The notes beneath the pieces are model-generated. The model was not told the DNA's origin and ran no database searches. It saw only the letters and a list, made by a program, of their open reading frames with translations. DNA of 64,000 nucleotides from Halobaculum rubrum. GTDB taxonomy: Archaea > Halobacteriota > Halobacteria > Halobacteriales > Haloferacaceae. Below are positions 1 through 64,000 of this stretch, one piece after another (the first letter of the stretch is position 1; each line of letters opens with the position of its first letter). The position numbers and the translations under genes are program-made. The stretch is taken from contig NZ_CP082284.1 of assembly GCF_019880225.1 (NCBI RefSeq), forward strand, positions 2,294,001-2,358,000. Direction: 5' to 3'.

Positions 1-476
1 ACGAGATCGTGTACAGGCCGCACGAGGAGATGGCCCGCTACAACGCGTTCTACAACGTCGAGTACGAGGGCGAGGTGATCGCGCCGCCGGCCGCGCGGCG
101 CGAGGGCGTGCCGCTGAACGAGGTGTGGGTGAGCGAGCTGTACCGCCCCTACGAGCGGTACCTCCTCCACCACGAGCTGAGCGAGATCCGGTTCCGCGCC
201 GAGGGGTACGGCGTCGAGGAGGCGCACGAGCTGGCGTTGGAGGCGGACACGGTGTTCGAGGGCGACCCGAAGTGGGAGGAGCTGTGGACCGAAGTGAACG
301 TCGTCCCGCCCGAGCGCGTCACGGCGCTGGAGGGATTCGGACCGACGCTGTTCGAGCGGATCCAGCGGAACCGGCCGTACTGCGACATGGACGAACTCGG
401 CGAGGTACCAGGGATCGGACCGGAGCGACACGGCCGTCTCCGGGGGGCGTTCTGGTGTCTCGACTGCGATCTGTAG
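1..476 (+). CDS. Helix-hairpin-helix protein, 5' truncated by window edge
   Basis: The frame is open from base 3, so the true start is probably outside the window; a GTG at 9 is the first in-frame start but has no visible promoter. The last 50 residues form a helix-hairpin-helix-like unit with two short glycine turns (LEGFGPTLFERIQ and VPGIGPERHGRL), a fold that usually contacts DNA backbone non-specifically. The protein ends in a Cys-containing tail (FWCLDCDL). The N-terminal part is rich in Glu, Tyr and Arg and was not recognised. A DNA-associated role is inferred from the HhH only. It runs in the same direction as thyA, 67 bases away. Confidence 0.6.
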   Translation, partial: EIVYRPHEEMARYNAFYNVEYEGEVIAPPAARREGVPLNEVWVSELYRPYERYLLHHELSEIRFRAEGYGVEEAHELALEADTVFEGDPKWEELWTEVNVVPPERVTALEGFGPTLFERIQRNRPYCDMDELGEVPGIGPERHGRLRGAFWCLDCDL

Positions 477-507
477 CGGTCCGCGTCCGCCGTCGGTCGC
501 CACCTTC

Positions 508-520
508 GGTACGTTTACGG
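508..520 (+). promoter_or_regulatory. TATA-like box for thyA
   Basis: The segment GGTACGTTTACGG is centred about 29 bases before the thyA ATG. That is the usual distance from a haloarchaeal TATA element to a leaderless start. It is a single weak match read by eye. Confidence 0.4.
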
Positions 521-543
521 CGACCCGGCCGCCCCTCTCGCGT

Positions 544-1545
544 ATGCAGCAGTACCTCTCGACCGTGGAGGACGTACTCCGGGACGGCGCCTACAAGCCG
601 AACCGGACCGGCGTCGACACGCTCTCCTCGTTCTCGGCGCACTACGAGGCCGACCTCGCGGACGGCTTCCCCCTGCTCACGACGAAGGACCTGTCTGGCT
701 TCCGCTGGAACTCGCTGATCCACGAACTTCTCTGGTATCTTTCGGGCGAGGAGCACGTCCGCGACCTTCGCGAGAAGACCGGCATCTGGGACGCGTGGGC
801 AGACGATGAGGGGCGCCTCGACACCGCCTACGGTCGCTTCTGGCGTCGCTACCCCGTTCCGGAAGAGGGGCTGGAGGGCGAAACGTGGCCCGACGAGACC
901 CACCGGTGGATGAACGACGACGAGCGCACCTTCGACCAGCTCGCGTACGTCCTCGACACCCTCCGCGAGAACCCGAACTCCCGGCGGATCGTCGTGAACG
1001 CGTGGCACCCCGCGAACGCGACCGTCTCGACGCTCCCGCCGTGTCACTACACCTTCGTGTTCAACGTCCAGGGCGACCGCCTGAACCTCCATCTCACCCA
1101 GCGCTCGGGCGACCTGGCGCTCGGCATCCCGTTCAACATCGCCGCCTACTCGATCCTCCTCACGGCCGTCGCTCGGCGCACCGGCTTCGAGCCCGGAACG
1201 TTCGCCCACAGCGTCGTCGACGCGCACGTCTACTGCGGGACTGAGGACCGCGGCGACTGGTACGGGCGGAACCGCGAGGAACTCGCCGGGCGCGTCGCCG
1301 CCGCGGAGTCGAGCGAGGCGTATCGGGAACTGGCCGACTGGGTCGAGGGGACCGCGCCGGCGGAGGCCGACGGCGACGAGAAGAAGGACCACGTGCCGGG
1401 GCTGCTGCGGCAGTTGGGCCGCGAGCCGCGCGAGAAGCCGACGCTGCGCGTCGCCGACAAGCCCCTCGACGACCTGACGTTCGACGACATCGAGCTGCTC
1501 GACTACGACCCCGCGCCGGGCATCGAGTTCGCGGTCGCCGAGTGA
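544..1545 (+). CDS. thyA: Thymidylate synthase ThyA
   Basis: Converts dUMP and methylene-tetrahydrofolate to dTMP and dihydrofolate in the cytosol. The 333-residue protein has the classical ThyA signature: the folate/dUMP region near the N-terminus (YKPNRTGVDTLSSF), the active-site Cys167 in LPPCHYTF, the dUMP-binding QRSGDLALGIPFN stretch (186-198) and the late HVYCG segment. An acidic insert near residues 270-285 is a halophilic feature. The ATG at 544 sits 29 bases after a TATA-like element, so it is probably leaderless. The next gene overlaps its stop by one base (TGATG), forming the thyA-dihydrofolate reductase pair also known from Haloferax, where the reductase recycles the dihydrofolate made here. 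Confidence 0.97.
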   Translation: MQQYLSTVEDVLRDGAYKPNRTGVDTLSSFSAHYEADLADGFPLLTTKDLSGFRWNSLIHELLWYLSGEEHVRDLREKTGIWDAWADDEGRLDTAYGRFWRRYPVPEEGLEGETWPDETHRWMNDDERTFDQLAYVLDTLRENPNSRRIVVNAWHPANATVSTLPPCHYTFVFNVQGDRLNLHLTQRSGDLALGIPFNIAAYSILLTAVARRTGFEPGTFAHSVVDAHVYCGTEDRGDWYGRNREELAGRVAAAESSEAYRELADWVEGTAPAEADGDEKKDHVPGLLRQLGREPREKPTLRVADKPLDDLTFDDIELLDYDPAPGIEFAVAE

Positions 1546-2111
1546 TGGACGACGACGACAGATCCCCGCCGAGCGATGGCGATACTGACGGCGACGGCGA
1601 CGAGGACGCCGACGTTCGCGTCTCACTCATCGCCGCCGTCGCAGCCAACGGCGTCATCGGTGCCGACGGCGGGATGCCGTGGCACTTCCCGACCGACATG
1701 CGTCACTTCAAGGAGACCACGACCGGCCACCCGGTGATCATGGGACGCCGGACGTACGAGTCGATCGCGAGCGACGTCGGGGGGCCGCTCCCGGACCGAA
1801 CGAACGTCGTCCTCTCGCGGTCGAGCCCGGACCTCTCGGACGACGTGATCGTCGCCGACTCCGTCGAGGAGGCGCTCGCGGCCGCCCGCGGCGACGCCGC
1901 CGAGCGGGGCGTCGACAGGGTCTACGTCGCCGGCGGCGGCGACGTCTACGAGCAGTTCCTCCCGCTCGCCGACGAGCTGGTGTTGACGGAAGTTCACGAG
2001 TCGTACGAGGGCGACACCACGTTTCCCGAGTTCGACCCCGACGAGTGGCGGGAACTCGAGCGCGACGAGCGCGACGGCTTCGACTTCGTCGTCTACGAGC
2101 GCGCTCGATAG
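1545..2111 (+). CDS. folA: Dihydrofolate reductase
   Basis: Reduces dihydrofolate to tetrahydrofolate with NADPH. The 188-residue product carries the DHFR N-terminal signature (SLIAAVAANGVIG, then DGGMPWHFPTDM with the Trp and Asp of the folate pocket), the NADP-binding VIMGRRTYES block, and the C-terminal VYVAGGGDVYEQFLPLADEL and VLTEVH strands. The first ~27 residues are an Asp-rich extension before the fold, typical of halophilic proteins. ATG 1545 shares one base with the thyA stop; a GTG three bases earlier is possible but less likely. Translational coupling with thyA is expected. Haloarchaeal homologues are called hdrA or hdrB; which subgroup this belongs to was not resolved. Confidence 0.95.
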   Translation: MDDDDRSPPSDGDTDGDGDEDADVRVSLIAAVAANGVIGADGGMPWHFPTDMRHFKETTTGHPVIMGRRTYESIASDVGGPLPDRTNVVLSRSSPDLSDDVIVADSVEEALAAARGDAAERGVDRVYVAGGGDVYEQFLPLADELVLTEVHESYEGDTTFPEFDPDEWRELERDERDGFDFVVYERAR

Positions 2112-2188
2112 GCCGGTTCGCGCTCGCCCCGCCCGATTCCCCCGGTCGCTCCAGAACGCCTTTCGACGTGCCCCCCGACGTGTCGAGT

Positions 2189-3199
2189 ATGTCCACCCGC
2201 GGTCTCGCCGCGCTCGCGTGTTGCCTCCTGCTCGTGGTCGCGGGCTGTGCCGCCGAGCCGGCCGGCCCGTCGACGGCCGGGAGCGCCGACGCGACGGAGA
2301 CGGTGCCTCCCGGATCGGGCGGAACGCCGGTCACCGCCTCGCCTCCGGCGAACGGCCCTCGCGTCACGGTCGTCGAGATCGTCGACGGCGACACGTTCCG
2401 GTTCGAGTACGAGAACGGCACGACGGACACCGCACGCCTCCTCGGTGTCGACACGCCAGAGGTGTACGGCGAGAACTCCCCGGACGAGTTCGAGGGCGTC
2501 CCGGACACGGACGCCGGCCGGTCGTGTCTGCGCGAGTACGGCGACCGCGCCAGCGCCTACGCGAGGAACCGACTCCTCGGCGAGGAGGTGACGCTCGCGT
2601 TCGACTCGAACGAACCACGCCGCGGGTACTACGATCGGCTGCTCGTGTACGTCCACCACGACGGCGGCTCGTTCAACTACGCGCTGATCGACCGGGGCCT
2701 CGCCCGCGTGTACGACTCCTCGTTCGAGCGCGGCGACACGTTCTACGCCGCGGAGGAGCGCGCGATGGCGGGGAGTCGCGGACTGTGGTCCTGTCGGAAC
2801 GGCACGCCCGGTCCAGCCGGCGACGACGAGACGACCGCCACCGCGACGGTGACCGCAACGCAGACCGGCGACGGCGTCGTCGTCTCGCGGATCCACGCCG
2901 ACGCCGAGGGCGCCGACGGCGAGAACCTCAACGACGAGTACGTCGTCCTCACGAACCGCGGGGACGAGGCGGTCGACCTCACGGGATGGACGCTGTCGGA
3001 CGAGGCGGGCTTCACCTACGAATTCCCCGCCGGCGTAACGCTGGCGGCGGGCGCGTCGCTGACGCTCCACGTCGGCAGCGGCGAGGACACCGAGACCGAC
3101 CTGTACTGGGGTCGGGGTCGACCGACGCTGAACAACGACGGCGAGACGGTGATCCTGCGCGACGCGAGCGGGACCGTCGTCGCGGAGCGGTCGACCTGA
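2189..3199 (+). CDS. Secreted lipoprotein: thermonuclease domain plus lamin-tail domain
   Basis: The 336-residue protein starts with a lipoprotein signal peptide (hydrophobic stretch and lipobox VAGC, Cys20), so it is likely anchored outside the membrane. A Thr/Pro-rich spacer leads into a staphylococcal-nuclease-like domain (about 57-205). This has the VEIVDGDTF strand, RLLGVDTPEV with the first catalytic Arg and acidic residues, and GYYDRLLVYV with the second Arg. Residues ~225-336 match a lamin-tail (LTD) beta-sandwich (NDEYVVLTNRGDEAVDLTGW, then LNNDGETVILRD), a domain often joined to secreted nucleases and thought to help DNA or surface binding. The probable role is extracellular DNA or RNA degradation for nutrients. 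ATG 2189 was chosen because it immediately precedes the signal peptide. Confidence 0.88.
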   Translation: MSTRGLAALACCLLLVVAGCAAEPAGPSTAGSADATETVPPGSGGTPVTASPPANGPRVTVVEIVDGDTFRFEYENGTTDTARLLGVDTPEVYGENSPDEFEGVPDTDAGRSCLREYGDRASAYARNRLLGEEVTLAFDSNEPRRGYYDRLLVYVHHDGGSFNYALIDRGLARVYDSSFERGDTFYAAEERAMAGSRGLWSCRNGTPGPAGDDETTATATVTATQTGDGVVVSRIHADAEGADGENLNDEYVVLTNRGDEAVDLTGWTLSDEAGFTYEFPAGVTLAAGASLTLHVGSGEDTETDLYWGRGRPTLNNDGETVILRDASGTVVAERST

Positions 3200-3250
3200 G
3201 GCTCCCGCCGCCGCCGACACAGCTATCCGTCGTACGCGGATCGTTCACTC

Positions 3251-3637
3251 GTGCCACACCTTCGATTCGATCTCTCCGTCGCCGTCACCGACGCCGAGCG
3301 CGCGTCGTTCGCCGACTGGGTCGCCGAGACGTACGCCGAGGTCATGGACACCGGAACCGACCACGTGGGCGTGTCGGTCGTCGAGAGCGACCCGCAGTTG
3401 GGCGGCGCAGATCCCGAGGATCCGGTCGCGCTCGTGAACGCGGACGTCCGTGTCGGGCGGACCGTCGAGCAGCGCCACGCGCTCGCCCGCCGCCTGACCG
3501 CCGAACTCGGCGATCGATTCGGCGTCCCCGAACGAACGGTGTACGTCGTCGTCACGGAACACGAGGGGACGGACTTCGTCCTCGGCGGCGACCCGCTGGA
3601 CGACTGGGGCGCCGCCGAGCGCGACGACGGAGACTGA
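3251..3637 (+). CDS. Tautomerase-superfamily protein
   Basis: A 128-residue protein beginning M-P-H-L, so Pro2 would become the N-terminal catalytic proline after Met removal, the hallmark of the 4-oxalocrotonate tautomerase/MIF superfamily. The length and two-strand layout resemble the 5-carboxymethyl-2-hydroxymuconate isomerase type. The start is GTG; no in-frame ATG precedes the Pro. The gene stands alone, 51 bases after the thermonuclease gene and converging on a methyltransferase. The substrate cannot be inferred from context. Confidence 0.7.
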   Translation: MPHLRFDLSVAVTDAERASFADWVAETYAEVMDTGTDHVGVSVVESDPQLGGADPEDPVALVNADVRVGRTVEQRHALARRLTAELGDRFGVPERTVYVVVTEHEGTDFVLGGDPLDDWGAAERDDGD

Positions 3638-3651
3638 GCGATCCCGAAGAG

Positions 3652-4407
3652 TCAGCCCTTCCGCAACACCGCCTCGTAGTGGTGGTCGTTCGTGTACCGC
3701 ACCGTGGCGACCGACCACTCCGAGCCGACGCACGCCTCCCGGAGTACGTCGGGCGCGAACGGCCGGAACAGCAGGGTGTCGCCCACGTCCCCCTCGTACT
3801 CGAAGTGCATCACGCGGTAGCCCATGCCCGGCGTGGGGTCGGGTCGCCACCCGAGGAGGTCGCGGACGCCGTCGGCGTCGGGGTCGTAGTTGTCGAGGAC
3901 GGCGACGGCGTCGTCGGTCGTCACGACCGCCATATCCGCCAGAAACTCGCGGAGGCGGTGTGGCGGCCGGGCCAGTCCGAGTTGGGTTCCGTGGGCGTAG
4001 ACGGCCCGGAAGCGGTCCCGGTCGAACTGCTCGCGCAGCGCGAACATGTCGCCTCGAACCGCCGAGTCGACGCCGCGCTCGCGCATCGTCGCGACGAGGT
4101 TCGCGGACGACTCCAGCCCCACCACCTCCCCCTCGTAGCGTTCCTGAAACCGGAGTACGTCGCGTCCGGCCCCCGCACCCAGATCGAGCAGCGGCGTCGC
4201 CAGCCCGTCGGAACCGAGCGTCTCGTACACCGACGCGTCGCGCTCGGCGAAGTAGAACCGCTCGATGGGGTGATCGAGGCGCTCGTTCCCGTCCACACAC
4301 CACAGCGGCTCCGTCCGCTCGTCGCGTGCGAACTCGCGGATCGCGCGGCCGAACGGGTCCGTTCCGTCGGTGCGGGCGTCGTCGCCCCCGGAGTCGGCGG
4401 TCGTCAT
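3652..4407 (-). CDS. Class I SAM-dependent methyltransferase
   Basis: A 251-residue protein with the Rossmann methyltransferase motif I (TPLLDLGAGAGRDVLRF), an acidic residue at the end of strand 2 (GLESSANLV) and the motif II-like region AVRGDMFAL. This is enough to assign the SAM-binding fold but not the substrate. The start at 4407 opens a short acidic N-terminus (MTTADSGGDD); longer in-frame versions lack acidic character and are unlikely. The C-terminal part (FRPFAPDVLREACV, then WSVATVRYTNDHHYEAVLRK) is typical of small-molecule methyltransferases. It is convergent with the tautomerase gene, with 14 bases between. Confidence 0.8.
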   Translation of the reverse strand: MTTADSGGDDARTDGTDPFGRAIREFARDERTEPLWCVDGNERLDHPIERFYFAERDASVYETLGSDGLATPLLDLGAGAGRDVLRFQERYEGEVVGLESSANLVATMRERGVDSAVRGDMFALREQFDRDRFRAVYAHGTQLGLARPPHRLREFLADMAVVTTDDAVAVLDNYDPDADGVRDLLGWRPDPTPGMGYRVMHFEYEGDVGDTLLFRPFAPDVLREACVGSEWSVATVRYTNDHHYEAVLRKG

Positions 4408-4564
4408 ACCGGCCCCGACGGGAGCGGTCAGGAAAACGATGTGTGATATCGGGTACCGCGACACATAGCGGGTGGCCGACCCTCCCACCGGTTCGGGGAG
4501 CGAAGAAACCGGCAAGGATGGCAGCTACCACACCGACTACCGACGCGGCCGGCAGTCGGGTGGT

Positions 4565-4954
4565 ATGTCCCAACTGCTCCCCGACGAGGCCGCGGATCGA
4601 CTCGTCTCGACGTGCCGGACGACCGTCGGCGACAACGCCCGCTCGGTGACGTACTTCTCGCGGACTGACCACGAGCAGCTGTATCTGCGCGACGACCTGG
4701 AGCAGGACGCCGACCTGATGGCGTTCATCGGCACCGAGCGGCAGGACTTCGCGATGGCCAGCGACGGCTACTCAGGCACGGAGCTGGGCGGGTACCGCTA
4801 CACCCTACGTGTGTTCGAGAACGGCTACGCCGTCCGCATCGACGGTCGCGACAAGGGCGTGCTCGTCACCAGTGACGGGATGGAGCTGCGTGACTTCAAC
4901 CACCTCGCCAACGCCGTCTCCTCGACGCTAGAGGAGTGGGAGGGCGAGGACTGA
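4565..4954 (+). CDS. Conserved haloarchaeal protein of unknown function
   Basis: A 129-residue acidic soluble protein with no signal peptide or membrane segment. It reads as a single alpha/beta domain with YFSRTDHEQLYLRDDLEQ near residues 30-47 and a later strand pattern (YRYTLRVFENGYAVRIDG). It resembles small single-domain proteins common in haloarchaea, but no function is known to me. The start at 4565 gives the ordinary MSQLLPDEAAD N-terminus; an upstream in-frame extension has non-protein-like composition. It converges on the large helicase gene with 39 bases between. Confidence 0.7.
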   Translation: MSQLLPDEAADRLVSTCRTTVGDNARSVTYFSRTDHEQLYLRDDLEQDADLMAFIGTERQDFAMASDGYSGTELGGYRYTLRVFENGYAVRIDGRDKGVLVTSDGMELRDFNHLANAVSSTLEEWEGED

Positions 4955-4993
4955 CGACGGCGCCGGCGAACCCGGAGAGTCGGCCCGCCACGG

Positions 4994-7831
4994 TCACTCC
5001 CAGAAGCTCTTCGTCCGCGCGTACTGCCGCTCCTGTTGCAGGATGTCTCGGTAGAAGTCGTCCTCGTCCTCCCGAAGCTTCCCGATGATCCGCGCGGCGT
5101 TGTGCGGCCCCACCCCGCGGGCCGCCAGCGCGATCACCGCCTGCTTCCCGTGCGCCTGCACGAGATTGGCCGAGCGGTTCGCCTTCCGGGTGAGCTGCCT
5201 CTGCTCCTCGTCCTTCTCGCTCGCCTGGACGGCCTGGACGACCTCGTCGGCCCACGGGTTCAGCGCCGCGATGCGGGTGGATCCGCACTCGGGACACTCC
5301 GGGCTGTCGCGGACGCGGCGCACCTTCGTCCGCTGGGTCCACTCGCCGCAGTGGACACAGAGCTGGATCACGTGGTCGTCCATAATTCGATCCCGGATCG
5401 TCTCGATCACGGAGGCGTCGGCGTTCTCGGGGACGAGGAACTCCCGGCCCGAGGAGCGGCCGTCGGTCCCCAGCGGCGTGCGTTCGCGGGCGGCGACGAC
5501 ATCGACCTCGCCGGCGTGGATATCGGCGAGCAGCTCGGCCGTCTCCTCGACTGCGAGTTCGGTGTGGAACACCTCCCTGACGGCCTCGTCGAAGACGGGC
5601 GTGTCCTCCAGCGCCGCCATGAGTCGGTCGCCGCCGAACCGTTTGTTCCCCTGATACCGCTTCAGCGCGCCGAACTTCGCGGCGACGTGCGCGAGCGTGA
5701 ACTTGAGCGTGTCCGAATGCTTCAAGGCGAGTTCGAGGAGGGCTTCGACGTGTTCGGCGTCGGTCTCCTCCAGCACCTGGATAACCGTCCCCGGTGTCAC
5801 GCCGTTGGGCACTTCCAACTCGATGCGGTAGGGGTCCGCTTCCATCCCGACCGACGAGCCGGTCCGCTGGCCGACGAGCGCCGAGAGGAGGCGCCCGAGC
5901 GTGCGGTTCACCTCGTGGCCGAAGGCGGCGTTGACGGCGATCGACCGCCCCCTGCCCTCGACGACGATGCGCGAATCCGTCGGCATCGGGTGGCCCGCCT
6001 CGACGTGGCGGCCGACCGTCTCGAGCCCCACGCGGATCGTCTCCGCGCCGGCGGGGTACCGGCCCGCGAACTCGCGGGCGACCGCGTCGGCGTCGGCGCC
6101 GCCGGCGAACTGCGGCTCGGCGACGCCGCGCATCTCCCCGACCTCCGCGGCGACGGCGCGGGGGACCGGGATCTCCTGCCCGGTCCAGGAGGGCACCTCG
6201 CCGGCGGGGTCCTCGATGGGCGCGACGTTCACCTCCGACTCCTCCTCGTCGATGTCGTTGATCCGCCACAGCTCCCCGCCCTGAATGAACGCCTCGCCGG
6301 GCTGGGCGAAGTTGACGACGAAGCGCTCGTCGAGCGTGCCGATCTGGCGGCGCGAGGAGATGTCGTACACGTCGTACGTCTCCTCGTCGGGGATCATCGA
6401 GAGGTTCCGGTAGTAGTACTGCCAGGTGCCGCCGGAGGTCTCCAGCACGTCGCGCTCCTCGTCGATCCACAGCAGCCGGTTCCCGGACAGCTCCCGGGCG
6501 ACCTCGCGGAACGTCTCCTCGGGGAGATCGCGGAAGGGATACGCCCGCGTGATCAGATCGTACGCCTCGCGGGCGTCGACCTCGCCCATGTCCATCAGCA
6601 GGCCGACGATCTGGTTGGCGAGCGTGTCGAGGCTGCCGTGGTGGATGCCCGACTCCTCCACGTCGCCCTCGACGGCCCGCCGGGCGATCGCCAGCGCCTC
6701 CATCGTGTCGTCGGGGCTGTCGGTGACGACGGTGCCGCGGCTCACCTCGTCGCGGCGGTGACCCGCGCGGCCGACCCGCTGGAGCAGGCGCGCGACCTCG
6801 CGCGGGGAGTTGTACTGTACGACGTGATCCACCCTCCCCACGTCGATCCCCAGCTCCATCGAGGAGGTACAGACGAGCCCGTCGACATCGCCGGCTTTGA
6901 ACCCGTCCTCGACTTCGATCCGGGCGTCCTTCGACAGCGACCCGTGGTGGACGCCGATCGGCTCGCCGAGCGTCTTGAACCGCGATCCCAGCGCCTCCGC
7001 GGTCTGCCGGGTGTTCACGAATATCAGGACCGACTCGTGCTCGCGGACGATGTCGCGGATCAGCCGGACGTGGCTGGCGATGTCCGGATCGGTCGCGAGC
7101 TTCCCGGCGAGGCGTTCGTCCTCCGCCGTCACCTCCGGGGAGACCACGTCGAACTCCACCTTGCTCCCCACGTCGACTTCGACGATCTCACAGCCGCGGT
7201 CGCCGGTGAGGAACTTCCCGACCTCCTCCGGGTCGCCGACCGTCGCGGAGAGACCGATGCGCTGGAAGTCGCCGGCGAGCCGGCGCACGCGCTCTAACCC
7301 GACAGTCAACTGGGCCCCGCGTTTCGAGGCCGCCAACTCGTGGACCTCGTCGACGACGACGTGGTCCACGTCCGAGAGGGCCGCACGGAGTTTCTCACCG
7401 GTCAACATCGCCTGCAGCGTCTCCGGCGTCGTCACCAGCACGTCCGGGGGGTCGTTCGCCTGCTTGCTGCGCTGGTAGTCGGTGGTGTCGCCGTGGCGCA
7501 CCTGCACGTCGAGGTCGAGGTACTCGCCCCACCACTCCAACCGCTCGCGCATGTCCCGGTTGAGCGCCCGCAGCGGCGTCACGTACAGGGCGCCGAGGCC
7601 CTCCGGACGCGTCCCCGCGAGCGCCGACAACACCGGCAACATCGCCGTCTCGGTCTTGCCGGTCCCCGTCGGTGCGATGACAAGGGCGTCCTTCCCATCC
7701 GCCAGCGGCGGGATCGCCCGCCGCTGTGGCGCCGTGGGCGTCGTAAACCCGCGCTCGGAGAGCGCCGACCGGACCTCGTCGCCAAGCGCCGCGAAGGCGT
7801 CCATCCCCGTCGCTCGCGGCGTGTCGGTCAT
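4994..7831 (-). CDS. lhr: Lhr-type DEAD/DEAH-box helicase
   Basis: A 945-residue superfamily 2 helicase. Visible motifs are the Q-like region TPTAPQRRAIPPL, Walker A APTGTGKT (53-60), motif Ia TPLRALNRD, motif II DEVH (161-164), motif III LSATVGDP, and motif VI in the second RecA domain (LLQRVGRAGHRR). The winged-helix and Lhr-specific region follows. The C-terminal third has a zinc-ribbon-like CVHCGEWTQ...CPECG (about residues 822-850), suggesting a long archaeal Lhr class. The family unwinds DNA or RNA:DNA 3'-5' and is linked to repair. The start MTDTPRATGMDAF lies 84 bases from the next gene on the same strand. Confidence 0.93.
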   Translation of the reverse strand: MTDTPRATGMDAFAALGDEVRSALSERGFTTPTAPQRRAIPPLADGKDALVIAPTGTGKTETAMLPVLSALAGTRPEGLGALYVTPLRALNRDMRERLEWWGEYLDLDVQVRHGDTTDYQRSKQANDPPDVLVTTPETLQAMLTGEKLRAALSDVDHVVVDEVHELAASKRGAQLTVGLERVRRLAGDFQRIGLSATVGDPEEVGKFLTGDRGCEIVEVDVGSKVEFDVVSPEVTAEDERLAGKLATDPDIASHVRLIRDIVREHESVLIFVNTRQTAEALGSRFKTLGEPIGVHHGSLSKDARIEVEDGFKAGDVDGLVCTSSMELGIDVGRVDHVVQYNSPREVARLLQRVGRAGHRRDEVSRGTVVTDSPDDTMEALAIARRAVEGDVEESGIHHGSLDTLANQIVGLLMDMGEVDAREAYDLITRAYPFRDLPEETFREVARELSGNRLLWIDEERDVLETSGGTWQYYYRNLSMIPDEETYDVYDISSRRQIGTLDERFVVNFAQPGEAFIQGGELWRINDIDEEESEVNVAPIEDPAGEVPSWTGQEIPVPRAVAAEVGEMRGVAEPQFAGGADADAVAREFAGRYPAGAETIRVGLETVGRHVEAGHPMPTDSRIVVEGRGRSIAVNAAFGHEVNRTLGRLLSALVGQRTGSSVGMEADPYRIELEVPNGVTPGTVIQVLEETDAEHVEALLELALKHSDTLKFTLAHVAAKFGALKRYQGNKRFGGDRLMAALEDTPVFDEAVREVFHTELAVEETAELLADIHAGEVDVVAARERTPLGTDGRSSGREFLVPENADASVIETIRDRIMDDHVIQLCVHCGEWTQRTKVRRVRDSPECPECGSTRIAALNPWADEVVQAVQASEKDEEQRQLTRKANRSANLVQAHGKQAVIALAARGVGPHNAARIIGKLREDEDDFYRDILQQERQYARTKSFWE

Positions 7832-7915
7832 CGACGAGAATAACGGCGCGAACCGGTTAAGCGTCGCGCTCCCGGCGTTCGCGAGCCGCGTCGCTACCGG
7901 GGTCGGGCCCGCCGC

Positions 7916-8065
7916 TCACTCCCGACTGACGGCGATGTTTTGGACGGTGCCGTCACACTCCGGGCACGTCCCGGGATGGCTGTCCGTTCGGGTCCGCGCG
8001 CCGCAGCCGAGACACTCGAACACGCCCTCGGACGCGCTGTACGGATCGATACCTGATGATGGCAT
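7916..8065 (-). CDS. Small rubrerythrin-like zinc-ribbon protein (49 aa)
   Basis: Reading the minus strand from ATG at 8065 gives a 49-residue protein with two Cys pairs, FECLGCGAR (about 17-25) and GTCPECDGT (about 32-40). This is a compact rubredoxin-type zinc or iron knuckle. Haloarchaea carry many such small zinc-finger proteins, often annotated rubrerythrin-like; some affect stress response or biofilm, but no role can be assigned to this one. The AT-richer stretch just upstream (CTTACATCAAACC on the minus strand) could hold its promoter. Its separate initiation and the clean CxxC pairs argue that it is real. Confidence 0.75.
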   Translation of the reverse strand: MPSSGIDPYSASEGVFECLGCGARTRTDSHPGTCPECDGTVQNIAVSRE

Positions 8066-8166
8066 ACGCTATCGAACGACACGGTTTGATGTAAGCGTTA
8101 GCTGCATATTCAACGCATCAGTTCTAGGTGTACAAGGGAGAACGGTGGACGATCGTTCGATTCTCG

Positions 8167-9309
8167 TTATCGGAGTTCCGCCTCGGCCAGCTCGACAGCC
8201 TTGCGGACGGCGCCAACGGACGTGAGATAGCCGGCGCCGACGCCCGCCTTCGACGCCCTCGCCGCCGTGCCGGTGAGCACCGTCGGCCCCAGCTGCGCCA
8301 CCGCACGGTCCCCGACGGAGACGAGCCACCCGGGCACCTCGAAGCGGTACGTCGCGAGCCGGGGAGCGAAGTCGTCCGGGGAGGCCGACAGCTCGTGGTC
8401 GACCAGCCGGCCGACGTTCTCGGCGGCCGTCTTGGCCTCGCGGATCGCCGCGGACGCGGAGGCGGGGACCGGTTCGCCGTCCGCGTCGACGACGCGGGCG
8501 GCGTCGCCCAGCGCGAACGTGCGGTCAGTGAGTCGGAGGTCGGCCCGCACGACAGGACGGTCGCCCTCGACCGCGTCGTCGCCGGCGATGCCGCCGGTCC
8601 AGACAAACTGGTCGTAGCGGAGGTCACCGCCGTCGGTGGCGATCCGGTCGTCGAACACTCGTTCGACGGCGGTGTCCGTCTCGACGTCGACGCCGCACGC
8701 CTCAAGCTGTTCGTGGACGGCCCGACTGAAGCCCGCGGGGAAGTTCGGGGCCACTTCGTCCAGCTGCTCGACCAGCGCGATCTCCACGTCGTCGGGCACC
8801 TCGGCGCCTTCCTCGCGGGCCAGCGCGGCGAGTTCGCCGGCGACCTGCACGCCCGACAGGCCGGCGCCGCCGACCACGACGCGCCCGCCGTCGTCGACCA
8901 GCTCCGAGAACTGCTCCCGGATCGCCGCGGCGTCGTCGAGCGACTTCAGCGGCGTCGCGTGCTCGCGCAGCCCCTCGATCCCGTAGTACGCGGTCTCCGA
9001 ACCGAGACACAGGGCGCCGTAGTCCCACTCGATCGCGTCGCCGTCGGCCAGTTCGGCTCGGCCCGCGTCGGGGTCCACGTCGACGACGCGGTCGACGACT
9101 AGTTCGGCACGGTCGAGCAGGTCGTCGAGGGGTACCGAGATCGCCTCCGCGACCGCCGGCCGGCGGATCGCGCGGTGGGTCTCGTGGACGAGCACGTGGT
9201 CCGCCCTCTCGTTGACGAGCGTGATATCCACCTCCGGCGGAAGTCCGGATTCGAGCCTTCTGGTCAGGGCGACGCCGGCGTAGCCGGCGCCGAGAACGAC
9301 GACATGCAT
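8167..9309 (-). CDS. NDH-2-type NADH dehydrogenase/FAD oxidoreductase
   Basis: A 380-residue pyridine-nucleotide-disulfide-family flavoprotein. It starts directly with an FAD-binding Rossmann motif (VVVLGAGYAGVALTRRL), has the second dinucleotide fold (RVVVGGAGLSGVQVAGEL) for NAD(P)H, and the late FAD-contacting TFALGDAARV block. This layout is that of single-subunit, non-proton-pumping NADH:quinone oxidoreductases. The start at 9309 places the GxGxxG at the very N-terminus as in homologues; a version 21 bases longer is possible. A second gene of this type lies at 41987-43237. Sulfide:quinone reductase is less likely, because the Cys residues it needs are not seen. Confidence 0.85.
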   Translation of the reverse strand: MHVVVLGAGYAGVALTRRLESGLPPEVDITLVNERADHVLVHETHRAIRRPAVAEAISVPLDDLLDRAELVVDRVVDVDPDAGRAELADGDAIEWDYGALCLGSETAYYGIEGLREHATPLKSLDDAAAIREQFSELVDDGGRVVVGGAGLSGVQVAGELAALAREEGAEVPDDVEIALVEQLDEVAPNFPAGFSRAVHEQLEACGVDVETDTAVERVFDDRIATDGGDLRYDQFVWTGGIAGDDAVEGDRPVVRADLRLTDRTFALGDAARVVDADGEPVPASASAAIREAKTAAENVGRLVDHELSASPDDFAPRLATYRFEVPGWLVSVGDRAVAQLGPTVLTGTAARASKAGVGAGYLTSVGAVRKAVELAEAELR

Positions 9310-9600
9310 ACGGGCCACCGTATGGGGCACGTGGGTAAGGGCGTGACGGGCGTCGAAGACCCGGCGGGGTCGTCCGAACGTTCAACTACGGAGCCGGGAC
9401 CAGCACGCCCATGACGTGAGGACGGCCCGCGGGCGACGAGCGGGTGTGCGGCGCACCGCTCGCGGGTGACGGAGTCGGCCGAGAGATCGTCGGCGCTCCG
9501 GGACGCAACTGCGCCGCCTGTCAGCCCAGGACACAGCGACGGCTCCGTGTCGGCCGAACCTGTGTCCGCTCCCGTCGAAACACGGAGCGGCACTTCCGAG
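9310..9600. other. Intergenic stretch with an inverted repeat
   Basis: No convincing gene is seen in these 291 bases; the open frames are not acidic. A 9-base perfect inverted repeat (GCTCCGTGT at 9542-9550 and ACACGGAGC at 9580-9588) lies 12 bases beyond the mvaD stop on its transcribed strand. It could be a 3'-end stem-loop for that transcript. Confidence 0.35.
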
Positions 9601-10602
9601 TCAGAACAGAGACTTCGACTCCCCGAGTACGCGCGCCGGACCGCCGACCTCCCAGATATCGGTTTCGACGCCGACCTCGGCGACGCGCTCTTCGACGCGC
9701 TCGGCGTGCTCGGTCGGCGTGTTGACGTAGACGCTCGCGCCGGTGTCCGTCGAGAAGTACACCGGAATCTCCTCCTCCTCCCGGAGTTCCCGGACGGCGT
9801 TGAACACGGCGATGGTTTCGGGCTGCCAGTACACCCAGCCGGCGGGGCCGGTCATCGTCGTCGCCGTCAGCGACAGCGAGTCGTGCTCCGCGATCTCGAA
9901 GATCCCAGAGAACTCTCCGACGCGGAGGCGGTCGCGCATCCGCTGAAGCTGCTCGTGAACGTGGGCCATCCGCGCGTCGAACATGTGGCTCGCCTCCGCC
10001 TCGCGGTGGGCCTCCTCGGTCTCCTTGTACGAGGGAACGAGCGCAGTCACCACGCGGAGGTCCTCCTCGGGGTCGAAGCCGTCCGGACCGACACCCACGT
10101 CGAGGCGCTCGGCGCGGCAGTCCTCGTCGTTCATCCCGGCGTACAGCACGGAGTAGGCGCCGGTGACGGCGCGAGCGGCCGACGACGAGCCGCGGCGCGC
10201 GATCGTCGAGATCTCGGGTCGGGTCATGTCGAGGCCGGCGGCCTCCACCAGCGACGTCGCCAGCGCCGCGAATCCTGAGGAGGAGGAGCCGAAGCCGACG
10301 TTCGACGGGAACGAGTTCTCCGATTCGACGCGGACGGCAGCGTCGAGATCCGCGAGCGCGCGGACGTGGTCGGCGACCATCTCGATGCGCTCGGCGCCGC
10401 GACCGTCGACGACCTCCCCGTCGATCCGGAACTCGTCGTCGGTCGGCGACGCGTCCGGCTCCCACTCGACGGTCGTCGTCGTCCGCGAGGGGGCCGTACA
10501 GAGACTGATCGAGTCGTGGTACGGGAGGCGTCGCTCGGCGTCGCGCATCCCGTGGTACTTCACGAGGCCCTGGATGGGGTGGGCCGTCGCGGTGGCCTTC
10601 AT
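9601..10602 (-). CDS. mvaD: Phosphomevalonate decarboxylase MvaD
   Basis: A GHMP-kinase-fold decarboxylase of 333 residues. It shows the diphosphomevalonate-decarboxylase-like N-terminus (ATAHPIQGLVKYHGMRD), the ATP-binding glycine/serine loop (FPSNVGFGSSSSGFAALA) and the TDTGASVYVNT block near the C-terminus. In haloarchaea this protein was shown to act on mevalonate 5-phosphate rather than the diphosphate, giving isopentenyl phosphate in the modified mevalonate pathway that feeds lipid and carotenoid synthesis. The assignment follows the haloarchaeal family; the sequence alone does not separate the two substrates. The ATG at 10602 matches the conserved MKATATAHP start. Confidence 0.88.
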   Translation of the reverse strand: MKATATAHPIQGLVKYHGMRDAERRLPYHDSISLCTAPSRTTTTVEWEPDASPTDDEFRIDGEVVDGRGAERIEMVADHVRALADLDAAVRVESENSFPSNVGFGSSSSGFAALATSLVEAAGLDMTRPEISTIARRGSSSAARAVTGAYSVLYAGMNDEDCRAERLDVGVGPDGFDPEEDLRVVTALVPSYKETEEAHREAEASHMFDARMAHVHEQLQRMRDRLRVGEFSGIFEIAEHDSLSLTATTMTGPAGWVYWQPETIAVFNAVRELREEEEIPVYFSTDTGASVYVNTPTEHAERVEERVAEVGVETDIWEVGGPARVLGESKSLF

Positions 10603-10686
10603 ACCCGCCGAACGGGCGGGCGGGTGGTTAGTCGTTCCGAATGCCCCTCCCCCGACCCGTCGAGCGGCGCGGACGATCGGCCCGCG

Positions 10687-11544
10687 TCACTCGTACTCGT
10701 AGAATCCCTCGCCGGTCTTCTTCCCGAGGTCGCCGGCTGCGACCTTGCGTTTGAGGAGGTACGCCGGCTTGTACCGATCGCCGAGCTCCTCGTGGAGCGT
10801 CTCGCTGGCGTCGAGGCAGATGTCGAGACCGATGTGATCGGCGAGTTCCAGCGGGCCCATCGGGACGTTCGTCCCGAGTTTCATCCCCTTGTCCATGTCC
10901 TCCTTGGAGGCGACGCCCTCGTCGTACGCGCGGATGCCCTCATTGATCCACGGCATGAGCACGCGGTTGGTGACGAATCCGGGCTTGTCGTCGCTTTCCC
11001 ACGTCTCCTTGCCCAGATCTTCGGCGAACGCGTGCGCCAGATCCGTCGCCTCGCCGGCGGTCTTCTCGCCGGTGACGACCTCGACGCCGGTCATGATCGG
11101 GACCGGGTTCATGAAGTGGAGGCCGACGACGAGGTCCTCGCGGTCGGTCGCCGAGGCGATCGTCGTGATAGAGAGGGTGGAGGTGTTCGTCCCGAGCACG
11201 ACGTCGTCGTCGGTCACGGCTTCGAGATCCTCGAAGATGTCTTGCTTCACCTCCATATCCTCCAGAGCGGCCTCGACGACGAGGTCGGCGTCCGCGAGGT
11301 CGCCGAGATCGGTCGTTCCCGCGATCCGGTCGTAGATCGCCCCGGGCGAGTCGTCGAGTTCTCCCTTCGCGTCGAGGCGCGACAGCGACGACTCGATCGC
11401 CTCCAGCCCGTTGTCGACGAACCGCTGTTCGATATCGCGCATCACTACGTCGTATCCGGCCGTCGCGGCGACCTGGGCGATGCCGTTGCCCATCGTCCCC
11501 GCGCCGACGACGCCCACCGTCCGGATTTCCGAGAGTTCGCGCAT
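10687..11544 (-). CDS. 3-hydroxyacyl-CoA (3-hydroxybutyryl-CoA) dehydrogenase
   Basis: A 285-residue NAD-dependent dehydrogenase. It has the Rossmann motif VGVVGAGTMGNGIAQ at residues 10-24, the catalytic-His segment VVGLHFMNPVPIM, and the all-alpha C-terminal domain (GFVTNRVLMPWINEGIRAYD, then MDKGMKLGTNVPMGPLELAD). The single-domain, ~285-residue form is the short 3-hydroxybutyryl-CoA dehydrogenase type that acts in fatty acid or butyrate oxidation. The start at 11544 places MRELSEIRTV directly before the nucleotide fold; a longer frame upstream is non-acidic and spurious. It is monocistronic and divergent from the HhH protein gene. Confidence 0.9.
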   Translation of the reverse strand: MRELSEIRTVGVVGAGTMGNGIAQVAATAGYDVVMRDIEQRFVDNGLEAIESSLSRLDAKGELDDSPGAIYDRIAGTTDLGDLADADLVVEAALEDMEVKQDIFEDLEAVTDDDVVLGTNTSTLSITTIASATDREDLVVGLHFMNPVPIMTGVEVVTGEKTAGEATDLAHAFAEDLGKETWESDDKPGFVTNRVLMPWINEGIRAYDEGVASKEDMDKGMKLGTNVPMGPLELADHIGLDICLDASETLHEELGDRYKPAYLLKRKVAAGDLGKKTGEGFYEYE

Positions 11545-11668
11545 GGGAAGTGATGTCCCGTCACCCACCGTAAGCGTAGCGGAGCGACGGCGGGAATTAT
11601 CCGCTCGTGAGAACCCGCGCAGAAAGATTAAATCCTCCGGGTTCGACCGGTTCGATAGGTGACCAGGT

Positions 11669-12391
11669 GTGGGGGATGAGAACGTCAGGGAGTTGAAATT
11701 CGTGGGCCCGGCGACGGCCGCCGTCATCGTGGACGCGCCGTTCGACGCGGCGGACGTTCGCGACAAGGCGGTTTCCTACCGGATGCTGATCGACGCGGGG
11801 GTGAACCCGGGCGTCGCCGCGCGCATCCGGCGGGAGCACTCGCTGGCCTGGTCGTTCGAGTCCGAGGGCGAGGATCTCGCCCGCCGGTCGACGCAGGTCC
11901 GCGGGCTCGGCGACGACGAACGGGCGTGGGTCGCCGCCTCCTCGGGCGACTGGCAGGCGGACGACGGCGGCGGGACCGGCGACGTGGACGAGGGAACCAG
12001 TGACGACTGGGGCGACACCGACGGCGACGAGGTCGACGGCGCCGACCAACCGGATGACGGGGCGCCGGACGGCGAGTCGCTCGGCGACGACGCGGCCGCC
12101 GAGCGGGCGTGGGTCGCCGCCTCCGCTCGCGGCGACGCGTCGGGGACGAAAACCGACGGCTCGGGCGACCCGGTCGCCGCGGAGTCCGCGTGGCGTGAGC
12201 GGTCCCGCCCCACCCCGGTCGTGGACGTCGAGGGAGTGAGTGACGGAGACGCGGCCGACCTCGCGGAGGCGGGCATCATCTCCGCCCGCGCGCTTGCGGT
12301 CGCCGATCCCGAGGCGGTCGCCGAGGCCCTCGATCGCGACGCCGCTCGCGTGGTCGACCTTCGCGACGCGGCCGCCGAACACGTCGACTGA
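11669..12391 (+). CDS. Acidic helix-hairpin-helix-like protein
   Basis: A 240-residue very acidic protein. Both ends look like helix-hairpin-helix or SAM-like helical bundles: N-terminal LKFVGPATAAVIVDAPFDA followed by LIDAGVNPGVAARI, and C-terminal VEGVSDGDAADLAEAGI followed by LAVADPEAVAEALD. The middle is a low-complexity Asp/Gly linker containing two copies of ERAWVAAS (near residues 90 and 150). The start is GTG 11669, 42 bases after an AT-rich patch (GATTAAAT) that may be its TATA element. A DNA-binding or chromatin-associated role is inferred from the HhH-like ends only. Confidence 0.7.
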   Translation: MGDENVRELKFVGPATAAVIVDAPFDAADVRDKAVSYRMLIDAGVNPGVAARIRREHSLAWSFESEGEDLARRSTQVRGLGDDERAWVAASSGDWQADDGGGTGDVDEGTSDDWGDTDGDEVDGADQPDDGAPDGESLGDDAAAERAWVAASARGDASGTKTDGSGDPVAAESAWRERSRPTPVVDVEGVSDGDAADLAEAGIISARALAVADPEAVAEALDRDAARVVDLRDAAAEHVD

Positions 12392-12442
12392 TCGACCGAA
12401 GGCGATACTCGCGATCGAGTAAATATCAGTTCGCGTACACCA

Positions 12443-12453
12443 TTTGATTTATC
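12443..12453 (+). promoter_or_regulatory. TATA box for the fba-fbp operon
   Basis: TTTGATTTATC is centred about 29 bases before ATG 12478. This spacing implies a leaderless transcript and decides the start codon of the aldolase in favour of 12478 over the upstream GTG at 12463. Confidence 0.55.
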
Positions 12454-12477
12454 ATCGATGCCGTGGCGCAGTTACGT

Positions 12478-13293
12478 ATGCTCCCCGACGCGGACGCGGC
12501 CATCACCCGGGACGGTAAAGCGCTCATTCTCGCGTACGACCACGGTATCGAACACGGTCCCGTGGACTTTCAGCCGAATCCGGAAACGGCCGACCCCGAG
12601 CGGGTGTTCGATCTGGCGACCCACGACGCGGTGACGGCGCTGGCGGTCGGAAAGGGCGTCGCGGAGGCGTACTACCCGAGCTACGCCGCCGACGTGTCGT
12701 TGCTGGCGAAACTCAACGGCACCTCCAACCTCTGGATGGGCGAGCCCGACTCCGCGGTGAACTGGTCGGTCGAGTACGCCGCCGAGTTGGGCGCCGACGC
12801 GATCGGCTTCACCCTGTACGGCGGCTCGAATCACGAGGTTGAGATGGCCGAGGAGTTCCGCGACGCACAGGAGGCGGCCCGCGAGCACGACCTGGGCGTC
12901 GTCATGTGGTCGTACCCGCGCGGGCAGGGACTGAAGAACGACACCAGTCCGGGGACGATCGCGTACGCGGCGCGCCTCGGGCTCGAACTCGGCGCCGACA
13001 TCGCGAAGGTGAAATACCCCGGGTCGCCGGAGGCGATGGCCGAGGCCGCGCGGATGGCTGGCCCGACCAAGGTGGTGATGTCCGGCGGGTCGAAGGCCGA
13101 CGACCGCGCGTTCCTCGAGACTGTCGCCGGCGCGATCGACGGCGGCGCGAACGGCCTCGCCGTCGGTCGCAACGTGTTCCAGCGGGAGAACCCCGAAGAG
13201 ATCCTCGACGCGCTGGAGGCGGTTATCTTCGAGGAGGCGTCCGTCGACGAGGCGCTCGAACACACCTCGACCCCCGCCGTCGCCGACGACTGA
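12478..13293 (+). CDS. fba: Class I fructose-bisphosphate aldolase (archaeal DhnA type)
   Basis: A 271-residue DhnA-family aldolase that joins dihydroxyacetone phosphate and glyceraldehyde 3-phosphate, or splits fructose 1,6-bisphosphate. Landmarks are the start of the barrel (KALILAYDHGIEHGP), the likely Schiff-base lysine in DIAKVKYPGS (Lys177/179), and the phosphate-binding end strands VVMSGGSKAD and GLAVGRNVFQ. It overlaps the stop of this gene with the ATG of a fructose-1,6-bisphosphatase, so the pair serves the last aldolase and phosphatase steps of gluconeogenesis. The closely related 2-amino-3,7-dideoxy-D-threo-hept-6-ulosonate synthase is an alternative, but the FBPase partner favours the aldolase. 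Confidence 0.88.
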   Translation: MLPDADAAITRDGKALILAYDHGIEHGPVDFQPNPETADPERVFDLATHDAVTALAVGKGVAEAYYPSYAADVSLLAKLNGTSNLWMGEPDSAVNWSVEYAAELGADAIGFTLYGGSNHEVEMAEEFRDAQEAAREHDLGVVMWSYPRGQGLKNDTSPGTIAYAARLGLELGADIAKVKYPGSPEAMAEAARMAGPTKVVMSGGSKADDRAFLETVAGAIDGGANGLAVGRNVFQRENPEEILDALEAVIFEEASVDEALEHTSTPAVADD

Positions 13294-14237
13294 TGGGCGG
13301 CTCAGACGGCGGTTCCGACCGCGCAGACACCACTGACCCCGACCGCGCCGGCGACACCGACGACCCGACCGCCGTCGCGGAGGCGGTGCTGGAGGCCGCC
13401 GCTGCCGTGGCCCCGGAGATCCGCGCGGGACTGCCGGGGCGGCGCCGCTATCTCGACGACGAGAACCCCTCGGGCGAGGACGTGCTGGCGGCCGACGTGT
13501 ACGCCGACGAGCTGCTGGAAGGGACGGTGGGCGATATCGACGGCGTCGGCACGTACGCCAGCGAGGAGCGGGAGTCGGCCGTCGACACCGGCGACGGCGC
13601 CGTGTCGGTCGCGGTCGACCCGCTCGACGGCTCCTCGAACTTGGAGTCGAACAATCCGATGGGGACCGTGATCGCGGTGTACGACGCCCCGCTCCCGGCC
13701 TCGGGTCGGGACCTCGTCGCCGCCGGGTTCGTCCTGTACGGACCGGTCACGACGATGGTCGCGGGCGTCGGCGCGCCCGCGGAGGCGACGATCCGCGAGT
13801 ACCTCGTCACCGGGGCGGGCGACCGCGAGGACCTGGGACGTATCGACCTTCCCGAGGACCCCACCGTCTACGGCTTCGGCGGACGGGTACCCGACTGGCC
13901 CGACGATTTCGCGGCCTACGTCGACGAGATCGAGGACGAACTGAAGCTGCGCTACGGCGGCGCGATGATCGCGGACGTGAGCCAGGTGATCTCCTACGGC
14001 GGCGTGTTCGCGTACCCGGCGCTGGAGTCGGCACCCGACGGGAAGCTCCGCCTTCAGTTCGAGGGCAACCCCGTCGCGTACCTCGTGGAGGGCGCGGGCG
14101 GCCGCTCCTCGGACGGTGCCCGCTCGCTGCTGGACGTCGGGGCGACCGGGATCCACCAGCGCGTGCCGGTCCACGTCGGGAACGCCGAGCTGATCGATCG
14201 GCTGGAAGCGACGCTTTCGGAGGTCCGGAACCGATAG
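13293..14237 (+). CDS. fbp: Class I fructose-1,6-bisphosphatase
   Basis: A 314-residue sugar phosphatase that hydrolyses fructose 1,6-bisphosphate to fructose 6-phosphate in gluconeogenesis. It carries the metal-binding VAVDPLDGSSNLESNN motif of the FBPase/inositol monophosphatase fold, an upstream acidic YASEERES site, and the late EGNPVAYLVEGAGG active-site block. A ~25-residue Asp-rich N-terminal tail precedes the fold. ATG 13293 uses the last base of the aldolase stop (TGATG), so translation is probably coupled. Confidence 0.93.
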   Translation: MGGSDGGSDRADTTDPDRAGDTDDPTAVAEAVLEAAAAVAPEIRAGLPGRRRYLDDENPSGEDVLAADVYADELLEGTVGDIDGVGTYASEERESAVDTGDGAVSVAVDPLDGSSNLESNNPMGTVIAVYDAPLPASGRDLVAAGFVLYGPVTTMVAGVGAPAEATIREYLVTGAGDREDLGRIDLPEDPTVYGFGGRVPDWPDDFAAYVDEIEDELKLRYGGAMIADVSQVISYGGVFAYPALESAPDGKLRLQFEGNPVAYLVEGAGGRSSDGARSLLDVGATGIHQRVPVHVGNAELIDRLEATLSEVRNR

Positions 14238-14268
14238 ACCCACACGTCGGGCCTGCGGATGCCGGACA

Positions 14269-14496
14269 ATGCGAGATCGATACAAGGCGCTCATGTTGCG
14301 CAGCTTTAAGGACGCGATGGATATCGTCGACGAGTACAACGGCTGGGCTGCCGAGGCGTTCGACGACTCCTCGCCGGTACCGCCGCAGGCGGTGCCGCAG
14401 GTGGCGATGATGCTGTACCAGAGCCGGGTGATGGACGGGTGGGGTGGCGAGGGCGGGTTCGACGTGCCGGAGTTCGACGACAAGATGTTCGACTAG
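14269..14496 (+). CDS. Small conserved acidic protein of unknown function
   Basis: A 75-residue soluble protein: an N-terminal helix (RYKALMLRSFKDAMDIVDEY), a Pro-rich turn (SSPVPPQAVPQVAMMLYQ) and an acidic end (GFDVPEFDDKMFD). No known motif was recognised. It lies 31 bases after fbp in the same direction and may be co-transcribed. Acidity and codon use match a real haloarchaeal gene. Confidence 0.6.
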   Translation: MRDRYKALMLRSFKDAMDIVDEYNGWAAEAFDDSSPVPPQAVPQVAMMLYQSRVMDGWGGEGGFDVPEFDDKMFD

Positions 14497-14703
14497 CGAG
14501 GCCGACCGAAGGGAGGCCTCGGGGCGCCGGCGGCGAGGTCTGTGGGCCGAGCCGCCCAGAAGAATAGCGAGGCGCGAGGAAGCGAACGAAGCGAGCGATC
14601 GAGCGCCTCGGATAGGCGGCGGCGAGCTTGCGGGCGAGCAGCCCAGAAGATCAACGGGGCCGATCGGAAGGGAGACCTCGACCTACGACGACCGCGACCC
14701 CGC
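14497..14703. repeat. Repeat-rich intergenic region with GAGGCC hairpin
   Basis: The 207 bases between two convergent genes contain a hairpin at 14498-14520 (GAGGCC, 11-base loop, GGCCTC). They also contain two similar CCCAGAAGA boxes (near 14556 and 14641), a second degenerate copy of the CCGA-AGGGAG core (near 14665-14675), and GAAGCGAACGAAGCGAGCGA-type low complexity. The hairpin is nearly identical to 53339-53361 inside livF, including the GACCG(A/C)AGGGA loop. It could act as a bidirectional terminator, but it looks like a dispersed repeat family. Confidence 0.6.
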
Positions 14704-16590
14704 TCAGTCGTCGCCCGCGGCCATGTCCGCCTCGACGGTGCCGACGCGTCGATCGAAGAAGTCGTCGAGCAGTTCGAGGCTCCGGAGCTTGTCGTCGATA
14801 TCCGAGGATCCGTGTCCCTCCTCGCCGAGCTCCTCGTACTCGTAGCCGTCGCCCTCCTCGTAGCCCGCGTCCTCGAGGGCGTCACGGAAGATCCGTGCCT
14901 GCGAGACGGGCACCCGGCGGTCGTTGACGCCGTGGACGATGAGCAGCGGGGCGGCGAGGTTGTCGGCGTAGGTGACCGGCGAGCGCTCCTCGTACAGCGC
15001 CTCGTTCTCGTCGGGTTCGCCGAGGTACTTCACCATCAGCTCCGAGCGGAAGTGCGGCATCGTGTTCTCGGCCATGTCGAACAGGTCCGAGACGCCGACC
15101 CACGCGACCCCGGCGTCGTAGAGGTCGGGGAACTGGACGAGCTGCCAGTAGGCGGAGTAGCCGCCGTAGGAGCCGCCGAAAACGACGACGCGGTCGTCGT
15201 CGAGCCAGTCGTACTCCGCGAGGACGTGCTCGGCCGCGGTGGCGACGTCGCCCTGTTCGGCGCCGCCCCAGTCGTCGTACAGCTCCTCGACGAACTCGCG
15301 TCCGCGTCCGGTGGAGCCGCGGTAGTTCACCTGCAGGACCGAGAAGCCGCGCGAGAGCAGGAACTGCGTGCGGTAGCTGAACGAGAGGGTGTCGCGGGCG
15401 CGCGGACCGCCGTGGGGGTTGACGACCAGCGGCGACGGGCGCTCGCCGGAGTCGTAGAGGATCGCGCCGATCTCCAGTTCCTCGGAGGGGTCGTGGTCGA
15501 CGGCGCGCTGGGGCGTCTCTGGGACGCCGTCGGAGTCGACGGTGAAGTACTCGGCGTCCGCGAAGTCCTCGGGCGAGAAGGGGCCGTACTCCGCCTCCAG
15601 CACCGTCTCGTACTCGTCGGTGTCGATGTCGTACGCGAGCAGCTCGGAGCGCCGCGTCGGTGTCGTGTGCTGGACCAGCACGCGTCCGTCCGAAAGCGGC
15701 GTGTCGTCCGCCAGCGACGCGACGCCGCCGGGCAGGTCGAGTTCGCGGCCCTCGCCGGTCTCGACGTCGTAGACGACGGGGACGGCCTCGGCGTCCCGGG
15801 AGCGCGTCGCGAGGAACCGCTCGCCGTCGGGAAGGAAGAACGCGGGCGTCTCCTCGTACTCGCCGTCGCCGTACCACGTCACGTCGTCGGCCTGGAGGTC
15901 GTAGACGCCGCAGCGCCCCTTGTCCGGCGTGTTGTCGGAGACGAGCAGCGCGTCGCCGTCGGGGTGCCAGTCGGCTGGGGCGGACTCGGCGCCGGTCTCG
16001 CCGATCTCGAGGTTCCGGGCGTTCGAGCCGTCGATGTCGGCGATAAACACGTCCGCGTTGTCGTAGTCCTCGGAAGTGTTCGTCATAAACGCGAACCGCT
16101 CGCCGTCGGGCGACAGCTCCGCCGTCCAGACCGCGCGGTCGTAGTCGGTGAGCTTCGTCGTCTCGCCGGAGGGGAGGTCGTGACGGTAGACGTTCATCTG
16201 GCCGTCGGCGTTCGAGCCGACCAGCAGCGTCTCGCCGTCGTCGCCGACCGACTGGAGCGTCGACTGCCCGTCCATCTCGACGACCGGCTCGGCGGTGCCG
16301 TCGCGGTCGATCGCGTGGACGTCGTTCTGCTCGTTGCCGGCCTCGTCGAGGTGAAAGAAGACGCGGTCGCCCGCGGCGTCCCACGCGAAGCCGTGGCGGG
16401 CGTCCTTCGGAACCTGCCCGTCGGACCACTGCTCCAAGTCGCCGGAGTCCGGATCGAGGAGGTACAGCTGGTTGCGGCCGTCGATGTCGTAGTACAGCGC
16501 CACCTCGTCGCCGTCGGGGGTCGGCGCGGGGTGGGCCATCGTCGGCAGCTCTGCGAGGGATCGGAGGGTGTCGTCGTGATCGTCGCTCAC
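14704..16590 (-). CDS. S9-family serine peptidase (acylaminoacyl-peptidase-like)
   Basis: A 628-residue prolyl-oligopeptidase-family enzyme. An N-terminal WD-like beta-propeller (about 10-370) has repeated D-G-D strands such as PAPTPDGDEVALYYDIDG. The C-terminal alpha/beta-hydrolase holds the triad: Ser474 in GGSYGGY, Asp557 in HGVNDRRVP and His593 in EEGHGSS. It also has the oxyanion motif NPHGGPRARD. There is no signal peptide, so it is cytosolic and probably trims short or acylated peptides. The start is GTG at 16590 (MSDDHDDTLRSLAELP); the longer upstream frame lacks acidic composition. Confidence 0.92.
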   Translation of the reverse strand: MSDDHDDTLRSLAELPTMAHPAPTPDGDEVALYYDIDGRNQLYLLDPDSGDLEQWSDGQVPKDARHGFAWDAAGDRVFFHLDEAGNEQNDVHAIDRDGTAEPVVEMDGQSTLQSVGDDGETLLVGSNADGQMNVYRHDLPSGETTKLTDYDRAVWTAELSPDGERFAFMTNTSEDYDNADVFIADIDGSNARNLEIGETGAESAPADWHPDGDALLVSDNTPDKGRCGVYDLQADDVTWYGDGEYEETPAFFLPDGERFLATRSRDAEAVPVVYDVETGEGRELDLPGGVASLADDTPLSDGRVLVQHTTPTRRSELLAYDIDTDEYETVLEAEYGPFSPEDFADAEYFTVDSDGVPETPQRAVDHDPSEELEIGAILYDSGERPSPLVVNPHGGPRARDTLSFSYRTQFLLSRGFSVLQVNYRGSTGRGREFVEELYDDWGGAEQGDVATAAEHVLAEYDWLDDDRVVVFGGSYGGYSAYWQLVQFPDLYDAGVAWVGVSDLFDMAENTMPHFRSELMVKYLGEPDENEALYEERSPVTYADNLAAPLLIVHGVNDRRVPVSQARIFRDALEDAGYEEGDGYEYEELGEEGHGSSDIDDKLRSLELLDDFFDRRVGTVEADMAAGDD

Positions 16591-16728
16591 GCCCGTATGT
16601 TCGGCGCGGTCGCCTTGAGTCTGTCCAGATCGACCGTGTGGAAAGGGATTTGACAGGCGATCGCGGACGGGCGACTCGCCCCGCCGTCCATGGAAAACTC
16701 TTTCCGCAATTCTTGCGCACACCTCCGT

Positions 16729-18525
16729 ATGAAAGTCCACGTGGGCGCGGCGGCGACCGAGGAGGAGGCGGGCGCCATCGCCTCGGCGCTGGCCGAGCAC
16801 TTCGGCGTCGACATCGAGGTGTACGCCGGCGACGACGCCGACGAGCCGCTCGCGGTCGCCGAGCCCCCCGAGATCGAGTACCCGCTGGACGACGATCTGG
16901 GTCCGACCGACCGCGAGGCTGCCCTCCGAGCGGAGATCGACGACATCCTGCAGGGCGGCCCCGAGAAGTACAGGGATCGGCTTCCCGGACAGGGAAAGCT
17001 GTTCGTCCGCGACCGCCTCGACCTCTGGTTCGGCGAGGGCGGCGAGGGCGGCGTCGGCGACGCCGACCGCGAGGGCGCCGCGGACGGCGTGAAGTTCGAG
17101 GACGGCAAGTTCGCCCACTTCGACGCGTGGCACGGGAACTCTCCGGACGTCGACGAGTCCGACGAGGGGAACCGCCTCCCCGCCGACGGGCTCCTCACCG
17201 GCGCCGCGACCTTCGAGGGCCGCGACCTCCACTTCATGGCGAACGACTTCACCGTGAAGGCGGGATCGATGGCCGGTCGCGGCGTCGAGAAGTTCCTCCG
17301 GATGCAGCAGCGGGCGCTGAAGAACGGGAAGCCGGTGCTGTACCTGATGGACTCTTCAGGTGGCCGGATCGACGAGCAGACGGGCTTCTTCGCCAACCGG
17401 GAGGGGATCGGGAAGTACTACTACAACCACTCGATGCTCTCCGGGCGGGTCCCGCAGATCTGCGTGCTCTACGGCCCCTGCATCGCCGGCGCCGCCTACA
17501 CACCCGTCTTCGCCGACTTCACCGTCATGGTCGAGGGGATGTCCGCGATGGCGATCGCGTCGCCGCGGATGGTGAAGATGGTCACCGGCGAGGAGATCGA
17601 GATGGACGACCTCGGCGGCCCCGACGTGCACGCGAAGTACTCCGGCAGCGCCGACCTCGTCGCGGAGGACGAACAGCACGCCCGGGAACTCGTCGCCGAC
17701 CTCGTCACCTACCTCCCGGACAAGGCGGGCGAGAAGCCGCCCCGGAGCGATCCGAAGCCGCCGACGTACTCCTCCGACGGCATCGACGAGCTGATCCCCG
17801 AGGCACCGAACCGGCCGTACGACGTTCACGACCTGCTCGACCGCATCTGCGACGCGGAGTCCGTCTTCGAGCTGAAGCCCGAGTACGGGAAGGAGATCGT
17901 CACCGCGTTCGCCCGCATCGACGGCAAGCCCGTCGGCGTCGTCGCGAACCAGCCGACCGAGCGCTCGGGCGCTATCTTCCCGGACGCCGCCGAGAAGGCC
18001 GCGGAGTTCATCTGGACGTGCGACGCCTACGAGATCCCCCTGCTGTACCTCTGTGACACGCCGGGGTTCATGGCCGGATCGCAAGTCGAGAAGGACGCCA
18101 TCCTCGAGAAGGGGAAGAAGTTCATCTACGCGACCTCCTCGGCGACCGTTCCCAAACAGACCGTCGTCGTCCGCAAGGCGTACGGCGCGGGCATCTACGC
18201 GATGGGCGGTCCCGCATACGAGCCGGAGTCAGTCATCGGGCTTCCCTCCGGCGAGATCGGAATCATGGGCCCCGAGGCGGCGATCAACGCCGTCTACGCG
18301 AACAAGCTCGCCGAGATCGACGATCCGGAGGAGCGCGCCGAGCGCGAGGACGAACTCCGCGAGGAGTACCGCCGCGACATCGACATCCACCGGATGGCCA
18401 GCGAGGTCGTCATCGACGAGATCGTCCCGCCATCCGATCTCCGCGAGGAACTCGTCCAGCGGTTCGACTTCTACGAGGACATCGAGAAGTCGATCCCCGA
18501 CAAGAAACACGGCACAGTCCTCTGA
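16729..18525 (+). CDS. Acyl-CoA carboxylase carboxyltransferase subunit
   Basis: A 598-residue crotonase-fold carboxyltransferase of the PccB/MmdA type, which transfers CO2 from biotin to an acyl-CoA such as propionyl- or acetyl-CoA. Visible features are KYRDRLPGQGKLFVRDRLDL (entry to the N-domain), the acyl-CoA oxyanion glycines (LYLMDSSGGRIDEQTGFF, GPCIAGAAYTPVF) and the C-domain biotin site (YLCDTPGFMAGSQVE, then YGAGIYAMGGPAYEPE). The first ~75 residues, with a predicted alpha/beta start (KVHVGAAATEEEAGAIASAL), are longer than in bacterial PccB. No biotin carboxylase or carrier gene is adjacent, so its partners must be elsewhere. Confidence 0.88.
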   Translation: MKVHVGAAATEEEAGAIASALAEHFGVDIEVYAGDDADEPLAVAEPPEIEYPLDDDLGPTDREAALRAEIDDILQGGPEKYRDRLPGQGKLFVRDRLDLWFGEGGEGGVGDADREGAADGVKFEDGKFAHFDAWHGNSPDVDESDEGNRLPADGLLTGAATFEGRDLHFMANDFTVKAGSMAGRGVEKFLRMQQRALKNGKPVLYLMDSSGGRIDEQTGFFANREGIGKYYYNHSMLSGRVPQICVLYGPCIAGAAYTPVFADFTVMVEGMSAMAIASPRMVKMVTGEEIEMDDLGGPDVHAKYSGSADLVAEDEQHARELVADLVTYLPDKAGEKPPRSDPKPPTYSSDGIDELIPEAPNRPYDVHDLLDRICDAESVFELKPEYGKEIVTAFARIDGKPVGVVANQPTERSGAIFPDAAEKAAEFIWTCDAYEIPLLYLCDTPGFMAGSQVEKDAILEKGKKFIYATSSATVPKQTVVVRKAYGAGIYAMGGPAYEPESVIGLPSGEIGIMGPEAAINAVYANKLAEIDDPEERAEREDELREEYRRDIDIHRMASEVVIDEIVPPSDLREELVQRFDFYEDIEKSIPDKKHGTVL

Positions 18526-18530
18526 TCGGG

Positions 18531-18535
18531 TTTTT
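18531..18535 (+). terminator. T-tract downstream of the carboxyltransferase gene
   Basis: A TTTTT run begins 6 bases after the stop codon (TGATCGGGTTTTTATTCG). Archaeal RNA polymerase commonly terminates at such T-tracts without a hairpin. Confidence 0.45.
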
Positions 18536-18702
18536 ATTCGATGGCGGGACCAGCCCGTCCGTGACCTGACGAGCGACCGGACGACGGCCAGCGGGTGCGC
18601 GATGCCCCGTCGTCCGACGCTGCCGCATCGCCTGTTCGCCCCACACTTCCTCGACAGCTCCTCACGCGATAGCGCCACAGATCGTCTCCGCAGTGACGTG
18701 GA

Positions 18703-19284
18703 TCATCGGTCGAGCGCCGCGCGGAGCAGCCGGAGTTCCTCGCGGACCGCCCGCCACGAGTCGATCGACCCCGGGATCGACTCGCCGTCGCCGCCGCCGG
18801 CGTCACGGGCGTGCTCGTCGACGAGCGATCGTACCGCCTGCGGGTCGTCGACGCGTCGAAAGGAGAGCCCCTCAGCCGCCGTCTCCAGTGTCACGGTGCC
18901 GTAGCCGAACAGCGATCCCGAGACGGACTGCTCGTACGCGGAGTTCTCGACCGTCGAGAGCCGCACTCGCCGCACCCGTCGCCCGACGACGCCCGTCCTC
19001 ACCGACGCCGCGCGGTCGGTGAGCACGTACCGCGTGTTCACCAGCGACAGCACGGCCGCTCCAGGGATCGCGAGGCCGACGAGGACGGCGACCGCCGCGA
19101 TCGCGACGCCGAACCGGCTCGTCGCCGCCGGGCCGACGGCGACGGCCATCCCCACGGCAGCCACGAGCACCCCGACGAACGCCGCGGGGATCGCCGCCGA
19201 GAGCCGCGGCTGACCGGTCCAGATCACGGACTCGTCGTCGACCGGCACGGCGTCCGGCACGTCCGCGGAACCGGCGTCGGACAT
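18703..19284 (-). CDS. PH-domain (bPH2) membrane protein, second of a pair
   Basis: A 193-residue protein with two hydrophobic segments (about 30-50 and 58-80), then a bacterial PH-like domain of the YdbS/DUF304 type (NTRYVLTDRAASVRTGVVGR, then LSTVENSAYEQSVSGSLFGY). A C-terminal coiled helix follows. This family is membrane-anchored and of poorly known function. The ATG overlaps the stop of the upstream paralogue by one base; a GTG three bases earlier is possible. The two proteins share layout, including the VIWTGQP/VVWTGKP opening and the FGYGTV/FGYGSV block, so they look like a tandem duplication working as a pair. Confidence 0.8.
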   Translation of the reverse strand: MSDAGSADVPDAVPVDDESVIWTGQPRLSAAIPAAFVGVLVAAVGMAVAVGPAATSRFGVAIAAVAVLVGLAIPGAAVLSLVNTRYVLTDRAASVRTGVVGRRVRRVRLSTVENSAYEQSVSGSLFGYGTVTLETAAEGLSFRRVDDPQAVRSLVDEHARDAGGGDGESIPGSIDSWRAVREELRLLRAALDR

Positions 19285-19901
19285 CACTCCTCGTCGCCGT
19301 CGACGGTGTCGGTCTCCGCCGTCGCGTCGTGCGCGAGCGAGTCCCCGTCGGCGTCGGGAGCTGCGTCGCCCTCGATCGCGGCGCGGATCGCGCGCAGTTC
19401 CGCGAGAACGTCGTCGAGCACGTCGGCCGTCGACTCGCCGTCGCCGGCGTCACCGCGGCTGCGGGCGCGGATGCGCTCGTTCACCAGTTCCTGGATCCGC
19501 TTGGGCTGCTCGACGTTGTCGAAGCTGAGTTCGACGCCCGACCCGCCGGCGGTGGAGATGTCCACGCTCCCGTAGCCGAACTGCGTGCCGAAGAAGTCCT
19601 GCGCGTACGAGGTGTCCTGCACCTTCTCGAAGCCGACGCGCTTTACGTCCCGGGAGACGACGCCGCGTTTCACGTACAGCGCCTCGGTGGTGATCACGTA
19701 CTCGGTGTTCTCGCGCGAGAGGTACGCGGCGACAATGATCGGGATCCCGATGAGCACCAGCGACAGGGGAACGCCGACGACGAGCGCGGGGACGAGGCTC
19801 ATCGAGTGCGGCTTGCCCGTCCAGACGACCTCCTCTTCGGGATCGAGCGAGAGCCAGTCGAAGCCGTCGGGGAGTTCCCCGTCGCCGGAGGGTGACGACA
19901 T
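19284..19901 (-). CDS. PH-domain (bPH2) membrane protein, first of a pair
   Basis: A 205-residue paralogue of the next gene. It has an acidic N-terminus (FDWLSLDPEEEVVWTGKP), two transmembrane segments (about 30-60), a bPH2 domain (NTEYVITTEALYVKRGVVSR, then FEKVQDTSYAQDFFGTQFGY), a helix ending in LDDVLAELRAIRAAIEGD, and an acidic tail. The start at 19901 (MSSPSGDGELPDG) fits the acidic N-terminus. In bacteria this domain pair (YdbS/YdbT) sits at the membrane and has been tied to toxin or stress resistance. That role is not transferable here without evidence. Confidence 0.82.
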   Translation of the reverse strand: MSSPSGDGELPDGFDWLSLDPEEEVVWTGKPHSMSLVPALVVGVPLSLVLIGIPIIVAAYLSRENTEYVITTEALYVKRGVVSRDVKRVGFEKVQDTSYAQDFFGTQFGYGSVDISTAGGSGVELSFDNVEQPKRIQELVNERIRARSRGDAGDGESTADVLDDVLAELRAIRAAIEGDAAPDADGDSLAHDATAETDTVDGDEE

Positions 19902-19949
19902 AGCGAAGCGTGTCGCACCGAGCAGCATAAAACCAGCCGCCGGTGGTCC

Positions 19950-20444
19950 TCACTCCGCGTGTTCGCGCTTCAGTGACAGCACCGTCCGCTCGAACGTGCA
20001 CACGAGCGTCTCGCCGTCGTTGTCTCCCTCCTCCGCGGCGTCGGCGTCCGCGTCGAGTTTGTACGCGTCGACGCGCATCGTCACGACGCCGCGCTCGCCG
20101 TCGCTGGTCTCGCGTTTGTCCAGCACCGTCGACTCCGCGCGGACTGTGTCGCCGTGGAACACCGGGTTCGGGTGCTCCACGTCGTCGTACGAGAGGTTCG
20201 CGACGATGGTACCGTCGGTCGTGTCCGGGATCGACAGCCCCGTCGCCAGCGCCATCGTGTAGATGCCGTTCACCAGGCGCTCGCCGAACTGCGTCTCCGC
20301 CGCGAACTCGGCGTCGAGGTGGAGCGGCTGCTGGTTCATGGTCATGTCGCAGAAGACCTGGTTGTCCCGCTCGGAGACGGTGCGACGCTTCTCGTGGACG
20401 ATCGTCTCGCCGACCTCGAACTCCTCGTAATACTTGCCGGCCAT
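19950..20444 (-). CDS. MaoC-family dehydratase (hot-dog fold)
   Basis: A 164-residue single hot-dog protein. Features are the KYYEEFEVGETIVHEKRRTV opening, the MaoC active-site region FCDMTMNQQPLHLDAEFA with catalytic Asp and His, the GERLVNGIYTMALATG helix, and the paired strand VFHGDTVRAESTVLDKRET. Such enzymes hydrate enoyl-CoAs. Divergently placed next to it is a CitE/HpcH lyase, a pairing that recalls the mesaconyl-CoA hydratase and beta-methylmalyl-CoA lyase of the haloarchaeal methylaspartate cycle. A 164-residue MaoC may be too short for that hydratase, so the role is open. Confidence 0.82.
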   Translation of the reverse strand: MAGKYYEEFEVGETIVHEKRRTVSERDNQVFCDMTMNQQPLHLDAEFAAETQFGERLVNGIYTMALATGLSIPDTTDGTIVANLSYDDVEHPNPVFHGDTVRAESTVLDKRETSDGERGVVTMRVDAYKLDADADAAEEGDNDGETLVCTFERTVLSLKREHAE

Positions 20445-20568
20445 GAGCGGGGCGACGGCGGGGCGGGTGAAAACCGTGCGGGACCCGCCGTCACGGCTCG
20501 CCGGCGTTCGGTCGTTCGCTCGGATCCAGTCGGCGGGATTGATACGCCGGTCGGACGAACGCCGACCT

Positions 20569-21432
20569 ATGCCACGGCGTAGCGTCATGTTCTCTCCCGG
20601 CGACCGCCCCGAGCTGCTGCGGAAGGCGCCCGCGACGGGCGCGGACACGATCGTCTTCGACCTCGAGGACGCGGTCGCGCCCGGTCGGAAGGCGGAAGCA
20701 CGGGCGGCCGTCCGCGACGTGCTCTCCGACCCCGACTTCGACCCGGAGGCGGAAGTATGCGTCCGCGTCACCGGGACGGAGACGTACCGCGATCTCGAGG
20801 TCGTCGCCGACGGCGGCGCCGACTTCGACGCGGTGATGTTCCCCAAGGCGGAGTCGGCCGACGCCGTCGAGCACCTGGGCGATCAACTCCGGGAGCACGA
20901 TCGCCCGGTTCCCGTGATCGCGCTGATCGAGACGGCGCGCGGGGTGCTCGGTGCAGAAGCGATCGCGGACGCCCGGCCGACCGACGCGGTCGCCTTCGGC
21001 GCCGAGGACCTCTCGGCGGACCTAGGCGCGACGCGGACCGACGAGGGAACGGAGGTGCTGTACGCCCGCGAGAAAGCCGTCGCGGCGGCCGCGGCCGCCG
21101 GCGTCGACGCGATCGACACCGTCTACACCGATTTCGGCGACGAGCCGGGGCTCGCCGAGGAGACGCGCTTCGCGGCGACGCTCGGCTACGACGGGAAGAT
21201 GGCGATCCATCCCTCGCAGGTGCCCGTGATCAACGAGGCGTTTACGCCCGAGGGCGACGAGATCTCGTGGGCGAAGTCAGTGCTGGCCGCCCGCGACGCC
21301 GCGGCCGCCGATGACCGCGGCGTGTTCGAGGTCGACGGCGAGATGGTCGACGCGCCATTGATCGCGCAGGCCGAACGGGTCCGCGAGTACGCGCGACTGG
21401 CTGGGGTATGGGACGGTCAGCAGGACGAGTGA
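20569..21432 (+). CDS. HpcH/HpaI aldolase/citrate lyase family (CitE-like) protein
   Basis: A 287-residue TIM-barrel acyl-CoA lyase. Motifs are RSVMFSPGDRPELLRKAP (CoA-site N-terminus), FDLEDAVAPGRK with metal-binding acidic residues, VIALIETARGVL, VAFGAEDLSADLG with the second metal ligand, and GKMAIHPSQVPVINEAF near the end. Members cleave citramalyl-, malyl- or beta-methylmalyl-CoA. In haloarchaea a CitE-like protein makes beta-methylmalyl-CoA or splits it to glyoxylate and propionyl-CoA in the methylaspartate cycle. ATG 20569 is the first that keeps the conserved PRRSVMFSPG start. It is divergent from the MaoC gene. Confidence 0.85.
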   Translation: MPRRSVMFSPGDRPELLRKAPATGADTIVFDLEDAVAPGRKAEARAAVRDVLSDPDFDPEAEVCVRVTGTETYRDLEVVADGGADFDAVMFPKAESADAVEHLGDQLREHDRPVPVIALIETARGVLGAEAIADARPTDAVAFGAEDLSADLGATRTDEGTEVLYAREKAVAAAAAAGVDAIDTVYTDFGDEPGLAEETRFAATLGYDGKMAIHPSQVPVINEAFTPEGDEISWAKSVLAARDAAAADDRGVFEVDGEMVDAPLIAQAERVREYARLAGVWDGQQDE

Positions 21433-21471
21433 CGGCCGGAGAATGGGGTCTCCGAGCGAGCCGCTACCGGA

Positions 21472-22800
21472 TCAGGGCCACAGGCCGCGGACGCTCTTCG
21501 CCTCGGCGATGCGATCGAGCGCGACGACGTACGCGGCGTCGCGCCACGTGATGTCCTTCGCCTCGACTTCGCCGCGCACGGCGTTCCACGCCGAGAGCAT
21601 CTCCGACTCCAGCTCGGAGTGGACCTGTTCGAGCGTCCACGTGCGGCGGTTGATGTCCTGGAGCCACTCGAAGTAGCTGACGGTGACGCCGCCGGCGTTC
21701 GCCAGGATGTCCGGGATGACGTGGACGCCGCGCTCGGCGAGGATCTCGTCGGCCGCGAACGTCGTCGGCCCGTTGGCGCCCTCGATGACGATGTCGGCGC
21801 GGATCTCGTTCGCGTTGTCGACGGTGATGACGTTGCCGACGGCCGCCGGGATCAGCACGTCAACGTCGAGTTCGAGGATGTCGTTCCCGTCGTCGAGCAG
21901 CTCGGCGCCGTCGGTCTCGTCGGCGTAGCCGGTGACGGCGTTGGGCTGTTCGGCGAAGCTTGGGATCGCCTGGGCGTCGAGCCCCGTCGGGTCGTGGACG
22001 GCCCCGCCGGAGTCGGAGACGGCGACCACGTCCGCTCCCCAGTCGTCGAGCAGGCGCGCCGCGTTCGCACCCACCGAGCCGTACCCTTGCACGGCGACGG
22101 TGAGGCCGTCGAGATCGTAGTCGTAGTGCTCGGCCGCCTCGCGTGTGATGATCGCGACCGACCGGCCGGGCGCCTCCTCGCGCCCCTCCGATCCGCCGAC
22201 GACGGGCGGCTTACCCGTGACAACGCCGGGGGTGGTCTCGCCCTCCTGCATCGAGTACGCGTCCATGAACCACGCCATCGTCTGCGCGTTGGTGCCCATG
22301 TCGGGCGCCGGAATGTCCTTCTTCGGGCCGACGAACTTCCGCAGTTCCTCGGCGAACCGCCGGGTGAGACGCTCGTGCTCGCCGTCCGAGAGGTCCTTCG
22401 GGTCGACGACGACGCCGCCTTTCCCGCCGCCGAACGGGAGGTCCATCACGGCGCACTTCCAGGTCATCCACATCGACAGGCCGACGCATTCGTCCTCGCT
22501 CACGTCGGGGTGGAAGCGCAGGCCGCCCTTGTACGGGCCGCGCACGTCGTCGTGTTGGGCGCGATAGCCCGTGAACACCTCGACAGAGCCGTCATCGCGC
22601 TCCAGCGGAACCGCGACGCGGTGGACAGTAGTCGGGTGTTTGAGTCGCTCGACGACGCCGGGGTCGACGTCGAGGTGCGCGGCGGCGTGCTCCAACTGCC
22701 GTCGGGCCGTCTCCAGGGCCGATTCCGGCTCCGAGTCCTGCTCGTTCTGTTCGTCGGTGGCGACGCGCTTCTCGCTGCTGTCTGCTGTTCCAGTGGACAT
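21472..22800 (-). CDS. gdhA: Glutamate dehydrogenase (first of two)
   Basis: A 442-residue Glu/Leu/Phe/Val dehydrogenase that interconverts glutamate and 2-oxoglutarate plus ammonia. It shows the substrate-site [13 protein letters not shown] and [13 protein letters not shown] (catalytic Lys region), [12 protein letters not shown], the NAD(P) Rossmann motif [17 protein letters not shown], and the late [16 protein letters not shown]. An acidic 30-residue N-terminal tail precedes the fold. It is transcribed divergently from a second GDH across an AT-rich 211-base region. Cofactor preference cannot be read with certainty. Confidence 0.95.
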
Positions 22801-23011
22801 TGTGAGATGCCGACCGCCGGGACACGGCGGGGTCGATGTCCGTCGGTCGGAGAGAGGTGAATATAGTATTGATGATATGGATTTTTCTTAGGTATATATA
22901 TTCAATAATACAGAAGACGGTTGCGAGCGAGATCGGCACAGTTGTTTGTTAAGTGATATAGTTAGCCGAGCGTCGGTAGAAATAACCGCCGACCGCTGGA
23001 AGCAGAGCATA
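22801..23011. promoter_or_regulatory. AT-rich divergent promoter region between two GDH genes
   Basis: Bases 22855-22975 are strikingly AT-rich against the GC-rich surroundings. They include TAGGTATATATATTCAATAA (22891-22910) and GTGATATAGTTA (22953-22964). Each could serve as a TATA element, one per direction, leaving ~50-90 bases to each start, longer than usual for haloarchaeal leaderless genes. Shared control of the two dehydrogenases is likely but unproven. Confidence 0.5.
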
Positions 23012-24268
23012 ATGACGGACGAAGCCAATCCATTCGAGAGCCTTCAAGAGCAGATCGACGACGCGGCGGAACACCTCGGCGTCGCCGACGACGTGCTCGA
23101 CCGGCTCAAGCATCCGGAACGCGTGTTAGAGTTGAATCTCTCCGTGAAACAAGACGACGGGTCGCTGGAGCGGTTCCGCGCGTTCCGCTCGGAGTTCAAC
23201 GGCGACCGCGGCCCGTACAAGGGCGGTATCCGCTATCATCCGGGGGTCACCCGCGACGAGGTGAAGGCGCTGTCGGGGTGGATGGTGTACAAATGCGCCG
23301 TCGTCGACATCCCCTACGGCGGCGGCAAGGGCGGGATCGTCGTCGATCCGTCCGACTATTCGGCAGCGGAGATCGAGCGGCTCACGCGCTCGTTCGCGGA
23401 GGAACTGCGCCCGTTCATCGGCGAGGACAAAGACATCCCGGCGCCCGACGTGAACACGGGCCAGCGGGAGATGAACTGGATCAAAGACACCTACGAGACG
23501 CTGGAGAACACGACCGAACCCGGCGTCGTCACGGGCAAGTCGCTGGAGGCCGGCGGCTCCGAGGGCCGCGTCGAGGCAACGGGTCGGTCGACGATGTTCA
23601 CCGCCCGCGAGGCGTTCGACTACCTCGACAAGGACATCGAGGGCGCCAGCGTCGCCGTGCAGGGCTACGGCAACGCCGGCCACATCGCGGCGTACCTCAT
23701 CGAGGACCTCGGGGCGAACATCGTCGCCGTCTCGGACTCCTCCGGGGCCGTCTACGCCGAGGACGGGCTCGACGCCCGCGAGGTGAAAGCGTACAAAAAC
23801 GAGACCGGTTCCGTCTCCGGATACCCCGACGCTGACGAGGAGTTGACCAACGAGGACCTCCTCACGCTCGACGTGGACCTGCTCGTCCCCGCCGCCCTCG
23901 AGAACGCCATCGACGGCGACCTCGCCCGCGACGTGCGGGCGGACGTGATCGTCGAGGCCGCGAACGGCCCGCTCACCCCGGAGGCGGACGACGTGCTCAC
24001 CGAGGCCGACGTACACGTGTTCCCCGACATCCTCGCGAACGCCGGCGGCGTCACCGTCAGCTACTTCGAGTGGGTCCAGAACAGACAGCGCTTCTACTGG
24101 ACCGAGGAGCGCGTCAACGAGGAACTGGAGCGACACATCGTGAGCGCGTTCGACGACCTCACCGAGTGCTACGAGTCGTTCGACCTGCCGAGCTTCCGGA
24201 CGGCGGCGTACGTCGTCGCCGTCCAGCGTGTCGCCGACGCGTTCGCCGATAACGGTAACTGGCCGTAG
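23012..24268 (+). CDS. gdhB: Glutamate dehydrogenase (second of two)
   Basis: A 418-residue paralogue of the divergent neighbour. It has [27 protein letters not shown] (catalytic Lys), [11 protein letters not shown], the dinucleotide fold [17 protein letters not shown] and [19 protein letters not shown]. It lacks the long acidic N-terminal tail of the other copy. Haloarchaea often keep several GDHs with different NAD/NADP preference, splitting glutamate synthesis from catabolism; which is which here is not decided. ATG 23012 ([15 protein letters not shown]) was chosen over an upstream in-frame ATG at 22946 because the extra residues are basic and lie over the promoter. Confidence 0.95.
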
Positions 24269-24350
24269 CCGGTCGCGCGTTCGTCATCCCGATCCCGGTG
24301 GCCGGTCCCTTACCCCGTCACGTTTTGTCGATCCGGCTCCTCACTGCTCT

Positions 24351-26102
24351 ATGGCGCGAGACGGCTCCGACGACCCCACTGGAACGGCCGCCGCCGCCGG
24401 TGGTCGATTCGACGTGTCCGGCGGCCCGACCGCGGCGAGTACCGACGCCGTCGACGAGGCGCTGAAGACGCGGACGATGGACGAGGCGCCCGTCGGTATC
24501 ACCATCGCGGACGCGACGCAGCCGGACATGCCGCTCGTGTACGCGAACGCCGCCTTCGAGCGGATAACCGGCTACCCGCCGTCGCACGCGGTCGGTCGAA
24601 ACTGCCGGTTCCTGCAGGGCGAGGCGACGAGCGAGGAACCGGTCGCGCGGATGCGGGCGGCGATCGAGCGCGACGAGGCGACGACCGTCGAGGTCCGCAA
24701 CTACCGGCGCGACGGCGAGCTGTTCTGGAACGAGGTTACGATCGCTCCCCTACGCGACGACACGGGGAGAGTCACCCACTACGTCGGCTTCCAGCAGGAC
24801 GTGACACGACGCAAACGCGCCGAGCGCGCCGCCGAACACCGGGCCGCGCGTATCGAACGCGAGCGTGTCGCACAGCGGCGCCTCCTCCGGCGGCTCGACG
24901 GCGTGATCGTCGACGTTACCGAGGCGGTGACTCGCTCGACCTCGCGCACCGACCTCGAACGCGACGTCGTCGACCGCATCGACCGGACGTACGCCGGCGC
25001 GTGGATCGGTCGCTACGACCCCGGTTCGAACGAGATCGAGGTCAGGACGACGGCGGGCTCGACGAACGGCGACGTGGCCGGGAGCCGCCACCCCCTCGGC
25101 GACGCGACGGGTGACGGCTCCACCGTCGACGACACCGAGTCCCCCGGCGGCCCGGTCGCGGCGGCCGTCTCGGCGGCGATGTCCGAACGGTTCGTCCATA
25201 CCGAGCCGATCGACGGGGCGCCGGACGGCGTCACCGCCGTCGCGGCGATCCCGATCCACTACGGGGACGCGACGTACGGCGCAGTCGGCGTATACACCCG
25301 AACTGATGGGGGATTCGCGAACGACGAGCGAGCCGTGTTGACGGCGCTGGGGCGCGTTGTCGCGACGGGACTCAACGCGATCGAAAGCCAGCGAACGCTT
25401 CGCGAGGAGGAGACGGTCGAGATCGAGTTCGGGATCGGCGATCACCCGCTGTCGGCGGTCGCCGAGGCCGCCGGCTGTACGCTGCGCCATCGCGGCGCGC
25501 TCGGCGACCGGGACCGACCCTCGATGCTGTTCGAGGCATCGGCCGACAGCGCTGTAATCGACGCCGACGCGATCCGAGCCGCCGGGGACGAGTCGGTCAG
25601 CGTCCACTCCGTGCTCGCCGAGACCGCGGACGCGGCGGTGGTCGAACTGTCGGTGCCGGACTCCCAGCTCCGAACGCTCATGGCGGAGTACGGCGCCGAC
25701 CTCACTGCGGTGATCGCCGACGCCGACAGCGCCCGTCTCTCGGTGTCTGTCGCACGTGAAACCCTCGCACAGTCACTGGTCGAGGCTGTCACCGACCGCT
25801 ACGATCGAGTGGAACTACTCGGCTACCGCCGACGGACCCAACGGGATCGGACCCCGCCCGAGTTCGTCGCCGCCGTGGAGGAAGAACTGACCGAACGACA
25901 GCACGCCGCGCTGGTCCGTGCGTTCGCCGCCGGCTACTTCGAGTGGCCACGCAACGCCGACGGCGACGAGATCGCCGCGACGATGGGGATCGGCCGCTCG
26001 ACGTTCCATCAACACCTCCGCGCGGCCGAGCGGAAACTCGTGGCGGCGTTCGTCGGGTCGGAACCGTCCGAATCGATGCGTGCGACCGGAGACCCCAACT
26101 AG
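24351..26102 (+). CDS. bat: Bat: LOV/PAS-GAF-HTH_10 activator of the bop regulon
   Basis: A 583-residue regulator. Residues ~40-155 are a PAS/PAC domain with a full LOV signature: GRNCRFLQG (82-90, photo-adduct Cys85), [13 protein letters not shown] with the flavin-contact Asn117 and Asn127, and Gln148 in [10 protein letters not shown] helix (about 155-185) leads to a GAF domain (about 190-340), then a Bat-type beta domain (about 345-510). The C-terminal HTH_10 ([20 protein letters not shown], then [19 protein letters not shown]) binds DNA. In Halobacterium, Bat induces bop, brp and crtB1 at low oxygen or high light. Here it lies directly upstream of bop, and the bop activating sequence overlaps its stop codon. 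Confidence 0.93.
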
Positions 26103-26107
26103 TTGCG
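26092..26107 (+). promoter_or_regulatory. Bat upstream activating sequence (UAS) of bop
   Basis: ACCCCAACTAGTTGCG closely matches the published haloarchaeal bop UAS consensus (ACC-c-n-actag-TT-n-GG): the ACTAG core and both flanking arms are present with small deviations. Its centre is ~50 bases before the bop ATG, as in Halobacterium, and it spans the bat stop codon (TAG at 26100-26102). Confidence 0.7.
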
Positions 26108-26120
26108 TATCTCGCTTACC

Positions 26121-26128
26121 TGTATACC
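26121..26128 (+). promoter_or_regulatory. TATA box of bop
   Basis: TGTATACC lies about 25 bases before the bop ATG and just after the Bat UAS, the same spacing as in the Halobacterium bop promoter. The transcript would have almost no leader. Confidence 0.6.
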
Positions 26129-26149
26129 ACCCATACAAAGGAATGCATC

Positions 26150-26896
26150 ATGCCACAACCCGGCAGCGAAGGAATCTGGCTGTGGATCGGCACGCTCGGA
26201 ATGTTCTTGGGGATGCTGTACTTCATCGCCAAGGGCTGGGGCGAAACTGACCGTCGACGACAGGAGTTCTATATCGTCACGATATTCATCACCGCCATCG
26301 CGTTCGTGAACTACCTCGCGATGGCGCTCGGGTTCGGCATAACGATCGTCGAACTCGGCGGTGAGGAAGTGCCGATATACTGGGCACGGTACACGGACTG
26401 GCTCTTCACCACGCCGTTGCTGCTCGTCGACCTGGGCCTGCTTGTGGGTGCAAACCGCAACGAGATCGGTTCGCTCGTCGGCCTCGACGTGCTGATGATC
26501 GGGACCGGCGCCGTCGCGACGCTGAGCCAGGGCGCGGGCGTCCTCTCGGTCGGGGCACGCCGCCTCGTCTGGTGGGGCGTCTCGACGGGCTTCCTGCTCG
26601 TGCTCCTGTACATGCTGTACGGCTCACTCGCCGACAAGGCCAGCAAGCTCTCGGGCGACGCGGCGTCGACGTTCAGCACTCTGCGGAACCTGATCGTCGT
26701 CATCTGGCTGATCTACCCGGTCTGGTGGATCGTCGGCACCGAGGGCCTCGGGCTCATCTCGTTGAACATCGAGACGGCCGGCTTCATGGTCCTCGACCTG
26801 GTCGCGAAGGTCGGCTTCGGGATCATCCTGCTGTCGAGCCGGAAGGTCCTCGACGCCGCCGGCTCGGAGACGGCTGACGCCACCGCGGCCGACTGA
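26150..26896 (+). CDS. bop: Bacteriorhodopsin (light-driven proton pump)
   Basis: A 248-residue seven-helix retinal protein of the plasma membrane that pumps H+ outward. All key residues are present: Arg80, the acceptor Asp83 in [12 protein letters not shown], the internal donor Asp94, Asp216 of the counter-ion pair, the retinal Lys220 in DLVAKVGFG, and the release-group Glu198 and Glu208 (bacteriorhodopsin Arg82, Asp85, Asp96, Asp212, Lys216, Glu194, Glu204). Leu in the position of bacteriorhodopsin Leu93 points to green absorption. The sequence resembles cruxrhodopsin/deltarhodopsin types more than archaerhodopsin. It has a short N-terminus ([10 protein letters not shown]). Expression should depend on Bat through the UAS at 26092-26107. 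Confidence 0.97.
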
Positions 26897-27062
26897 TCGG
26901 CCCGGCGCCGACGCCGTCGACCGCACCGACTTCGACTGATCGCCGTCGACCGCATCGGCTCCGAGGGGTCGCCGCCGGAGTACCCCGGCGCCGACGCGAC
27001 CCGACGACCCGCGGCGACGACCGTGCGCCGACGGAACCCACATCGATGACACACCACCGACC

Positions 27063-27878
27063 ATGACGACCGTGCTCACGTATCTCCAGTTCCACCTCGC
27101 GTTCCTCGTGCCGGCCGTGCTGGCGTTGACCGCGACCGGGTTCGTGAGTCGCTCCCACATTGGGGCGCCACGCGCGGTCGGGGACAGTGCGGTCGCGCGG
27201 TCCGGCTACGGGCGGCGCTACTGGACCGGCGTCGCGGTCGTCACGCTCGTGGCGCTCGCGTACACCGTCCCGTGGGACAACTACCTCATCGCCGTCGGGG
27301 TCTGGGGATACGGCGAGGGCGCGACCCTCGCGACCCTCGGCCACGCGCCCGTGGGCGAGTACCTGTTCATCCTCGTCCAGCCGTGGCTGACGGCGCTGTG
27401 GCTCTCGCATCTCTCGATCCCGTCGGCGTGGCCCAGAGCCGACCGTCCGGTCGTCACGCGGGTCGCCGGCGTTGGGCTGGCGGCGGCGATCGGGGTCGGC
27501 GGGTGGGCGATGCTCGGCACCGACGCGACGCTGTACCTCGGCGCGATCGCGGCGTGGGCGGCCCCGGTGTTGGCCCTGCAGTGGGCCGTCGGCGCCCCCC
27601 AGCTGTGGGCTCGGCGCCGCCTCGTCGCGCTCGCGACGCTGATCCCGGCGCTGTACCTGTGTGTCATCGACCGCGTCGCCATCGCCATGGACATCTGGAT
27701 CCTCTCGGAGCGGTACACGACCGGGATCGAGATCGCCGGGCTCCCCGTCGAGGAAGCAGTGTTCTTCCTCGTGACGAACCTGTTCGTCGTGCAGGGGCTC
27801 GTGCTGTTCCGGTGGGTTATCGACCGGTGGGTCGACGGCGATTCAGTGGGCGACGGATCGGCCGACGCCGCCAGGTGA
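27063..27878 (+). CDS. crtY: Lycopene beta-cyclase CrtY
   Basis: A 271-residue integral membrane protein with about seven hydrophobic helices. It has the duplicated lycopene-cyclase-domain signatures (PWDNYLIAVGVWGYG with PVGEYLFILVQP, and MDIWILSERYTTGIEIAGLP with VEEAVFFLVTNL), as in the fused CrtYc-Yd type. It closes both ends of lycopene to give beta-carotene, the precursor of retinal. Its position 166 bases after bop links it to the chromophore supply. The beta-carotene-cleaving Brp/Blh is not seen in this window. ATG 27063 begins the first helix. Confidence 0.92.
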   Translation: MTTVLTYLQFHLAFLVPAVLALTATGFVSRSHIGAPRAVGDSAVARSGYGRRYWTGVAVVTLVALAYTVPWDNYLIAVGVWGYGEGATLATLGHAPVGEYLFILVQPWLTALWLSHLSIPSAWPRADRPVVTRVAGVGLAAAIGVGGWAMLGTDATLYLGAIAAWAAPVLALQWAVGAPQLWARRRLVALATLIPALYLCVIDRVAIAMDIWILSERYTTGIEIAGLPVEEAVFFLVTNLFVVQGLVLFRWVIDRWVDGDSVGDGSADAAR

Positions 27879-27924
27879 TCCACCGAGGGCAGCGTTCGTC
27901 TTTGCTCCCGCCGACGGTCACCCG

Positions 27925-28329
27925 ATGTCCGCCGGTGTCGACGCCCTGTACACCGCTTCCGCCGAGACGGAGCCGATGGTCGAACACCGACAGCATCGCG
28001 CTCGTCCCCGGCGGCGTCGAGGGCGACCGCTCACCCCGGGTAGCTGGGTACTACGCCCCGTTCGACGGCTATCCGGTCACGCCCGTCGACGCCACGGTCC
28101 CGGAACCGACCCGCCGCGACCTCGGGATCGACCTCACCGACGGGTGACATCGCCGCAACGTCCCCGTCCGCGGCGCCGGTCACGACGGGGGTGGGATCGC
28201 TCGGGCGTCGACGGGACGGCGCGGGGGCATTCGTGCGGAGGTCGTCGAGTCCGGCCCGGTCGCCGTCGGCGACGGGATCGAGGTACTCGAATCCGACCCG
28301 CGATCGGTGGGTCACACGATCGCCGAGCA
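27925..28329 (+). pseudogene. Decayed MOSC-domain protein
   Basis: Pieces of a MOSC (molybdenum-cofactor sulfurase C-terminal) domain can be read in order but not in one frame. First is VDALYTASAETEPM (from ATG 27925). Then, shifted, come NTDSIALVPGGVEGDR and VAGYYAPFDGYPVTPVDA up to LGIDLTDG. An in-frame TGA (28145-28147) follows, where family members usually have an Arg codon, then HRRNVPVRGAG, a gap, and RAEVVESGPVAVGDGIEVLE. One frameshift, one stop and an internal deletion mean no functional product. The intact family includes proteins that handle sulfur or molybdenum cofactor. Confidence 0.7.
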
Positions 28330-28454
28330 GTCGGGGAGTCACACGGCGAGTGACGCGTCGCGCCCACGGCGACCCGGAGGACGCCCTCGGAATCCGTGCG
28401 ACCGTCCCGCACGACCGGACTGCCACTATTGCCCGGCCCACCGTTCGTGTTAGT

Positions 28455-29615
28455 ATGTCACACTATCTCACGAGACGACGCCTACTCGGGTCCCTCGGAC
28501 TCGCGGGTGTCGCAGCCGTCGCGGGATGTCTCGACAGGGTTCCCGGACGCGGGGCCGTCCCCGTCGGGACCGATGGCGCCTCGGGGCCGCCGTCGCGTGA
28601 CGGAACGCTGTATCAGCCCTGGCCGCACGACCGGCTCCGGGAAGCGACAGTCAGCGGCGGCCCGGACAAAGACGGGATCCCGTCGGTCGACGACCCCTCG
28701 TTCGCGCCCGCCGGTGAGGTCCCCCTCGCGGACGACGAGGTGGTGTTCGGCTACGCCGGCGAGGCGGACGTGAAGGCGTACACCCAGCGCGTGCTCGTCT
28801 GGCACGAGATAACGAACGACACGCTCGACGGGACGCCGGTCGCGGTCACCTACTGTCCGCTCACGGGGACCGCCATGGGGTTCGAGCGCGGCGACACCAC
28901 CCTCGGCGTCTCCGGAAAGCTGGTGAACAGCAACCTCGTGATGTACGACCGCGCGACCGACTCCCGGTGGCCGCAGGTGCTCGCCACCGCCGTCGACGGT
29001 CCCCGCGAGGGCGACCAGCTCCGGGAGGTCGGGCTGACGTGGACGACGTGGGGACGGTGGCGCGAGGCGCACCCCGACACCGAAGTGCTCACCGAGGACA
29101 CCGGCTACGCCAAGCGCTACGGCTCGGACCCCTACGGCAACTACAACCCCACGAGCGGCTACTACGGCGGCGGCCGGACGCTGTTCTCGCCGCTCGACGA
29201 GGGCTGGGCGGCGACCTTGGACGAGCCCAAGCGCGTCGTGATCGGGGCCCGCACGGCCGACCGCGCGGTCGCGTTCGACAAACCCACGCTCCGGGAGAAG
29301 CGGGTGCTCGAAACCGACGGCGGTGGTGCGAACGGCGACGGTGGGAGCGACACCGGCGGGGCCGATGGAGGTGACGGCGACGCCGGAGCCGACGCCGACG
29401 CTCTCCTTGCGGTGTACGATCCGGGTCTCGATACGGGGTGGGTGTACCGGTCCGGCGGGGAGAGCGTCGAACCGGACGACGACCGCGAGGGGCTGTTCGT
29501 CGTCGACGGCGAAACGCACCGCGCGGGCGATCTGCCGCTGGAGCGGATGTACGCTCTCGACGCCATGTGGCACGCGTGGGGCGGGTTCTATCCGGAGACC
29601 GCGTATGTCGCGTGA
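28455..29615 (+). CDS. DUF3179 secreted protein with Tat/lipoprotein signal
   Basis: A 386-residue protein with a twin-arginine signal (TRRRLLGSLGLAGVAAVAGC, Arg pair near 7-9) and lipobox Cys, so it is exported folded and probably lipid-anchored. The mature part shows the DUF3179 pattern: VVFGYAGEADVKAYTQRVLV, VTYCPLTGTAMGFER with a conserved Cys, SGKLVNSNLVMYDRATDSRW, and the final YALDAMWHAWGGFYPET. A Gly/Asp-rich insert occupies about 285-315. The function of DUF3179 is unknown; a metal or redox role is only speculation. The last 11 bases overlap the next gene, so the two are probably an operon. Confidence 0.85.
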   Translation: MSHYLTRRRLLGSLGLAGVAAVAGCLDRVPGRGAVPVGTDGASGPPSRDGTLYQPWPHDRLREATVSGGPDKDGIPSVDDPSFAPAGEVPLADDEVVFGYAGEADVKAYTQRVLVWHEITNDTLDGTPVAVTYCPLTGTAMGFERGDTTLGVSGKLVNSNLVMYDRATDSRWPQVLATAVDGPREGDQLREVGLTWTTWGRWREAHPDTEVLTEDTGYAKRYGSDPYGNYNPTSGYYGGGRTLFSPLDEGWAATLDEPKRVVIGARTADRAVAFDKPTLREKRVLETDGGGANGDGGSDTGGADGGDGDAGADADALLAVYDPGLDTGWVYRSGGESVEPDDDREGLFVVDGETHRAGDLPLERMYALDAMWHAWGGFYPETAYVA

Positions 29616-30252
29616 GCACGGGGGCGGGGGATCGCGCGGCCCCGCCGCCGTCGCGATGACGGCGCTAGCGCGGACCCGTCGGGGGCTGGTCGCCGCGCTC
29701 GCCGACCGCGTCGCGGCGGCGGTACTGGTCGCGTCCACGGTCGGCTACGCGCTGGTGTACGCCGTCGCCGTCCGCGACCTCGGCGTCGCCTCGCGGGCAA
29801 CCCGTGGGGGCGGGGAGGGCCTCGTGTCCGCGACCGTCGTCGCGACGCCGCTGACGCGCGCGCTCTCGGGGGAGGGGGTCGCGCTCGTCGCGCTCGGTCC
29901 CGTCGAGTACCTGTTCGTGCCCGCGACGCTCGCGGTCGCAGTCGCCATCGGTCTGCTCGTGGGCACGAACCTGGCGCTGTCGACGCTGGCGTGGCGGCGG
30001 CCGGCCGTCTGCGACATCTCGCCCGCGTCGGGGCTCGCGGCCGGGCTGCCGGCGCTGCTGTCTGGGACGGCCTGCTGCGGGCCGCTGGTGTTCATCGTGC
30101 TCGGGCTGCAGGCGACCAGCGCCGCGTTGACGGCGATCGCGTGGCTACGGCCCGCCTCGGTTCTCCTGCTCGTCGCCTCGCTGTTGTGGGCAGGGTGGAA
30201 CCTCGACGTCCGGGCCTCCGGCTCCTCGGGGACGATGCTTTCGGAGATGTAG
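29605..30252 (+). CDS. Integral membrane protein with Cys-Cys motif
   Basis: A 215-residue protein with five or so hydrophobic segments. Between two of them is SGTACCGPLVFIVLGL, a Cys-Cys-Gly-Pro turn inside a membrane helix, reminiscent of mercury- or metal-transport proteins but too little to assign one. The ATG at 29605 lies inside the end of the DUF3179 gene (11-base overlap). Translational coupling and a shared membrane/cell-surface job are likely. A longer in-frame start is antisense-like and rejected. Confidence 0.7.
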   Translation: MSREHGGGGSRGPAAVAMTALARTRRGLVAALADRVAAAVLVASTVGYALVYAVAVRDLGVASRATRGGGEGLVSATVVATPLTRALSGEGVALVALGPVEYLFVPATLAVAVAIGLLVGTNLALSTLAWRRPAVCDISPASGLAAGLPALLSGTACCGPLVFIVLGLQATSAALTAIAWLRPASVLLLVASLLWAGWNLDVRASGSSGTMLSEM

Positions 30253-30402
30253 GCGGTCACCGTCCAGTCGGAGTCGTCGACTTCCTCGCTGGCCTTCGGG
30301 TCCATCGCCGCCGGTACGGTCAAGCGCGAGGAGTGGAGGCCGAGCGGGACCCCACACACCCCGTCGGACTACTCGGGAGGAGGTCCCGACGGTTCGCTCC
30401 GG

Positions 30403-31641
30403 CTATGCCGGATCGAACAGCGTCTCGCCGTCGACCATGTGCTCCTCGACGGCGTCCATGTCGAGCGTGACGCCGATCCCGGGCTCCTCGGGGATCGTGA
30501 TGTAGCCGTCCTCGATGACGTCCTCCTCGACCAGGTCCTCCCACCAGCCGAGCTCGTAGGAGTGGTACTCGACGGCCAGCGAGTTCGGGATCGCCGCGCC
30601 GACGTGCGCGCTCGCCATCGTCGCCACCGGCGAGGAGACGTTGTGCATCGCGACCGGGACGTAGTACTGGTTGGCCACGTCCGCGATCTTGCGGGTCTCG
30701 CGCATCCCGCCGACCTTCGGCATGTCGGGCGCGACGATGTCGACCGCCTGGTTCTCGATGAGGCGGCGCTCCTCGGTCACGCGGTAGCGGTTCTCGCCGA
30801 CGGCGATCGGCGTGACCGTGGACTTGGTGACCTCCTCCTGCACTTCGAGGTTCTCCGGCGGAACCGGGTCCTCCAGCCACCACACGTCGTACTCCTCGAT
30901 GGCGTCCGCGAGGCGCTTGGCGCTGCCGCCGGAGAACGTCCAGTGGCAGTCGAACGCGACATCGGCCTTGTCCTTCACGCGCTCGGTGACCGCCTTGACG
31001 ATCTCGACCTTGTGGCGGATCTCGCCCGGACGGAGGTGGCGGTTCGCGCGGTCCTTCTCGAGGCCCGACGGCACGTCGAGGTCGAACTTCAGCGCGTCGT
31101 AGCCCAGCTCGTCGACGACGCGCTCGGCCTCGTCGGCACACGCCTCGGGGTCGGCCTCCTCCTCGGTGTGACAGTCGCAGTAGACGCGCATCTCGTCGCG
31201 GTACTTCCCGCCCAGCAGTTGGTAGGCGGGCACCTCCAGGATCTTGCCCGCGAGGTCGTGCAGCGCGACCTCGATGCCCGAGATGGCGGTGACGGTCACT
31301 CCTTCGACCGACCCCTCGCCGGACATCTTCTGGACGAGGTGCTCGTACAGCCTGTCGATGTCGAGGGGGTTCTCCCCGACGAGGAACGGCGTCATCCGCT
31401 CGATGAGTTCCGGGACGCCCGCGCCCCAGTACGCCTCCCCGGTTCCGACGATGCCCGCGTCCGTGTACACGCGCACGAGCGTCCACGGGAAGTTCCCGTC
31501 CACCATCGTGCACTGCACGTCCGTGATCTCGACGTCGCGGCCGCCGCCTCGCTTCGCCGTCGCGCCCATCGTCCCGGCGGACAGCTCCCGCATCGTGTAC
31601 TCCGCGTTCGGGTCGTGGAGCGAGTCGTAGTTCCGGCTCAT
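30403..31641 (-). CDS. gnaD: Enolase-superfamily sugar-acid dehydratase (gluconate dehydratase-like)
   Basis: A 412-residue mandelate racemase/muconate lactonizing enzyme-family dehydratase. It has the N-terminal capping domain (EITDVQCTMVDGNFPWTLVR) and the barrel: LKFDLDVPSG with the Lys/Asp region, the metal-ligand strand VAFDCHWTFSGG, WWLEDPVPPEN and PIAVGENRYR ligands, and VAMHNVSSPVATMA with the catalytic His. In haloarchaea such enzymes dehydrate gluconate (semi-phosphorylative Entner-Doudoroff) or xylonate. The opening SRNYDSLHDPNAEYTMREL suggests the gluconate type, but the substrate is inferred. The start at 31641 is leaderless behind a TATA-like element. Confidence 0.75.
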   Translation of the reverse strand: MSRNYDSLHDPNAEYTMRELSAGTMGATAKRGGGRDVEITDVQCTMVDGNFPWTLVRVYTDAGIVGTGEAYWGAGVPELIERMTPFLVGENPLDIDRLYEHLVQKMSGEGSVEGVTVTAISGIEVALHDLAGKILEVPAYQLLGGKYRDEMRVYCDCHTEEEADPEACADEAERVVDELGYDALKFDLDVPSGLEKDRANRHLRPGEIRHKVEIVKAVTERVKDKADVAFDCHWTFSGGSAKRLADAIEEYDVWWLEDPVPPENLEVQEEVTKSTVTPIAVGENRYRVTEERRLIENQAVDIVAPDMPKVGGMRETRKIADVANQYYVPVAMHNVSSPVATMASAHVGAAIPNSLAVEYHSYELGWWEDLVEEDVIEDGYITIPEEPGIGVTLDMDAVEEHMVDGETLFDPA

Positions 31642-31660
31642 GTGTACTGAGTTTACTCGC

Positions 31661-31671
31661 AATAGTGTAAA
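31661..31671 (-). promoter_or_regulatory. TATA box for the dehydratase gene
   Basis: TTTACACTATT on the minus strand is centred 25 bases before the ATG at 31641, which supports that start and leaderless transcription. Confidence 0.5.
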
Positions 31672-31756
31672 GGTTGGTAGTCGATTCGACGACGCCGTCG
31701 GTCCGTCTCGGCCGGACGCGACATCCGGCGACTGCCGCTGACCGACCGTCACGGCA

Positions 31757-31981
31757 TCAGCGTCCGCCCGAGGCCCGGACCAGCTCCACCGCGCGGTAGG
31801 AACCGTACGAGAGCGCGACGAAACCGAGGGCGAACACGACGGCGCCGGCGGCGATCCCGAAGTCGCGCCAGACGACGTTGACGAGCACGAGCAGCAGGTA
31901 GACGAGCGCCGCGAGCGCGGGGATCCCGAGGATCGCCGCGACCAGCGACTTGGTGTCGTCGTACGGCCGGCGGGATGCCAT
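31757..31981 (-). CDS. Small two-helix membrane protein
   Basis: A 74-residue protein with two transmembrane helices (about 13-38 and 41-65) and short charged ends (MASRRPYDDTKSL and YRAVELVRASGGR). No family was recognised. It is separated by 54 bases from a secreted-protein gene on the same strand and may belong to that transcript. Confidence 0.65.
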   Translation of the reverse strand: MASRRPYDDTKSLVAAILGIPALAALVYLLLVLVNVVWRDFGIAAGAVVFALGFVALSYGSYRAVELVRASGGR

Positions 31982-32035
31982 ATCGACCCGTGGGGTCGGC
32001 TCCGAAAAAACGGCGTCGGTGGCAGGGCGTCGACG

Positions 32036-32542
32036 CTATTCGGACGTGTTCGTGGCGGTGCCGGTCGTGGTGGTCGACGTATTCGTCGTCTCGCTGTCGT
32101 CGTCCGTCGCGGACGGACAGTGTGCCTTCGGGGCGACCGTCCGTGTGACCGTCACATCCAAGCCGTCGGCCGTTACCGCGACGGTGACGGTATCGACCGA
32201 GGACGAGAACTGTTCCTTGAACCGTTTGTCTACGCCGGGACCCAGATCGCCGCCGGCCGGCTGACCGTTGCCCGTCCGAACCGCGTCGTCGCTCGTGATC
32301 TCCTCGACGGTCAGCCTCTCTGTGTAGCGGTTCGTCACCCACACGCGAACCGGCGACGCGCCGTTGCCGGAGTTGCTGTTCGATATCTCGCAGGCGACGA
32401 CGCCCACGTACGCCTCGTCGTTCTCGACGACGTTGACGGAGACCGTCCGGTCCGCCTCGACGGCGGAGAATCCGGTGGTCCCGACACTCAGGCCCGTGAC
32501 GATCACGACCAGCAGCGCGAGCCTGAGCGCGGTTCCCCTCAT
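32036..32542 (-). CDS. Secreted TasA/DUF1102-like protein
   Basis: A 168-residue protein with a cleavable signal helix (about 5-24). It is followed by the motif TGFSAVEADRTVSVNVVEND, which it shares with three proteins at 33542-36347, then a beta-rich domain (VRVWVTNRYTERLTVEEI) and a Thr/Ser/Asn-rich tail that could be glycosylated. Two Cys (in VACEISN and APKAHCPS) may pair. It follows a winged-helix membrane protein gene by 3 bases on the same strand. It belongs by sequence to the surface-protein family of this island; a fibre or matrix role is inference. Confidence 0.72.
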   Translation of the reverse strand: MRGTALRLALLVVIVTGLSVGTTGFSAVEADRTVSVNVVENDEAYVGVVACEISNSNSGNGASPVRVWVTNRYTERLTVEEITSDDAVRTGNGQPAGGDLGPGVDKRFKEQFSSSVDTVTVAVTADGLDVTVTRTVAPKAHCPSATDDDSETTNTSTTTTGTATNTSE

Positions 32543-32545
32543 GAG

Positions 32546-33160
32546 TCAATCGAGCTCCGGCGGTTCGGTGTCACTCCCGAGCTTCATGTCTGACGAGTAG
32601 TAGCGGTTCGCGGCCGCCGAGACGGTGAAGGCGACGACGACGAACGCGAACCACCCGAGGTCGGGGACGAGCGTGAACGGAAAGGCGTTCACCCACACGG
32701 CCGCCAGCAGCGCCGCGGAGACGCCCGAGAGCCCGAGGTAGTACTCGCTCCACGGGATCTCCCTGCCTCGGACGACGTCGAGGTAGATCTCGACGTCCTC
32801 CAGCGCGGGCGTGGCGTCGACGGTGCCGCGGTCCTTGTCGAACTCGACGAGCCCCGCCTCGTCGAGCCGCGGGAGGTGCGACTGCTGGAGCGCGGTGTAC
32901 ACCCGCTTGCGCTCGTCGTAGCTCACCTCCGCCACCTCGATACCGTTCTCCCACGCGGCCACGCGCTCGGAGAGATCGCCGAGCTCGTGGGTCCGGTCCT
33001 CCTCGCCCGCGATCGCGTGAAGGGCATGCCGACGCCGCGGGTTCGCGAGGACGTCGAAGATCTCGTCCTCGGAGACGCCGGGCGAGTCCGCCTCCTCGTC
33101 CCCGGGCCCCACTGGCTGTACGGCGGAATCGGCCCCACCAGACATCCTCGTTCCCGACAT
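32546..33160 (-). CDS. Winged-helix regulator with two membrane helices
   Basis: A 204-residue protein. Residues 30-110 are an ArsR-like winged helix of the haloarchaeal type (EIFDVLANPRRRHALHAI, then LQQSHLPRLDEAGLVEFDK). Two C-terminal transmembrane helices (about 143-185) follow a WSEYYLGL segment. It is probably a membrane-tethered transcription factor. It is the first gene of a two-gene unit with a secreted protein and faces the surface-protein cluster across a 381-base region, so it is a natural candidate regulator of the island. Met6 is an alternative start. Confidence 0.75.
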   Translation of the reverse strand: MSGTRMSGGADSAVQPVGPGDEEADSPGVSEDEIFDVLANPRRRHALHAIAGEEDRTHELGDLSERVAAWENGIEVAEVSYDERKRVYTALQQSHLPRLDEAGLVEFDKDRGTVDATPALEDVEIYLDVVRGREIPWSEYYLGLSGVSAALLAAVWVNAFPFTLVPDLGWFAFVVVAFTVSAAANRYYSSDMKLGSDTEPPELD

Positions 33161-33541
33161 AATGTCTACATATGTCTGACACCTAGCTGCAGATAAGTGT
33201 GTTCGTTATTTTCGTTTGTCATCACGCGGTCGAATTAATTTATATGAGGACAGTATCCGGAGTGGTAACTCGGTTTTATTTCTCGTTTCTCGACGCGATT
33301 TCTCCGGATGACCACGTTCTCAATCGCGGCCTGAGCTGTCGGATCGCGGTTCGGGAGCGTCTCTACGTCGGATCTCGTAGATCGGCGCGTTCGGGTCGAT
33401 ATCGCGGTCCGTTCGCCGCCTCAGCGTCGGCGTGTCGGTGTCACAATCCGAACCTGATGTCGCTCAGTCACGTCAATACAGTAATGTCCCCCGTGGTATG
33501 GGTGAGTGAGCACACCCCCGAAACGGTGTGCGTGAACGACT
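33161..33541. promoter_or_regulatory. AT-rich divergent control region of the surface-protein island
   Basis: No gene is seen in these 381 bases. AT-rich patches include ATTAATTTATATG (33235-33247) and, on the minus-strand side, CATATGTAGACATTATG just before the winged-helix gene. GTCAATACAGTAATG (33470-33485) sits ~60 bases before the first surface-protein gene. The length and low GC suggest regulated promoters in both directions. Confidence 0.45.
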
Positions 33542-34117
33542 ATGCAACGGCGAAAGTTCATCGCAAGTGTTGGATCGCTCGCGGCCGGCTCGGCCGCTGC
33601 AGTAGGTACCGGCGCGTTCACGAGTGTGACCGCGGATCGTGGTCTGAGTATCGAAACTGCGGGAGACGCGAACGCCTTCCTCAGTATCACGAAGGCCGAA
33701 GACGGTGACGGGAACACGTACGCGAACGCAAAGGAGTACGTCGAGATCGACAACGGGCAGGTCAGCCTTGACTTCACCCAAGCTGACGACAATTCATTCT
33801 CGTCGGCGTCAGGGATCAACAAGAACGCGAAAACGGTCTTCGATCGCCTGCTCGACGTAACGAACAACGGGACTCAGGACGTTGAATTCTGGATCGAATC
33901 CGACCTGGTCGCATCCAATGGAGGATTCCTGGGGATTTACTCCGAAGACGACGACAAAGGTACCGGATTCGACGTCGACGGCAGCGGAAACTGGGGCAAG
34001 GTTACTCTCACCCCCGGCGAGACCCTCGAAGACATCGGCGTCTACATCCCGGCAGGAGTCTCTCCGTCCGAAGTTCAGGGAGGGACCATCACCTTCAAAG
34101 CCGACAGCGGGAACTAA
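33542..34117 (+). CDS. Secreted TasA/DUF1102-like protein (Tat-type signal)
   Basis: A 191-residue protein with a twin-arginine-like signal (QRRKFIASVGSLAAGS), then the family motif TGAFTSVTADRGLSIETAGD near residues 23-42. The mature domain is beta-rich and acidic (FDRLLDVTNNGTQDVEFWIE, then LTPGETLEDIGVYIPAG), as in the camelysin/TasA-like immunoglobulin-type subunits. It is less GC-rich than neighbours. It is followed 26 bases later by a paralogue; with the signal peptidase downstream it may form a surface fibre. Confidence 0.75.
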   Translation: MQRRKFIASVGSLAAGSAAAVGTGAFTSVTADRGLSIETAGDANAFLSITKAEDGDGNTYANAKEYVEIDNGQVSLDFTQADDNSFSSASGINKNAKTVFDRLLDVTNNGTQDVEFWIESDLVASNGGFLGIYSEDDDKGTGFDVDGSGNWGKVTLTPGETLEDIGVYIPAGVSPSEVQGGTITFKADSGN

Positions 34118-34143
34118 CACGAACTCCCCTCACCATCTAAATT

Positions 34144-34716
34144 ATGAAGCGGCGTAGATTACTAACTAGTCTCGGAACGCTCGTTGGTGGAACGAGCCTT
34201 GCGCTCAGTACTGGGGCGTTCACCAGTGTCAGCGCTGAACGCTCGGTCTCCGTCGACGTCACCGACGACGCCTACGCGTTCCTCAGGCTGAACGAGCGTG
34301 GCCGTGGTGAACGGTCCGAGATCGACGGTGGCACTCTGAAGTTCAATATTCCCGGTGACGATGAGGACGGCTATCCGAGCGGGAATCCGACGGACCCAGA
34401 AGGTCTCGGTACGGACTCAGTCTACCGCTTCGGTCAGGACGCGGAAGGCGGCGAAACGGGACTGTTCGGAATCACAAACCACGGGACGCAACCCGTCAAG
34501 GTGTACAGTACGCAGTCCTCGACCAGCAACGAGCCGTCGGTCACGATCTTCGACGTGGAGACGGGTAACCTGTTGACTGAGAACGATCCCTCAGATCCGC
34601 TCGGTGTCGGCGATCAACTCCTCTGTGGGCTGGAGATCGACACCTACGGCGTCCCCGTCCAAGCCGAGGAATACGATGTGTCGTTGATGATCAATGCTGT
34701 CGCGACAGACGACTGA
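34144..34716 (+). CDS. Secreted TasA/DUF1102-like protein (paralogue)
   Basis: A 190-residue paralogue of the upstream gene: Tat-like signal (KRRRLLTSLGTLVGGTS), motif TGAFTSVSAERSVSVDVTDD at about 23-42, then AYAFLRLNERGRGE and a beta-rich acidic domain (LFGITNHGTQPVKVYSTQ, later YDVSLMINAVATDD). One Cys (LLCGLE). Members of this family appear in clusters with signal peptidases in haloarchaea. Tandem arrangement suggests major and minor subunits of one structure. Confidence 0.78.
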   Translation: MKRRRLLTSLGTLVGGTSLALSTGAFTSVSAERSVSVDVTDDAYAFLRLNERGRGERSEIDGGTLKFNIPGDDEDGYPSGNPTDPEGLGTDSVYRFGQDAEGGETGLFGITNHGTQPVKVYSTQSSTSNEPSVTIFDVETGNLLTENDPSDPLGVGDQLLCGLEIDTYGVPVQAEEYDVSLMINAVATDD

Positions 34717-34787
34717 GTAGCTAACAAACCCACATCGGCTCCACGGCGGTTCGATTCCGCCGGTGGGTTTCCGACCGACCACCCGAA

Positions 34788-36347
34788 ATGAGACGACTCG
34801 CGGCCGCCCTCGCGGCGCTCGCCCTCGCGGGAGCCCTCGTGTTCCCGTCAGCCGCGGCCTCGTTCTCGCTCGCCGTCGACCCGATCGGTAACGACGTTGA
34901 CCTCTCGCCCACCGACGACCCCAACGGCGACTACGCTTACCTCGACGACAACGACGAACTCGTCGTCGACCTCACCGCGACGAACACGGAGGTCGACGGC
35001 GAGGGCGTCAACGACGACGGCGTCACCACGATCTCGAACGTCTTCGAGATCCGATACAACGGCTCCCGGTACGCGCACGTGTGGATCACACACGGCTCCG
35101 AACAGGTGACGCTCGTCGCCCGCGGCGACCCCATCGAGTCGGAGTCGGCCAACGTCACCCTCGGGCCGAACGGGTCCGTCGCGGTCGGGATCGTCGTCGA
35201 CACGACCGGCGAGACGCCCGACGGGCTGATCGACGACATGCAGGTGCACGCGAAGGTGGCCGACCCCGAGGACGTGAACGGCGGCGGCGACGGGGGCGGC
35301 GGCACAGGGGGCATCGGTGCCGCCGGCGTCGGGAGCACGGCGGACACCGACGACGGCGATGAGGCCGACGCCGGGGACGACGGGGACGACGGGGCGGCGG
35401 TCCAGCAGTTCGCGCGCAGCGACGCCGAGCGATCGGTCACGATCCTGGACCCGCCCACGGCCGGCCCGGTCACCGTCGACCTCGACGGGATGGCGATCGA
35501 CGGCGGCCCCGGGAACCTCACGCTCGACGCGATCGACGTCACGGCCGCCGACAGCTCGACGGTTTCGCTGAATATCACCGCCGGCGCCCCCGGGACGGCG
35601 AGCGACTCGGTCGGCGTCGAGGCGCTCGGCGTCGTCGCGGTGACCGAGACGGACGGGAGCTCCGTGGAGGACGCGACGCTCCGCTTCAGTGTCGACCGGG
35701 ATCACCTCGAGGAACGCGGGATAGCCCTCGACGACCTGGCTGTGTTCCGCGAGCGCGACGGCGAGACCGCGACGGTGCCCGTCCGCGTCGTCGGCGAGCG
35801 CGACGGGCGCGTCGTCTTCGAGGCCGACGCTGCGGACCTCTCGACGTTCACCGTCGCGGCGCTGCGGCCGTCGATCGGCGTCGCCGAGGCGTCGCTGTCG
35901 ACCGACGCCGTCGCCGCCACCGGATCGGCGACCGTGACCGCACGCGTCGTGAACGAGGGCCGCACGGCGGGGACCCGAACCGTGACGCTCACGCTCGACG
36001 GCGAGCCCGTCGCCGAGCGGACGGTCGACCTCGACGCGAACGAGTCGACGTCCGTGACGTTCGAGGTGACCCCCGACGGGACCGGCGACTACGCGGTCGC
36101 CGTCGACGGGGCGAGTGTCGGGACGCTGACCGTCGAGGGCGACGCCGGGACCGCGGAACCCTCGGAATCTGTCGACACGGTCGGCGAGTCGGCCGGAGCG
36201 GGGACCGCAGACGGCGTGGCCGCGGACGTGACGGATGCTCCCGTCGAGGAGCCCGCCGGACTGGGACTCGTCGATGTCGCCGGACTCGCGTCGCTGGCGG
36301 CGCTGACGGCGTCGCTGGTCGTGCTCGTGCGGCGGATCTCCCGATGA
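34788..36347 (+). CDS. Large cell-surface protein: DUF1102-like head, Ig-like domains, C-terminal anchor
   Basis: A 519-residue exported protein. A signal peptide (about 1-23) precedes a beta domain with the family pattern (ASFSLAVDPIGNDVDL, then VFEIRYNGSRYAHVWIT; 24-160). A Gly/Asp linker (165-205) follows. Next is a PGF-pre-PGF-like region (LRFSVDRDHLEERGIALDDL, about 300-360), a CARDB-like Ig domain (ATVTARVVNEGRTAGTRTVT, about 375-450), an acidic linker and a final transmembrane helix ending VLVRRISR. The order head, spacer, membrane anchor suggests a base or anchor for the smaller secreted subunits upstream. It starts 71 bases after the paralogue. Confidence 0.75.
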   Translation: MRRLAAALAALALAGALVFPSAAASFSLAVDPIGNDVDLSPTDDPNGDYAYLDDNDELVVDLTATNTEVDGEGVNDDGVTTISNVFEIRYNGSRYAHVWITHGSEQVTLVARGDPIESESANVTLGPNGSVAVGIVVDTTGETPDGLIDDMQVHAKVADPEDVNGGGDGGGGTGGIGAAGVGSTADTDDGDEADAGDDGDDGAAVQQFARSDAERSVTILDPPTAGPVTVDLDGMAIDGGPGNLTLDAIDVTAADSSTVSLNITAGAPGTASDSVGVEALGVVAVTETDGSSVEDATLRFSVDRDHLEERGIALDDLAVFRERDGETATVPVRVVGERDGRVVFEADAADLSTFTVAALRPSIGVAEASLSTDAVAATGSATVTARVVNEGRTAGTRTVTLTLDGEPVAERTVDLDANESTSVTFEVTPDGTGDYAVAVDGASVGTLTVEGDAGTAEPSESVDTVGESAGAGTADGVAADVTDAPVEEPAGLGLVDVAGLASLAALTASLVVLVRRISR

Positions 36348-36449
36348 GCCGGTCCCCGGGCCCGTGGACCGAACCGTTATGTCGGTTGGCATGACACCGC
36401 AAACAACCGCGTCGATGACCCTCCCCGACAGACCGCACCCGACTTACCG

Positions 36450-37283
36450 ATGACCGACACACCCGATCGCTTCTGGTCGACACTCCGGCGGGAGATCCGG
36501 TTCGTCGACTGCGTCGCACTCTCGGTCGTCCCGGTCGTCCTCGCGGCCGTGTTTCTCCTCCCGCCCGAGACGCGGATGGAGTTCGCGTTCACGTACCGCC
36601 GGCCGACCGTCCTCACTGCCTTCACCGCTCACTTCGTCCACCGCTCGCTCGAACACCTGGTAGCCAACGTCGCCGGCTACGTGCTGCTGGCCGGACTCGG
36701 CTACGTGTTGGCGGTACTCGCCGATGAACGACGACTGTTCGGCCTCGCCGCGACGACGTACCTGTTCGCGTTCCCGCCGGTGCTGTCGGCCCTGAACCTC
36801 GCGGTTCCCCGAAACGCCGTCGGATACGGCTTCTCGGGTGTGACGATGGCGTTCGCCGGGCTGCTCGCGGTCATGCTGGCGGCGTACGCGGGCCGTCGAC
36901 TCCACCCCGCCGTGAGCGTCCGGCACGCGCCCGCCGGGTTCCTGTCGGCGCTGGCCGCGGCGGCGCTGCTGGTTCCGACGGCGAGTCGCGTCGCGACGGC
37001 GGTGGCGGGTGTGGCCGCCCTCGGCGCGTTCGGGTACGCGGTATCGGGGACCACTGCGCTCCGCGACGGCCCGCCCCACGCGACGCTGTATCGCTCCGGG
37101 TGGGTCGACCTGTTCGCGCTGGGGGCGGTGGTGTTCGCCGGGTACCCGGTGGTCGGGTTCCCCTCGGATCTCCGCGTCGGCACGGCCGTCGTGAACACGT
37201 ACGTCCATCTACTGGGGTTTTGCCTCGCGTTTCTCGTCGCGTACCTCGTCGCGGCGACCGAGGTGCTCGACGGGGATGCGTGA
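36450..37283 (+). CDS. Rhomboid-family intramembrane serine protease
   Basis: A 277-residue protein with six or seven transmembrane helices. Rhomboid landmarks are the HRSLEHLVANVAGY helix with His69 and Asn73 (oxyanion side), the GxSG motif GYGFSGVTM with Ser129 and the late His253 in NTYVHLLGF, giving the Ser-His dyad. It would cut membrane proteins within or next to the bilayer. In this island it could process the membrane-anchored surface protein just upstream, but no evidence ties them beyond adjacency (102 bases). Confidence 0.78.
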   Translation: MTDTPDRFWSTLRREIRFVDCVALSVVPVVLAAVFLLPPETRMEFAFTYRRPTVLTAFTAHFVHRSLEHLVANVAGYVLLAGLGYVLAVLADERRLFGLAATTYLFAFPPVLSALNLAVPRNAVGYGFSGVTMAFAGLLAVMLAAYAGRRLHPAVSVRHAPAGFLSALAAAALLVPTASRVATAVAGVAALGAFGYAVSGTTALRDGPPHATLYRSGWVDLFALGAVVFAGYPVVGFPSDLRVGTAVVNTYVHLLGFCLAFLVAYLVAATEVLDGDA

Positions 37284-37352
37284 CCGTGGCGGGACGGCGC
37301 CGCCGTGACCCGAGGATACTTATCTCGTGACACGAACACGTCATCGACGCGA

Positions 37353-38519
37353 ATGGACGCCCGACGACTCCTCACGCTCGGCTCGGAACTCCTGTTGGTC
37401 GTCGTCGTCGTCTCCCTCGTCGCCGGGCAACTGCTCGGGCAGCCGATCCTCCTCAGCTACGTCGAGACCGGGAGCATGGCCCCGACGATGGAGCCCGGCG
37501 ACGGCTTCATCGCGGTCCCCGCCGCCGTCGCTGGCGATCCCGAGCCGGGAGACGTGGTCACCTTCGACGCGCAGGAACTGAACGGCGGCGGCCTCACCAC
37601 CCACCGGGTCGTCGGCGAGACCGAGCGCGGCTACGTCACTCGCGGGGACGCGAACCCGTTCACCGATCAGGACGGCTCCGAGCCGCCCGTGAAGGACGCG
37701 CAGATCGTCGCCCACGCCCTCCGTGTCGGCGGCACGGTGGTCGTGATCCCGGAACTCGGGACGGCCGTCATGGGGATCCGCGGACTGCTCACCGGCGCAC
37801 AGCGGTGGCTTGCGGCCACCGTCGGGAGTCGATCGTTGCTGGGCACGCAGGGAATCGCCTACGTGGTCCTGGCGCTTTCGGCGCTCGGGTACGTCGTCGA
37901 CCTGCTCCGAGGCGGCCCCGCCGACGGCCCCGACCGAACACGCTCGACCGATCGCGACGACGGGGTCTCGACGCGGCTGATCCTCGTCGGCCTCGCGGCG
38001 ATGGTCGTCGTCTCGGCCACCGCCGCGATGGTCGTGCCCGCCGGCACCCAGGAGTTCGGGATCGTGAGCGCCGAGTTCGACTCCGAGAACCCCACGGTCA
38101 TCAGGCAGGGAGGAGCTTCGACGATCGAGTACCGCGTCCCGAACGCCGGACTGGTCCCCGTTCACAGCTACGTCCGTCCCGCAAGTGACGGTGTCGCAGT
38201 CTCCCCGGAACACGTGTTCGTGGAAGGTCGCGGGGAATCGACGGTATCGATCACGCTCTCGGCACCCGACGAGACGGGCTACTATCGGCGATACGTCGCC
38301 GAACATCGGTATCTCGCGGTGCTCCCGGAACCGCTGATCCGCGATCTGTCGAGGGCCCATCCGTGGCTTCCGATCGTCGCGATCGACGCGATGCTCGGCG
38401 GAGGAATCTACGGGCTCGGTCGTCTGCTCATCGACGGCGGTCGGACCCGGATCCGTTCGCGGGACGCACGCTACGACCGGCCGATCGCCGCCAGGATACG
38501 GCGGCTGCTGACTCGATGA
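37353..38519 (+). CDS. Sec11/SipW-like signal peptidase I with extra C-terminal domain
   Basis: A 388-residue membrane protease. The N-terminal helix (12-30) is followed by box B YVETGSMAPTMEPGDGF with Ser41, then His84 in GLTTHRVVGE and Asp residues in RGDANPFTDQD. This is the Ser-His-Asp arrangement of archaeal and eukaryotic Sec11 and Bacillus SipW rather than the bacterial Ser-Lys pair. Unlike ordinary ~200-residue signal peptidases it continues with two more helices and an Ig-like domain (about 240-335, ASTIEYRVPNAGLVPVHSYV). A TATA-like GGATACTTATC lies ~35 bases before the ATG. Its place among secreted paralogues suggests a dedicated processing enzyme. Confidence 0.85.
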   Translation: MDARRLLTLGSELLLVVVVVSLVAGQLLGQPILLSYVETGSMAPTMEPGDGFIAVPAAVAGDPEPGDVVTFDAQELNGGGLTTHRVVGETERGYVTRGDANPFTDQDGSEPPVKDAQIVAHALRVGGTVVVIPELGTAVMGIRGLLTGAQRWLAATVGSRSLLGTQGIAYVVLALSALGYVVDLLRGGPADGPDRTRSTDRDDGVSTRLILVGLAAMVVVSATAAMVVPAGTQEFGIVSAEFDSENPTVIRQGGASTIEYRVPNAGLVPVHSYVRPASDGVAVSPEHVFVEGRGESTVSITLSAPDETGYYRRYVAEHRYLAVLPEPLIRDLSRAHPWLPIVAIDAMLGGGIYGLGRLLIDGGRTRIRSRDARYDRPIAARIRRLLTR

Positions 38520-38566
38520 CCGATTGACCAACAGACATATCAAGAACGCCACCACACGGAGCAGTG

Positions 38567-39985
38567 ATGGATGAGGCCACGCGACTCCGCGTTCGGTCGG
38601 CCCTATCGTCGTGGCTTGCGGTTCTACTCGTCGTCTCGTTCGTTGTCGGCGGTGCCGGTGCGTGGGCGACGTACACGGCACACGTCGGTTCGGAGACGGA
38701 GACCGTCGAGCGGACGACCACGGTGTGGACCGCGACCGGGTCGTTCGACCACTCGGCGACCGTCGTCCGCGCGAACCCGCTGTATCCGATCGGAACGACG
38801 CTGACGAACCGATCGACGTACTTCCGTTCCGCCACCCCGGTGCTGGACGGTAGGTTCACCGTCGCCGCTCCCGGGCTTCAGGGGAACACGTCGGTGGAAC
38901 TCGCGACGACGCTGTCGATCGAATCCGCCGACGAGGAGACGACCTACTGGAGCGACAGCAGACCACTGAACTCGACGACCGCCGACGGGCCGGCGACGGT
39001 CGCGTTCTCGATCAACACCACCGACGTCGCCGACCGGATCGCCGCGATCGAGTCGGGGATCGGCTCGACGCCCGGTGAGACGACCGTCGCCGTCGTCGTC
39101 GACGTGGCGATCCGGGGGACGACCGCCGACGGCGCGACGAGCCGACTTTCGTTCTCGAGTCGCCTCCCCGTCGAACTGAACGGCGACACGTACACGGTCT
39201 CCGATCCCGGCCCGATCGAGGAGTCAGTCGAACGGACGGTCACCGAACGGGTGGAACGCGAGTACGGTCCCGTCCGCTCGATCGGCGGGCCGATAGCGCT
39301 TCTCGTCGGCGTCGTCGCAATCGGGACAGTAGGGTACATCGCCGGTCGCGGACGCCCCGCACTCACGGAGGCGGAACGTGCTCGCCTCGAGTACCTGGAC
39401 GACCGCTCGGAGTTCGACCAGTGGATCGTCTCCGTCGATATCCCGCCGGCGTCGGCGGATGGGCGCCCCGCTGAGGCGTCGTCGCTCGCGGACCTGGTGA
39501 ACCTCGCGATCGACACGGACAACGCCGTGCTCAAGACGCCGGACGCGGAGGAGTTCCACGTCGTCGACGGGACGTACCGCTACACGTACCACGCGCCCCC
39601 GCCCGCCGGGTCCCACTCGAACGAGCGGCATTCGGCGGGGGAGGACGGATCCGTCCTTCCGGACCTATCGATCACACGGGGGACCGACAGCGGAGGGAAC
39701 GACAGCCAGGGGTCGGAGGAGGACGACACAGACCCGACCGGCGGCAGCGACGGAGCCGACGACCCAGACTCGGCCGGCGGCAGCGACGGAGCCGACGACA
39801 CAGACCCGACCGGCGGCAGCAACGGAGCCGACGACGTCACCGACCCAGCCGGAGCGACGGCCGGGTCCGCTGTCGATACCGGGACTGACGAGAGGGGCGC
39901 CGACGGGGATGCGACCGACATCGACGACAGTGGCGGAGACAACAGCGAGGGAGCGAGCGGCGAGGACGGCGGAACGGATAGCTGA
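38567..39985 (+). CDS. DUF5305-like membrane protein with repeat tail
   Basis: A 472-residue protein with an N-terminal helix (about 14-34), a large outside beta domain (TYTAHVGSETETVERTTTVW onward, 35-235), a second helix (about 240-262) and a cytosolic part. The tail holds imperfect repeats of DPTGGSDGADD (about 385-425), very acidic. It matches the DUF5305 family, usually found beside Sec11-type signal peptidases in archaea, of unknown function. It starts 47 bases after the signal peptidase. GTG 38564 is an alternative start three bases earlier. Confidence 0.78.
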   Translation: MDEATRLRVRSALSSWLAVLLVVSFVVGGAGAWATYTAHVGSETETVERTTTVWTATGSFDHSATVVRANPLYPIGTTLTNRSTYFRSATPVLDGRFTVAAPGLQGNTSVELATTLSIESADEETTYWSDSRPLNSTTADGPATVAFSINTTDVADRIAAIESGIGSTPGETTVAVVVDVAIRGTTADGATSRLSFSSRLPVELNGDTYTVSDPGPIEESVERTVTERVEREYGPVRSIGGPIALLVGVVAIGTVGYIAGRGRPALTEAERARLEYLDDRSEFDQWIVSVDIPPASADGRPAEASSLADLVNLAIDTDNAVLKTPDAEEFHVVDGTYRYTYHAPPPAGSHSNERHSAGEDGSVLPDLSITRGTDSGGNDSQGSEEDDTDPTGGSDGADDPDSAGGSDGADDTDPTGGSNGADDVTDPAGATAGSAVDTGTDERGADGDATDIDDSGGDNSEGASGEDGGTDS

Positions 39986-40008
39986 TCGACCGGGGCGGAC
40001 GGGCGAGC

Positions 40009-40935
40009 CTACGTTCCGTCGAGGTACGGCTCACAAACCCGCCGGACACCCTCCTCGAAGTCGATCTCTGGCTCCCAGCCGGTGGCCTCGCGGATCCTCG
40101 AGATGTCGGCGCAGGTGTCGTGGACGTAGTTCTCCAGCGGGATCGGCTCGTACTCCGGCTCGACGTCGGTGCCGAGCGCGTCGTTGATCAGCTCGATCAT
40201 CTCGTTGAAGGAGTACGGGTCGCCAGTCCCGAGGTTGTACACGCCGGCCAGCTCGTTGTCGGCGATCGCCTCCAGTCCGCGGACGATGTCGTCGACGTGG
40301 GTGAAGTCGCGCGTCTGGGAGCCGTCGCCCCACAGCACCGGCGCCTCGCCGTTGGCGATGTCGTCGGTGAACTGCGAGACGGTGTTGGCGTACTCGCCTT
40401 TGTGCCCCTCGGCGCCGCCGTACCCCTGATACACCGAGAAGAAGCGCGCGCCGGCACAGGTCAGGCCGTCGTAGAAGTCGTTGTAGTACTCCGCGTAGCG
40501 CTCGCGCCCGAGCATGGATGCGTCATAGCCCGTCGACGCCTCGAGATCCATGTCCTCGGGGCTGGGCTCCGTCCGGCTCCCGTACGCCGAGGAGGTCGAC
40601 GCGTACACGACCGTGTCACAGCCGTCCGCGTGGGCCTGTTCGACGACGTTGACGAACCCCTCGATGTTGACGCGAGCGCCCTGCCGGGGGTTCTCCTCGA
40701 GCATCTGCCGCGACGACAGCGCCGCGAGGTGGAACACGACGTCCACGTCCGTCGGGAGGTCGTCGTCGAGCACGTCGGCCTTTAGGTACTCGACGTCCTC
40801 GGAGAGGTTCTCGGACGTTCCGAGGTACTCGTTGTCGAGCGCGATCACGTCGTTGCCGGCCGCGGCCAGCGTGTTCGCGAGGTTCGATCCGATGAACCCC
40901 GCGCCGCCGGTGACCAGCACGCGTGCGTCGTTCAT
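40009..40935 (-). CDS. NAD-dependent epimerase/dehydratase (GalE-like) lacking catalytic Lys
   Basis: A 308-residue extended short-chain dehydrogenase. It starts with the NAD motif VLVTGGAGFIGSNLA (residues 6-20) and has FHLAALSS, the Ser/Thr triad region YASTSSAYGS and the catalytic Tyr137. The family YxxxK reads Y-D-A-S-M here, so Met141 replaces the catalytic lysine. The C-terminal NAD(P)-sugar part (DFTHVDDIVRGLEAIAD, GVYNLGTGDPYS) is intact. The usual function is UDP-sugar epimerisation for surface glycans. With the Lys gone, activity may be lost or altered. The start at 40935 was chosen because MNDARVLVTGG is the normal N-terminus. Confidence 0.85.
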   Translation of the reverse strand: MNDARVLVTGGAGFIGSNLANTLAAAGNDVIALDNEYLGTSENLSEDVEYLKADVLDDDLPTDVDVVFHLAALSSRQMLEENPRQGARVNIEGFVNVVEQAHADGCDTVVYASTSSAYGSRTEPSPEDMDLEASTGYDASMLGRERYAEYYNDFYDGLTCAGARFFSVYQGYGGAEGHKGEYANTVSQFTDDIANGEAPVLWGDGSQTRDFTHVDDIVRGLEAIADNELAGVYNLGTGDPYSFNEMIELINDALGTDVEPEYEPIPLENYVHDTCADISRIREATGWEPEIDFEEGVRRVCEPYLDGT

Positions 40936-41150
40936 ACTCGGGATGGGCCAGCCCACGCAAAAAGCGGTATCGGTTGACTGATGCGCTGAGGGCGCCTCGA
41001 TCGGCGGACATCGAACCGCCTTCGATCTGGAGACACCTGCCGATATCCGATCGAAAGCCGGCGGCGGCTTCCGGCGATCGAACCGCACGTCCCGGCCGTC
41101 GAACCGACCGAATCCGTGCGGATCACTCTCTCGGGTGTTCCGGGTCCGTG

Positions 41151-41158
41151 GTTTTATG
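41151..41158 (+). promoter_or_regulatory. TATA box of the HTH regulator gene
   Basis: GTTTTATG is centred 30 bases before ATG 41184, fitting a leaderless transcript. Confidence 0.5.
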
Positions 41159-41183
41159 CGGGTTCCCGGAGGACATTGAGCAA

Positions 41184-41717
41184 ATGTCGTCCATCGAGCT
41201 TACAGACAGTCAGCGGAAGATCCTCAACGAACTGGTGAACCTCTACCGCGAGGAGGAGGACGCCGTCAAAGGCGAGACGATCGCCGACGCCGTCGGCCGC
41301 AACGCCGGCACGATCCGCAACCAGATGCAGAGCCTGAAGGCCCTCCAGTTGGTCGAGGGCGTACCCGGACCGAAGGGCGGGTACAAGCCGACCGCGACCG
41401 CCTTCGAGGCGCTGGACCTGCAGAACCTCGACGAACCGGCGTCGACGCCGCTGTTTCACGATGGCGACCGTCTCGAGAACGTGAACGTCCAGGAGATCAA
41501 CCTCACGTCGGTCCACCACCCCGAACTGTGCCGCGCGGAGATCCACGTCCAGGGATCGGTGCGCGACTTCCACGAGGGCGACTCCGTCAGCGTCGGGCCG
41601 ACCCCGCTGTCGAAGCTCGTCATCGACGGGACGGTCGACGGGAAGGACGACACCGCCTCGGTGCTCATCCTCAAGCTCGACGGGATGGAGGCGCCGTCGG
41701 AACCGCCCGAGCACTGA
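41184..41717 (+). CDS. Winged-helix transcriptional regulator (Rrf2/TrmB-like)
   Basis: A 177-residue protein. Residues 1-65 form a winged helix (ELTDSQRKILNELVNLYR, recognition-helix region GRNAGTIRNQMQSLKALQLV and wing GVPGPKGGYKPT). The C-terminal half (NVNVQEINLTSVHHPELCRA, then VSVGPTPLSKLVIDGTVDGK) is a small beta domain conserved in haloarchaeal members, with one Cys. It is likely a DNA-binding regulator sensing a ligand through the second domain. No co-directional target is close. The start follows a TATA box by 30 bases. Confidence 0.78.
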   Translation: MSSIELTDSQRKILNELVNLYREEEDAVKGETIADAVGRNAGTIRNQMQSLKALQLVEGVPGPKGGYKPTATAFEALDLQNLDEPASTPLFHDGDRLENVNVQEINLTSVHHPELCRAEIHVQGSVRDFHEGDSVSVGPTPLSKLVIDGTVDGKDDTASVLILKLDGMEAPSEPPEH

Positions 41718-41758
41718 TCGCGAACCGACGGGGAGTACCCACCCCGAAGTGATCACGG

Positions 41759-41899
41759 ATGGCGAACGACCGAACTGCCGAAGGAGGACCGAGCGGGCTC
41801 GACCGGATCCGCGAGCGAACGCGAGCGACCGTGCGGTTCGTGGCCGACGTGCTGCGTGGCCACGCCCGGAGTCGGCACCTCGACAACCGCGAGAAGTGA
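41759..41899 (+). CDS. Possible small basic protein (46 aa)
   Basis: An ATG at 41759 opens a 46-residue frame ending TGA, with a helical basic sequence (LDRIRERTRATVRFVADVLR). It follows the regulator by 41 bases. It is too short and too unlike the acidic neighbours to be certain. No motif. Confidence 0.35.
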   Translation: MANDRTAEGGPSGLDRIRERTRATVRFVADVLRGHARSRHLDNREK

Positions 41900-41986
41900 C
41901 TCACGGAGACGACGGCGAAGCGGCCCGCGAAAGCGGGTCGTGAGAAGTGACGGGGTCGCGCGGTGGATCTGCTTGTATCTCCGATC

Positions 41987-43237
41987 TTACATGTCGTTCC
42001 AGGCGTTGAGCGCGCGCCCGTACCCGGAGACGTCGGCGATCCAGCGGCTCGCGACCGCTTTCTTCAGCGCCTTGGCGGCCGGGCCGCCGAAGGTGTTGAT
42101 CGGGAACTCGACGCCGCCGCCCTTCACGTCGTGGGCGACCGCCTCCTCGCCGACGGAGATGAGCGTCCCCTTGTCCTCGTGGCGCCACGACTTCAGCGGC
42201 GCGCCGCGCACGGCGCGTGCGAGGTTCTCGCCGGCGACCTCCGCGGCCTGCCAGGCGGCCTGCGCGGTCGGCGGGGCGACGTCGTCGTCGCCCTGGTCGA
42301 CGAGCGCGGTGTCGCCGATGGCGAACACGCGGTCGTCGCTCGTCTCGAACGTGGACTCGGCGTACACGCGGTTGGAGCGCTCGTCGGCATCGAGATGGAA
42401 GTCCTCGACCTCCGGCTGCCCCGTGATACCGCCGGTCCACAGCAGCACGTCGTACTCCATCACGAGGTCCTCGGAGAAGTCGATGTCCTCTTTTGCGGGC
42501 GCGTCGCCGTCGCCGTCCTCGCCGTAGTACTCCGCCTCGGCGCCGCCGAGATAGACCGCGTGCTCGTCGACCTTCGAGATGAACTCGCCCGTCGAGACGG
42601 CGATGTCCTTCCCGTCGAGGCGCTTCCGGATGGCCCCCTGCACCTCGGGGTCGTTGTTCGGGAACACGGAGTCGAGCCCCTCGACGATCTCGATGTCGAT
42701 TGGGGCCTTGTGGTCGTCGCGGTACTCGGCGATCTCGCCGGCCGACTGGATCCCCGAGAGGCCGGCGCCCCCGACCAGCACTTTCGCGGGCTCGGTCGTC
42801 GTCGCCTCCTGCCCGGCGGTCTTGACGGCCTGGTGGATCTCGCGGGCGTCGTCGAGCGTCTTGAGGGTGAGCGCGTGCTCACGAAGCCCGTCGATCCCGA
42901 AGAACGCCGTCGCCGAGCCGACGGCGACGAGGAGGTAGTCGTACTCGATCTCGTCGCCGTCGCGAGTGTGGACCACGCGCTCATCGGCGTCGACCTCGGT
43001 GACGCGGCCCCGAACGAACTCCGTGTCGTCGCCTTTGATCTCCTCGACCGGGATGGCGACCTTGGACTCGACCTCCGGCTTGCGGATGACCCGATGGGCC
43101 TCGTGGAGCACGAGGTGGTAGTCGGTGTCCGACACCCACGTCAACTCGGCCTCGTTCGGTTCGATCGCGTCCTCGAACGCTTTCACCGTCCCGGCGCCGG
43201 CGTACCCGGCTCCGACGACGACGACCTGCTGGCTCAT
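41987..43237 (-). CDS. NDH-2-type NADH dehydrogenase (second copy)
   Basis: A 416-residue FAD/NAD protein homologous to the one at 8167-9309. FAD motif VVVVGAGYAGAGTVKAFE is at the start, second fold KVLVGGAGLSGIQSAGEI, and the FAD tail RVFAIGDTALVDQGDDD with PPTAQAAWQAAEVAGENL. The C-terminal membrane-facing region (NTFGGPAAKALKKAVASRWI) is longer than in the other copy, consistent with peripheral membrane attachment. Predicted NADH:quinone oxidoreductase, which does not pump protons. It is a single gene between a small ORF and uridine phosphorylase, both with clear gaps. Confidence 0.87.
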   Translation of the reverse strand: MSQQVVVVGAGYAGAGTVKAFEDAIEPNEAELTWVSDTDYHLVLHEAHRVIRKPEVESKVAIPVEEIKGDDTEFVRGRVTEVDADERVVHTRDGDEIEYDYLLVAVGSATAFFGIDGLREHALTLKTLDDAREIHQAVKTAGQEATTTEPAKVLVGGAGLSGIQSAGEIAEYRDDHKAPIDIEIVEGLDSVFPNNDPEVQGAIRKRLDGKDIAVSTGEFISKVDEHAVYLGGAEAEYYGEDGDGDAPAKEDIDFSEDLVMEYDVLLWTGGITGQPEVEDFHLDADERSNRVYAESTFETSDDRVFAIGDTALVDQGDDDVAPPTAQAAWQAAEVAGENLARAVRGAPLKSWRHEDKGTLISVGEEAVAHDVKGGGVEFPINTFGGPAAKALKKAVASRWIADVSGYGRALNAWNDM

Positions 43238-43325
43238 GAAGACGTGTTCCCGGGCGGAGGATAAATGCGTGTTGAAACCGCCAGCAACGGGCGATTCCGG
43301 CGGCCGAGACGGGTCGGTGTCCCGG

Positions 43326-44162
43326 CTACTCCAGGGACAGGCCGGCGTGCCAGCGGTCGACGCCCGCCTCCCGTTTCACCTCGTCCATCCGCGCGAGCAA
43401 CGCGGCGGCGAGGCTGGCGCACTCGGCCGCCCGCGACTCCCCCTCGGTGCGGAACTCCCCGGTGACACGGTTGGCGTACACCGCGCAGACGGCGCCGGCA
43501 CGGAGGCCGTACACGTTCGCGATGGTGAGGATCGAGGCGGCCTCCATCTCGATGTTCTTCACGTTCGCCTCGCGCAGTTCGTCGACGAGCGCGTCGCTGC
43601 CGGCGGCCTCGAACCCCTCGAACCCGGAGCGGCCCTGCCCGGCGTAGAAGGAGTCGGCCGACATGGTGATCCCCACGTGGTAGTCGTATCCGAGGCGATC
43701 GGCGGCGGCGACGAGCGCGGAGACGACCTCGTGGTCGGCGGCGGCGGGGTAGTCCTCGCGGACGTACTCCTTGCTCGTTCCCTCCTGGCGGACCGCGCCG
43801 GACGTGATCACCAGGTCGCCAACCTCCATTCCCTCCTGGATGGCGCCGCAGGAGCCGACGCGGATGAACGTGTCGGCGCCGACGCGAGCCAACTCCTCGA
43901 CGGCGATCGCCGCCGAGGGGGAGCCGATCCCGGTGGAGGTGACCGAGAGGGACTCGCCGTCGTAGGCTCCGGTGGCCGTGCGGTACTCCCGGTGGGAGGC
44001 CTTCTCGTCGTAGTCGTCCCACAGCGCTGTTACCTTGTCGACACGCCCGGGGTTGCCCGGGAGGAGGACCGTCTCGGCCACGTCGTCGGGACCCACCTCG
44101 ATGTGGTACTGAACCTCCGCGTTCGGGTCCTCGCTGTCGTCGCTGGGGTCGCGATCGCTCAT
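43326..44162 (-). CDS. udp: Uridine phosphorylase-like nucleoside phosphorylase
   Basis: A 278-residue phosphorylase of the PNP/UDP family that splits nucleosides with phosphate to base and ribose 1-phosphate. It shows the phosphate-binding VLLPGNPGRVDKV, GIGSPSAAIAVEEL, RVGSCGAIQEGMEVGD, and the ribose/base-site NIEMEAASILTIA. An acidic N-terminus (SDRDPSDDSEDPN) precedes the fold. Uridine is the likely substrate, by family resemblance; purine nucleosides are possible. Haloarchaea use such enzymes in nucleoside salvage. The start at 44162 is the first ATG giving the acidic start; it is divergent from a serine hydrolase gene. Confidence 0.85.
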   Translation of the reverse strand: MSDRDPSDDSEDPNAEVQYHIEVGPDDVAETVLLPGNPGRVDKVTALWDDYDEKASHREYRTATGAYDGESLSVTSTGIGSPSAAIAVEELARVGADTFIRVGSCGAIQEGMEVGDLVITSGAVRQEGTSKEYVREDYPAAADHEVVSALVAAADRLGYDYHVGITMSADSFYAGQGRSGFEGFEAAGSDALVDELREANVKNIEMEAASILTIANVYGLRAGAVCAVYANRVTGEFRTEGESRAAECASLAAALLARMDEVKREAGVDRWHAGLSLE

Positions 44163-44313
44163 GTCCCCGCACTTCTTCGAGCGCCCTTGTAAGTCCGCCC
44201 GTTTCTCCGGTTCCGTCAGTCGGTTCGCGTGGCGACTCCCCCTGCCGGATCCGGTCCCCGGCGTCGCCCGCCGGCTCCCGTCGGTTTTTGTCCCGCGGGC
44301 GGAACCGAGGCGC

Positions 44314-45456
44314 ATGGAGTTCCCCGACGCCGGCGACGACGGCTTCGACGCCGCCGACCCGGAGGCGGTCGGCCTCGACGCCGACGCCGTCCGCGACGCC
44401 GTCGAGTTCCACCTGACGACCGGTACGCCGCCCGAACAGGTCGCGTACGACTTCTCGAACCAGGAGCCGTGGGACGAGTCCGAGGGGGAGTTGGGGGACA
44501 CGCTCGGGCCGATGCCCGACCGCCGCGGCGGACCCGCGGGACTGATCCTGAAGGAGGGCCGGCTCGTCGCCGAGTGGGGTGACACCCGCCGCGTCGACCA
44601 CTCCTTTTCGGTCGCGAAATCGTTCCTCTCGATCGTCGCGGGCGCCGCGTGGGACCGCGGGCTGTTCGAACTGGACGAGCGCGTGGCCGACAGCGAGGGC
44701 CACGGTCCCGATTCGGGGTTCGGTTCGGCGCAGAACGCGCCGATCACCTGGCGCCACCTCCTGCAGCAGACCAGCGAGTGGGAGGGCACGCTGTTCGATC
44801 GCCCGGACAGCATCGACCGCAACCGCGGCGTCGGCAAGACCGGCGGTCCGGGCAAGGGCGAGCACCGCGACCTGGAGGATCCGGGCACCCACTGGGAGTA
44901 CAACGACGTGCGGATCAACCGCCTCGCGCTGTCGCTGCTGCGCCTGTGGGCGAAGCCGCTCCCGCGCGTGCTCGCCCACGAGGTGCTGGATCCGGCCGGC
45001 GCGACCCGGACGTGGGAGTGGCACGGCTACCACAACTCCGACGTGCAGATCGAGGGACGAACGATGCAGTCTGTCTCCGGCGGCGGCCACTGGGGCGGCG
45101 GCTTCTGGGGCTCGGTGCGCGACCTCGCGCGGGCGGGTCACCTCCTGTTGAATCGAGGTCGGTGGGGGGATCAGCGACTGCTCTCCGAGGAGTGGGTCGA
45201 ACACGCGACCGACCCCTGCGAGATGAACCCGAACTACGGCTTCCTGCTGTGGCTCAACACGGATCGAACGCTGTGGCCGTCGGCACCCGAGTCCGCGTAC
45301 GCGATGCTCGGTCACGGACAGAACGTCGTCTGGGTCGACCCTGAGCACGACCTCGTGGTCGTCCTTCGGTGGCTCGCGCTATCGGACGACCGCGCCGGGC
45401 GCGAGGACCTCCCCAATCAGGACCGCTTCCTCCGGCGACTGCTCGCTGGTGTCTGA
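44314..45456 (+). CDS. Serine hydrolase (class C beta-lactamase-like)
   Basis: A 380-residue penicillin-binding-like hydrolase. The SxxK motif is FSVAK with Ser99 and Lys102, the Tyr motif is YND at 196-198, and the late GGGHWGGGFWGS/HGQNVVWVDP region corresponds to the third box. There is no signal peptide, so it is a cytosolic esterase or peptidase rather than a cell-wall enzyme. Archaea of this class lack peptidoglycan. The start at 44314 gives the acidic MEFPDAGDDGFD. Confidence 0.85.
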   Translation: MEFPDAGDDGFDAADPEAVGLDADAVRDAVEFHLTTGTPPEQVAYDFSNQEPWDESEGELGDTLGPMPDRRGGPAGLILKEGRLVAEWGDTRRVDHSFSVAKSFLSIVAGAAWDRGLFELDERVADSEGHGPDSGFGSAQNAPITWRHLLQQTSEWEGTLFDRPDSIDRNRGVGKTGGPGKGEHRDLEDPGTHWEYNDVRINRLALSLLRLWAKPLPRVLAHEVLDPAGATRTWEWHGYHNSDVQIEGRTMQSVSGGGHWGGGFWGSVRDLARAGHLLLNRGRWGDQRLLSEEWVEHATDPCEMNPNYGFLLWLNTDRTLWPSAPESAYAMLGHGQNVVWVDPEHDLVVVLRWLALSDDRAGREDLPNQDRFLRRLLAGV

Positions 45457-45547
45457 CACGCCAGGCGCCGCGACGGCGGGGACTGATCGACTCCCCGAGG
45501 TCGTCGCGGACGGCAGGTACATACTTCTCGCGACCGTGATCCTGGCT

Positions 45548-46081
45548 ATGACAGAGACTGCGACGTTCGGCGGCGGCTGCTTCTGGTGTATCGAGGCGGC
45601 GTTCGAGGAGATCGACGGCGTCGAGGACGTCACGTCCGGCTACGCCGGCGGGCACGCGGAGGACCCGTCGTACCGCGAGGTGTGCTCGGGCTCGACGGGA
45701 CACGCGGAGGTCGTCCAGGTGACGTACGATCCGAGCGTCATCACCTACGAGGACCTGTTGGAGGTGTTCTTCACCGTCCACGACCCGACGCAGTTGAACC
45801 GGCAGGGACCGGACGTCGGGACCCAGTACCGGTCGATCGTGCTGTCTCACGACGACGACCAGCACGAGACCGCGGCGTCATACATCGAGGCGCTCGACGA
45901 GGAGGGCGGATACGAGGACGACGTGGTCACCGAACTGGAGCCGCTGGAGACGTTCTACCGCGCCGAGGAGAAACACCAGGACTACTTCGCGAAGAACCCC
46001 AACGACGCCTACTGCTCGATGCACGCCCAGCCCAAGATCGACAAGGTTCGCGAGACGTTCGCCGAGAAGATCGACGCGTAA
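45548..46081 (+). CDS. msrA: Peptide-methionine (S)-S-oxide reductase MsrA
   Basis: A 177-residue repair enzyme that reduces methionine-S-sulfoxide in proteins. The MsrA motif GGCFWCIEA carries the catalytic Cys11 (Cys14 next), and ITYEDLLEVFFTVHDPTQLN, QGPDVGTQYRSIV and EKHQDYFAKNP are all family blocks. The late Cys in NDAYCSMHAQP is likely the resolving residue. ATG 45548 gives the exact family start; a longer frame is not supported. It lies 91 bases after the hydrolase gene on the same strand. Confidence 0.95.
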   Translation: MTETATFGGGCFWCIEAAFEEIDGVEDVTSGYAGGHAEDPSYREVCSGSTGHAEVVQVTYDPSVITYEDLLEVFFTVHDPTQLNRQGPDVGTQYRSIVLSHDDDQHETAASYIEALDEEGGYEDDVVTELEPLETFYRAEEKHQDYFAKNPNDAYCSMHAQPKIDKVRETFAEKIDA

Positions 46082-46128
46082 GCCGCCGGGGACGACCGCG
46101 GGTCCGATCGCGGAGGCGTCGCCCACGC

Positions 46129-46482
46129 CTACGATCGGTTCGGCTCGACGCCCTCGAAGTACCGGTCGTAGTGGGCCGCACAACCGGGATTGAACGGGGC
46201 GTCACACGCCGGGCAGGCGAACTCGGCGTCGAGATACTCCTCGACCGACAGCGTCGACCCGCAGGCGCCACACAGCACCGCGGGCTCGCCGAACCGGTCG
46301 CGCGGCCACGGCTCGGGGTCGTGGTCCGCGACCGCGTCGTGACACTCGGCGCACGGAAAGAACCGCTCGCAACAGCCGAACCGTAAGGCGATCACGTCGG
46401 TCGGTCCGTCGTAGTGGACGCACCGAGTCTCCGGCCCGACGTCGACGCCGCGGACGGTCGTGCCATGGATGGCCTGTCGCAC
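46129..46482 (-). CDS. CHY-type zinc-finger protein
   Basis: A ~117-residue protein with Cys/His pairs characteristic of CHY zinc fingers: ETRCVHYDG, LRFGCCERFFPCAECHD, AVLCGACGSTL and FACPACDAPFNPGCAAHY. It probably binds three zinc ions. Function in archaea is unknown; eukaryotic relatives act as ubiquitin ligases. The start is uncertain: GTG 46482 is chosen, but a TTG at 46509 extends the frame by nine residues. It converges on msrA. Confidence 0.75.
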   Translation of the reverse strand: MRQAIHGTTVRGVDVGPETRCVHYDGPTDVIALRFGCCERFFPCAECHDAVADHDPEPWPRDRFGEPAVLCGACGSTLSVEEYLDAEFACPACDAPFNPGCAAHYDRYFEGVEPNRS

Positions 46483-47240
46483 GCGGTACGACGGGGGCGG
46501 ACGCGTCAAAATCGTTCCGTCACGGTCGCACCCGCGTCCCGGGTGGTGTCCCCTCGTCAGAGGTGACGCACCCCCAGTCGGGGCGCGTCTCCACGGTTAT
46601 ACGGCACGTTACAATGCCGCTCGCGACACGTTCAACAGTCGCTCGCGGCGGTGCGCCCCCCGCGCCGGCCGCGAGGACCCCCGGCGACCACCCCGCCGGT
46701 TCGGACCCGCCGACGGTCGCGACTGGCCCAGCATGGACACTACGGCAACGGACCCGGACCCTCCGTCCGGTCACCCATTTTTGCGGTGACGACGCCGTGA
46801 CCCGGCCCCGTCGACGCTCGGAACGCACACGGTAGTCCCACCGCAGCGAACACGCCGGCCCCGTGGACGCACCGGAGGCCGCTCCAGATCCCGAGGATAT
46901 ACAGCTGATAACAATAGTCGAGTCGACCGTCGGGTAGACCACTCGCGGACGAGGTTCGTCGCCTCCCTCGACGCGAGTACCGGTCGAGCAGCGCTCGGCA
47001 CCGGTGGAATCACGCGCCCGCCGACGCCGCTCGGACGGCTGCCGAACGCGCCCCCACGCCGACGGTTCGCCATCGCACCGCACTGACCCCGACCGCGCCT
47101 TCGGGCGTAGTCATCCGGTTTCGGCCCCACGGGTGGGCTCGACCCACCCACCCGGTTTTTCGCTCCGCCGGCGCCCGAACTCGACAGCGCCGGCCGAGTC
47201 GTCCGACAGCTTTGTCAGTGGCCCGCCGCCGATCGAATCC
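46483..47240. other. Long non-coding-looking interval
   Basis: These 758 bases hold only basic, Pro/Arg-rich open frames on either strand with no start context, unlike the acidic neighbouring proteins. An AT-richer patch (CTGATAACAATAGTC near 46905) is the only promoter-like feature. No RNA structure, repeat or remnant was recognised. Confidence 0.4.
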
Positions 47241-48551
47241 ATGCCGGAACGAAGGGACCTCCCGCCGTCGCCGCCGGGGATCCCGGTGTTCGGAAACGCC
47301 GTGCAGTTCGTCCGCGACCCGTTCGGGTTCGTCCGCGAGTCGGCCCGGACGACGGGCGACGTGTTCCGGATGCGGTTTCCCGGGGCGGACGTGTACGTCC
47401 TCGCGCACCCCGATCACGTCGAGACGGCGCTGCTGGATCGCGAGTCGTTCGGAAAGCTCGACGACTTCTCGATCGCGTTCGGGGACGCGCTGCTCGCGGT
47501 CGAGGGGGACCGCTGGCGGCGACAGCGCCACGCGATGGAGTCGTTCTTCGACCCGACTCGGATCCGCGAGCACGCCGACACGATGGTCTCGCTTGCGGGC
47601 CGGCGGGCCGAGCGGTGGACGGACGGGTCGACGGTTCGGATCGACACGGAGATGCGGTCGCTCGCGCTCCGGAACCTGTTCGAGGTGGTCCTCGGCTACG
47701 CGCCGACGGCCGACGAGCTCGACGAACTCGCGGAGACGGCGCACGCACTGAACCTGTGGTTCGAGCCGACCTCGTGGGTACTCCCCGCGTGGGTCCCGAC
47801 GCCGGCTCGGCGGTCGTTCCGCCGCGGCGTCGCACGGATGCGCGATCACGCGCGCTCGCTGCTGGCCGAGGGCGGCGACGAACCGGAAGAGGGGAGCCTG
47901 CTCGCCAAATTGGCGACGTTGCGCGACGACCCCGACTCGGGGGTCGACGAGGCCGAAGTGCTCGATCAGGTCGTCGGGATGGTGTTCGCGGGCCACGAGA
48001 CGACGGCGCTGTCGCTGACGTTCGCGCTGCAGCTGCTCGGGGCCAACCCCGCGGTCGCCGAGCGTGTGTTCGACGAACTCGACGAAACGCTCGACGGCCC
48101 GCCGTCCGCGGCGGATCTGGAGGAACTGCCCGTCCTCGACCGCGTGATCCACGAGACGATGCGCCTGTACCCGCCGGTCCACGCGATCCCGCGCGTTACC
48201 GAAGCGCCGGTCACGCTCGACGCGCACACGATCCCCGCCGACGAGACGGTGTTGCTCAGCACGTGGTGTCTGCACCGCGACCCGCGGGAGTACGACGATC
48301 CCGAGACGTTTGCCCCGAGGCGGTGGGCGTCAACGACGCCCCGAGATCGGGGCTACTCGTTCGTCCCGTTCGGCGGTGGCCCGCGGATCTGCATCGGACG
48401 ACACCTCGCGGAGCTGGAGTTGAAGGCGACGCTGGCGGAGGTGTGTCGACGGTATCGGATCGAGGCGACGGGATCGCTCGACGTCTCGCCGCAGATGACC
48501 ACGCAGCCGGACGGGCCGGTGACGATCCGAGTCACCGACCGACGCCGTTGA
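47241..48551 (+). CDS. Cytochrome P450
   Basis: A 436-residue haem monooxygenase. It shows the proline-rich start (PPSPPGIPVFGNAVQFV), the I-helix oxygen motif FAGHETTALSL, the K-helix ETMR, the PERF-like FAPRRW and the haem-binding FVPFGGGPRICIGRHLAE with Cys384. No membrane anchor is seen, so it is soluble and needs a separate ferredoxin system. Substrate unknown; haloarchaeal P450s of this type may act on terpenoids or fatty acids. ATG 47241 directly precedes the family start. Confidence 0.92.
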   Translation: MPERRDLPPSPPGIPVFGNAVQFVRDPFGFVRESARTTGDVFRMRFPGADVYVLAHPDHVETALLDRESFGKLDDFSIAFGDALLAVEGDRWRRQRHAMESFFDPTRIREHADTMVSLAGRRAERWTDGSTVRIDTEMRSLALRNLFEVVLGYAPTADELDELAETAHALNLWFEPTSWVLPAWVPTPARRSFRRGVARMRDHARSLLAEGGDEPEEGSLLAKLATLRDDPDSGVDEAEVLDQVVGMVFAGHETTALSLTFALQLLGANPAVAERVFDELDETLDGPPSAADLEELPVLDRVIHETMRLYPPVHAIPRVTEAPVTLDAHTIPADETVLLSTWCLHRDPREYDDPETFAPRRWASTTPRDRGYSFVPFGGGPRICIGRHLAELELKATLAEVCRRYRIEATGSLDVSPQMTTQPDGPVTIRVTDRRR

Positions 48552-48630
48552 TCGCTATTCCGGGCGGGGCGGGGAGCAGCCCGAGTTCGCCTATCGAGTC
48601 GGCGCTCTCGGCTTCGAACCGCTCCCAGAG

Positions 48631-48656
48631 AGTCGGGGGCGGGATTCGACCCGCGG
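48631..48656 (-). repeat. tRNA 3'-end-like fragment beside tRNA-Thr
   Basis: The stretch 48631-48656 reads almost the same as the 3' half-end of the tRNA-Thr at 48730-48756 (AGTCGGGGGCGGGATTCGAC versus AGCCGGGGGCGGGATTCGAA), with one base missing in the T-loop. No complete cloverleaf can be built. It looks like a leftover attachment site or degraded tRNA copy. Confidence 0.45.
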
Positions 48657-48729
48657 TCGTTCCAATCTGCGTCACTCCCTGATTCGAATCCCTTCCGGCG
48701 GCCGTTCACCTCGCTTCGCTCGGCAGAAC

Positions 48730-48803
48730 AGCCGGGGGCGGGATTCGAACCCGCGAAGTCTCGATTACAAGTCGAGTGCATGCACCGCCCATGCTCCCCC
48801 GGC
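48730..48803 (-). tRNA. tRNA-Thr (anticodon TGT)
   Basis: The minus strand from 48803 folds as a 74-base cloverleaf: acceptor GCCGGGG/CCCCGGC with discriminator T, D-stem GCAT/ATGC, anticodon stem CTCGA/TCGAG with loop CTTGTAA (anticodon TGT, codon ACA, Thr), and T-stem GCGGG/CCCGC with loop TTCGAAT. No intron. It lies between P450 and acetyltransferase genes. CCA is not encoded. Confidence 0.9.
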
Positions 48804-48832
48804 GCGTACTGGGGTGGTACTGTGTCCTCCGG

Positions 48833-49522
48833 TTAATCGGTATCGCTTCGATTCCCCCGAGCGGGCTTCTCGAGCTCGACCCGGTGGGGACGGTACCCGT
48901 GTCGCTCGTAGAACCGTCTCGCGTCCTCGTTGCCGGCCATCGCCTCCAGCGCGATCACGTCGACGCCGGCGTCGGCGAGCGCCGACTCCGCGGCCGCAAG
49001 CAGCCGTGACCCGACGCCGGCGCCGCGGTGTCGCTCGCGAACGAAGAGGTTGTACACGACCCCGCGGGTCACGTCGAGATCGTAGCGACCCGACTCGACG
49101 CCGAACGTCACGAACCCGACGATCGTCGGCGCCTCCGATCCCGACGAACTGCCAGTCGCGTCAGCGGCGTCCGGATCCGTCGCGTCCGAGGTTCCGGGCT
49201 TGGAGTCCGTGTCGTTCGGATCCGGAGCCCGAGCGACGACGAGCCCGTCGGTGACGACCGCGCGCGCGGCTGCGTCGGCCGCGTCGGGGCGGTTCTCCGC
49301 CGCGACGAGGTGTGTGCCGTACGACCGCTGCCCGTCCGCGAGGGCAACCCAGAGGTCGGCTACCGCATCGACGTCGTCCATCGTCCCGCGTTCGATCGTG
49401 ACGCCGTCGTCTTCACACTCGCCGAGGGCGTTCTCGCCGGGTCCGCTCCCGCCCGGTCCGGTTCCTCCGCCGTCGAACCGAAGGCGGTCCCGGGCATCGG
49501 CGTCCGAGGGATCGGCAGGCAT
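48833..49522 (-). CDS. GNAT-family N-acetyltransferase
   Basis: A 229-residue protein. The GNAT core has ERGTMDDVDAVADLWVAL, VVYNLFVRERHRGAGVGSRL with the acetyl-CoA pyrophosphate loop (R-x-x-G-x-G), and ALEAMAGNEDARRFYERHGY at the end. A Ser/Asp-rich insert (about 103-130) and acidic N-terminal tail are unusual and probably unfolded. The substrate is unknown. The start at 49522 is one of several possible; the core begins at ~40. Confidence 0.78.
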   Translation of the reverse strand: MPADPSDADARDRLRFDGGGTGPGGSGPGENALGECEDDGVTIERGTMDDVDAVADLWVALADGQRSYGTHLVAAENRPDAADAAARAVVTDGLVVARAPDPNDTDSKPGTSDATDPDAADATGSSSGSEAPTIVGFVTFGVESGRYDLDVTRGVVYNLFVRERHRGAGVGSRLLAAAESALADAGVDVIALEAMAGNEDARRFYERHGYRPHRVELEKPARGNRSDTD

Positions 49523-49660
49523 CCGATCGATCGGGACGGTCGCGTCGGGCTTGGCCCTTGTGCCCGTCCGTCGTTCATGTCGACTCGACGACGCTGAGAT
49601 GCGGGTGAGAGAATGGTTAAGTGGGTCGGGCTACCTCTCGATTCGTGAGAAGGAATATCA

Positions 49661-50758
49661 ATGGGCATTAGCGAAACGTACTCACGCGGCAGGGACCTCG
49701 TCACCTCTCGACCGTCGGTCCTCCTCGTCGTCGGCATCGTCGCGCTTCTGGCGCTGGATCTCGTCCGTCAGATCGCGGCGCCCGGGGGCCTTTCGATCGC
49801 TCAGCTCGCCGGGTTCCTGTGGGACGGGCTCGTGGTCGGGCTTTCGATCGGGCTGGCGGGCGTCGGGCTCTCGATGACGTACAGTATTCTGAACTTCGCG
49901 AACTTCGGCCACGGCGACTACGTCACCTCCGGTGCGTTCTCCGGCTGGGCGGTGACGTGGCTGTTCGCCGGCGCCGGACAGTTCGACGTCACGACGCTGC
50001 TGTTCATCGGGTCCGTCTCGACGAGGGACCTGGGCGTGTCGGCGTTCGCGACGCCGCTCGCGATCGTCGCGGGGCTGCTCGTCGCGGCGATCGCCACGAT
50101 CGTGCTCTCGCTCGTTATCGATCGGCTGGTGTACAAGCCGATGCGCGACGAGGGCGGGATCTCGCTGCTCATCGCGTCGATCGGCGTCGCGCTGGCGCTG
50201 CGATACACGATCTACATCGTCTTCGGGCAGCGCACGCGCGGGCTCACCGACGCGCAGTCGGTGCCCGACATCGCGATCGCCGGCGGGTTCGAGGTGGGCG
50301 GACACCAGCTCGCGCTCGTCGTCATCGCGGCCGGGCTGATGCTCGGCGTCCACCTCCTCCTCCAGACCACGAAGCTCGGGAAGGCGATGCGCGCGATGGC
50401 CGACAACGAGGACCTCGCACGCGTCACCGGGATCCCGACCGAGCGGGTCGTTCGGTTCACGTGGATCATCGGGGGTGGCCTGGCGGGCGCCGGCGGCTAC
50501 CTCATCGCGCTCGAGCGCGGGGCGATGAACTTCCAGTTCGGCTGGGTGCTCCTCCTGTTGATCTTCGCTGCGGTGATACTCGGCGGTATCGGCTCCATCT
50601 ACGGCGCCATGTTCGGCGGCATCACGATCGGCATCGCACAGAGCATCTCGCTCGTGTGGCTCCCCAGCGAGTTCTCGACGGTTGCCGCCTTCGGCGTCAT
50701 GATCTTCGTGCTGCTGTTCAAGCCCGACGGCCTCTTCTCGGGGGTGACAACGGCGTGA
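49661..50758 (+). CDS. livH: Branched-chain amino acid ABC transporter permease LivH
   Basis: A 365-residue membrane permease with about eight helices. Family blocks are GLSMTYSILNFANFGHGDYVT near the N-terminus, VIDRLVYKPMRDEGGISLLI, the EAA-like cytosolic loop TKLGKAMRAMADNEDLARVTGIP for the ATPase contact, and GAMFGGITIGIAQSI near the end. It forms a heterodimer with LivM. It is the first gene of a four-gene operon whose neighbours overlap by 1-4 bases. A substrate-binding protein is not next to it. Confidence 0.9.
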   Translation: MGISETYSRGRDLVTSRPSVLLVVGIVALLALDLVRQIAAPGGLSIAQLAGFLWDGLVVGLSIGLAGVGLSMTYSILNFANFGHGDYVTSGAFSGWAVTWLFAGAGQFDVTTLLFIGSVSTRDLGVSAFATPLAIVAGLLVAAIATIVLSLVIDRLVYKPMRDEGGISLLIASIGVALALRYTIYIVFGQRTRGLTDAQSVPDIAIAGGFEVGGHQLALVVIAAGLMLGVHLLLQTTKLGKAMRAMADNEDLARVTGIPTERVVRFTWIIGGGLAGAGGYLIALERGAMNFQFGWVLLLLIFAAVILGGIGSIYGAMFGGITIGIAQSISLVWLPSEFSTVAAFGVMIFVLLFKPDGLFSGVTTA

Positions 50759-52476
50759 GTTCTCCGACCGAATCCGTCGACTCGACCGGGGACGCAGCCG
50801 GCAGCGACGCCGGTGACGACGCCGATCGGGATATTCCCGGGTGGACCCCCTATCGCGGGTGGTTCCGGGATCGATGGAGCGACGGCGGCGCCACCGCGTG
50901 GGCGACCGCGCTGGGTCACCTGCTGGTCGGCGGCGTGCTGTTCGCGCTCGTAGCGGGCTTCGATCTCGGCACGCTCCCGATCGGCGGGAGCCTCGTCTGG
51001 TTCGTCTATCTCTCGATCACCGTCGCGGTGCTGTACGCCGCCACGGCGCCGCCCGCGGAGCCGTACGTCGCGTGGCTCGAGGACCGCTGGATGGAGTCCG
51101 ACGCGGACAAACTGCTCATCGTCCTCGGACACGTCGTCGTCGTCTTCTTCGTGTTCGCGGTCGCGCTCGGACTCCCGTTCAACGGGTTCATGGGCGCGCT
51201 CGGGTCGGTGCTGTTCTTTACCGCCGTGTACGCGATGATGGTGCTCGCGCTCAACCTCCACTGGGGGTACGCCGGGGTGTTCAACATCGGTATTGCCGGG
51301 TTCATGGCCATCGGCGTGTACGTGATGGCGATCCTGTCGTCACCCACCGAAGCCGGCGCGGCGTCGGTGCCCGGGCTGGGACTGCCGCTCCCGATCGGCA
51401 TCCTCGGGGGCGTACTCGCCGCCGCCTTCGTCGGGCTGGTCGCGGCGCTGCCGGCGCTCCGGCTGCGGGCGGACTACTTCGCCATCGTCACCGTCGCGCT
51501 CTCGGAGATCATCCGGCTCACGCTTAACTCACGGACGCTGCAGGAGTTCACGATCGCGGGCGTCACGACGGGTACCGGCGGTGCGACCGGCATCACGATG
51601 CCGGGTAACCCGGTCAGGCTCCTCTTTTATGAGGGATTCGGCGCCGGCGCCGAACCCGCGCTGCTGGGGTCGGTCCTGTTCCCGCTGTTTCGCGACCTCC
51701 GGATCGAGCTGATCCCGCCGGGGTCGTCGTGGCTCGGGATCGTCTCGCTGCCGGCGTTTACGCTCGATCTCGCCGTCGAGCCGCCCGTTATCAGCAACTG
51801 GGCGTACGTGGTCGTGCTCTCGGCGTTCGTGGCGCTGTTCTACGTGCTGCTCGTCCGCACGGGGAACTCCCCGTTCGGTCGCGTGCTGAAGGCGATCCGC
51901 GAGGACGAGGTCGTCGCCAAGTCGCTCGGCAAGGACACGAACCGCTTCAAGATCGTCGCGTTCATGTTCGGCTGCGGGCTGATGGGGCTGGGCGGTATCC
52001 TCTGGCAGGGGAGCCAAGGGTTCGCCAACCCCGGCGCGTTCCGGCCCATCATCACGTTCTACATCTGGGTCGCGCTGATCATCGGCGGCGCCGGCTCCAA
52101 CACCGGGAGCGTCCTCGGCGGCGCGCTGTTCGCGGGCGCCCTCTGGGAGGGCCCGGTGTACGTTCGGCGGGTCGTCACCAACTTCGTCGAGTTCGGCGAC
52201 ACGCCGAGCACGTTCCCGGGGGCGGTCGCGCCGTTCGTCGAGGGAGAGGTGCTCCCGTTCCTCGCGTTCATGCTCGACAACGTCTCGGCGCTTCGATTCA
52301 TCCTGGTCGGCGTCATCCTCGTGATGCTCATGCAGCGACGCCCCGAGGGGCTGCTCGGCCACCGCAAGGAGGAGGCCGCGGCGATCCCGCTGACTCGTCC
52401 AGGCGGCACGTCCGCCGGCGGCGACGCGGTCGCGGACGGCGGGCGTGACGCCGACGACGACGGAGGTGCACGATGA
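50755..52476 (+). CDS. livM: Branched-chain amino acid ABC transporter permease LivM
   Basis: A 573-residue permease with an acidic N-terminal tail and two extra N-terminal helices (about 45-115) before the LivM core. In the core are LNLHWGYAGVFNIGIAGFMA, ALRLRADYFAIVTVALSEI and the cytosolic loop SPFGRVLKAIREDEVVAKSL that contacts the ATPases. A long C-terminal region ends in an acidic tail. GTG 50755 overlaps the livH stop (GTGA). The extra helices make it longer than bacterial LivM (~320-425). Confidence 0.88.
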   Translation: MSSPTESVDSTGDAAGSDAGDDADRDIPGWTPYRGWFRDRWSDGGATAWATALGHLLVGGVLFALVAGFDLGTLPIGGSLVWFVYLSITVAVLYAATAPPAEPYVAWLEDRWMESDADKLLIVLGHVVVVFFVFAVALGLPFNGFMGALGSVLFFTAVYAMMVLALNLHWGYAGVFNIGIAGFMAIGVYVMAILSSPTEAGAASVPGLGLPLPIGILGGVLAAAFVGLVAALPALRLRADYFAIVTVALSEIIRLTLNSRTLQEFTIAGVTTGTGGATGITMPGNPVRLLFYEGFGAGAEPALLGSVLFPLFRDLRIELIPPGSSWLGIVSLPAFTLDLAVEPPVISNWAYVVVLSAFVALFYVLLVRTGNSPFGRVLKAIREDEVVAKSLGKDTNRFKIVAFMFGCGLMGLGGILWQGSQGFANPGAFRPIITFYIWVALIIGGAGSNTGSVLGGALFAGALWEGPVYVRRVVTNFVEFGDTPSTFPGAVAPFVEGEVLPFLAFMLDNVSALRFILVGVILVMLMQRRPEGLLGHRKEEAAAIPLTRPGGTSAGGDAVADGGRDADDDGGAR

Positions 52477-53333
52477 GCGCCGAGGACGCGGCCGACCGGA
52501 CGGACGGCGACGCCGCCGACGCTGAGCCGTCGCAGGCGACCGCACAGGGCGCGCGCGACGTCGACGAGCATCCGCTGGTCGTCGAGAACCTCCGCAAGAC
52601 GTTCGGCGGGATCACCGCCGTCGACGACGCGAGCTTCTCGGTCGCGGAGGGGTCGCTCACCGGACTGATCGGCCCGAACGGCGCCGGGAAGTCGACGACG
52701 TTCAACTGCATCACCGGCGTGCACGAGCCCACCTCCGGACGGGTGAGGTTCCGCGGAACGGACATCACCGGAATGGCGCCCCACGCCATCGCCCAACAGG
52801 GGCTCGTACGGACGTTCCAGATCGCCCGCGAGTTGCCGGAGATGACCGTCTTGGAGAACATGATGCTGGCGCCGAAGGGTCAGGTCGGCGAACGGCTCAC
52901 CAACGCGGTCGTGCCGGGGCTGCGCGACCGCGTCGTCGAACAGGAGGAGGAACTCCTCGAGCGGGTGTGGCAGCAACTGGAGTTCTTCGAGATCGACCAC
53001 CTCGCCGAGGAGTACGCGGGCAACCTCTCCGGCGGTCAGCGCAAGCTGCTGGAGATGGCGCGCGCGCTGATGACCGATCCCGACGTGGTGTTGCTCGACG
53101 AGCCGCTCGCGGGCGTGAATCCCACGCTGGAGGAGAAGCTGCTCGACCGCATTCACGAGCTCCGCGACAGGGGCAACACGTTCCTCATCGTGGAACACGA
53201 CATGGACGTCATCATGGACAACTGCGAACACGTCATCGTCATGCACCAGGGGTCGGTGCTCGCGGAGGGCGCCCCCGAACAGATCACGAGCGACGAACGC
53301 GTCGTCGAGGCGTACCTCGGAGGCGACGTATGA
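52473..53333 (+). CDS. livG: ABC transporter ATP-binding protein LivG
   Basis: A 286-residue ATPase. It has an acidic tail (1-33), then Walker A GPNGAGKST, the LivG-type VRTFQIARELPEMTVLENM Q-loop, signature NLSGGQRKLLEMARAL, Walker B VVLLDEPLAGVNP and switch His in FLIVEHDMDVIM. It pairs with LivF to power the LivHM channel. It overlaps the LivM stop by four bases (ATGA). Confidence 0.93.
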   Translation: MSAEDAADRTDGDAADAEPSQATAQGARDVDEHPLVVENLRKTFGGITAVDDASFSVAEGSLTGLIGPNGAGKSTTFNCITGVHEPTSGRVRFRGTDITGMAPHAIAQQGLVRTFQIARELPEMTVLENMMLAPKGQVGERLTNAVVPGLRDRVVEQEEELLERVWQQLEFFEIDHLAEEYAGNLSGGQRKLLEMARALMTDPDVVLLDEPLAGVNPTLEEKLLDRIHELRDRGNTFLIVEHDMDVIMDNCEHVIVMHQGSVLAEGAPEQITSDERVVEAYLGGDV

Positions 53334-54403
53334 GTGGCGAGGCCGACCGCAGGGAGGCCTCGAACCGAACGGGGAGCGGAGCGACCCGTGAGGCCAGTGC
53401 GGACGAGCAACGCGAGTCCTCGAACCGAACGGGGAGTGCGGGGCGCGAGCGAGGCGAGCGCCCCGAGGAGTCGAGCGGGGAGCAAAGCGACCCGCGAGAC
53501 AGTGAAACGACCCGCGAGACAGGCGAGGCCGACCGCAGAGATGCCTCGAACCGAACGGGGAGCGGAGCGACCCGTGAGGTCAGCGAGGACGAGCAACGCG
53601 AGTCCTCGAAAGACGTGGCCGACGGACCACCGATCGCCGCCGACGGGGGAACCGCGTCGACGGGCGCGACACGCTCGGCCGACGCGACGCTTCCGGAGGA
53701 GAGCCTGCTCCGCGTCCGGGATCTCGACGCCGGCTACGGCGACCTCCAGATCCTCACCGACGTGGACCTGGACGTGGGTGACGGGGAGTACGTCACCATC
53801 GTCGGCCCGAACGGCGCCGGGAAGTCGACCGTGATGAAGTCCGTGTTCGGGCTGACGTCGTACATGGGCGGCACTATCGAGTTCGCCGACACGCCGATCC
53901 ACGGCCTCCCGCCCGAGGAGATCATCCACGAGGGGATCGGCTACGTCCCCCAGAACGACAACATCTTCGAGAGCCTCTCCGTGCGCGAGAACCTGGAGAT
54001 GGGCGCGTACATCCTCGACGAGGTCCCCGAGGACCAGATCGAGTGGGTGTACGACCGCTTCCCGATCCTCCGCGAGCGGTCGGACCAGCGTGCCGGGACG
54101 ATGTCCGGCGGCCAACGACAGATGCTCGCGATGGGTCGCGCGCTCATGCTCGACCCCGACCTCCTGTTGCTCGACGAGCCGAGCGCCGGGCTCGCGCCCG
54201 ATCTGGTACAGGAGATGTTCGACCGGATCGACCGCATCAACGACGAGGGGACCGCGATCCTCATGGTCGAGCAGAACGCCAAGCAGGCGCTTCGCCGCTG
54301 CGACCGCGGCTACGTCCTCGTCAACGGGGAGAACGCGTACGTCGACGCGGGCGACGCGCTGTTGAACGACGAACAGGTCCGCAAGGACTTCCTCGGCGGC
54401 TAG
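53330..54403 (+). CDS. livF: ABC transporter ATP-binding protein LivF with repeat-built N-terminal extension
   Basis: A 357-residue ATPase; ordinary LivF is ~235. The core starts near residue 125 (LLRVRDLDAGYGDLQILTDV) with Walker A GPNGAGKST, IGYVPQNDNIFESLSVRENL, signature TMSGGQRQMLAMGRAL, Walker B LLLLDEPSAGLAP and AILMVEQNAKQAL. The first ~95 residues are low-complexity Arg/Glu/Ser/Thr. They are built from two ~90-base DNA repeats (53336-53431 and 53522-53616, offset 186 bases, in frame) plus partial copies. The extension includes a hairpin matching the intergenic repeat at 14498-14520. ATG 53330 overlaps the livG stop; an internal start cannot be excluded. Confidence 0.9.
   Translation: MSGEADRREASNRTGSGATREASADEQRESSNRTGSAGRERGERPEESSGEQSDPRDSETTRETGEADRRDASNRTGSGATREVSEDEQRESSKDVADGPPIAADGGTASTGATRSADATLPEESLLRVRDLDAGYGDLQILTDVDLDVGDGEYVTIVGPNGAGKSTVMKSVFGLTSYMGGTIEFADTPIHGLPPEEIIHEGIGYVPQNDNIFESLSVRENLEMGAYILDEVPEDQIEWVYDRFPILRERSDQRAGTMSGGQRQMLAMGRALMLDPDLLLLDEPSAGLAPDLVQEMFDRIDRINDEGTAILMVEQNAKQALRRCDRGYVLVNGENAYVDAGDALLNDEQVRKDFLGG
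53336..53616 (+). repeat. In-gene direct repeats at the 5' end of livF
   Basis: Two near-identical ~90-base units (53336-53431 and 53522-53616) both read GGCGAGGCCGACCGCAG, then CTCGAACCGAACGGGGAGCG and GACGAGCAACGCGAGTCCTC. A shortened CCGAACGGGGAG unit lies between them (53426). The first includes the GAGGCC/GGCCTC hairpin at 53339-53361. The offset is a multiple of three, so the coding frame survives. Confidence 0.75.
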
Positions 54404-54536
54404 ACGTTCATCGCAGGGGCGACCGGCGGGACCGGTTCGTTCCGACGCTCGCCCACCTACCTGACTCAAGGAGAGAGTCCCGCCCTTCAGGGCGGGCGTG
54501 AATCCGCCACTCTACTTCACAGCTCGCGTTCGACGC

Positions 54537-54674
54537 TCACTCTGGGGTATCCTCCCTGACTTTCTTCTCGCCTTCCAGTAGTAAGCCCTTCCACGTCAGT
54601 CCACGGTGTTTCTTCAGTTCCTTCAGTCGTTCGTACTGTTCGTCGTCGTCAAACTCGATGCGAACTTCGACCAT
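54537..54674 (-). CDS. Small ribbon-helix-helix-like protein of the TnpB element (45 aa)
   Basis: Translating the minus strand from ATG 54674 gives 45 residues: a short beta strand (MVEVRIEFDDDEQ), helix (YERLKELKKHRGLTW) and second helix (KGLLLEGEKKVRED). This is a minimal RHH layout and a recurrent partner of haloarchaeal TnpB genes. It lies divergent from tnpB across a 53-base gap that holds an 8-base inverted repeat, a plausible operator for it. Function unproven. Confidence 0.7.
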   Translation of the reverse strand: MVEVRIEFDDDEQYERLKELKKHRGLTWKGLLLEGEKKVREDTPE

Positions 54675-54679
54675 ACAGT

Positions 54680-54708
54680 AACACACAAACTACATTTTTA
54701 TGTGTGTT
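54680..54708. promoter_or_regulatory. Inverted repeat between tnpB and its small divergent gene
   Basis: AACACACA (54680-54687) and TGTGTGTT (54701-54708) form an 8-base perfect inverted repeat with a 13-base AT-rich centre containing CATTTTTA, possibly the TATA region. A third ACACACA copy sits at 54714-54720. It could be an operator for the RHH-like protein. Confidence 0.5.
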
Positions 54709-54727
54709 CCGATACACACAGTAGTCG

Positions 54728-56005
54728 ATGAAGCGATCCAACACGTTCGAGGTGATTCCGCAGTCCGACGAGGACGAGGAGTTGCTTCGCCGCGTGTTGG
54801 ACGCTTCTGCCGCTCTCTGGAACGAGATTAACTACGAGCGCCGCGAACACTATGCCGACCCTGACGGCGACGTATGGGACATTTGCGAGTATCGCGGTCG
54901 CTATAGCGGTGTTCTCGGGGCTTCGGCGGTTCAGCAAATCGAACGGAAGAACCGCGAAGCGTGGAAGTCGTTCTTTAGCCTCAAGAAGAAAGGCGAAGCC
55001 AACGGTAACCCCGGCTTCTGGAGCAACTCCAAAGACGGGCGAGAACTCCGCACGTACATCCGAAACACGTCGTACTCCGTTGAGTGGGGCGAATACTCTC
55101 GCCTTGAGATCCTCGTCGGCAAAGACCTGAAAGACGAGTACGGGTTGGGGCATCGCGAACGCCTCCGGCTCGAAGTTCGGGGCGACGCCAACTGGAAGGA
55201 GTATGAGAAGCAGGGTCGGTTGGAATTGTTTTACGACGAGCAAGCACAGATGTTCAGGGCCTTGCAGCCAGTCACTATTGATGATTCTCGACTGGCATCA
55301 CCACTGGCTTCGGAAGAAGCCGCTCTGGATATTGGTGCGAACAGCCTCGTCGCCTGCACAACCACGACCGGCCAGCAATACCTGTACGAAGGACGTGACC
55401 TGTTCGAGCGGTTCCGCGAGACGACGCAAGAGATCGCCCGTCTTCAATCTCTGTTGGAAGAACGTCGGCACAGTAGTCACCGTATCCGACGCCTGTACGA
55501 CCGGCGTACCAAGCGACGTGACCACGCCCAAGACGCCCTCGCCCGTGACCTCATCGAACGCCTCTACGATGAAGGTGTTTCGACGGTGTACGTCGGGGCG
55601 TTGACGGACGTGTTGGACACGCACTGGTCGGTTGAGACGAACGCGAAGACGCACAATTTCTGGGCGTTCCGAGCGTTCGTGAATCGACTGGCGTGTACCG
55701 CCGAAGAATACGGTATGTCGGTCGAGGTTCGGTCTGAAGCGTGGACAAGTCAGGAGTGTCCGAACTGCGGTTCGACAGCGGATACGACGCGACACCGCGA
55801 CACGCTGACGTGTCCGTGTGGATTCGAGGGACACGCAGACCTCACAGCGTCAGAGACGTTCTTGAGACGGCAGACGACGGTAACACGGCCGATGGCACGG
55901 CCTGTATGCCTCAAGTGGGACAACCACGAATGGTTGGAGTCATCACGCTCTCCCTGTCCCAACGAGGAGCATACGAACCCGCAAGTTGCCTCCGTGGGCC
56001 GGTAA
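54728..56005 (+). CDS. tnpB: TnpB-family RNA-guided nuclease with altered RuvC-II site
   Basis: A 425-residue IS1341-type TnpB. N-terminal WED/REC-like region (1-195); Ruv[17 protein letters not shown] with Asp201; bridge region; Ruv[15 protein letters not shown] (286-297); [15 protein letters not shown]; zinc ribbon CPNCG and CPCG (Cys344, 347, 362, 364); Ruv[13 protein letters not shown] with Asp371. Haloarchaeal relatives usually read VGDLT where this one has VGALT; the acidic residue is missing and cutting may be lost. Lower GC than the genome. It is followed by a hairpin that should form the 3' part of the omega RNA. Confidence 0.88.
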
Positions 56006-56054
56006 GCGATACCCCCAGCGCGAGGAAACCTCGCCGTTCACGGCGAGGAGGATG
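55900..56054 (+). ncRNA. Putative omega RNA (right-end RNA) of the TnpB element
   Basis: TnpB elements make a guide RNA from the 3' part of tnpB through the right end. Here the sequence after the stop codon folds into CCTCGCCG-TTCA-CGGCGAGG (56029-56048), then GAGGATGTC, and the guide would begin just after (about 56055 on). Boundaries are by analogy only. Confidence 0.4.
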
Positions 56055-56324
56055 TCATGCCAGCGCGTAGCGGCCGTCCGATTTCTCGACGTGCCCCGCC
56101 TCCCGCAGCGTCTGCAGAATGGAGTACAGGGAGATCCGTTTCATCGACAGCCCGTCACACAGGTTGTCCTCGCGGACCGCGCCGTGGGTCGCCAGATACA
56201 GATACACCAGCTTCGCCCGGGGAGAAGAGACCCCGTTCGGGAGCTGTGTCATCGGGGTCGCTTCGTCGACATCGGCGGCCGCGGTGTCCGCGGCATCCGC
56301 AGCGTCAGCGTGCGTGGAAGCCAT
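56055..56324 (-). CDS. Winged-helix MarR/TrmB-like protein
   Basis: An 89-residue protein: a 30-residue Ala/Asp-rich start, then a single winged helix (SPRAKLVYLYLATHGAVRED, LCDGLSMKRISLYSILQTLR, wing GHVEKSDGRYALA). It is a small DNA-binding regulator. Its stop (TCA on the plus strand at 56055-56057) lies exactly at the right end of the TnpB element (GAGGATGTCA), so the element may supply the stop codon and the gene may have lost a longer C-terminus. Upstream AT-rich GTACAACAGTTTTACAG is a promoter candidate. Confidence 0.7.
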   Translation of the reverse strand: MASTHADAADAADTAAADVDEATPMTQLPNGVSSPRAKLVYLYLATHGAVREDNLCDGLSMKRISLYSILQTLREAGHVEKSDGRYALA

Positions 56325-56540
56325 CGTGAGTTCTCCGATGTCTTCGACACCTGTAAAACTGTTGTACGACGATCGTCGAAACAGCCGGAGCCGCCCTGAG
56401 GCGGTCGTTGTTCCCCGCATAACCGAATCCCCCCGCTCCGAGTTCCGATGCAGCCGCCGGGTTGTGGTCCGCAGTTTCGACTGCTGACGGCGAGACGGTC
56501 GGAGAAAACTGACGGGCGCGGTCGATCGACGCGGGACAGA

Positions 56541-58394
56541 TCAGTACGAGCGGGTCTTCGGCTCGTACTTCTTGTCCTCGCCCTCGAGGATGGCCGGCTT
56601 GTACCAGAGTTCCGGCGTCCCGTCGTTCCACGACAGCATCGTGTGCTTGAGCCACTCGTCGTCGCGGCGCTCCTGATGCTCCGCGCGCCAGTGGGCGCCG
56701 CGGAACTCGTCGCGCGCGAGCGCGCCGAGGGTGATCGCCTCCGCCAGATCGAGGATGTTGCGCGTCTCCAGCGTCTGGATGAGGTCGGTGTTGAACGTGC
56801 GCGAGGGGTCCTTCACGAAGACGTCCTGGTAGCGCTCGCGCGCCTCCGCGATGTCCTCGAGCGCCTGTTTGAGGCCATCCTCCTCGCGGAAGACGTTCAC
56901 CCATCGGGTCATCGACTCCTGTACGTCCGAGCGGATCTCCGCGTGCTGGAGGCCGTCCTCCTTCTCCATGAGCGACTGGACCCGTTCGCGCTCGCGGACG
57001 ACCGCCCGCTCGACGATGTCGCGCCCGTCGCCCGATCCGGTGTCGGCGGCCACCCCGCCGTCGGCGACCGCGTCGCCCTCGCCGCCCGCGGGCTCGACCT
57101 CGCCGGGTTGGACCGGCGTGTCGACCTCGCCGAGCTCGTACTCGCCGCGCTGGCCCGTCTCGATCTCCGCGGTGCCGAGGTCCTTGCCCGCGGCGTGGGC
57201 GCCCGCGCGCTTCCCGAAGACGATGAGCTCCGGCAGCGCGTTGCCGCCGAGGCGGTTCGAGCCGTGGACGGACGCGCACGCGCACTCACCGGCGGCGTAC
57301 AGCCCGCCGACGCACGTCTCGCCGTTCTCGTCGGTCTCGATGCCGCCCATCGCGTAGTGCTGGCCGGGCTTGACGGGCATCGGCTCGTCGAGGGGATCGA
57401 CGCCCTCGAAGTCCTTCGAGAGGTGGACGATGTTCTCCAGCCGGTCGATGATGCGGTCCTCGCCGAGGTGACGCATGTCGAGGTGGACGTACTCGTCGTC
57501 GATGCCGCGTCCCTCGTTCACCTCGGTCAGCTCGGCCCGGGAGACCACGTCACGGGAGGCCAGCTCCCCGTCGTTGTTCGCGTACCCGTGCTCGAACATG
57601 AAGCGCTCGCCGTCCTCGTTGTAGAGGATCCCGCCCTCGCCGCGGACGCCCTCCGTGATGAGAACCCCCGTGCTCGGGAGGGTCGTGGGATGGAACTGGA
57701 TGAACTCCATGTCCTCGATGGGGACGCCCGCGCGATAGGCCATCGCGACCCCGTCGCCGGTGTTGGCGACGGCGTTGGTGGTGTGGCTGAACACCTGACC
57801 GAGGCCACCCGTCGCGAGGATGACCCCCTCGGTCGCGCGGAAGCCCGACAGCTCGCCGCTTTGAATGTCGTGGGCGACGACGCCGTGACACGTGCGGTCC
57901 TCCGGCCGCTCCTCGTCGGTGACGGCGAGATCCGAGACGTACCACTCGTCGTAGACGGTGATGCCGCGCTTGACGAGCTGCTCGTACATCGTGTGGAGCA
58001 GCTGGTGGCCGGTCTCGGCGCCCGCGTAGGTGGTTCGCGGGAACGAGAGGCCGCCGAACGGCCGCTGAGAGACCCGGCCGTCGTCGTCGCGGGAGAACGC
58101 CATCCCCCAGTGTTCGAGCTGGATTACCTCCTTCGGGGAGTCCTGACAGAGCGTCTCGATGGCGGGGGCGTCGCCGAGGTAGTCCGACCCCTTCATCGTG
58201 TCGTAGGCGTGGTCCTGCCACGAGTCCCCCTCGCGTAGGGCCGCGTTGATGCCGCCCTCCGCGGCGCCGGTGTGACTGCGCACCGGGTGGAGCTTCGAGA
58301 CGATGGCCACGTCCGCGCCTTCCTCCTGGGCGGCGATGGCCGCGCGGAGTCCCGCGCCGCCGGCGCCGACCACGATGACGTCGTGTTCGTACAT
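56541..58394 (-). CDS. sdhA: Succinate dehydrogenase flavoprotein subunit SdhA
   Basis: A 617-residue FAD subunit of complex II, oxidising succinate to fumarate at the membrane. FAD-binding VIVVGAGGAGLRAAIAA; covalent FAD His in VRSHTGAAEGGINAA; active-site FIQFHPTTLPSTGVLITEGVRG (split here), HYAMGGIETDENGET and the C-terminal catalytic ERRDDEWLKHT. A Gly/Asp insert (about 425-455) is a halophile addition. Last gene of sdhCDBA, 149 bases after sdhB. Confidence 0.96.
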   Translation of the reverse strand: MYEHDVIVVGAGGAGLRAAIAAQEEGADVAIVSKLHPVRSHTGAAEGGINAALREGDSWQDHAYDTMKGSDYLGDAPAIETLCQDSPKEVIQLEHWGMAFSRDDDGRVSQRPFGGLSFPRTTYAGAETGHQLLHTMYEQLVKRGITVYDEWYVSDLAVTDEERPEDRTCHGVVAHDIQSGELSGFRATEGVILATGGLGQVFSHTTNAVANTGDGVAMAYRAGVPIEDMEFIQFHPTTLPSTGVLITEGVRGEGGILYNEDGERFMFEHGYANNDGELASRDVVSRAELTEVNEGRGIDDEYVHLDMRHLGEDRIIDRLENIVHLSKDFEGVDPLDEPMPVKPGQHYAMGGIETDENGETCVGGLYAAGECACASVHGSNRLGGNALPELIVFGKRAGAHAAGKDLGTAEIETGQRGEYELGEVDTPVQPGEVEPAGGEGDAVADGGVAADTGSGDGRDIVERAVVRERERVQSLMEKEDGLQHAEIRSDVQESMTRWVNVFREEDGLKQALEDIAEARERYQDVFVKDPSRTFNTDLIQTLETRNILDLAEAITLGALARDEFRGAHWRAEHQERRDDEWLKHTMLSWNDGTPELWYKPAILEGEDKKYEPKTRSY

Positions 58395-58543
58395 GTGTCG
58401 TGTGTTGTGTCCGTGTTGCTTCGTTCGGTCGCTGCGTTCGATGGTCGTCCGTCCTGCCGAACCCCCACGGTTCGTCGCTGAACTCGCTTGGGGTTCGGGC
58501 TACTTCAATCGCGTGCCGGTTCGGGTAGCTGACCGGGGCGAGC
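58395..58543. other. Unusual 149-base gap inside the sdh operon
   Basis: The gap between sdhB and sdhA is far longer than the 2-3-base spacing between sdhC, sdhD and sdhB. It contains repeated CGAAC/GTTCG-type boxes and GTGTCGTGTGTTGTGTCCGT near the sdhA start. A separate promoter or processing site is possible. Confidence 0.35.
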
Positions 58544-59443
58544 CTACCAGAACTTCAGGTTACTCTTGACCGCCTCCCGCTTGAGCTCCTGGATGTGCTC
58601 GGTCAGCGGGATGTCCTTCGGGCACACCTCGGTGCACGAGAACTGGGTCTGACACCGCCAGACGCCGTTCTCCTGCTCGAGGATGTTGAGCCGGTGCTGT
58701 TTGCGGTCCTCGCCCTCCCGTTCGTCCATGGCGAAGCGGTACGCCTTGTTGATCGCGGCGGGACCGAGGTACTCGTTGTTGCCCGCGGCGATGTTGCACG
58801 AGGACATACACGCGCCACACCAGATGCAGCGCGTGGACATCTTCACCTTCTCGCGGTTCTCCCGCGTCTGACGCTGCTCGTCCAACTCGCCGTCCGGCAG
58901 CTCGTCGGCGTCGAAGTACGGCTCGACCGCCTCCATCTGGTCGTAGAAGTGGTCCATGTCGACGACGAGGTCCTTCTCGACCTCGGCGTGCGGCAGCGGT
59001 TCGACGCGAACCGGCTGGTCGAGATCGGACAGCTGCGTCTTACAGCCGAGCCGCTGGCGGCCGTTGATGAACAGCGCGTCCGACCCGCAGATCGCCTGCC
59101 GGCAGGAGTGTCGGAACGTGAGCGAGGAGTCGAACGTGTCCCGCGCGTAGATGAGCGCGTCGAGAACGGTCATCCCCTTCTCGAACGGGACGTGAAAGTC
59201 GTCGAAGCGCGGCTCCTGTTTCCCCTTGACCTCCGGGTCGAAGCGGAACACCTTGAGGTGGACCGTGTCGTCGTCGCTGTCGGCGCGCTCTGCGGCCTCG
59301 CGGCGTGCACGCTCCTCGCGGTCGGCCCGAGCCTCGGCCTTCTTGCGCATCCGCTCCTCCTGTGCGGGCGCCAGCGGCTCGTCGTGGTCGACCTCGGTCT
59401 CTGCCTCGGTTTCCGTCTCCGTCTCTGGAACTTGCGTGCTCAT
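58544..59443 (-). CDS. sdhB: Succinate dehydrogenase iron-sulfur subunit SdhB
   Basis: A 299-residue protein carrying three Fe-S clusters between SdhA and the membrane. [2Fe-2S]: SCRQAICGSDALFINGRQ, LGC; [4Fe-4S]: CIWCGACMSSC; third cluster: CQTQFSCTEVCPKDIPL. The first ~55 residues are an acidic Glu/Thr repeat (ETETEAETEV) and a charged helix, absent in bacterial SdhB. Start ATG 59443, 2 bases after sdhD. Confidence 0.95.
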   Translation of the reverse strand: MSTQVPETETETEAETEVDHDEPLAPAQEERMRKKAEARADREERARREAAERADSDDDTVHLKVFRFDPEVKGKQEPRFDDFHVPFEKGMTVLDALIYARDTFDSSLTFRHSCRQAICGSDALFINGRQRLGCKTQLSDLDQPVRVEPLPHAEVEKDLVVDMDHFYDQMEAVEPYFDADELPDGELDEQRQTRENREKVKMSTRCIWCGACMSSCNIAAGNNEYLGPAAINKAYRFAMDEREGEDRKQHRLNILEQENGVWRCQTQFSCTEVCPKDIPLTEHIQELKREAVKSNLKFW

Positions 59444-59445
59444 TG

Positions 59446-59817
59446 TCAGAAGGTGGGGAAGCCCGCCCAGGCGTTCGCGGTGCGGATCCCCTGCACGACG
59501 AGCACCACGCTCGCCGCGATCAGCGTGTACTTGACGACCTGCTTCTTCGTGCCGGTCAGTCCCTGGTTCTCCAGCGCGTTGTAGACGCCGTTGACCCCGT
59601 GGAACGTCGCGGTGATCAGGAACAGCACCATCAGCGAGTAGTAGGTGAGGTCCGTCATCCGTGCGCTCGAGGCGAGGAACGACACCTCGTCGGCGTGGTT
59701 GACGAAGTGGAGCAGGAAGAAGTGGAACGCGAGCACCACCACGAGGAACGCGGCGGTGATGCGCTGCCACAGCCACCGGCGCCCGCCCGTCTCGAAGGAG
59801 GAGTAGCGCTCGGCCAT
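59446..59817 (-). CDS. sdhD: Succinate dehydrogenase membrane subunit SdhD
   Basis: A 123-residue three-helix membrane anchor. FETGGRRWLWQRITAAFLVV leads the first helix, FHFFLLHFVNHADEV carries candidate haem His residues, and the FHGVNGVYNALEN loop is characteristic of SdhC/D proteins. Anchors SdhAB and shapes the quinone site. Two bases from sdhC and sdhB, so tightly coupled. Confidence 0.88.
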   Translation of the reverse strand: MAERYSSFETGGRRWLWQRITAAFLVVVLAFHFFLLHFVNHADEVSFLASSARMTDLTYYSLMVLFLITATFHGVNGVYNALENQGLTGTKKQVVKYTLIAASVVLVVQGIRTANAWAGFPTF

Positions 59818-59819
59818 CG

Positions 59820-60242
59820 CTAGAACACCCCCGCGAGGAACGTCGGGACCGACGCGACGACGATGGCGCCCGTCAGGATCAGCGACGCGTAGAAGCTCTT
59901 GTCCTGGCTTTCGAGACCGATCCCCAGGTCGACGAGCAGCAGGCGGCAGCCGTTCAGGATGTGGAAGACGGCGACCGCGAGCAGCCCGACCTCGAGGATT
60001 CGAACGACCAGCAGACTCTCCAACGCGACGATGACGGTGGTGTACACGTCGTTTTCGGCCGCGATGGCCTGCGTCTGTCCGGCCGCGGAGATGGCGGTAC
60101 TCAGCACGGCGATGTGGGTGAACAGGTACCCCACGAGCACCCAGCCCGTGAACTTGTGGAACACCCATGCCCACATCCCCGCCGAGAACTCCCGCCACCG
60201 GCCGAAGTCCTCGACGAGACCCCTGTCATACGACTGGCTCAT
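59820..60242 (-). CDS. sdhC: Succinate dehydrogenase cytochrome b subunit SdhC
   Basis: A 140-residue three-helix membrane protein that binds haem and quinone with Sdh[21 protein letters not shown] opens helix 1 with conserved His; [19 protein letters not shown] contains the family H-x-x-N-G-x-R motif. First gene of the operon, start at 60242, with a TATA element ~32 bases before. Confidence 0.9.
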
Positions 60243-60268
60243 ACGTCTGCCGCTCCGGCCTATGGGGG

Positions 60269-60279
60269 TATAGTAGTTA
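60269..60279 (-). promoter_or_regulatory. TATA box of the sdhCDBA operon
   Basis: TAACTACTATA on the minus strand is centred 32 bases before the sdhC ATG, leaving only a few leader bases. Confidence 0.55.
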
Positions 60280-60383
60280 CGTGACGCACCCGCACGCCCA
60301 GGACTGGAACCACGGAGCCCACCATACGACGCGACCCGGCGGGGGCCGGGAACTAATATGCCCGCGGTTCACCGGTCGGTACA

Positions 60384-61279
60384 TTGCCTAACTCTTCTAC
60401 GGACCGCGCCGAGGACGCGTTCGGGTTCCTCGGCGACGGTCTCCGGCTTACGATCCTCCAGACGCTCGCGACGCGCGAGCCGAGAGCGGGACCCCGAGCG
60501 GACGCGATGGCCTACAGCGACCTCCGCCGGGCCGTCGGCGAACGCGACAGCGGGAAGTTCAGCTACCACCTCGACAAGCTGACCGGTCGGTTCGTCGAGA
60601 AGGCCGACGCCGGCTACCGCCTTCGCGAACCCGGGCGCGAGGCCGTGCGGCTGCTGGACCGCGGCGTCGTCGACGGCCCGATCGAGTTCCACAGGGCTCC
60701 GGTCGACGCCAGCTGTCCGTTCTGCGGCGGCGGCGTTCGCGTGCAGTACAGCGACCACCACGTGATCAGCTACTGCACCGAGTGCGAGGGGCTGTTCGAT
60801 GCCGACGAGACCCCGGAGGGAACGCTCTCCGGGGTCGTGCTCCCCCCGGCAACCGTGAGGACGGTGACCCCGAGTCGCTGTTCCGGCGGGCACATCGCGT
60901 GTTGCAGCGGCGGCTCCGCGCCATGTTCGACGGCATGTGTCTGGAGTGCGGGGGCGAGGTCGAGCGCTCGATACGTCGCTGCCCGGACCACGAGGCTTCG
61001 GGTGGACAGGCCTGCGAGGCGTGCGGTTCCGCGTACAGGGGCCTCGCGGAGCTCGTCTGTGAGACCTGCGGCCGCGGTCGCGTGAGCCACCCGCTGTTCG
61101 GAAACCCCGCCGCCGACGACGTCGCCGCCGACGGGACGCCCGGCGAGCACGCCTGGGAACGGTTCGCGACGTTCCTCACGTGGAAGCCGGTGAACACGGA
61201 TGTGGGCGCGGTGGCGTTCGAGCGCCCCGACGGCGGCGAGCGCGTCGTGCTCGACGACGACTTCCGCGTGCTGGAGTAG
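60384..61279 (+). pseudogene. Frameshifted ArsR-like HTH regulator with zinc-ribbon domains
   Basis: Two adjacent frames make one protein. The first (from TTG 60384) gives an ArsR-like winged helix (FGFLGDGLRLTILQTLATRE, then YSDLRRAVGERDSGKFSYHL) and a zinc ribbon CPFCGGGV. It loses sense after VVLPPATV near 60857. The other frame resumes with EDGDPESLFRRAHRVLQRRL, CLECGGEVERSIRRCPDH and CEACGSAYRG, and ends at 61279. Adding one G to GTGAGGAC (giving GTGGAGGAC) restores a single 299-residue frame. It is a recent 1-base deletion or a sequencing error. A TATA-like AACTAATATG lies ~30 bases before the TTG. Confidence 0.7.
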
Positions 61280-61365
61280 GTCACCCCGGGCGGTCCGTCT
61301 CCTCTCCGTATCGTCTCGTCGTCGTTCCGTTCACCCGTCCGTTCGGCCGACCTCCGTCGGGATTG

Positions 61366-62388
61366 TCATCGCTCGACAGTGCTCGGGCTCTGGTCCAGTT
61401 CGACGACCCGTCGGGTCCGCTCACCGAGTTCGACGAGGTGACACAGCGGGTTTCCGGGGTACACCACCGGGTTCTCGAGGATGCCGACGAGGAGACCGGT
61501 GAACGGCGCCTCGATGGCGACGTTGTCGTCCTTGAACGGGTTCGTGATGGTACAGACCGTGTCCCCCTCGTGGACCAGCGAGCCTCGTTCGAAGTGCATG
61601 TCGACCATTCCGCCGCTGTCGGCCCTGAGCCACGTCTTCTCGCGTTCCTCGGTGATCACGGTCCGCCAGCCCGGCCAGCGGACGTGTTCGGCCTCAAGCA
61701 TCCCGTACTCCGCGAACGTCGAGCGGACCCCCGAGAGCGCCTCGTCGATCAGCGCCCGCTGGAAGCGGTGTGCCTCGCCCATCTCGACGGTGATCGCCGG
61801 GATCCCGTCGGTCACAGCCTCCGTTCGGAGCATCCCGGAGGAGCCTTCGCTGTCGATGATGACGTTCGTTCCGTACGCCCGGGCGAGGCGAGCGGCGTCG
61901 GAGTCACCCATGTCGGCGCGGGCATGGATCATGTTCGTTCGCCCCCGCGTCGACGTGTGAAAGTCCAGCCCGAAGTCGCACGGGTCGATGAAGTTCGTGT
62001 AGATGCGCGCGGCCATTCGCTTCGCGCTCGTCGAGTCCGCCGAACCGGGGAACGAGCGGTTCAGGTCGCGGTCGTACACCGGAAGGTAGCGCTGTTGTGC
62101 GAGAAAGCCCGGAACGTTCAACACGGGCAGACAGATGAGCGTACCCGCCAGGTCCGCCAGGTCCCACTCGTGTGCCACCTCTCTGACGACCTCGATCCCG
62201 TTGAGTTCGTCGCCGTGGGCGGCCGCCGAGAGGAAGGCGGTCGGTCCCGGCCGCTCGCCGTTGATGATCGTCACCGGGATCCGGACGGGGTCGCCGAGAT
62301 ACGTCTCCGACACCACGAACCGGATGTTCTGTCGCTCTCCCGGGTCCACCCGACCCCCGTTGTACGTGAAGACGTCGGCGCCGGTCAT
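61366..62388 (-). CDS. Aspartoacylase/succinylglutamate desuccinylase-family zinc peptidase
   Basis: A 340-residue M14-like zinc enzyme. Zinc ligands are His58 and Glu61 in AAAHGDELNGIE and His144 in LDFHTSTRGR; the substrate-carboxylate region is YDRDLNRSFPGS and the catalytic Glu is in ITVEMGEAH. A biotinyl-like beta domain ends the protein (SLVHEGDTVCTITNPFKDDN). The family removes acyl groups from amino acids or cuts C-terminal residues. It is divergent (152 bases) from a RimK-type ligase fused to a retropepsin-like domain, suggesting a make/remove pair. ATG 62388 is preferred over longer basic extensions. Confidence 0.83.
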   Translation of the reverse strand: MTGADVFTYNGGRVDPGERQNIRFVVSETYLGDPVRIPVTIINGERPGPTAFLSAAAHGDELNGIEVVREVAHEWDLADLAGTLICLPVLNVPGFLAQQRYLPVYDRDLNRSFPGSADSTSAKRMAARIYTNFIDPCDFGLDFHTSTRGRTNMIHARADMGDSDAARLARAYGTNVIIDSEGSSGMLRTEAVTDGIPAITVEMGEAHRFQRALIDEALSGVRSTFAEYGMLEAEHVRWPGWRTVITEEREKTWLRADSGGMVDMHFERGSLVHEGDTVCTITNPFKDDNVAIEAPFTGLLVGILENPVVYPGNPLCHLVELGERTRRVVELDQSPSTVER

Positions 62389-62540
62389 GGTCGCCGGTGT
62401 GCGACCGAGCGTGATAAAGTACCGCGTCGGCCGACCGACGTTCGGCCCGCCGGGGCCGCCCCGACGGCGGTTCGTGCCCGTGACCCACACGGTCTTTCGC
62501 CGACCGTGACACATTTGATGCCCCCGACGAGTCATCGTGT

Positions 62541-63899
62541 ATGACTGACGATCCGGTACGCGTCGGGGTACTCTCCCTCCACACGAGCAAGGAGACGAAG
62601 GCGATCTGCAACGCGGTCGAGGCCCTGGGCCACGAGCCCGAGTGGCTCCGGCGGGAGAACGCGGCCGTCAGCATCGAGGACGGCGAGGTCGCGATCGAGC
62701 CGGACGTCGACGTGATCGCCAACCGGATGCTGCTGTCGAACATCGAACAGCCGGCGGAGGGACTCGGTCTCGCGCACACGTTCGGCCGCGCACGACCGAT
62801 CCTCAACGACCCGTCGGCCGTGCTCACGGCGATGCACAAGTTCGCCTCCGCCGTCGCGCTGGTGGAGGACGGCGTCCGCGTCCCGGACGCGCTGCTGGCG
62901 CTGTCGAACGACCGACTCAATCAGGGTCGCGATCGGTTCGGGTCGGAGGGCGTGTACAAGACCGCGATCGGGACCCACGGCGGCGGGACCTGGAAGATCG
63001 ACCTCGACGAGCCGGTCAACCCGATGGTCGGGAACCGGCAGGCGTTCCTGCAGGAGCTCATCGACCGCGACGATTCGAGACATCACGACACCCGCGTGTA
63101 CGTCGTCGGCGGCGAGATCGTCGGCGCCATGAACCGCTACGCCCCGGATGGAGACTGGCGAACCAACGTCGCGCTCGGCGGCGACGTGGAGGACGCCACG
63201 ACCTCGCTTGACGACGAGGCGGCGGCGATGGCGCTGCAGGCGGCCGAGACGGTCGGGCTCGATTACGCCGGCGTCGACCTCGTGCAGGGGTACGACGGCT
63301 GGTACGTGCTGGAAGTGAACCCGACCGCCGGATTCAAAGGGCTGTTCGCAGCGAGCGGTCGCTCGCCGGCGCCCTACATCGCCCGGCTGGCCATCGAGCG
63401 CGGCGGCGGCAGCGTCGACGACGACCGCGTCGAGGAGCTGTCGGCGGTGCTCGACGATTCGACGCCGGCGTGTATGCCCGCCGAGCGCCGGATCAACGAC
63501 GGGCAGACCCCGACTATCGGGTACATCGAGCAGGTCAACGTCGCCGGGACGCAAGGAGCGACACAGGCGTACGCGAAGTCCGACACCGGCGCGACCCGCT
63601 CGTCGATCGACACGCAGCTGGCCGCGGAGATCGGCGCCGGGCCGATCAAGAGCATGACCCGGGTCAAGTCGGGGTCGGTGAAGTCCGGGAAGGCTCGGCC
63701 GGTCGTCGACCTCGTCGTCGGGATCGGCGGCGAACAGCACACCGTCACCGCCAGCGTCGAGGACCGCTCGCACATGGAGTACCCGCTCCTCCTCGGACGC
63801 GACATCCTCCAACACTACCGCGTCGACGTGCAGCGCCGTGCCGACGAGGGCCGGAACCCCGAGAGCGACGAGGAGGAAGAAGAGGGCTCCGAGGAGTAG
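62541..63899 (+). CDS. RimK-like ATP-grasp ligase fused to retropepsin-like (ATP-dependent zinc protease/RimB) domain
   Basis: A 452-residue fusion. Residues 1-300 are an ATP-grasp ligase of the RimK type: RVGVLSLHTSKETKAICNAV, YKTAIGTHGGGTWKIDLD for ATP binding, and YVLEVNPTAGFKGLFAASG with the metal-binding Glu/Asn. Such enzymes add glutamate or other amino acids to a carboxylate. Residues ~323-435 match the aspartyl-protease-like RimB/zinc-protease family: IGYIEQVNVAG, AKSDTGATRSSI with Asp348-Thr-Gly, and EYPLLLGRDIL. The tail is an acidic Glu run. The two domains are separate neighbouring genes in many bacteria. Its target here is unknown. Confidence 0.85.
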   Translation: MTDDPVRVGVLSLHTSKETKAICNAVEALGHEPEWLRRENAAVSIEDGEVAIEPDVDVIANRMLLSNIEQPAEGLGLAHTFGRARPILNDPSAVLTAMHKFASAVALVEDGVRVPDALLALSNDRLNQGRDRFGSEGVYKTAIGTHGGGTWKIDLDEPVNPMVGNRQAFLQELIDRDDSRHHDTRVYVVGGEIVGAMNRYAPDGDWRTNVALGGDVEDATTSLDDEAAAMALQAAETVGLDYAGVDLVQGYDGWYVLEVNPTAGFKGLFAASGRSPAPYIARLAIERGGGSVDDDRVEELSAVLDDSTPACMPAERRINDGQTPTIGYIEQVNVAGTQGATQAYAKSDTGATRSSIDTQLAAEIGAGPIKSMTRVKSGSVKSGKARPVVDLVVGIGGEQHTVTASVEDRSHMEYPLLLGRDILQHYRVDVQRRADEGRNPESDEEEEEGSEE

Positions 63900-63969
63900 C
63901 ACGCGGTAGCGACTCACGCCCGCCGGACAGGCCGGACCGCTTTTCCCTCTCGGGTGACCAGTGTTTAAT

Positions 63970-64000
63970 ATGGGCTTCGGGAGCTACGATGAATCCGAGC
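63970..64000 (+). CDS. Start of a gene cut by the window edge
   Basis: ATG 63970 opens a frame reading MGFGSYDESE, a start seen in small haloarchaeal proteins of unknown function. TTTAATA (63964-63970) is immediately before it. Only ten codons are visible. Confidence 0.5.
   Translation, partial: MGFGSYDESE

Follow-up and report, generated by a model that had tools for sequence, protein, structure and literature searches.

What do the eight genes at positions 32036-39985 of this window (the 64,000-nucleotide stretch of Halobaculum rubrum DNA analysed here) make? An initial annotation had read them as a SipW-TasA-like surface fibre module, with secreted proteins sharing a post-signal motif, a dedicated signal peptidase and a rhomboid that perhaps releases an anchored protein. 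All eight ORFs were found where they had been placed (8/8, Table 1), and the winged-helix protein described as facing the cluster is a DUF7344 protein with two hydrophobic segments. The island is very probably a tafi-like surface pilus locus, with Tat-exported pilins, a dedicated peptidase plus DUF5305, and a donor-strand fibre. A processed surface fibre with its own Sec11/SipW-type peptidase is thereby supported (by pilin homology, shared synteny and conserved co-occurrence), whereas SipW-TasA does not stand as the nearest system, since tafi is nearer and export is mainly through Tat.

Table 1. Features of the cluster, in window coordinates.
Feature	Coordinates	Strand	Evidence
Short TafC-like secreted protein, 168 aa, probable minor fibre subunit	32036..32542	-	TafC 24.7 bits
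DUF7344 winged-helix protein with two helices in the membrane, 'tafB' position, probably a membrane-bound regulator	32546..33160	-	DUF7344 103 bits
Divergent intergenic region, regulator / pilin operon	33161..33541	.	sequence
Pilin-like subunit 1, 191 aa, Tat signal, DUF1102 domain	33542..34117	+	DUF1102, TafE, 9P0A matches
Pilin-like subunit 2, 190 aa, Tat signal	34144..34716	+	TafE, TafA matches; identity to subunit 1
TafF-like anchored protein, 519 aa	34788..36347	+	TafF, PGF_pre_PGF, CARDB matches; tail pattern
Rhomboid-family intramembrane protease	36450..37283	+	GxSG motif; TIGR03902 below cut-off
Probable dedicated Sec11/SipW-type signal peptidase, 388 aa ('tafD' position)	37353..38519	+	TIGR02228, invariant residues, SEC11A, tree
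DUF5305 membrane protein, putative signal peptidase partner	38564..39985	+	Pfam DUF5305, model, neighbourhood counts

The post-signal motif had been assigned to four secreted proteins. When it was relaxed to TG[AF][FS].{1,2}V.A[DE]R, 62 of the 18,883 six-frame ORFs taken from related loci carried it, 61 of them members of the secreted-protein family, and of the window ORFs, scanned over about 22-50 kb, only 34144, 33542 and 32036 did so; as it is absent from 34788, three proteins share the motif and not four. The diverged head seen in 34788 was borne out by a match of 22.6 bits to DUF1102 in Pfam and one of 49 bits, short of the cut-off, to TafF in NCBIfam. The two pilin-like proteins, 33542 (DUF1102 29.5 bits, TafE 70 bits) and 34144 (TafE 48 bits, TafA 34 bits), are 32% identical over 130 aa and carry the Tat signals MQRRKF and MKRRRL, respectively; these twin-arginine signals were overlooked in the initial annotation. 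The RR pair is present in 194/207 pilin relatives with the anchor motif (109/122 in another count), and in an alignment of 70 pilin rows, which was left out of the RR statistics because its rows had been chosen for RR, Gly24-Ala25 is invariant and Phe26 is found in 67/70. Judged from the motif, cleavage would take place before Ala-Phe, giving the predicted mature starts AFTSVTADR (33542, the putative donor strand) and AFTSVSAER (34144). Clear Tat signals were found on neither the 32036 nor the 34788 product; the former has a Sec-type signal peptide, the motif in the form TGFSAVEADR and a Thr-rich tail. Its gene follows DUF7344, the position of the bona fide TafC in locus L130, and relatives of this type occur in 49 of the 59 haloarchaeal loci that are complete; the protein is probably a minor fibre subunit.

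The pilin family profile matches 9P0A, the solved Tafi pilin of Natrinema sp. J7-2, with an E-value of 9e-33, and the 33542 product does so as a single query (E 9e-16). Although the 33542 model is of moderate quality (mean pLDDT 75, N-terminus unmodelled), its top fold match is also 9P0A (Z 8.9), followed by the Pyrobaculum archaeal bundling pilin AbpA (7UEG, Z 8.8 over 125 residues) and 7PNB (Z 7.1); AbpA shares the fold but only 12% identity with the window pilin, and comes from another archaeal phylum. TasA itself (8AUR) was a weak match (Foldseek E 0.017, prob 0.30) and was absent among the matches listed in the Z-scored comparison. As a solved sequence relative TasA was rejected, as the pilin profile gave no match to it, and neither the SipW-cognate signal model (TIGR04088) nor Peptidase_M73 (PF12389) matched any window protein at E up to 1. 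A Phe at P2' is a feature of TasA that is handled by SipW (PMC10269814), and the window pilins likewise have a Phe two residues past the predicted cut; the spacing of pilin F26 and V29 equals that of F29 and I32, the donor-strand contacts in TasA (PMC9674648). The sequences and predicted fold place the cluster within the wider TasA/AbpA donor-strand superfamily, with a kinship to TasA/camelysin proper that is remote. Like the TapA-SipW-TasA system of Bacillus subtilis, the window has an ER-type dedicated signal peptidase adjoining its fibre substrates, but its pilins use Tat instead of Sec, and DUF5305, DUF7344, the F-protein and the rhomboid are additional.

Closer to the window are the Tat-fimbriae (tafi) of haloarchaea (Galeva et al. 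2025 iScience 111793, as cited in PMC12687288), the gene roles of which were taken here from NCBIfam names only. Both have homologous pilins with Tat signals, F- and C-type proteins, and DUF7344, a Sec11-type peptidase and DUF5305 as neighbours, the last three being the same in bona fide taf loci (those over the NCBIfam cut-offs) as in the window. One pilin agrees with 9P0A in all of the 186 residues that were compared, and its locus consists of DUF7344, the pilin, an F-protein, a signal peptidase and DUF5305, so that the layout around the Natrinema pilin is that of the window cluster. In contrast, the best window scores for TafA, TafC, TafE and TafF are 34, 25, 70 and 49 bits against cut-offs of 190, 410, 155 and 420, with no protein above these cut-offs in the whole genome; the window C-protein is short, the F-protein is longer through its CARDB and PGF-pre-PGF regions, and the operon includes a rhomboid gene. 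In the peptidase tree the window-type enzymes form a strongly supported clade separate from the bona fide taf peptidases. With the Taf cut-offs unmet and the peptidase in a separate clade, the cluster is, as judged from its sequences, a sister variant of tafi, and both kinds coexist in one genome (G014).

The rhomboid gene is present in 35/59 complete haloarchaeal loci. The anchored 34788 product combines a DUF1102-like head with PGF-pre-PGF (29.5 bits) and CARDB (28.4 bits) regions and ends in EEPAGLG, a membrane helix and an RR tail; at E up to 1 only TafF and PGF_pre_PGF matched among the NCBIfam models, and PGF-CTERM did not. The rhomboid was correctly named as a protease, with a GFSG motif (GxSG in 76/76 relatives) and a His in the C-terminal helix. 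Its suggested role in releasing the anchored protein fared less evenly: after clustering at 70% identity, the rhomboid and a [GSA]G[FIL] tail show a strong raw association (31/40 vs 7/28, Fisher p 2e-5), but of nine independent pairs on the peptidase tree 2.0 changed in the same and 0.9 in the opposite direction, and 6.1 showed no difference. As this test gave no support, an established pair of rhomboid and own sorting signal was rejected, and the pairing stays a lead. There is not quite an even chance that the TafF-like protein is no target of the rhomboid, which would instead serve in general membrane proteolysis or quality control: in the independent pairs, gain and loss of the rhomboid are not coupled to gain and loss of the tail motif, and in three related loci (L137, L175 and L176) the rhomboid adjoins an F-protein without a C-terminal helix, while the raw association, the restriction of a single C-terminal helix to the F-protein among the fibre-type proteins of the cluster, and the archaeosortase-type PGF tail on some F-proteins without rhomboid (L143, L156 and L162) argue against this. 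Trimming of the anchored F-protein by the rhomboid is plausible but only suggestive. A comparable arrangement is rhombosortase/GlyGly-CTERM, where dedicated pairs are mostly adjacent (Haft and Varghese 2011, PMC3237569). There too the rhomboid adjoins one protein with a short motif, a membrane helix and a basic tail, but the window rhomboid is archaeal and scores 23.4 bits for TIGR03902 against a cut-off of 84, its association is not proven on the tree, and the window-type motif is EEP[AGS]G[FIL] and not Gly-Gly.

The signal peptidase is an ER/Sec11-type enzyme (TIGR02228 53.7 bits, cut-off 51.85), with a profile match to human SEC11A and a Ser-His-Asp site without a Lys dyad. The active site read from the sequence (Ser41, His84 and an Asp) is upheld by S41, H84, D99 and D105 being invariant in 60 relatives, and the extra C-terminal domain is present as an ectodomain between membrane helices. 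ATG 37353 was preferred as start over GTG 37305 because relatives start there. For the SipW equivalog NF046067 the enzyme scores 26 bits, below the cut-off of 190. Its neighbour 38564, recognised earlier as DUF5305-like, matches Pfam DUF5305 with 155 bits and consists of a helix, a beta-sandwich ectodomain, a second helix, a small cytosolic domain and a disordered acidic tail (model pLDDT 94.5). Among the matches listed for this model there were only generic beta-sandwich ones, up to Z 7.7, and none was an SPC22/23 chain, so that kinship to SPC22/23, a subunit of the eukaryotic signal peptidase that is alike in topology, was rejected; kinship to the C-terminal domain of the peptidase was also rejected, as profile comparison gave no match.

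The co-occurrence expected of such a module is conserved: of the 59 complete haloarchaeal loci, 57 have DUF5305 beside the signal peptidase, 55 have DUF7344 there and 54 have pilins. Across genomes of the phylum, 28/30 DUF5305 loci have a match to the peptidase profile, and outside the haloarchaea DUF1102 or camelysin/SipW-type proteins adjoin the DUF5305-peptidase pairs in 10/12 loci. The genome encodes a second signal-peptidase homologue (G000:C1:1402015), which leaves room for the two proteins being general processing factors and the pilins being cut by a housekeeping enzyme; this is unlikely, as throughout the phylum the peptidase-DUF5305 pair accompanies proteins of fibre type, and no DUF5305, DUF7344 or pilin gene adjoins that of the other peptidase. 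Neither DUF5305 nor DUF1102 is mentioned in the literature searched, and the pairing outside the haloarchaea is a new point, through which DUF5305 would tie tafi-kind and TasA/camelysin-kind loci together. A tentative extension, to which we give slightly less than even weight, is a single ancestral peptidase-DUF5305 module with DUF5305 as second component, three types of substrate (Tat-exported haloarchaeal pilins, Sec-exported DUF1102 pilins and camelysin/SipW-type proteins) across the phylum and, in haloarchaea, pilins exported in folded form with the cut as polymerisation switch; in the window variant a rhomboid would have been added, the F-protein being released or handed over through a new C-terminal signal.

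From the features that were computed (Tafi pilin homology, fold, Tat-type signals, active-site residues and conserved cluster) we infer a tafi-like pathway, including its cleavage site, donor-strand assembly, strand masking and the roles of DUF5305, F-protein, rhomboid and regulator. Pilins 33542 and 34144 would fold in the cytoplasm and leave through Tat, and as long as they keep the signal peptide, their N-terminal strand (AFTSV.A.R) could not serve as donor strand. The peptidase, with DUF5305 as membrane partner, would then cut before Ala-Phe, and the freed strand would insert into the next subunit and so form a thin fibre, with the TafC-like protein as minor subunit and its base anchored in the membrane by the TafF-like protein, the C-terminal helix of which the rhomboid may be able to cleave; the DUF7344 membrane protein may control the divergent operon. 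A surface coat, matrix or soluble proteins, with the fold inherited and a different assembly, could be read from the commonness of beta-sandwich folds, the numerous matches of moderate score (MSP, PapD-like) that come shortly after the best ones, and the description of TasA relatives, camelysin among them, as enzymes of the cell surface (Pfam name), but this is very unlikely, as the best sequence and fold match is a filament subunit with the same locus layout and the donor-strand segment is conserved.

The cluster would thus be a complete gene kit for thin cell-surface protein threads, akin to tafi pili and, at a greater distance, to Bacillus biofilm fibres. This reading offers a possible function for DUF1102, DUF5305 and the membrane-bound DUF7344 branch, so far of 'unknown function', and would connect the tafi pilus of haloarchaea with SipW-TasA systems via a shared processing pair. 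It opens to test what stops Tat-exported, pre-folded pilins from polymerising within the cell, and would extend the range of tafi-like fibres, so far studied in a few strains, to many genera of haloarchaea and to genomes beyond the order.

All open reading frames named in the initial annotation were recovered at their coordinates, and the genes on the + strand from 33542 to 39985 form a single series in which neighbours lie 26 to 102 bases apart, faced by two genes on the opposite strand (see table; genes are called by their left-end coordinates). A relaxed form of the post-signal motif claimed for four secreted proteins was present in 62 of 18,883 six-frame ORFs of related loci, all but one of the 62 (61) being members of the secreted family. 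Within the window, the ORFs scanned that carry it are 32036, 33542 and 34144; it is absent from 34788, which does have a DUF1102-like head. Further along the window, a gene for a TnpB/OrfB-like protein with a CPNCGS...CPCG zinc-ribbon (54728-56005, +) lies in the lowest-GC 2-kb bin (0.599), with ABC transporter genes of the liv type and a gene for a succinate dehydrogenase flavoprotein next to it; it is likely an IS605-type insertion or a domesticated TnpB. The ABC-transporter ATPase ORF at 52967-54403 (+) has a repetitive acidic low-complexity linker in its N-terminal part (repeats like REASNRTGSGATRE...DEQRESSNRTGS), and its real start may be further in.

Genes of the putative fibre locus
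Gene	Coordinates	Strand	Remark
C-like protein	32542-32036	-	faces + strand run
DUF7344 protein	33160-32546	-	faces + strand run
Pilin 33542	33542-34117	+	
Pilin 34144	34144-34716	+	
F-protein 34788	34788-36347	+	
Rhomboid	36450-37283	+	
Signal peptidase	37353-38519	+	
DUF5305 protein	38564-39985	+	

Pfam assigned 33542 to DUF1102 (29.5 bits, cut-off 22.2), 34788 to DUF1102 (22.6 bits) plus CARDB, 32546 to DUF7344 and 38564 to DUF5305, and the peptidase matched the NCBIfam archaeal-type signal peptidase (53.7 bits, cut-off 51.85). Matches to the NCBIfam Taf (Tat-fimbriae) families, which are haloarchaeal surface threads with parts leaving by the twin-arginine route (as cited in PMC12687288), were all below the equivalog cut-offs: TafE for 33542 (70 bits) and 34144 (48 bits), TafF for 34788 (49 bits) and TafC for 32036 (24.7 bits). 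Both pilins start with Tat-type signals (MQRRKF in 33542, MKRRRL in 34144), and the RR is present in 194/207 relatives having the anchor motif.

One solved chain was matched with certainty, the 'Pilin' chain C of 9P0A, the Tafi pilus of Natrinema sp. J7-2 (E 9e-33 with a profile of 70 relatives, E 9e-16 with 33542 alone). The AlphaFold model built for 33542 (pLDDT 75 on average) likewise had 9P0A as its top fold match (Z 8.9, 129 residues, 3.2 A). Next came 7UEG, the bundling pili of Pyrobaculum (Z 8.8), and 7PNB, the thread of Sulfolobus (Z 7.1), both ahead of the unrelated structures, which begin at Z 6.4. TasA itself matched weakly (Foldseek E 0.017). The layout of the window recurs in a genome whose pilin is identical to 9P0A (186 residues compared): DUF7344, then pilin, F-protein, signal peptidase and DUF5305. 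In a related locus (L021, G002:C1:1995428-1995904), a 2593-aa open frame is headed by a TafE-like signal and donor-strand segment, possibly a giant tip adhesin plugging into the same fibre.

Starting from the peptidase alignment, 80 haloarchaeal loci were fetched, the usual order being the C-like protein and DUF7344 on one strand and one to four pilins, F-protein, rhomboid, peptidase and DUF5305 on the other. In the 59 loci that extend 8 kb to either side of the peptidase, co-occurrence of fibre proteins, Sec11-type peptidase and DUF5305 was upheld, with DUF5305 (57/59), DUF7344 (55), pilins (54), C-like protein (49), F-protein (42) and rhomboid (35) within 8 kb; the other clear signal-peptidase homologue of the genome (G000:C1:1402015) had no cluster partner beside it in the stretch fetched. 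DUF7344, peptidase and DUF5305 also occur in tafi proper, where the Taf proteins exceed the NCBIfam cut-offs, unlike those of the window. On the peptidase tree, the 73 rows of the window kind are split from the 21 rows formed by the bona fide taf kind and its relatives (99% support from a quick search), and genome G014 carries one locus of each kind (L134 and L135), so the two are not simple orthologues. Because of this split and the presence of both kinds in G014, the window locus is a sister variant rather than an equivalog of tafi.

Ser41, His84, Asp99 and Asp105 are invariant across 60 peptidases, in agreement with the Sec11/SipW-type assignment, and human SEC11A was matched by the profile; on both counts the enzyme is ER-type. 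Bacillus TasA requires the ER-type enzyme SipW, partly owing to Phe at P2' (PMC10269814). The window pilins carry Gly24-Ala25-Phe26 (Ala25 in 70/70 and Phe26 in 67/70 relatives), so that a cut before Ala25 would yield the Ala-Phe start of TasA; the F26/V29 spacing equals that of F29 and I32, which touch the next subunits as donor-strand residues in TasA fibres (PMC9674648). The DUF5305 model (pLDDT 94.5) consists of a helix (4-40), a beta-sandwich (45-231) with generic structural matches only (Z up to 7.7), a second helix (236-261) and a small domain (269-343).

The computation found homologous pilins, their fold, Tat-type signals, active-site residues and a conserved toolkit. The surface fibre module proposed initially is thereby supported, and sharpened to a novel form of the tafi pilus of haloarchaea: the locus is very probably a tafi-like fibre locus, and the peptidase is probably dedicated to it. 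Tat would export the pilins already folded, with the donor strand still part of the signal-peptide junction, and cleavage by the peptidase with DUF5305 as partner would begin strand exchange. The C-like protein may be a minor component, the F-protein an anchor trimmed by the rhomboid, and the DUF7344 membrane protein a regulator.

Release of the anchored protein by the rhomboid remains a lead. In most F-proteins adjacent to a rhomboid, the C-terminus carries (E)EP[AGS]G[FIL][GD] followed by a membrane helix and then RR (EEPAGLGLVDVAGLASLAALTASLVVLVRRISR in 34788), an arrangement resembling the rhombosortase/GlyGly-CTERM logic (PMC3237569), although the rhomboid scores far below the rhombosortase cut-off. 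This tail was found in 31/40 clusters (70% identity) with a rhomboid vs 7/28 without (Fisher p 2e-5), but independent contrasts on the peptidase tree did not support linked change of rhomboid and tail, and in three related loci the rhomboid lies beside an F-protein without helix. Whether the rhomboid acts on the F-protein is evenly balanced. Three clusters without rhomboid (L143, L156, L162) have F-like proteins with archaeosortase-type PGF tails, as if an archaeosortase stood in its place.

Of 197 genomes taken from across the phylum, 44 contain DUF5305. The peptidase profile matched a DUF5305 neighbour in 28/30 loci; its scores were modest outside the haloarchaea, where all four neighbours tested were backed by a Pfam match to peptidase S26 or S24. 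Of 12 loci read outside the order, three (L229, L230, L232) combine DUF7344 and the peptidase with a TafC-like protein and a pair of DUF1102 proteins, which scored 129-138 bits in the three tested; L229 and L230 contain DUF5305 as well. RR is missing from the signals in these three loci, which makes them Sec-type, yet most keep the [AS]DF..[YF].A.R start. Seven (L222-L224, L226-L228, L231) have one to five SipW-cognate/camelysin proteins (GTLAYFSDTETS type), mostly scoring over the cut-offs of TIGR04088 and Pfam M73, beside the signal peptidase-DUF5305 pair, and L225 and L233 (the latter truncated at a contig end) had no clear assignment. None of the 18,883 ORFs from the haloarchaeal loci carried the SipW-cognate/camelysin motif. 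Neither DUF5305 nor DUF1102 was mentioned in the literature searched, and the pairing, across the phylum, of DUF5305 with signal peptidases dedicated to fibres goes beyond what is known.
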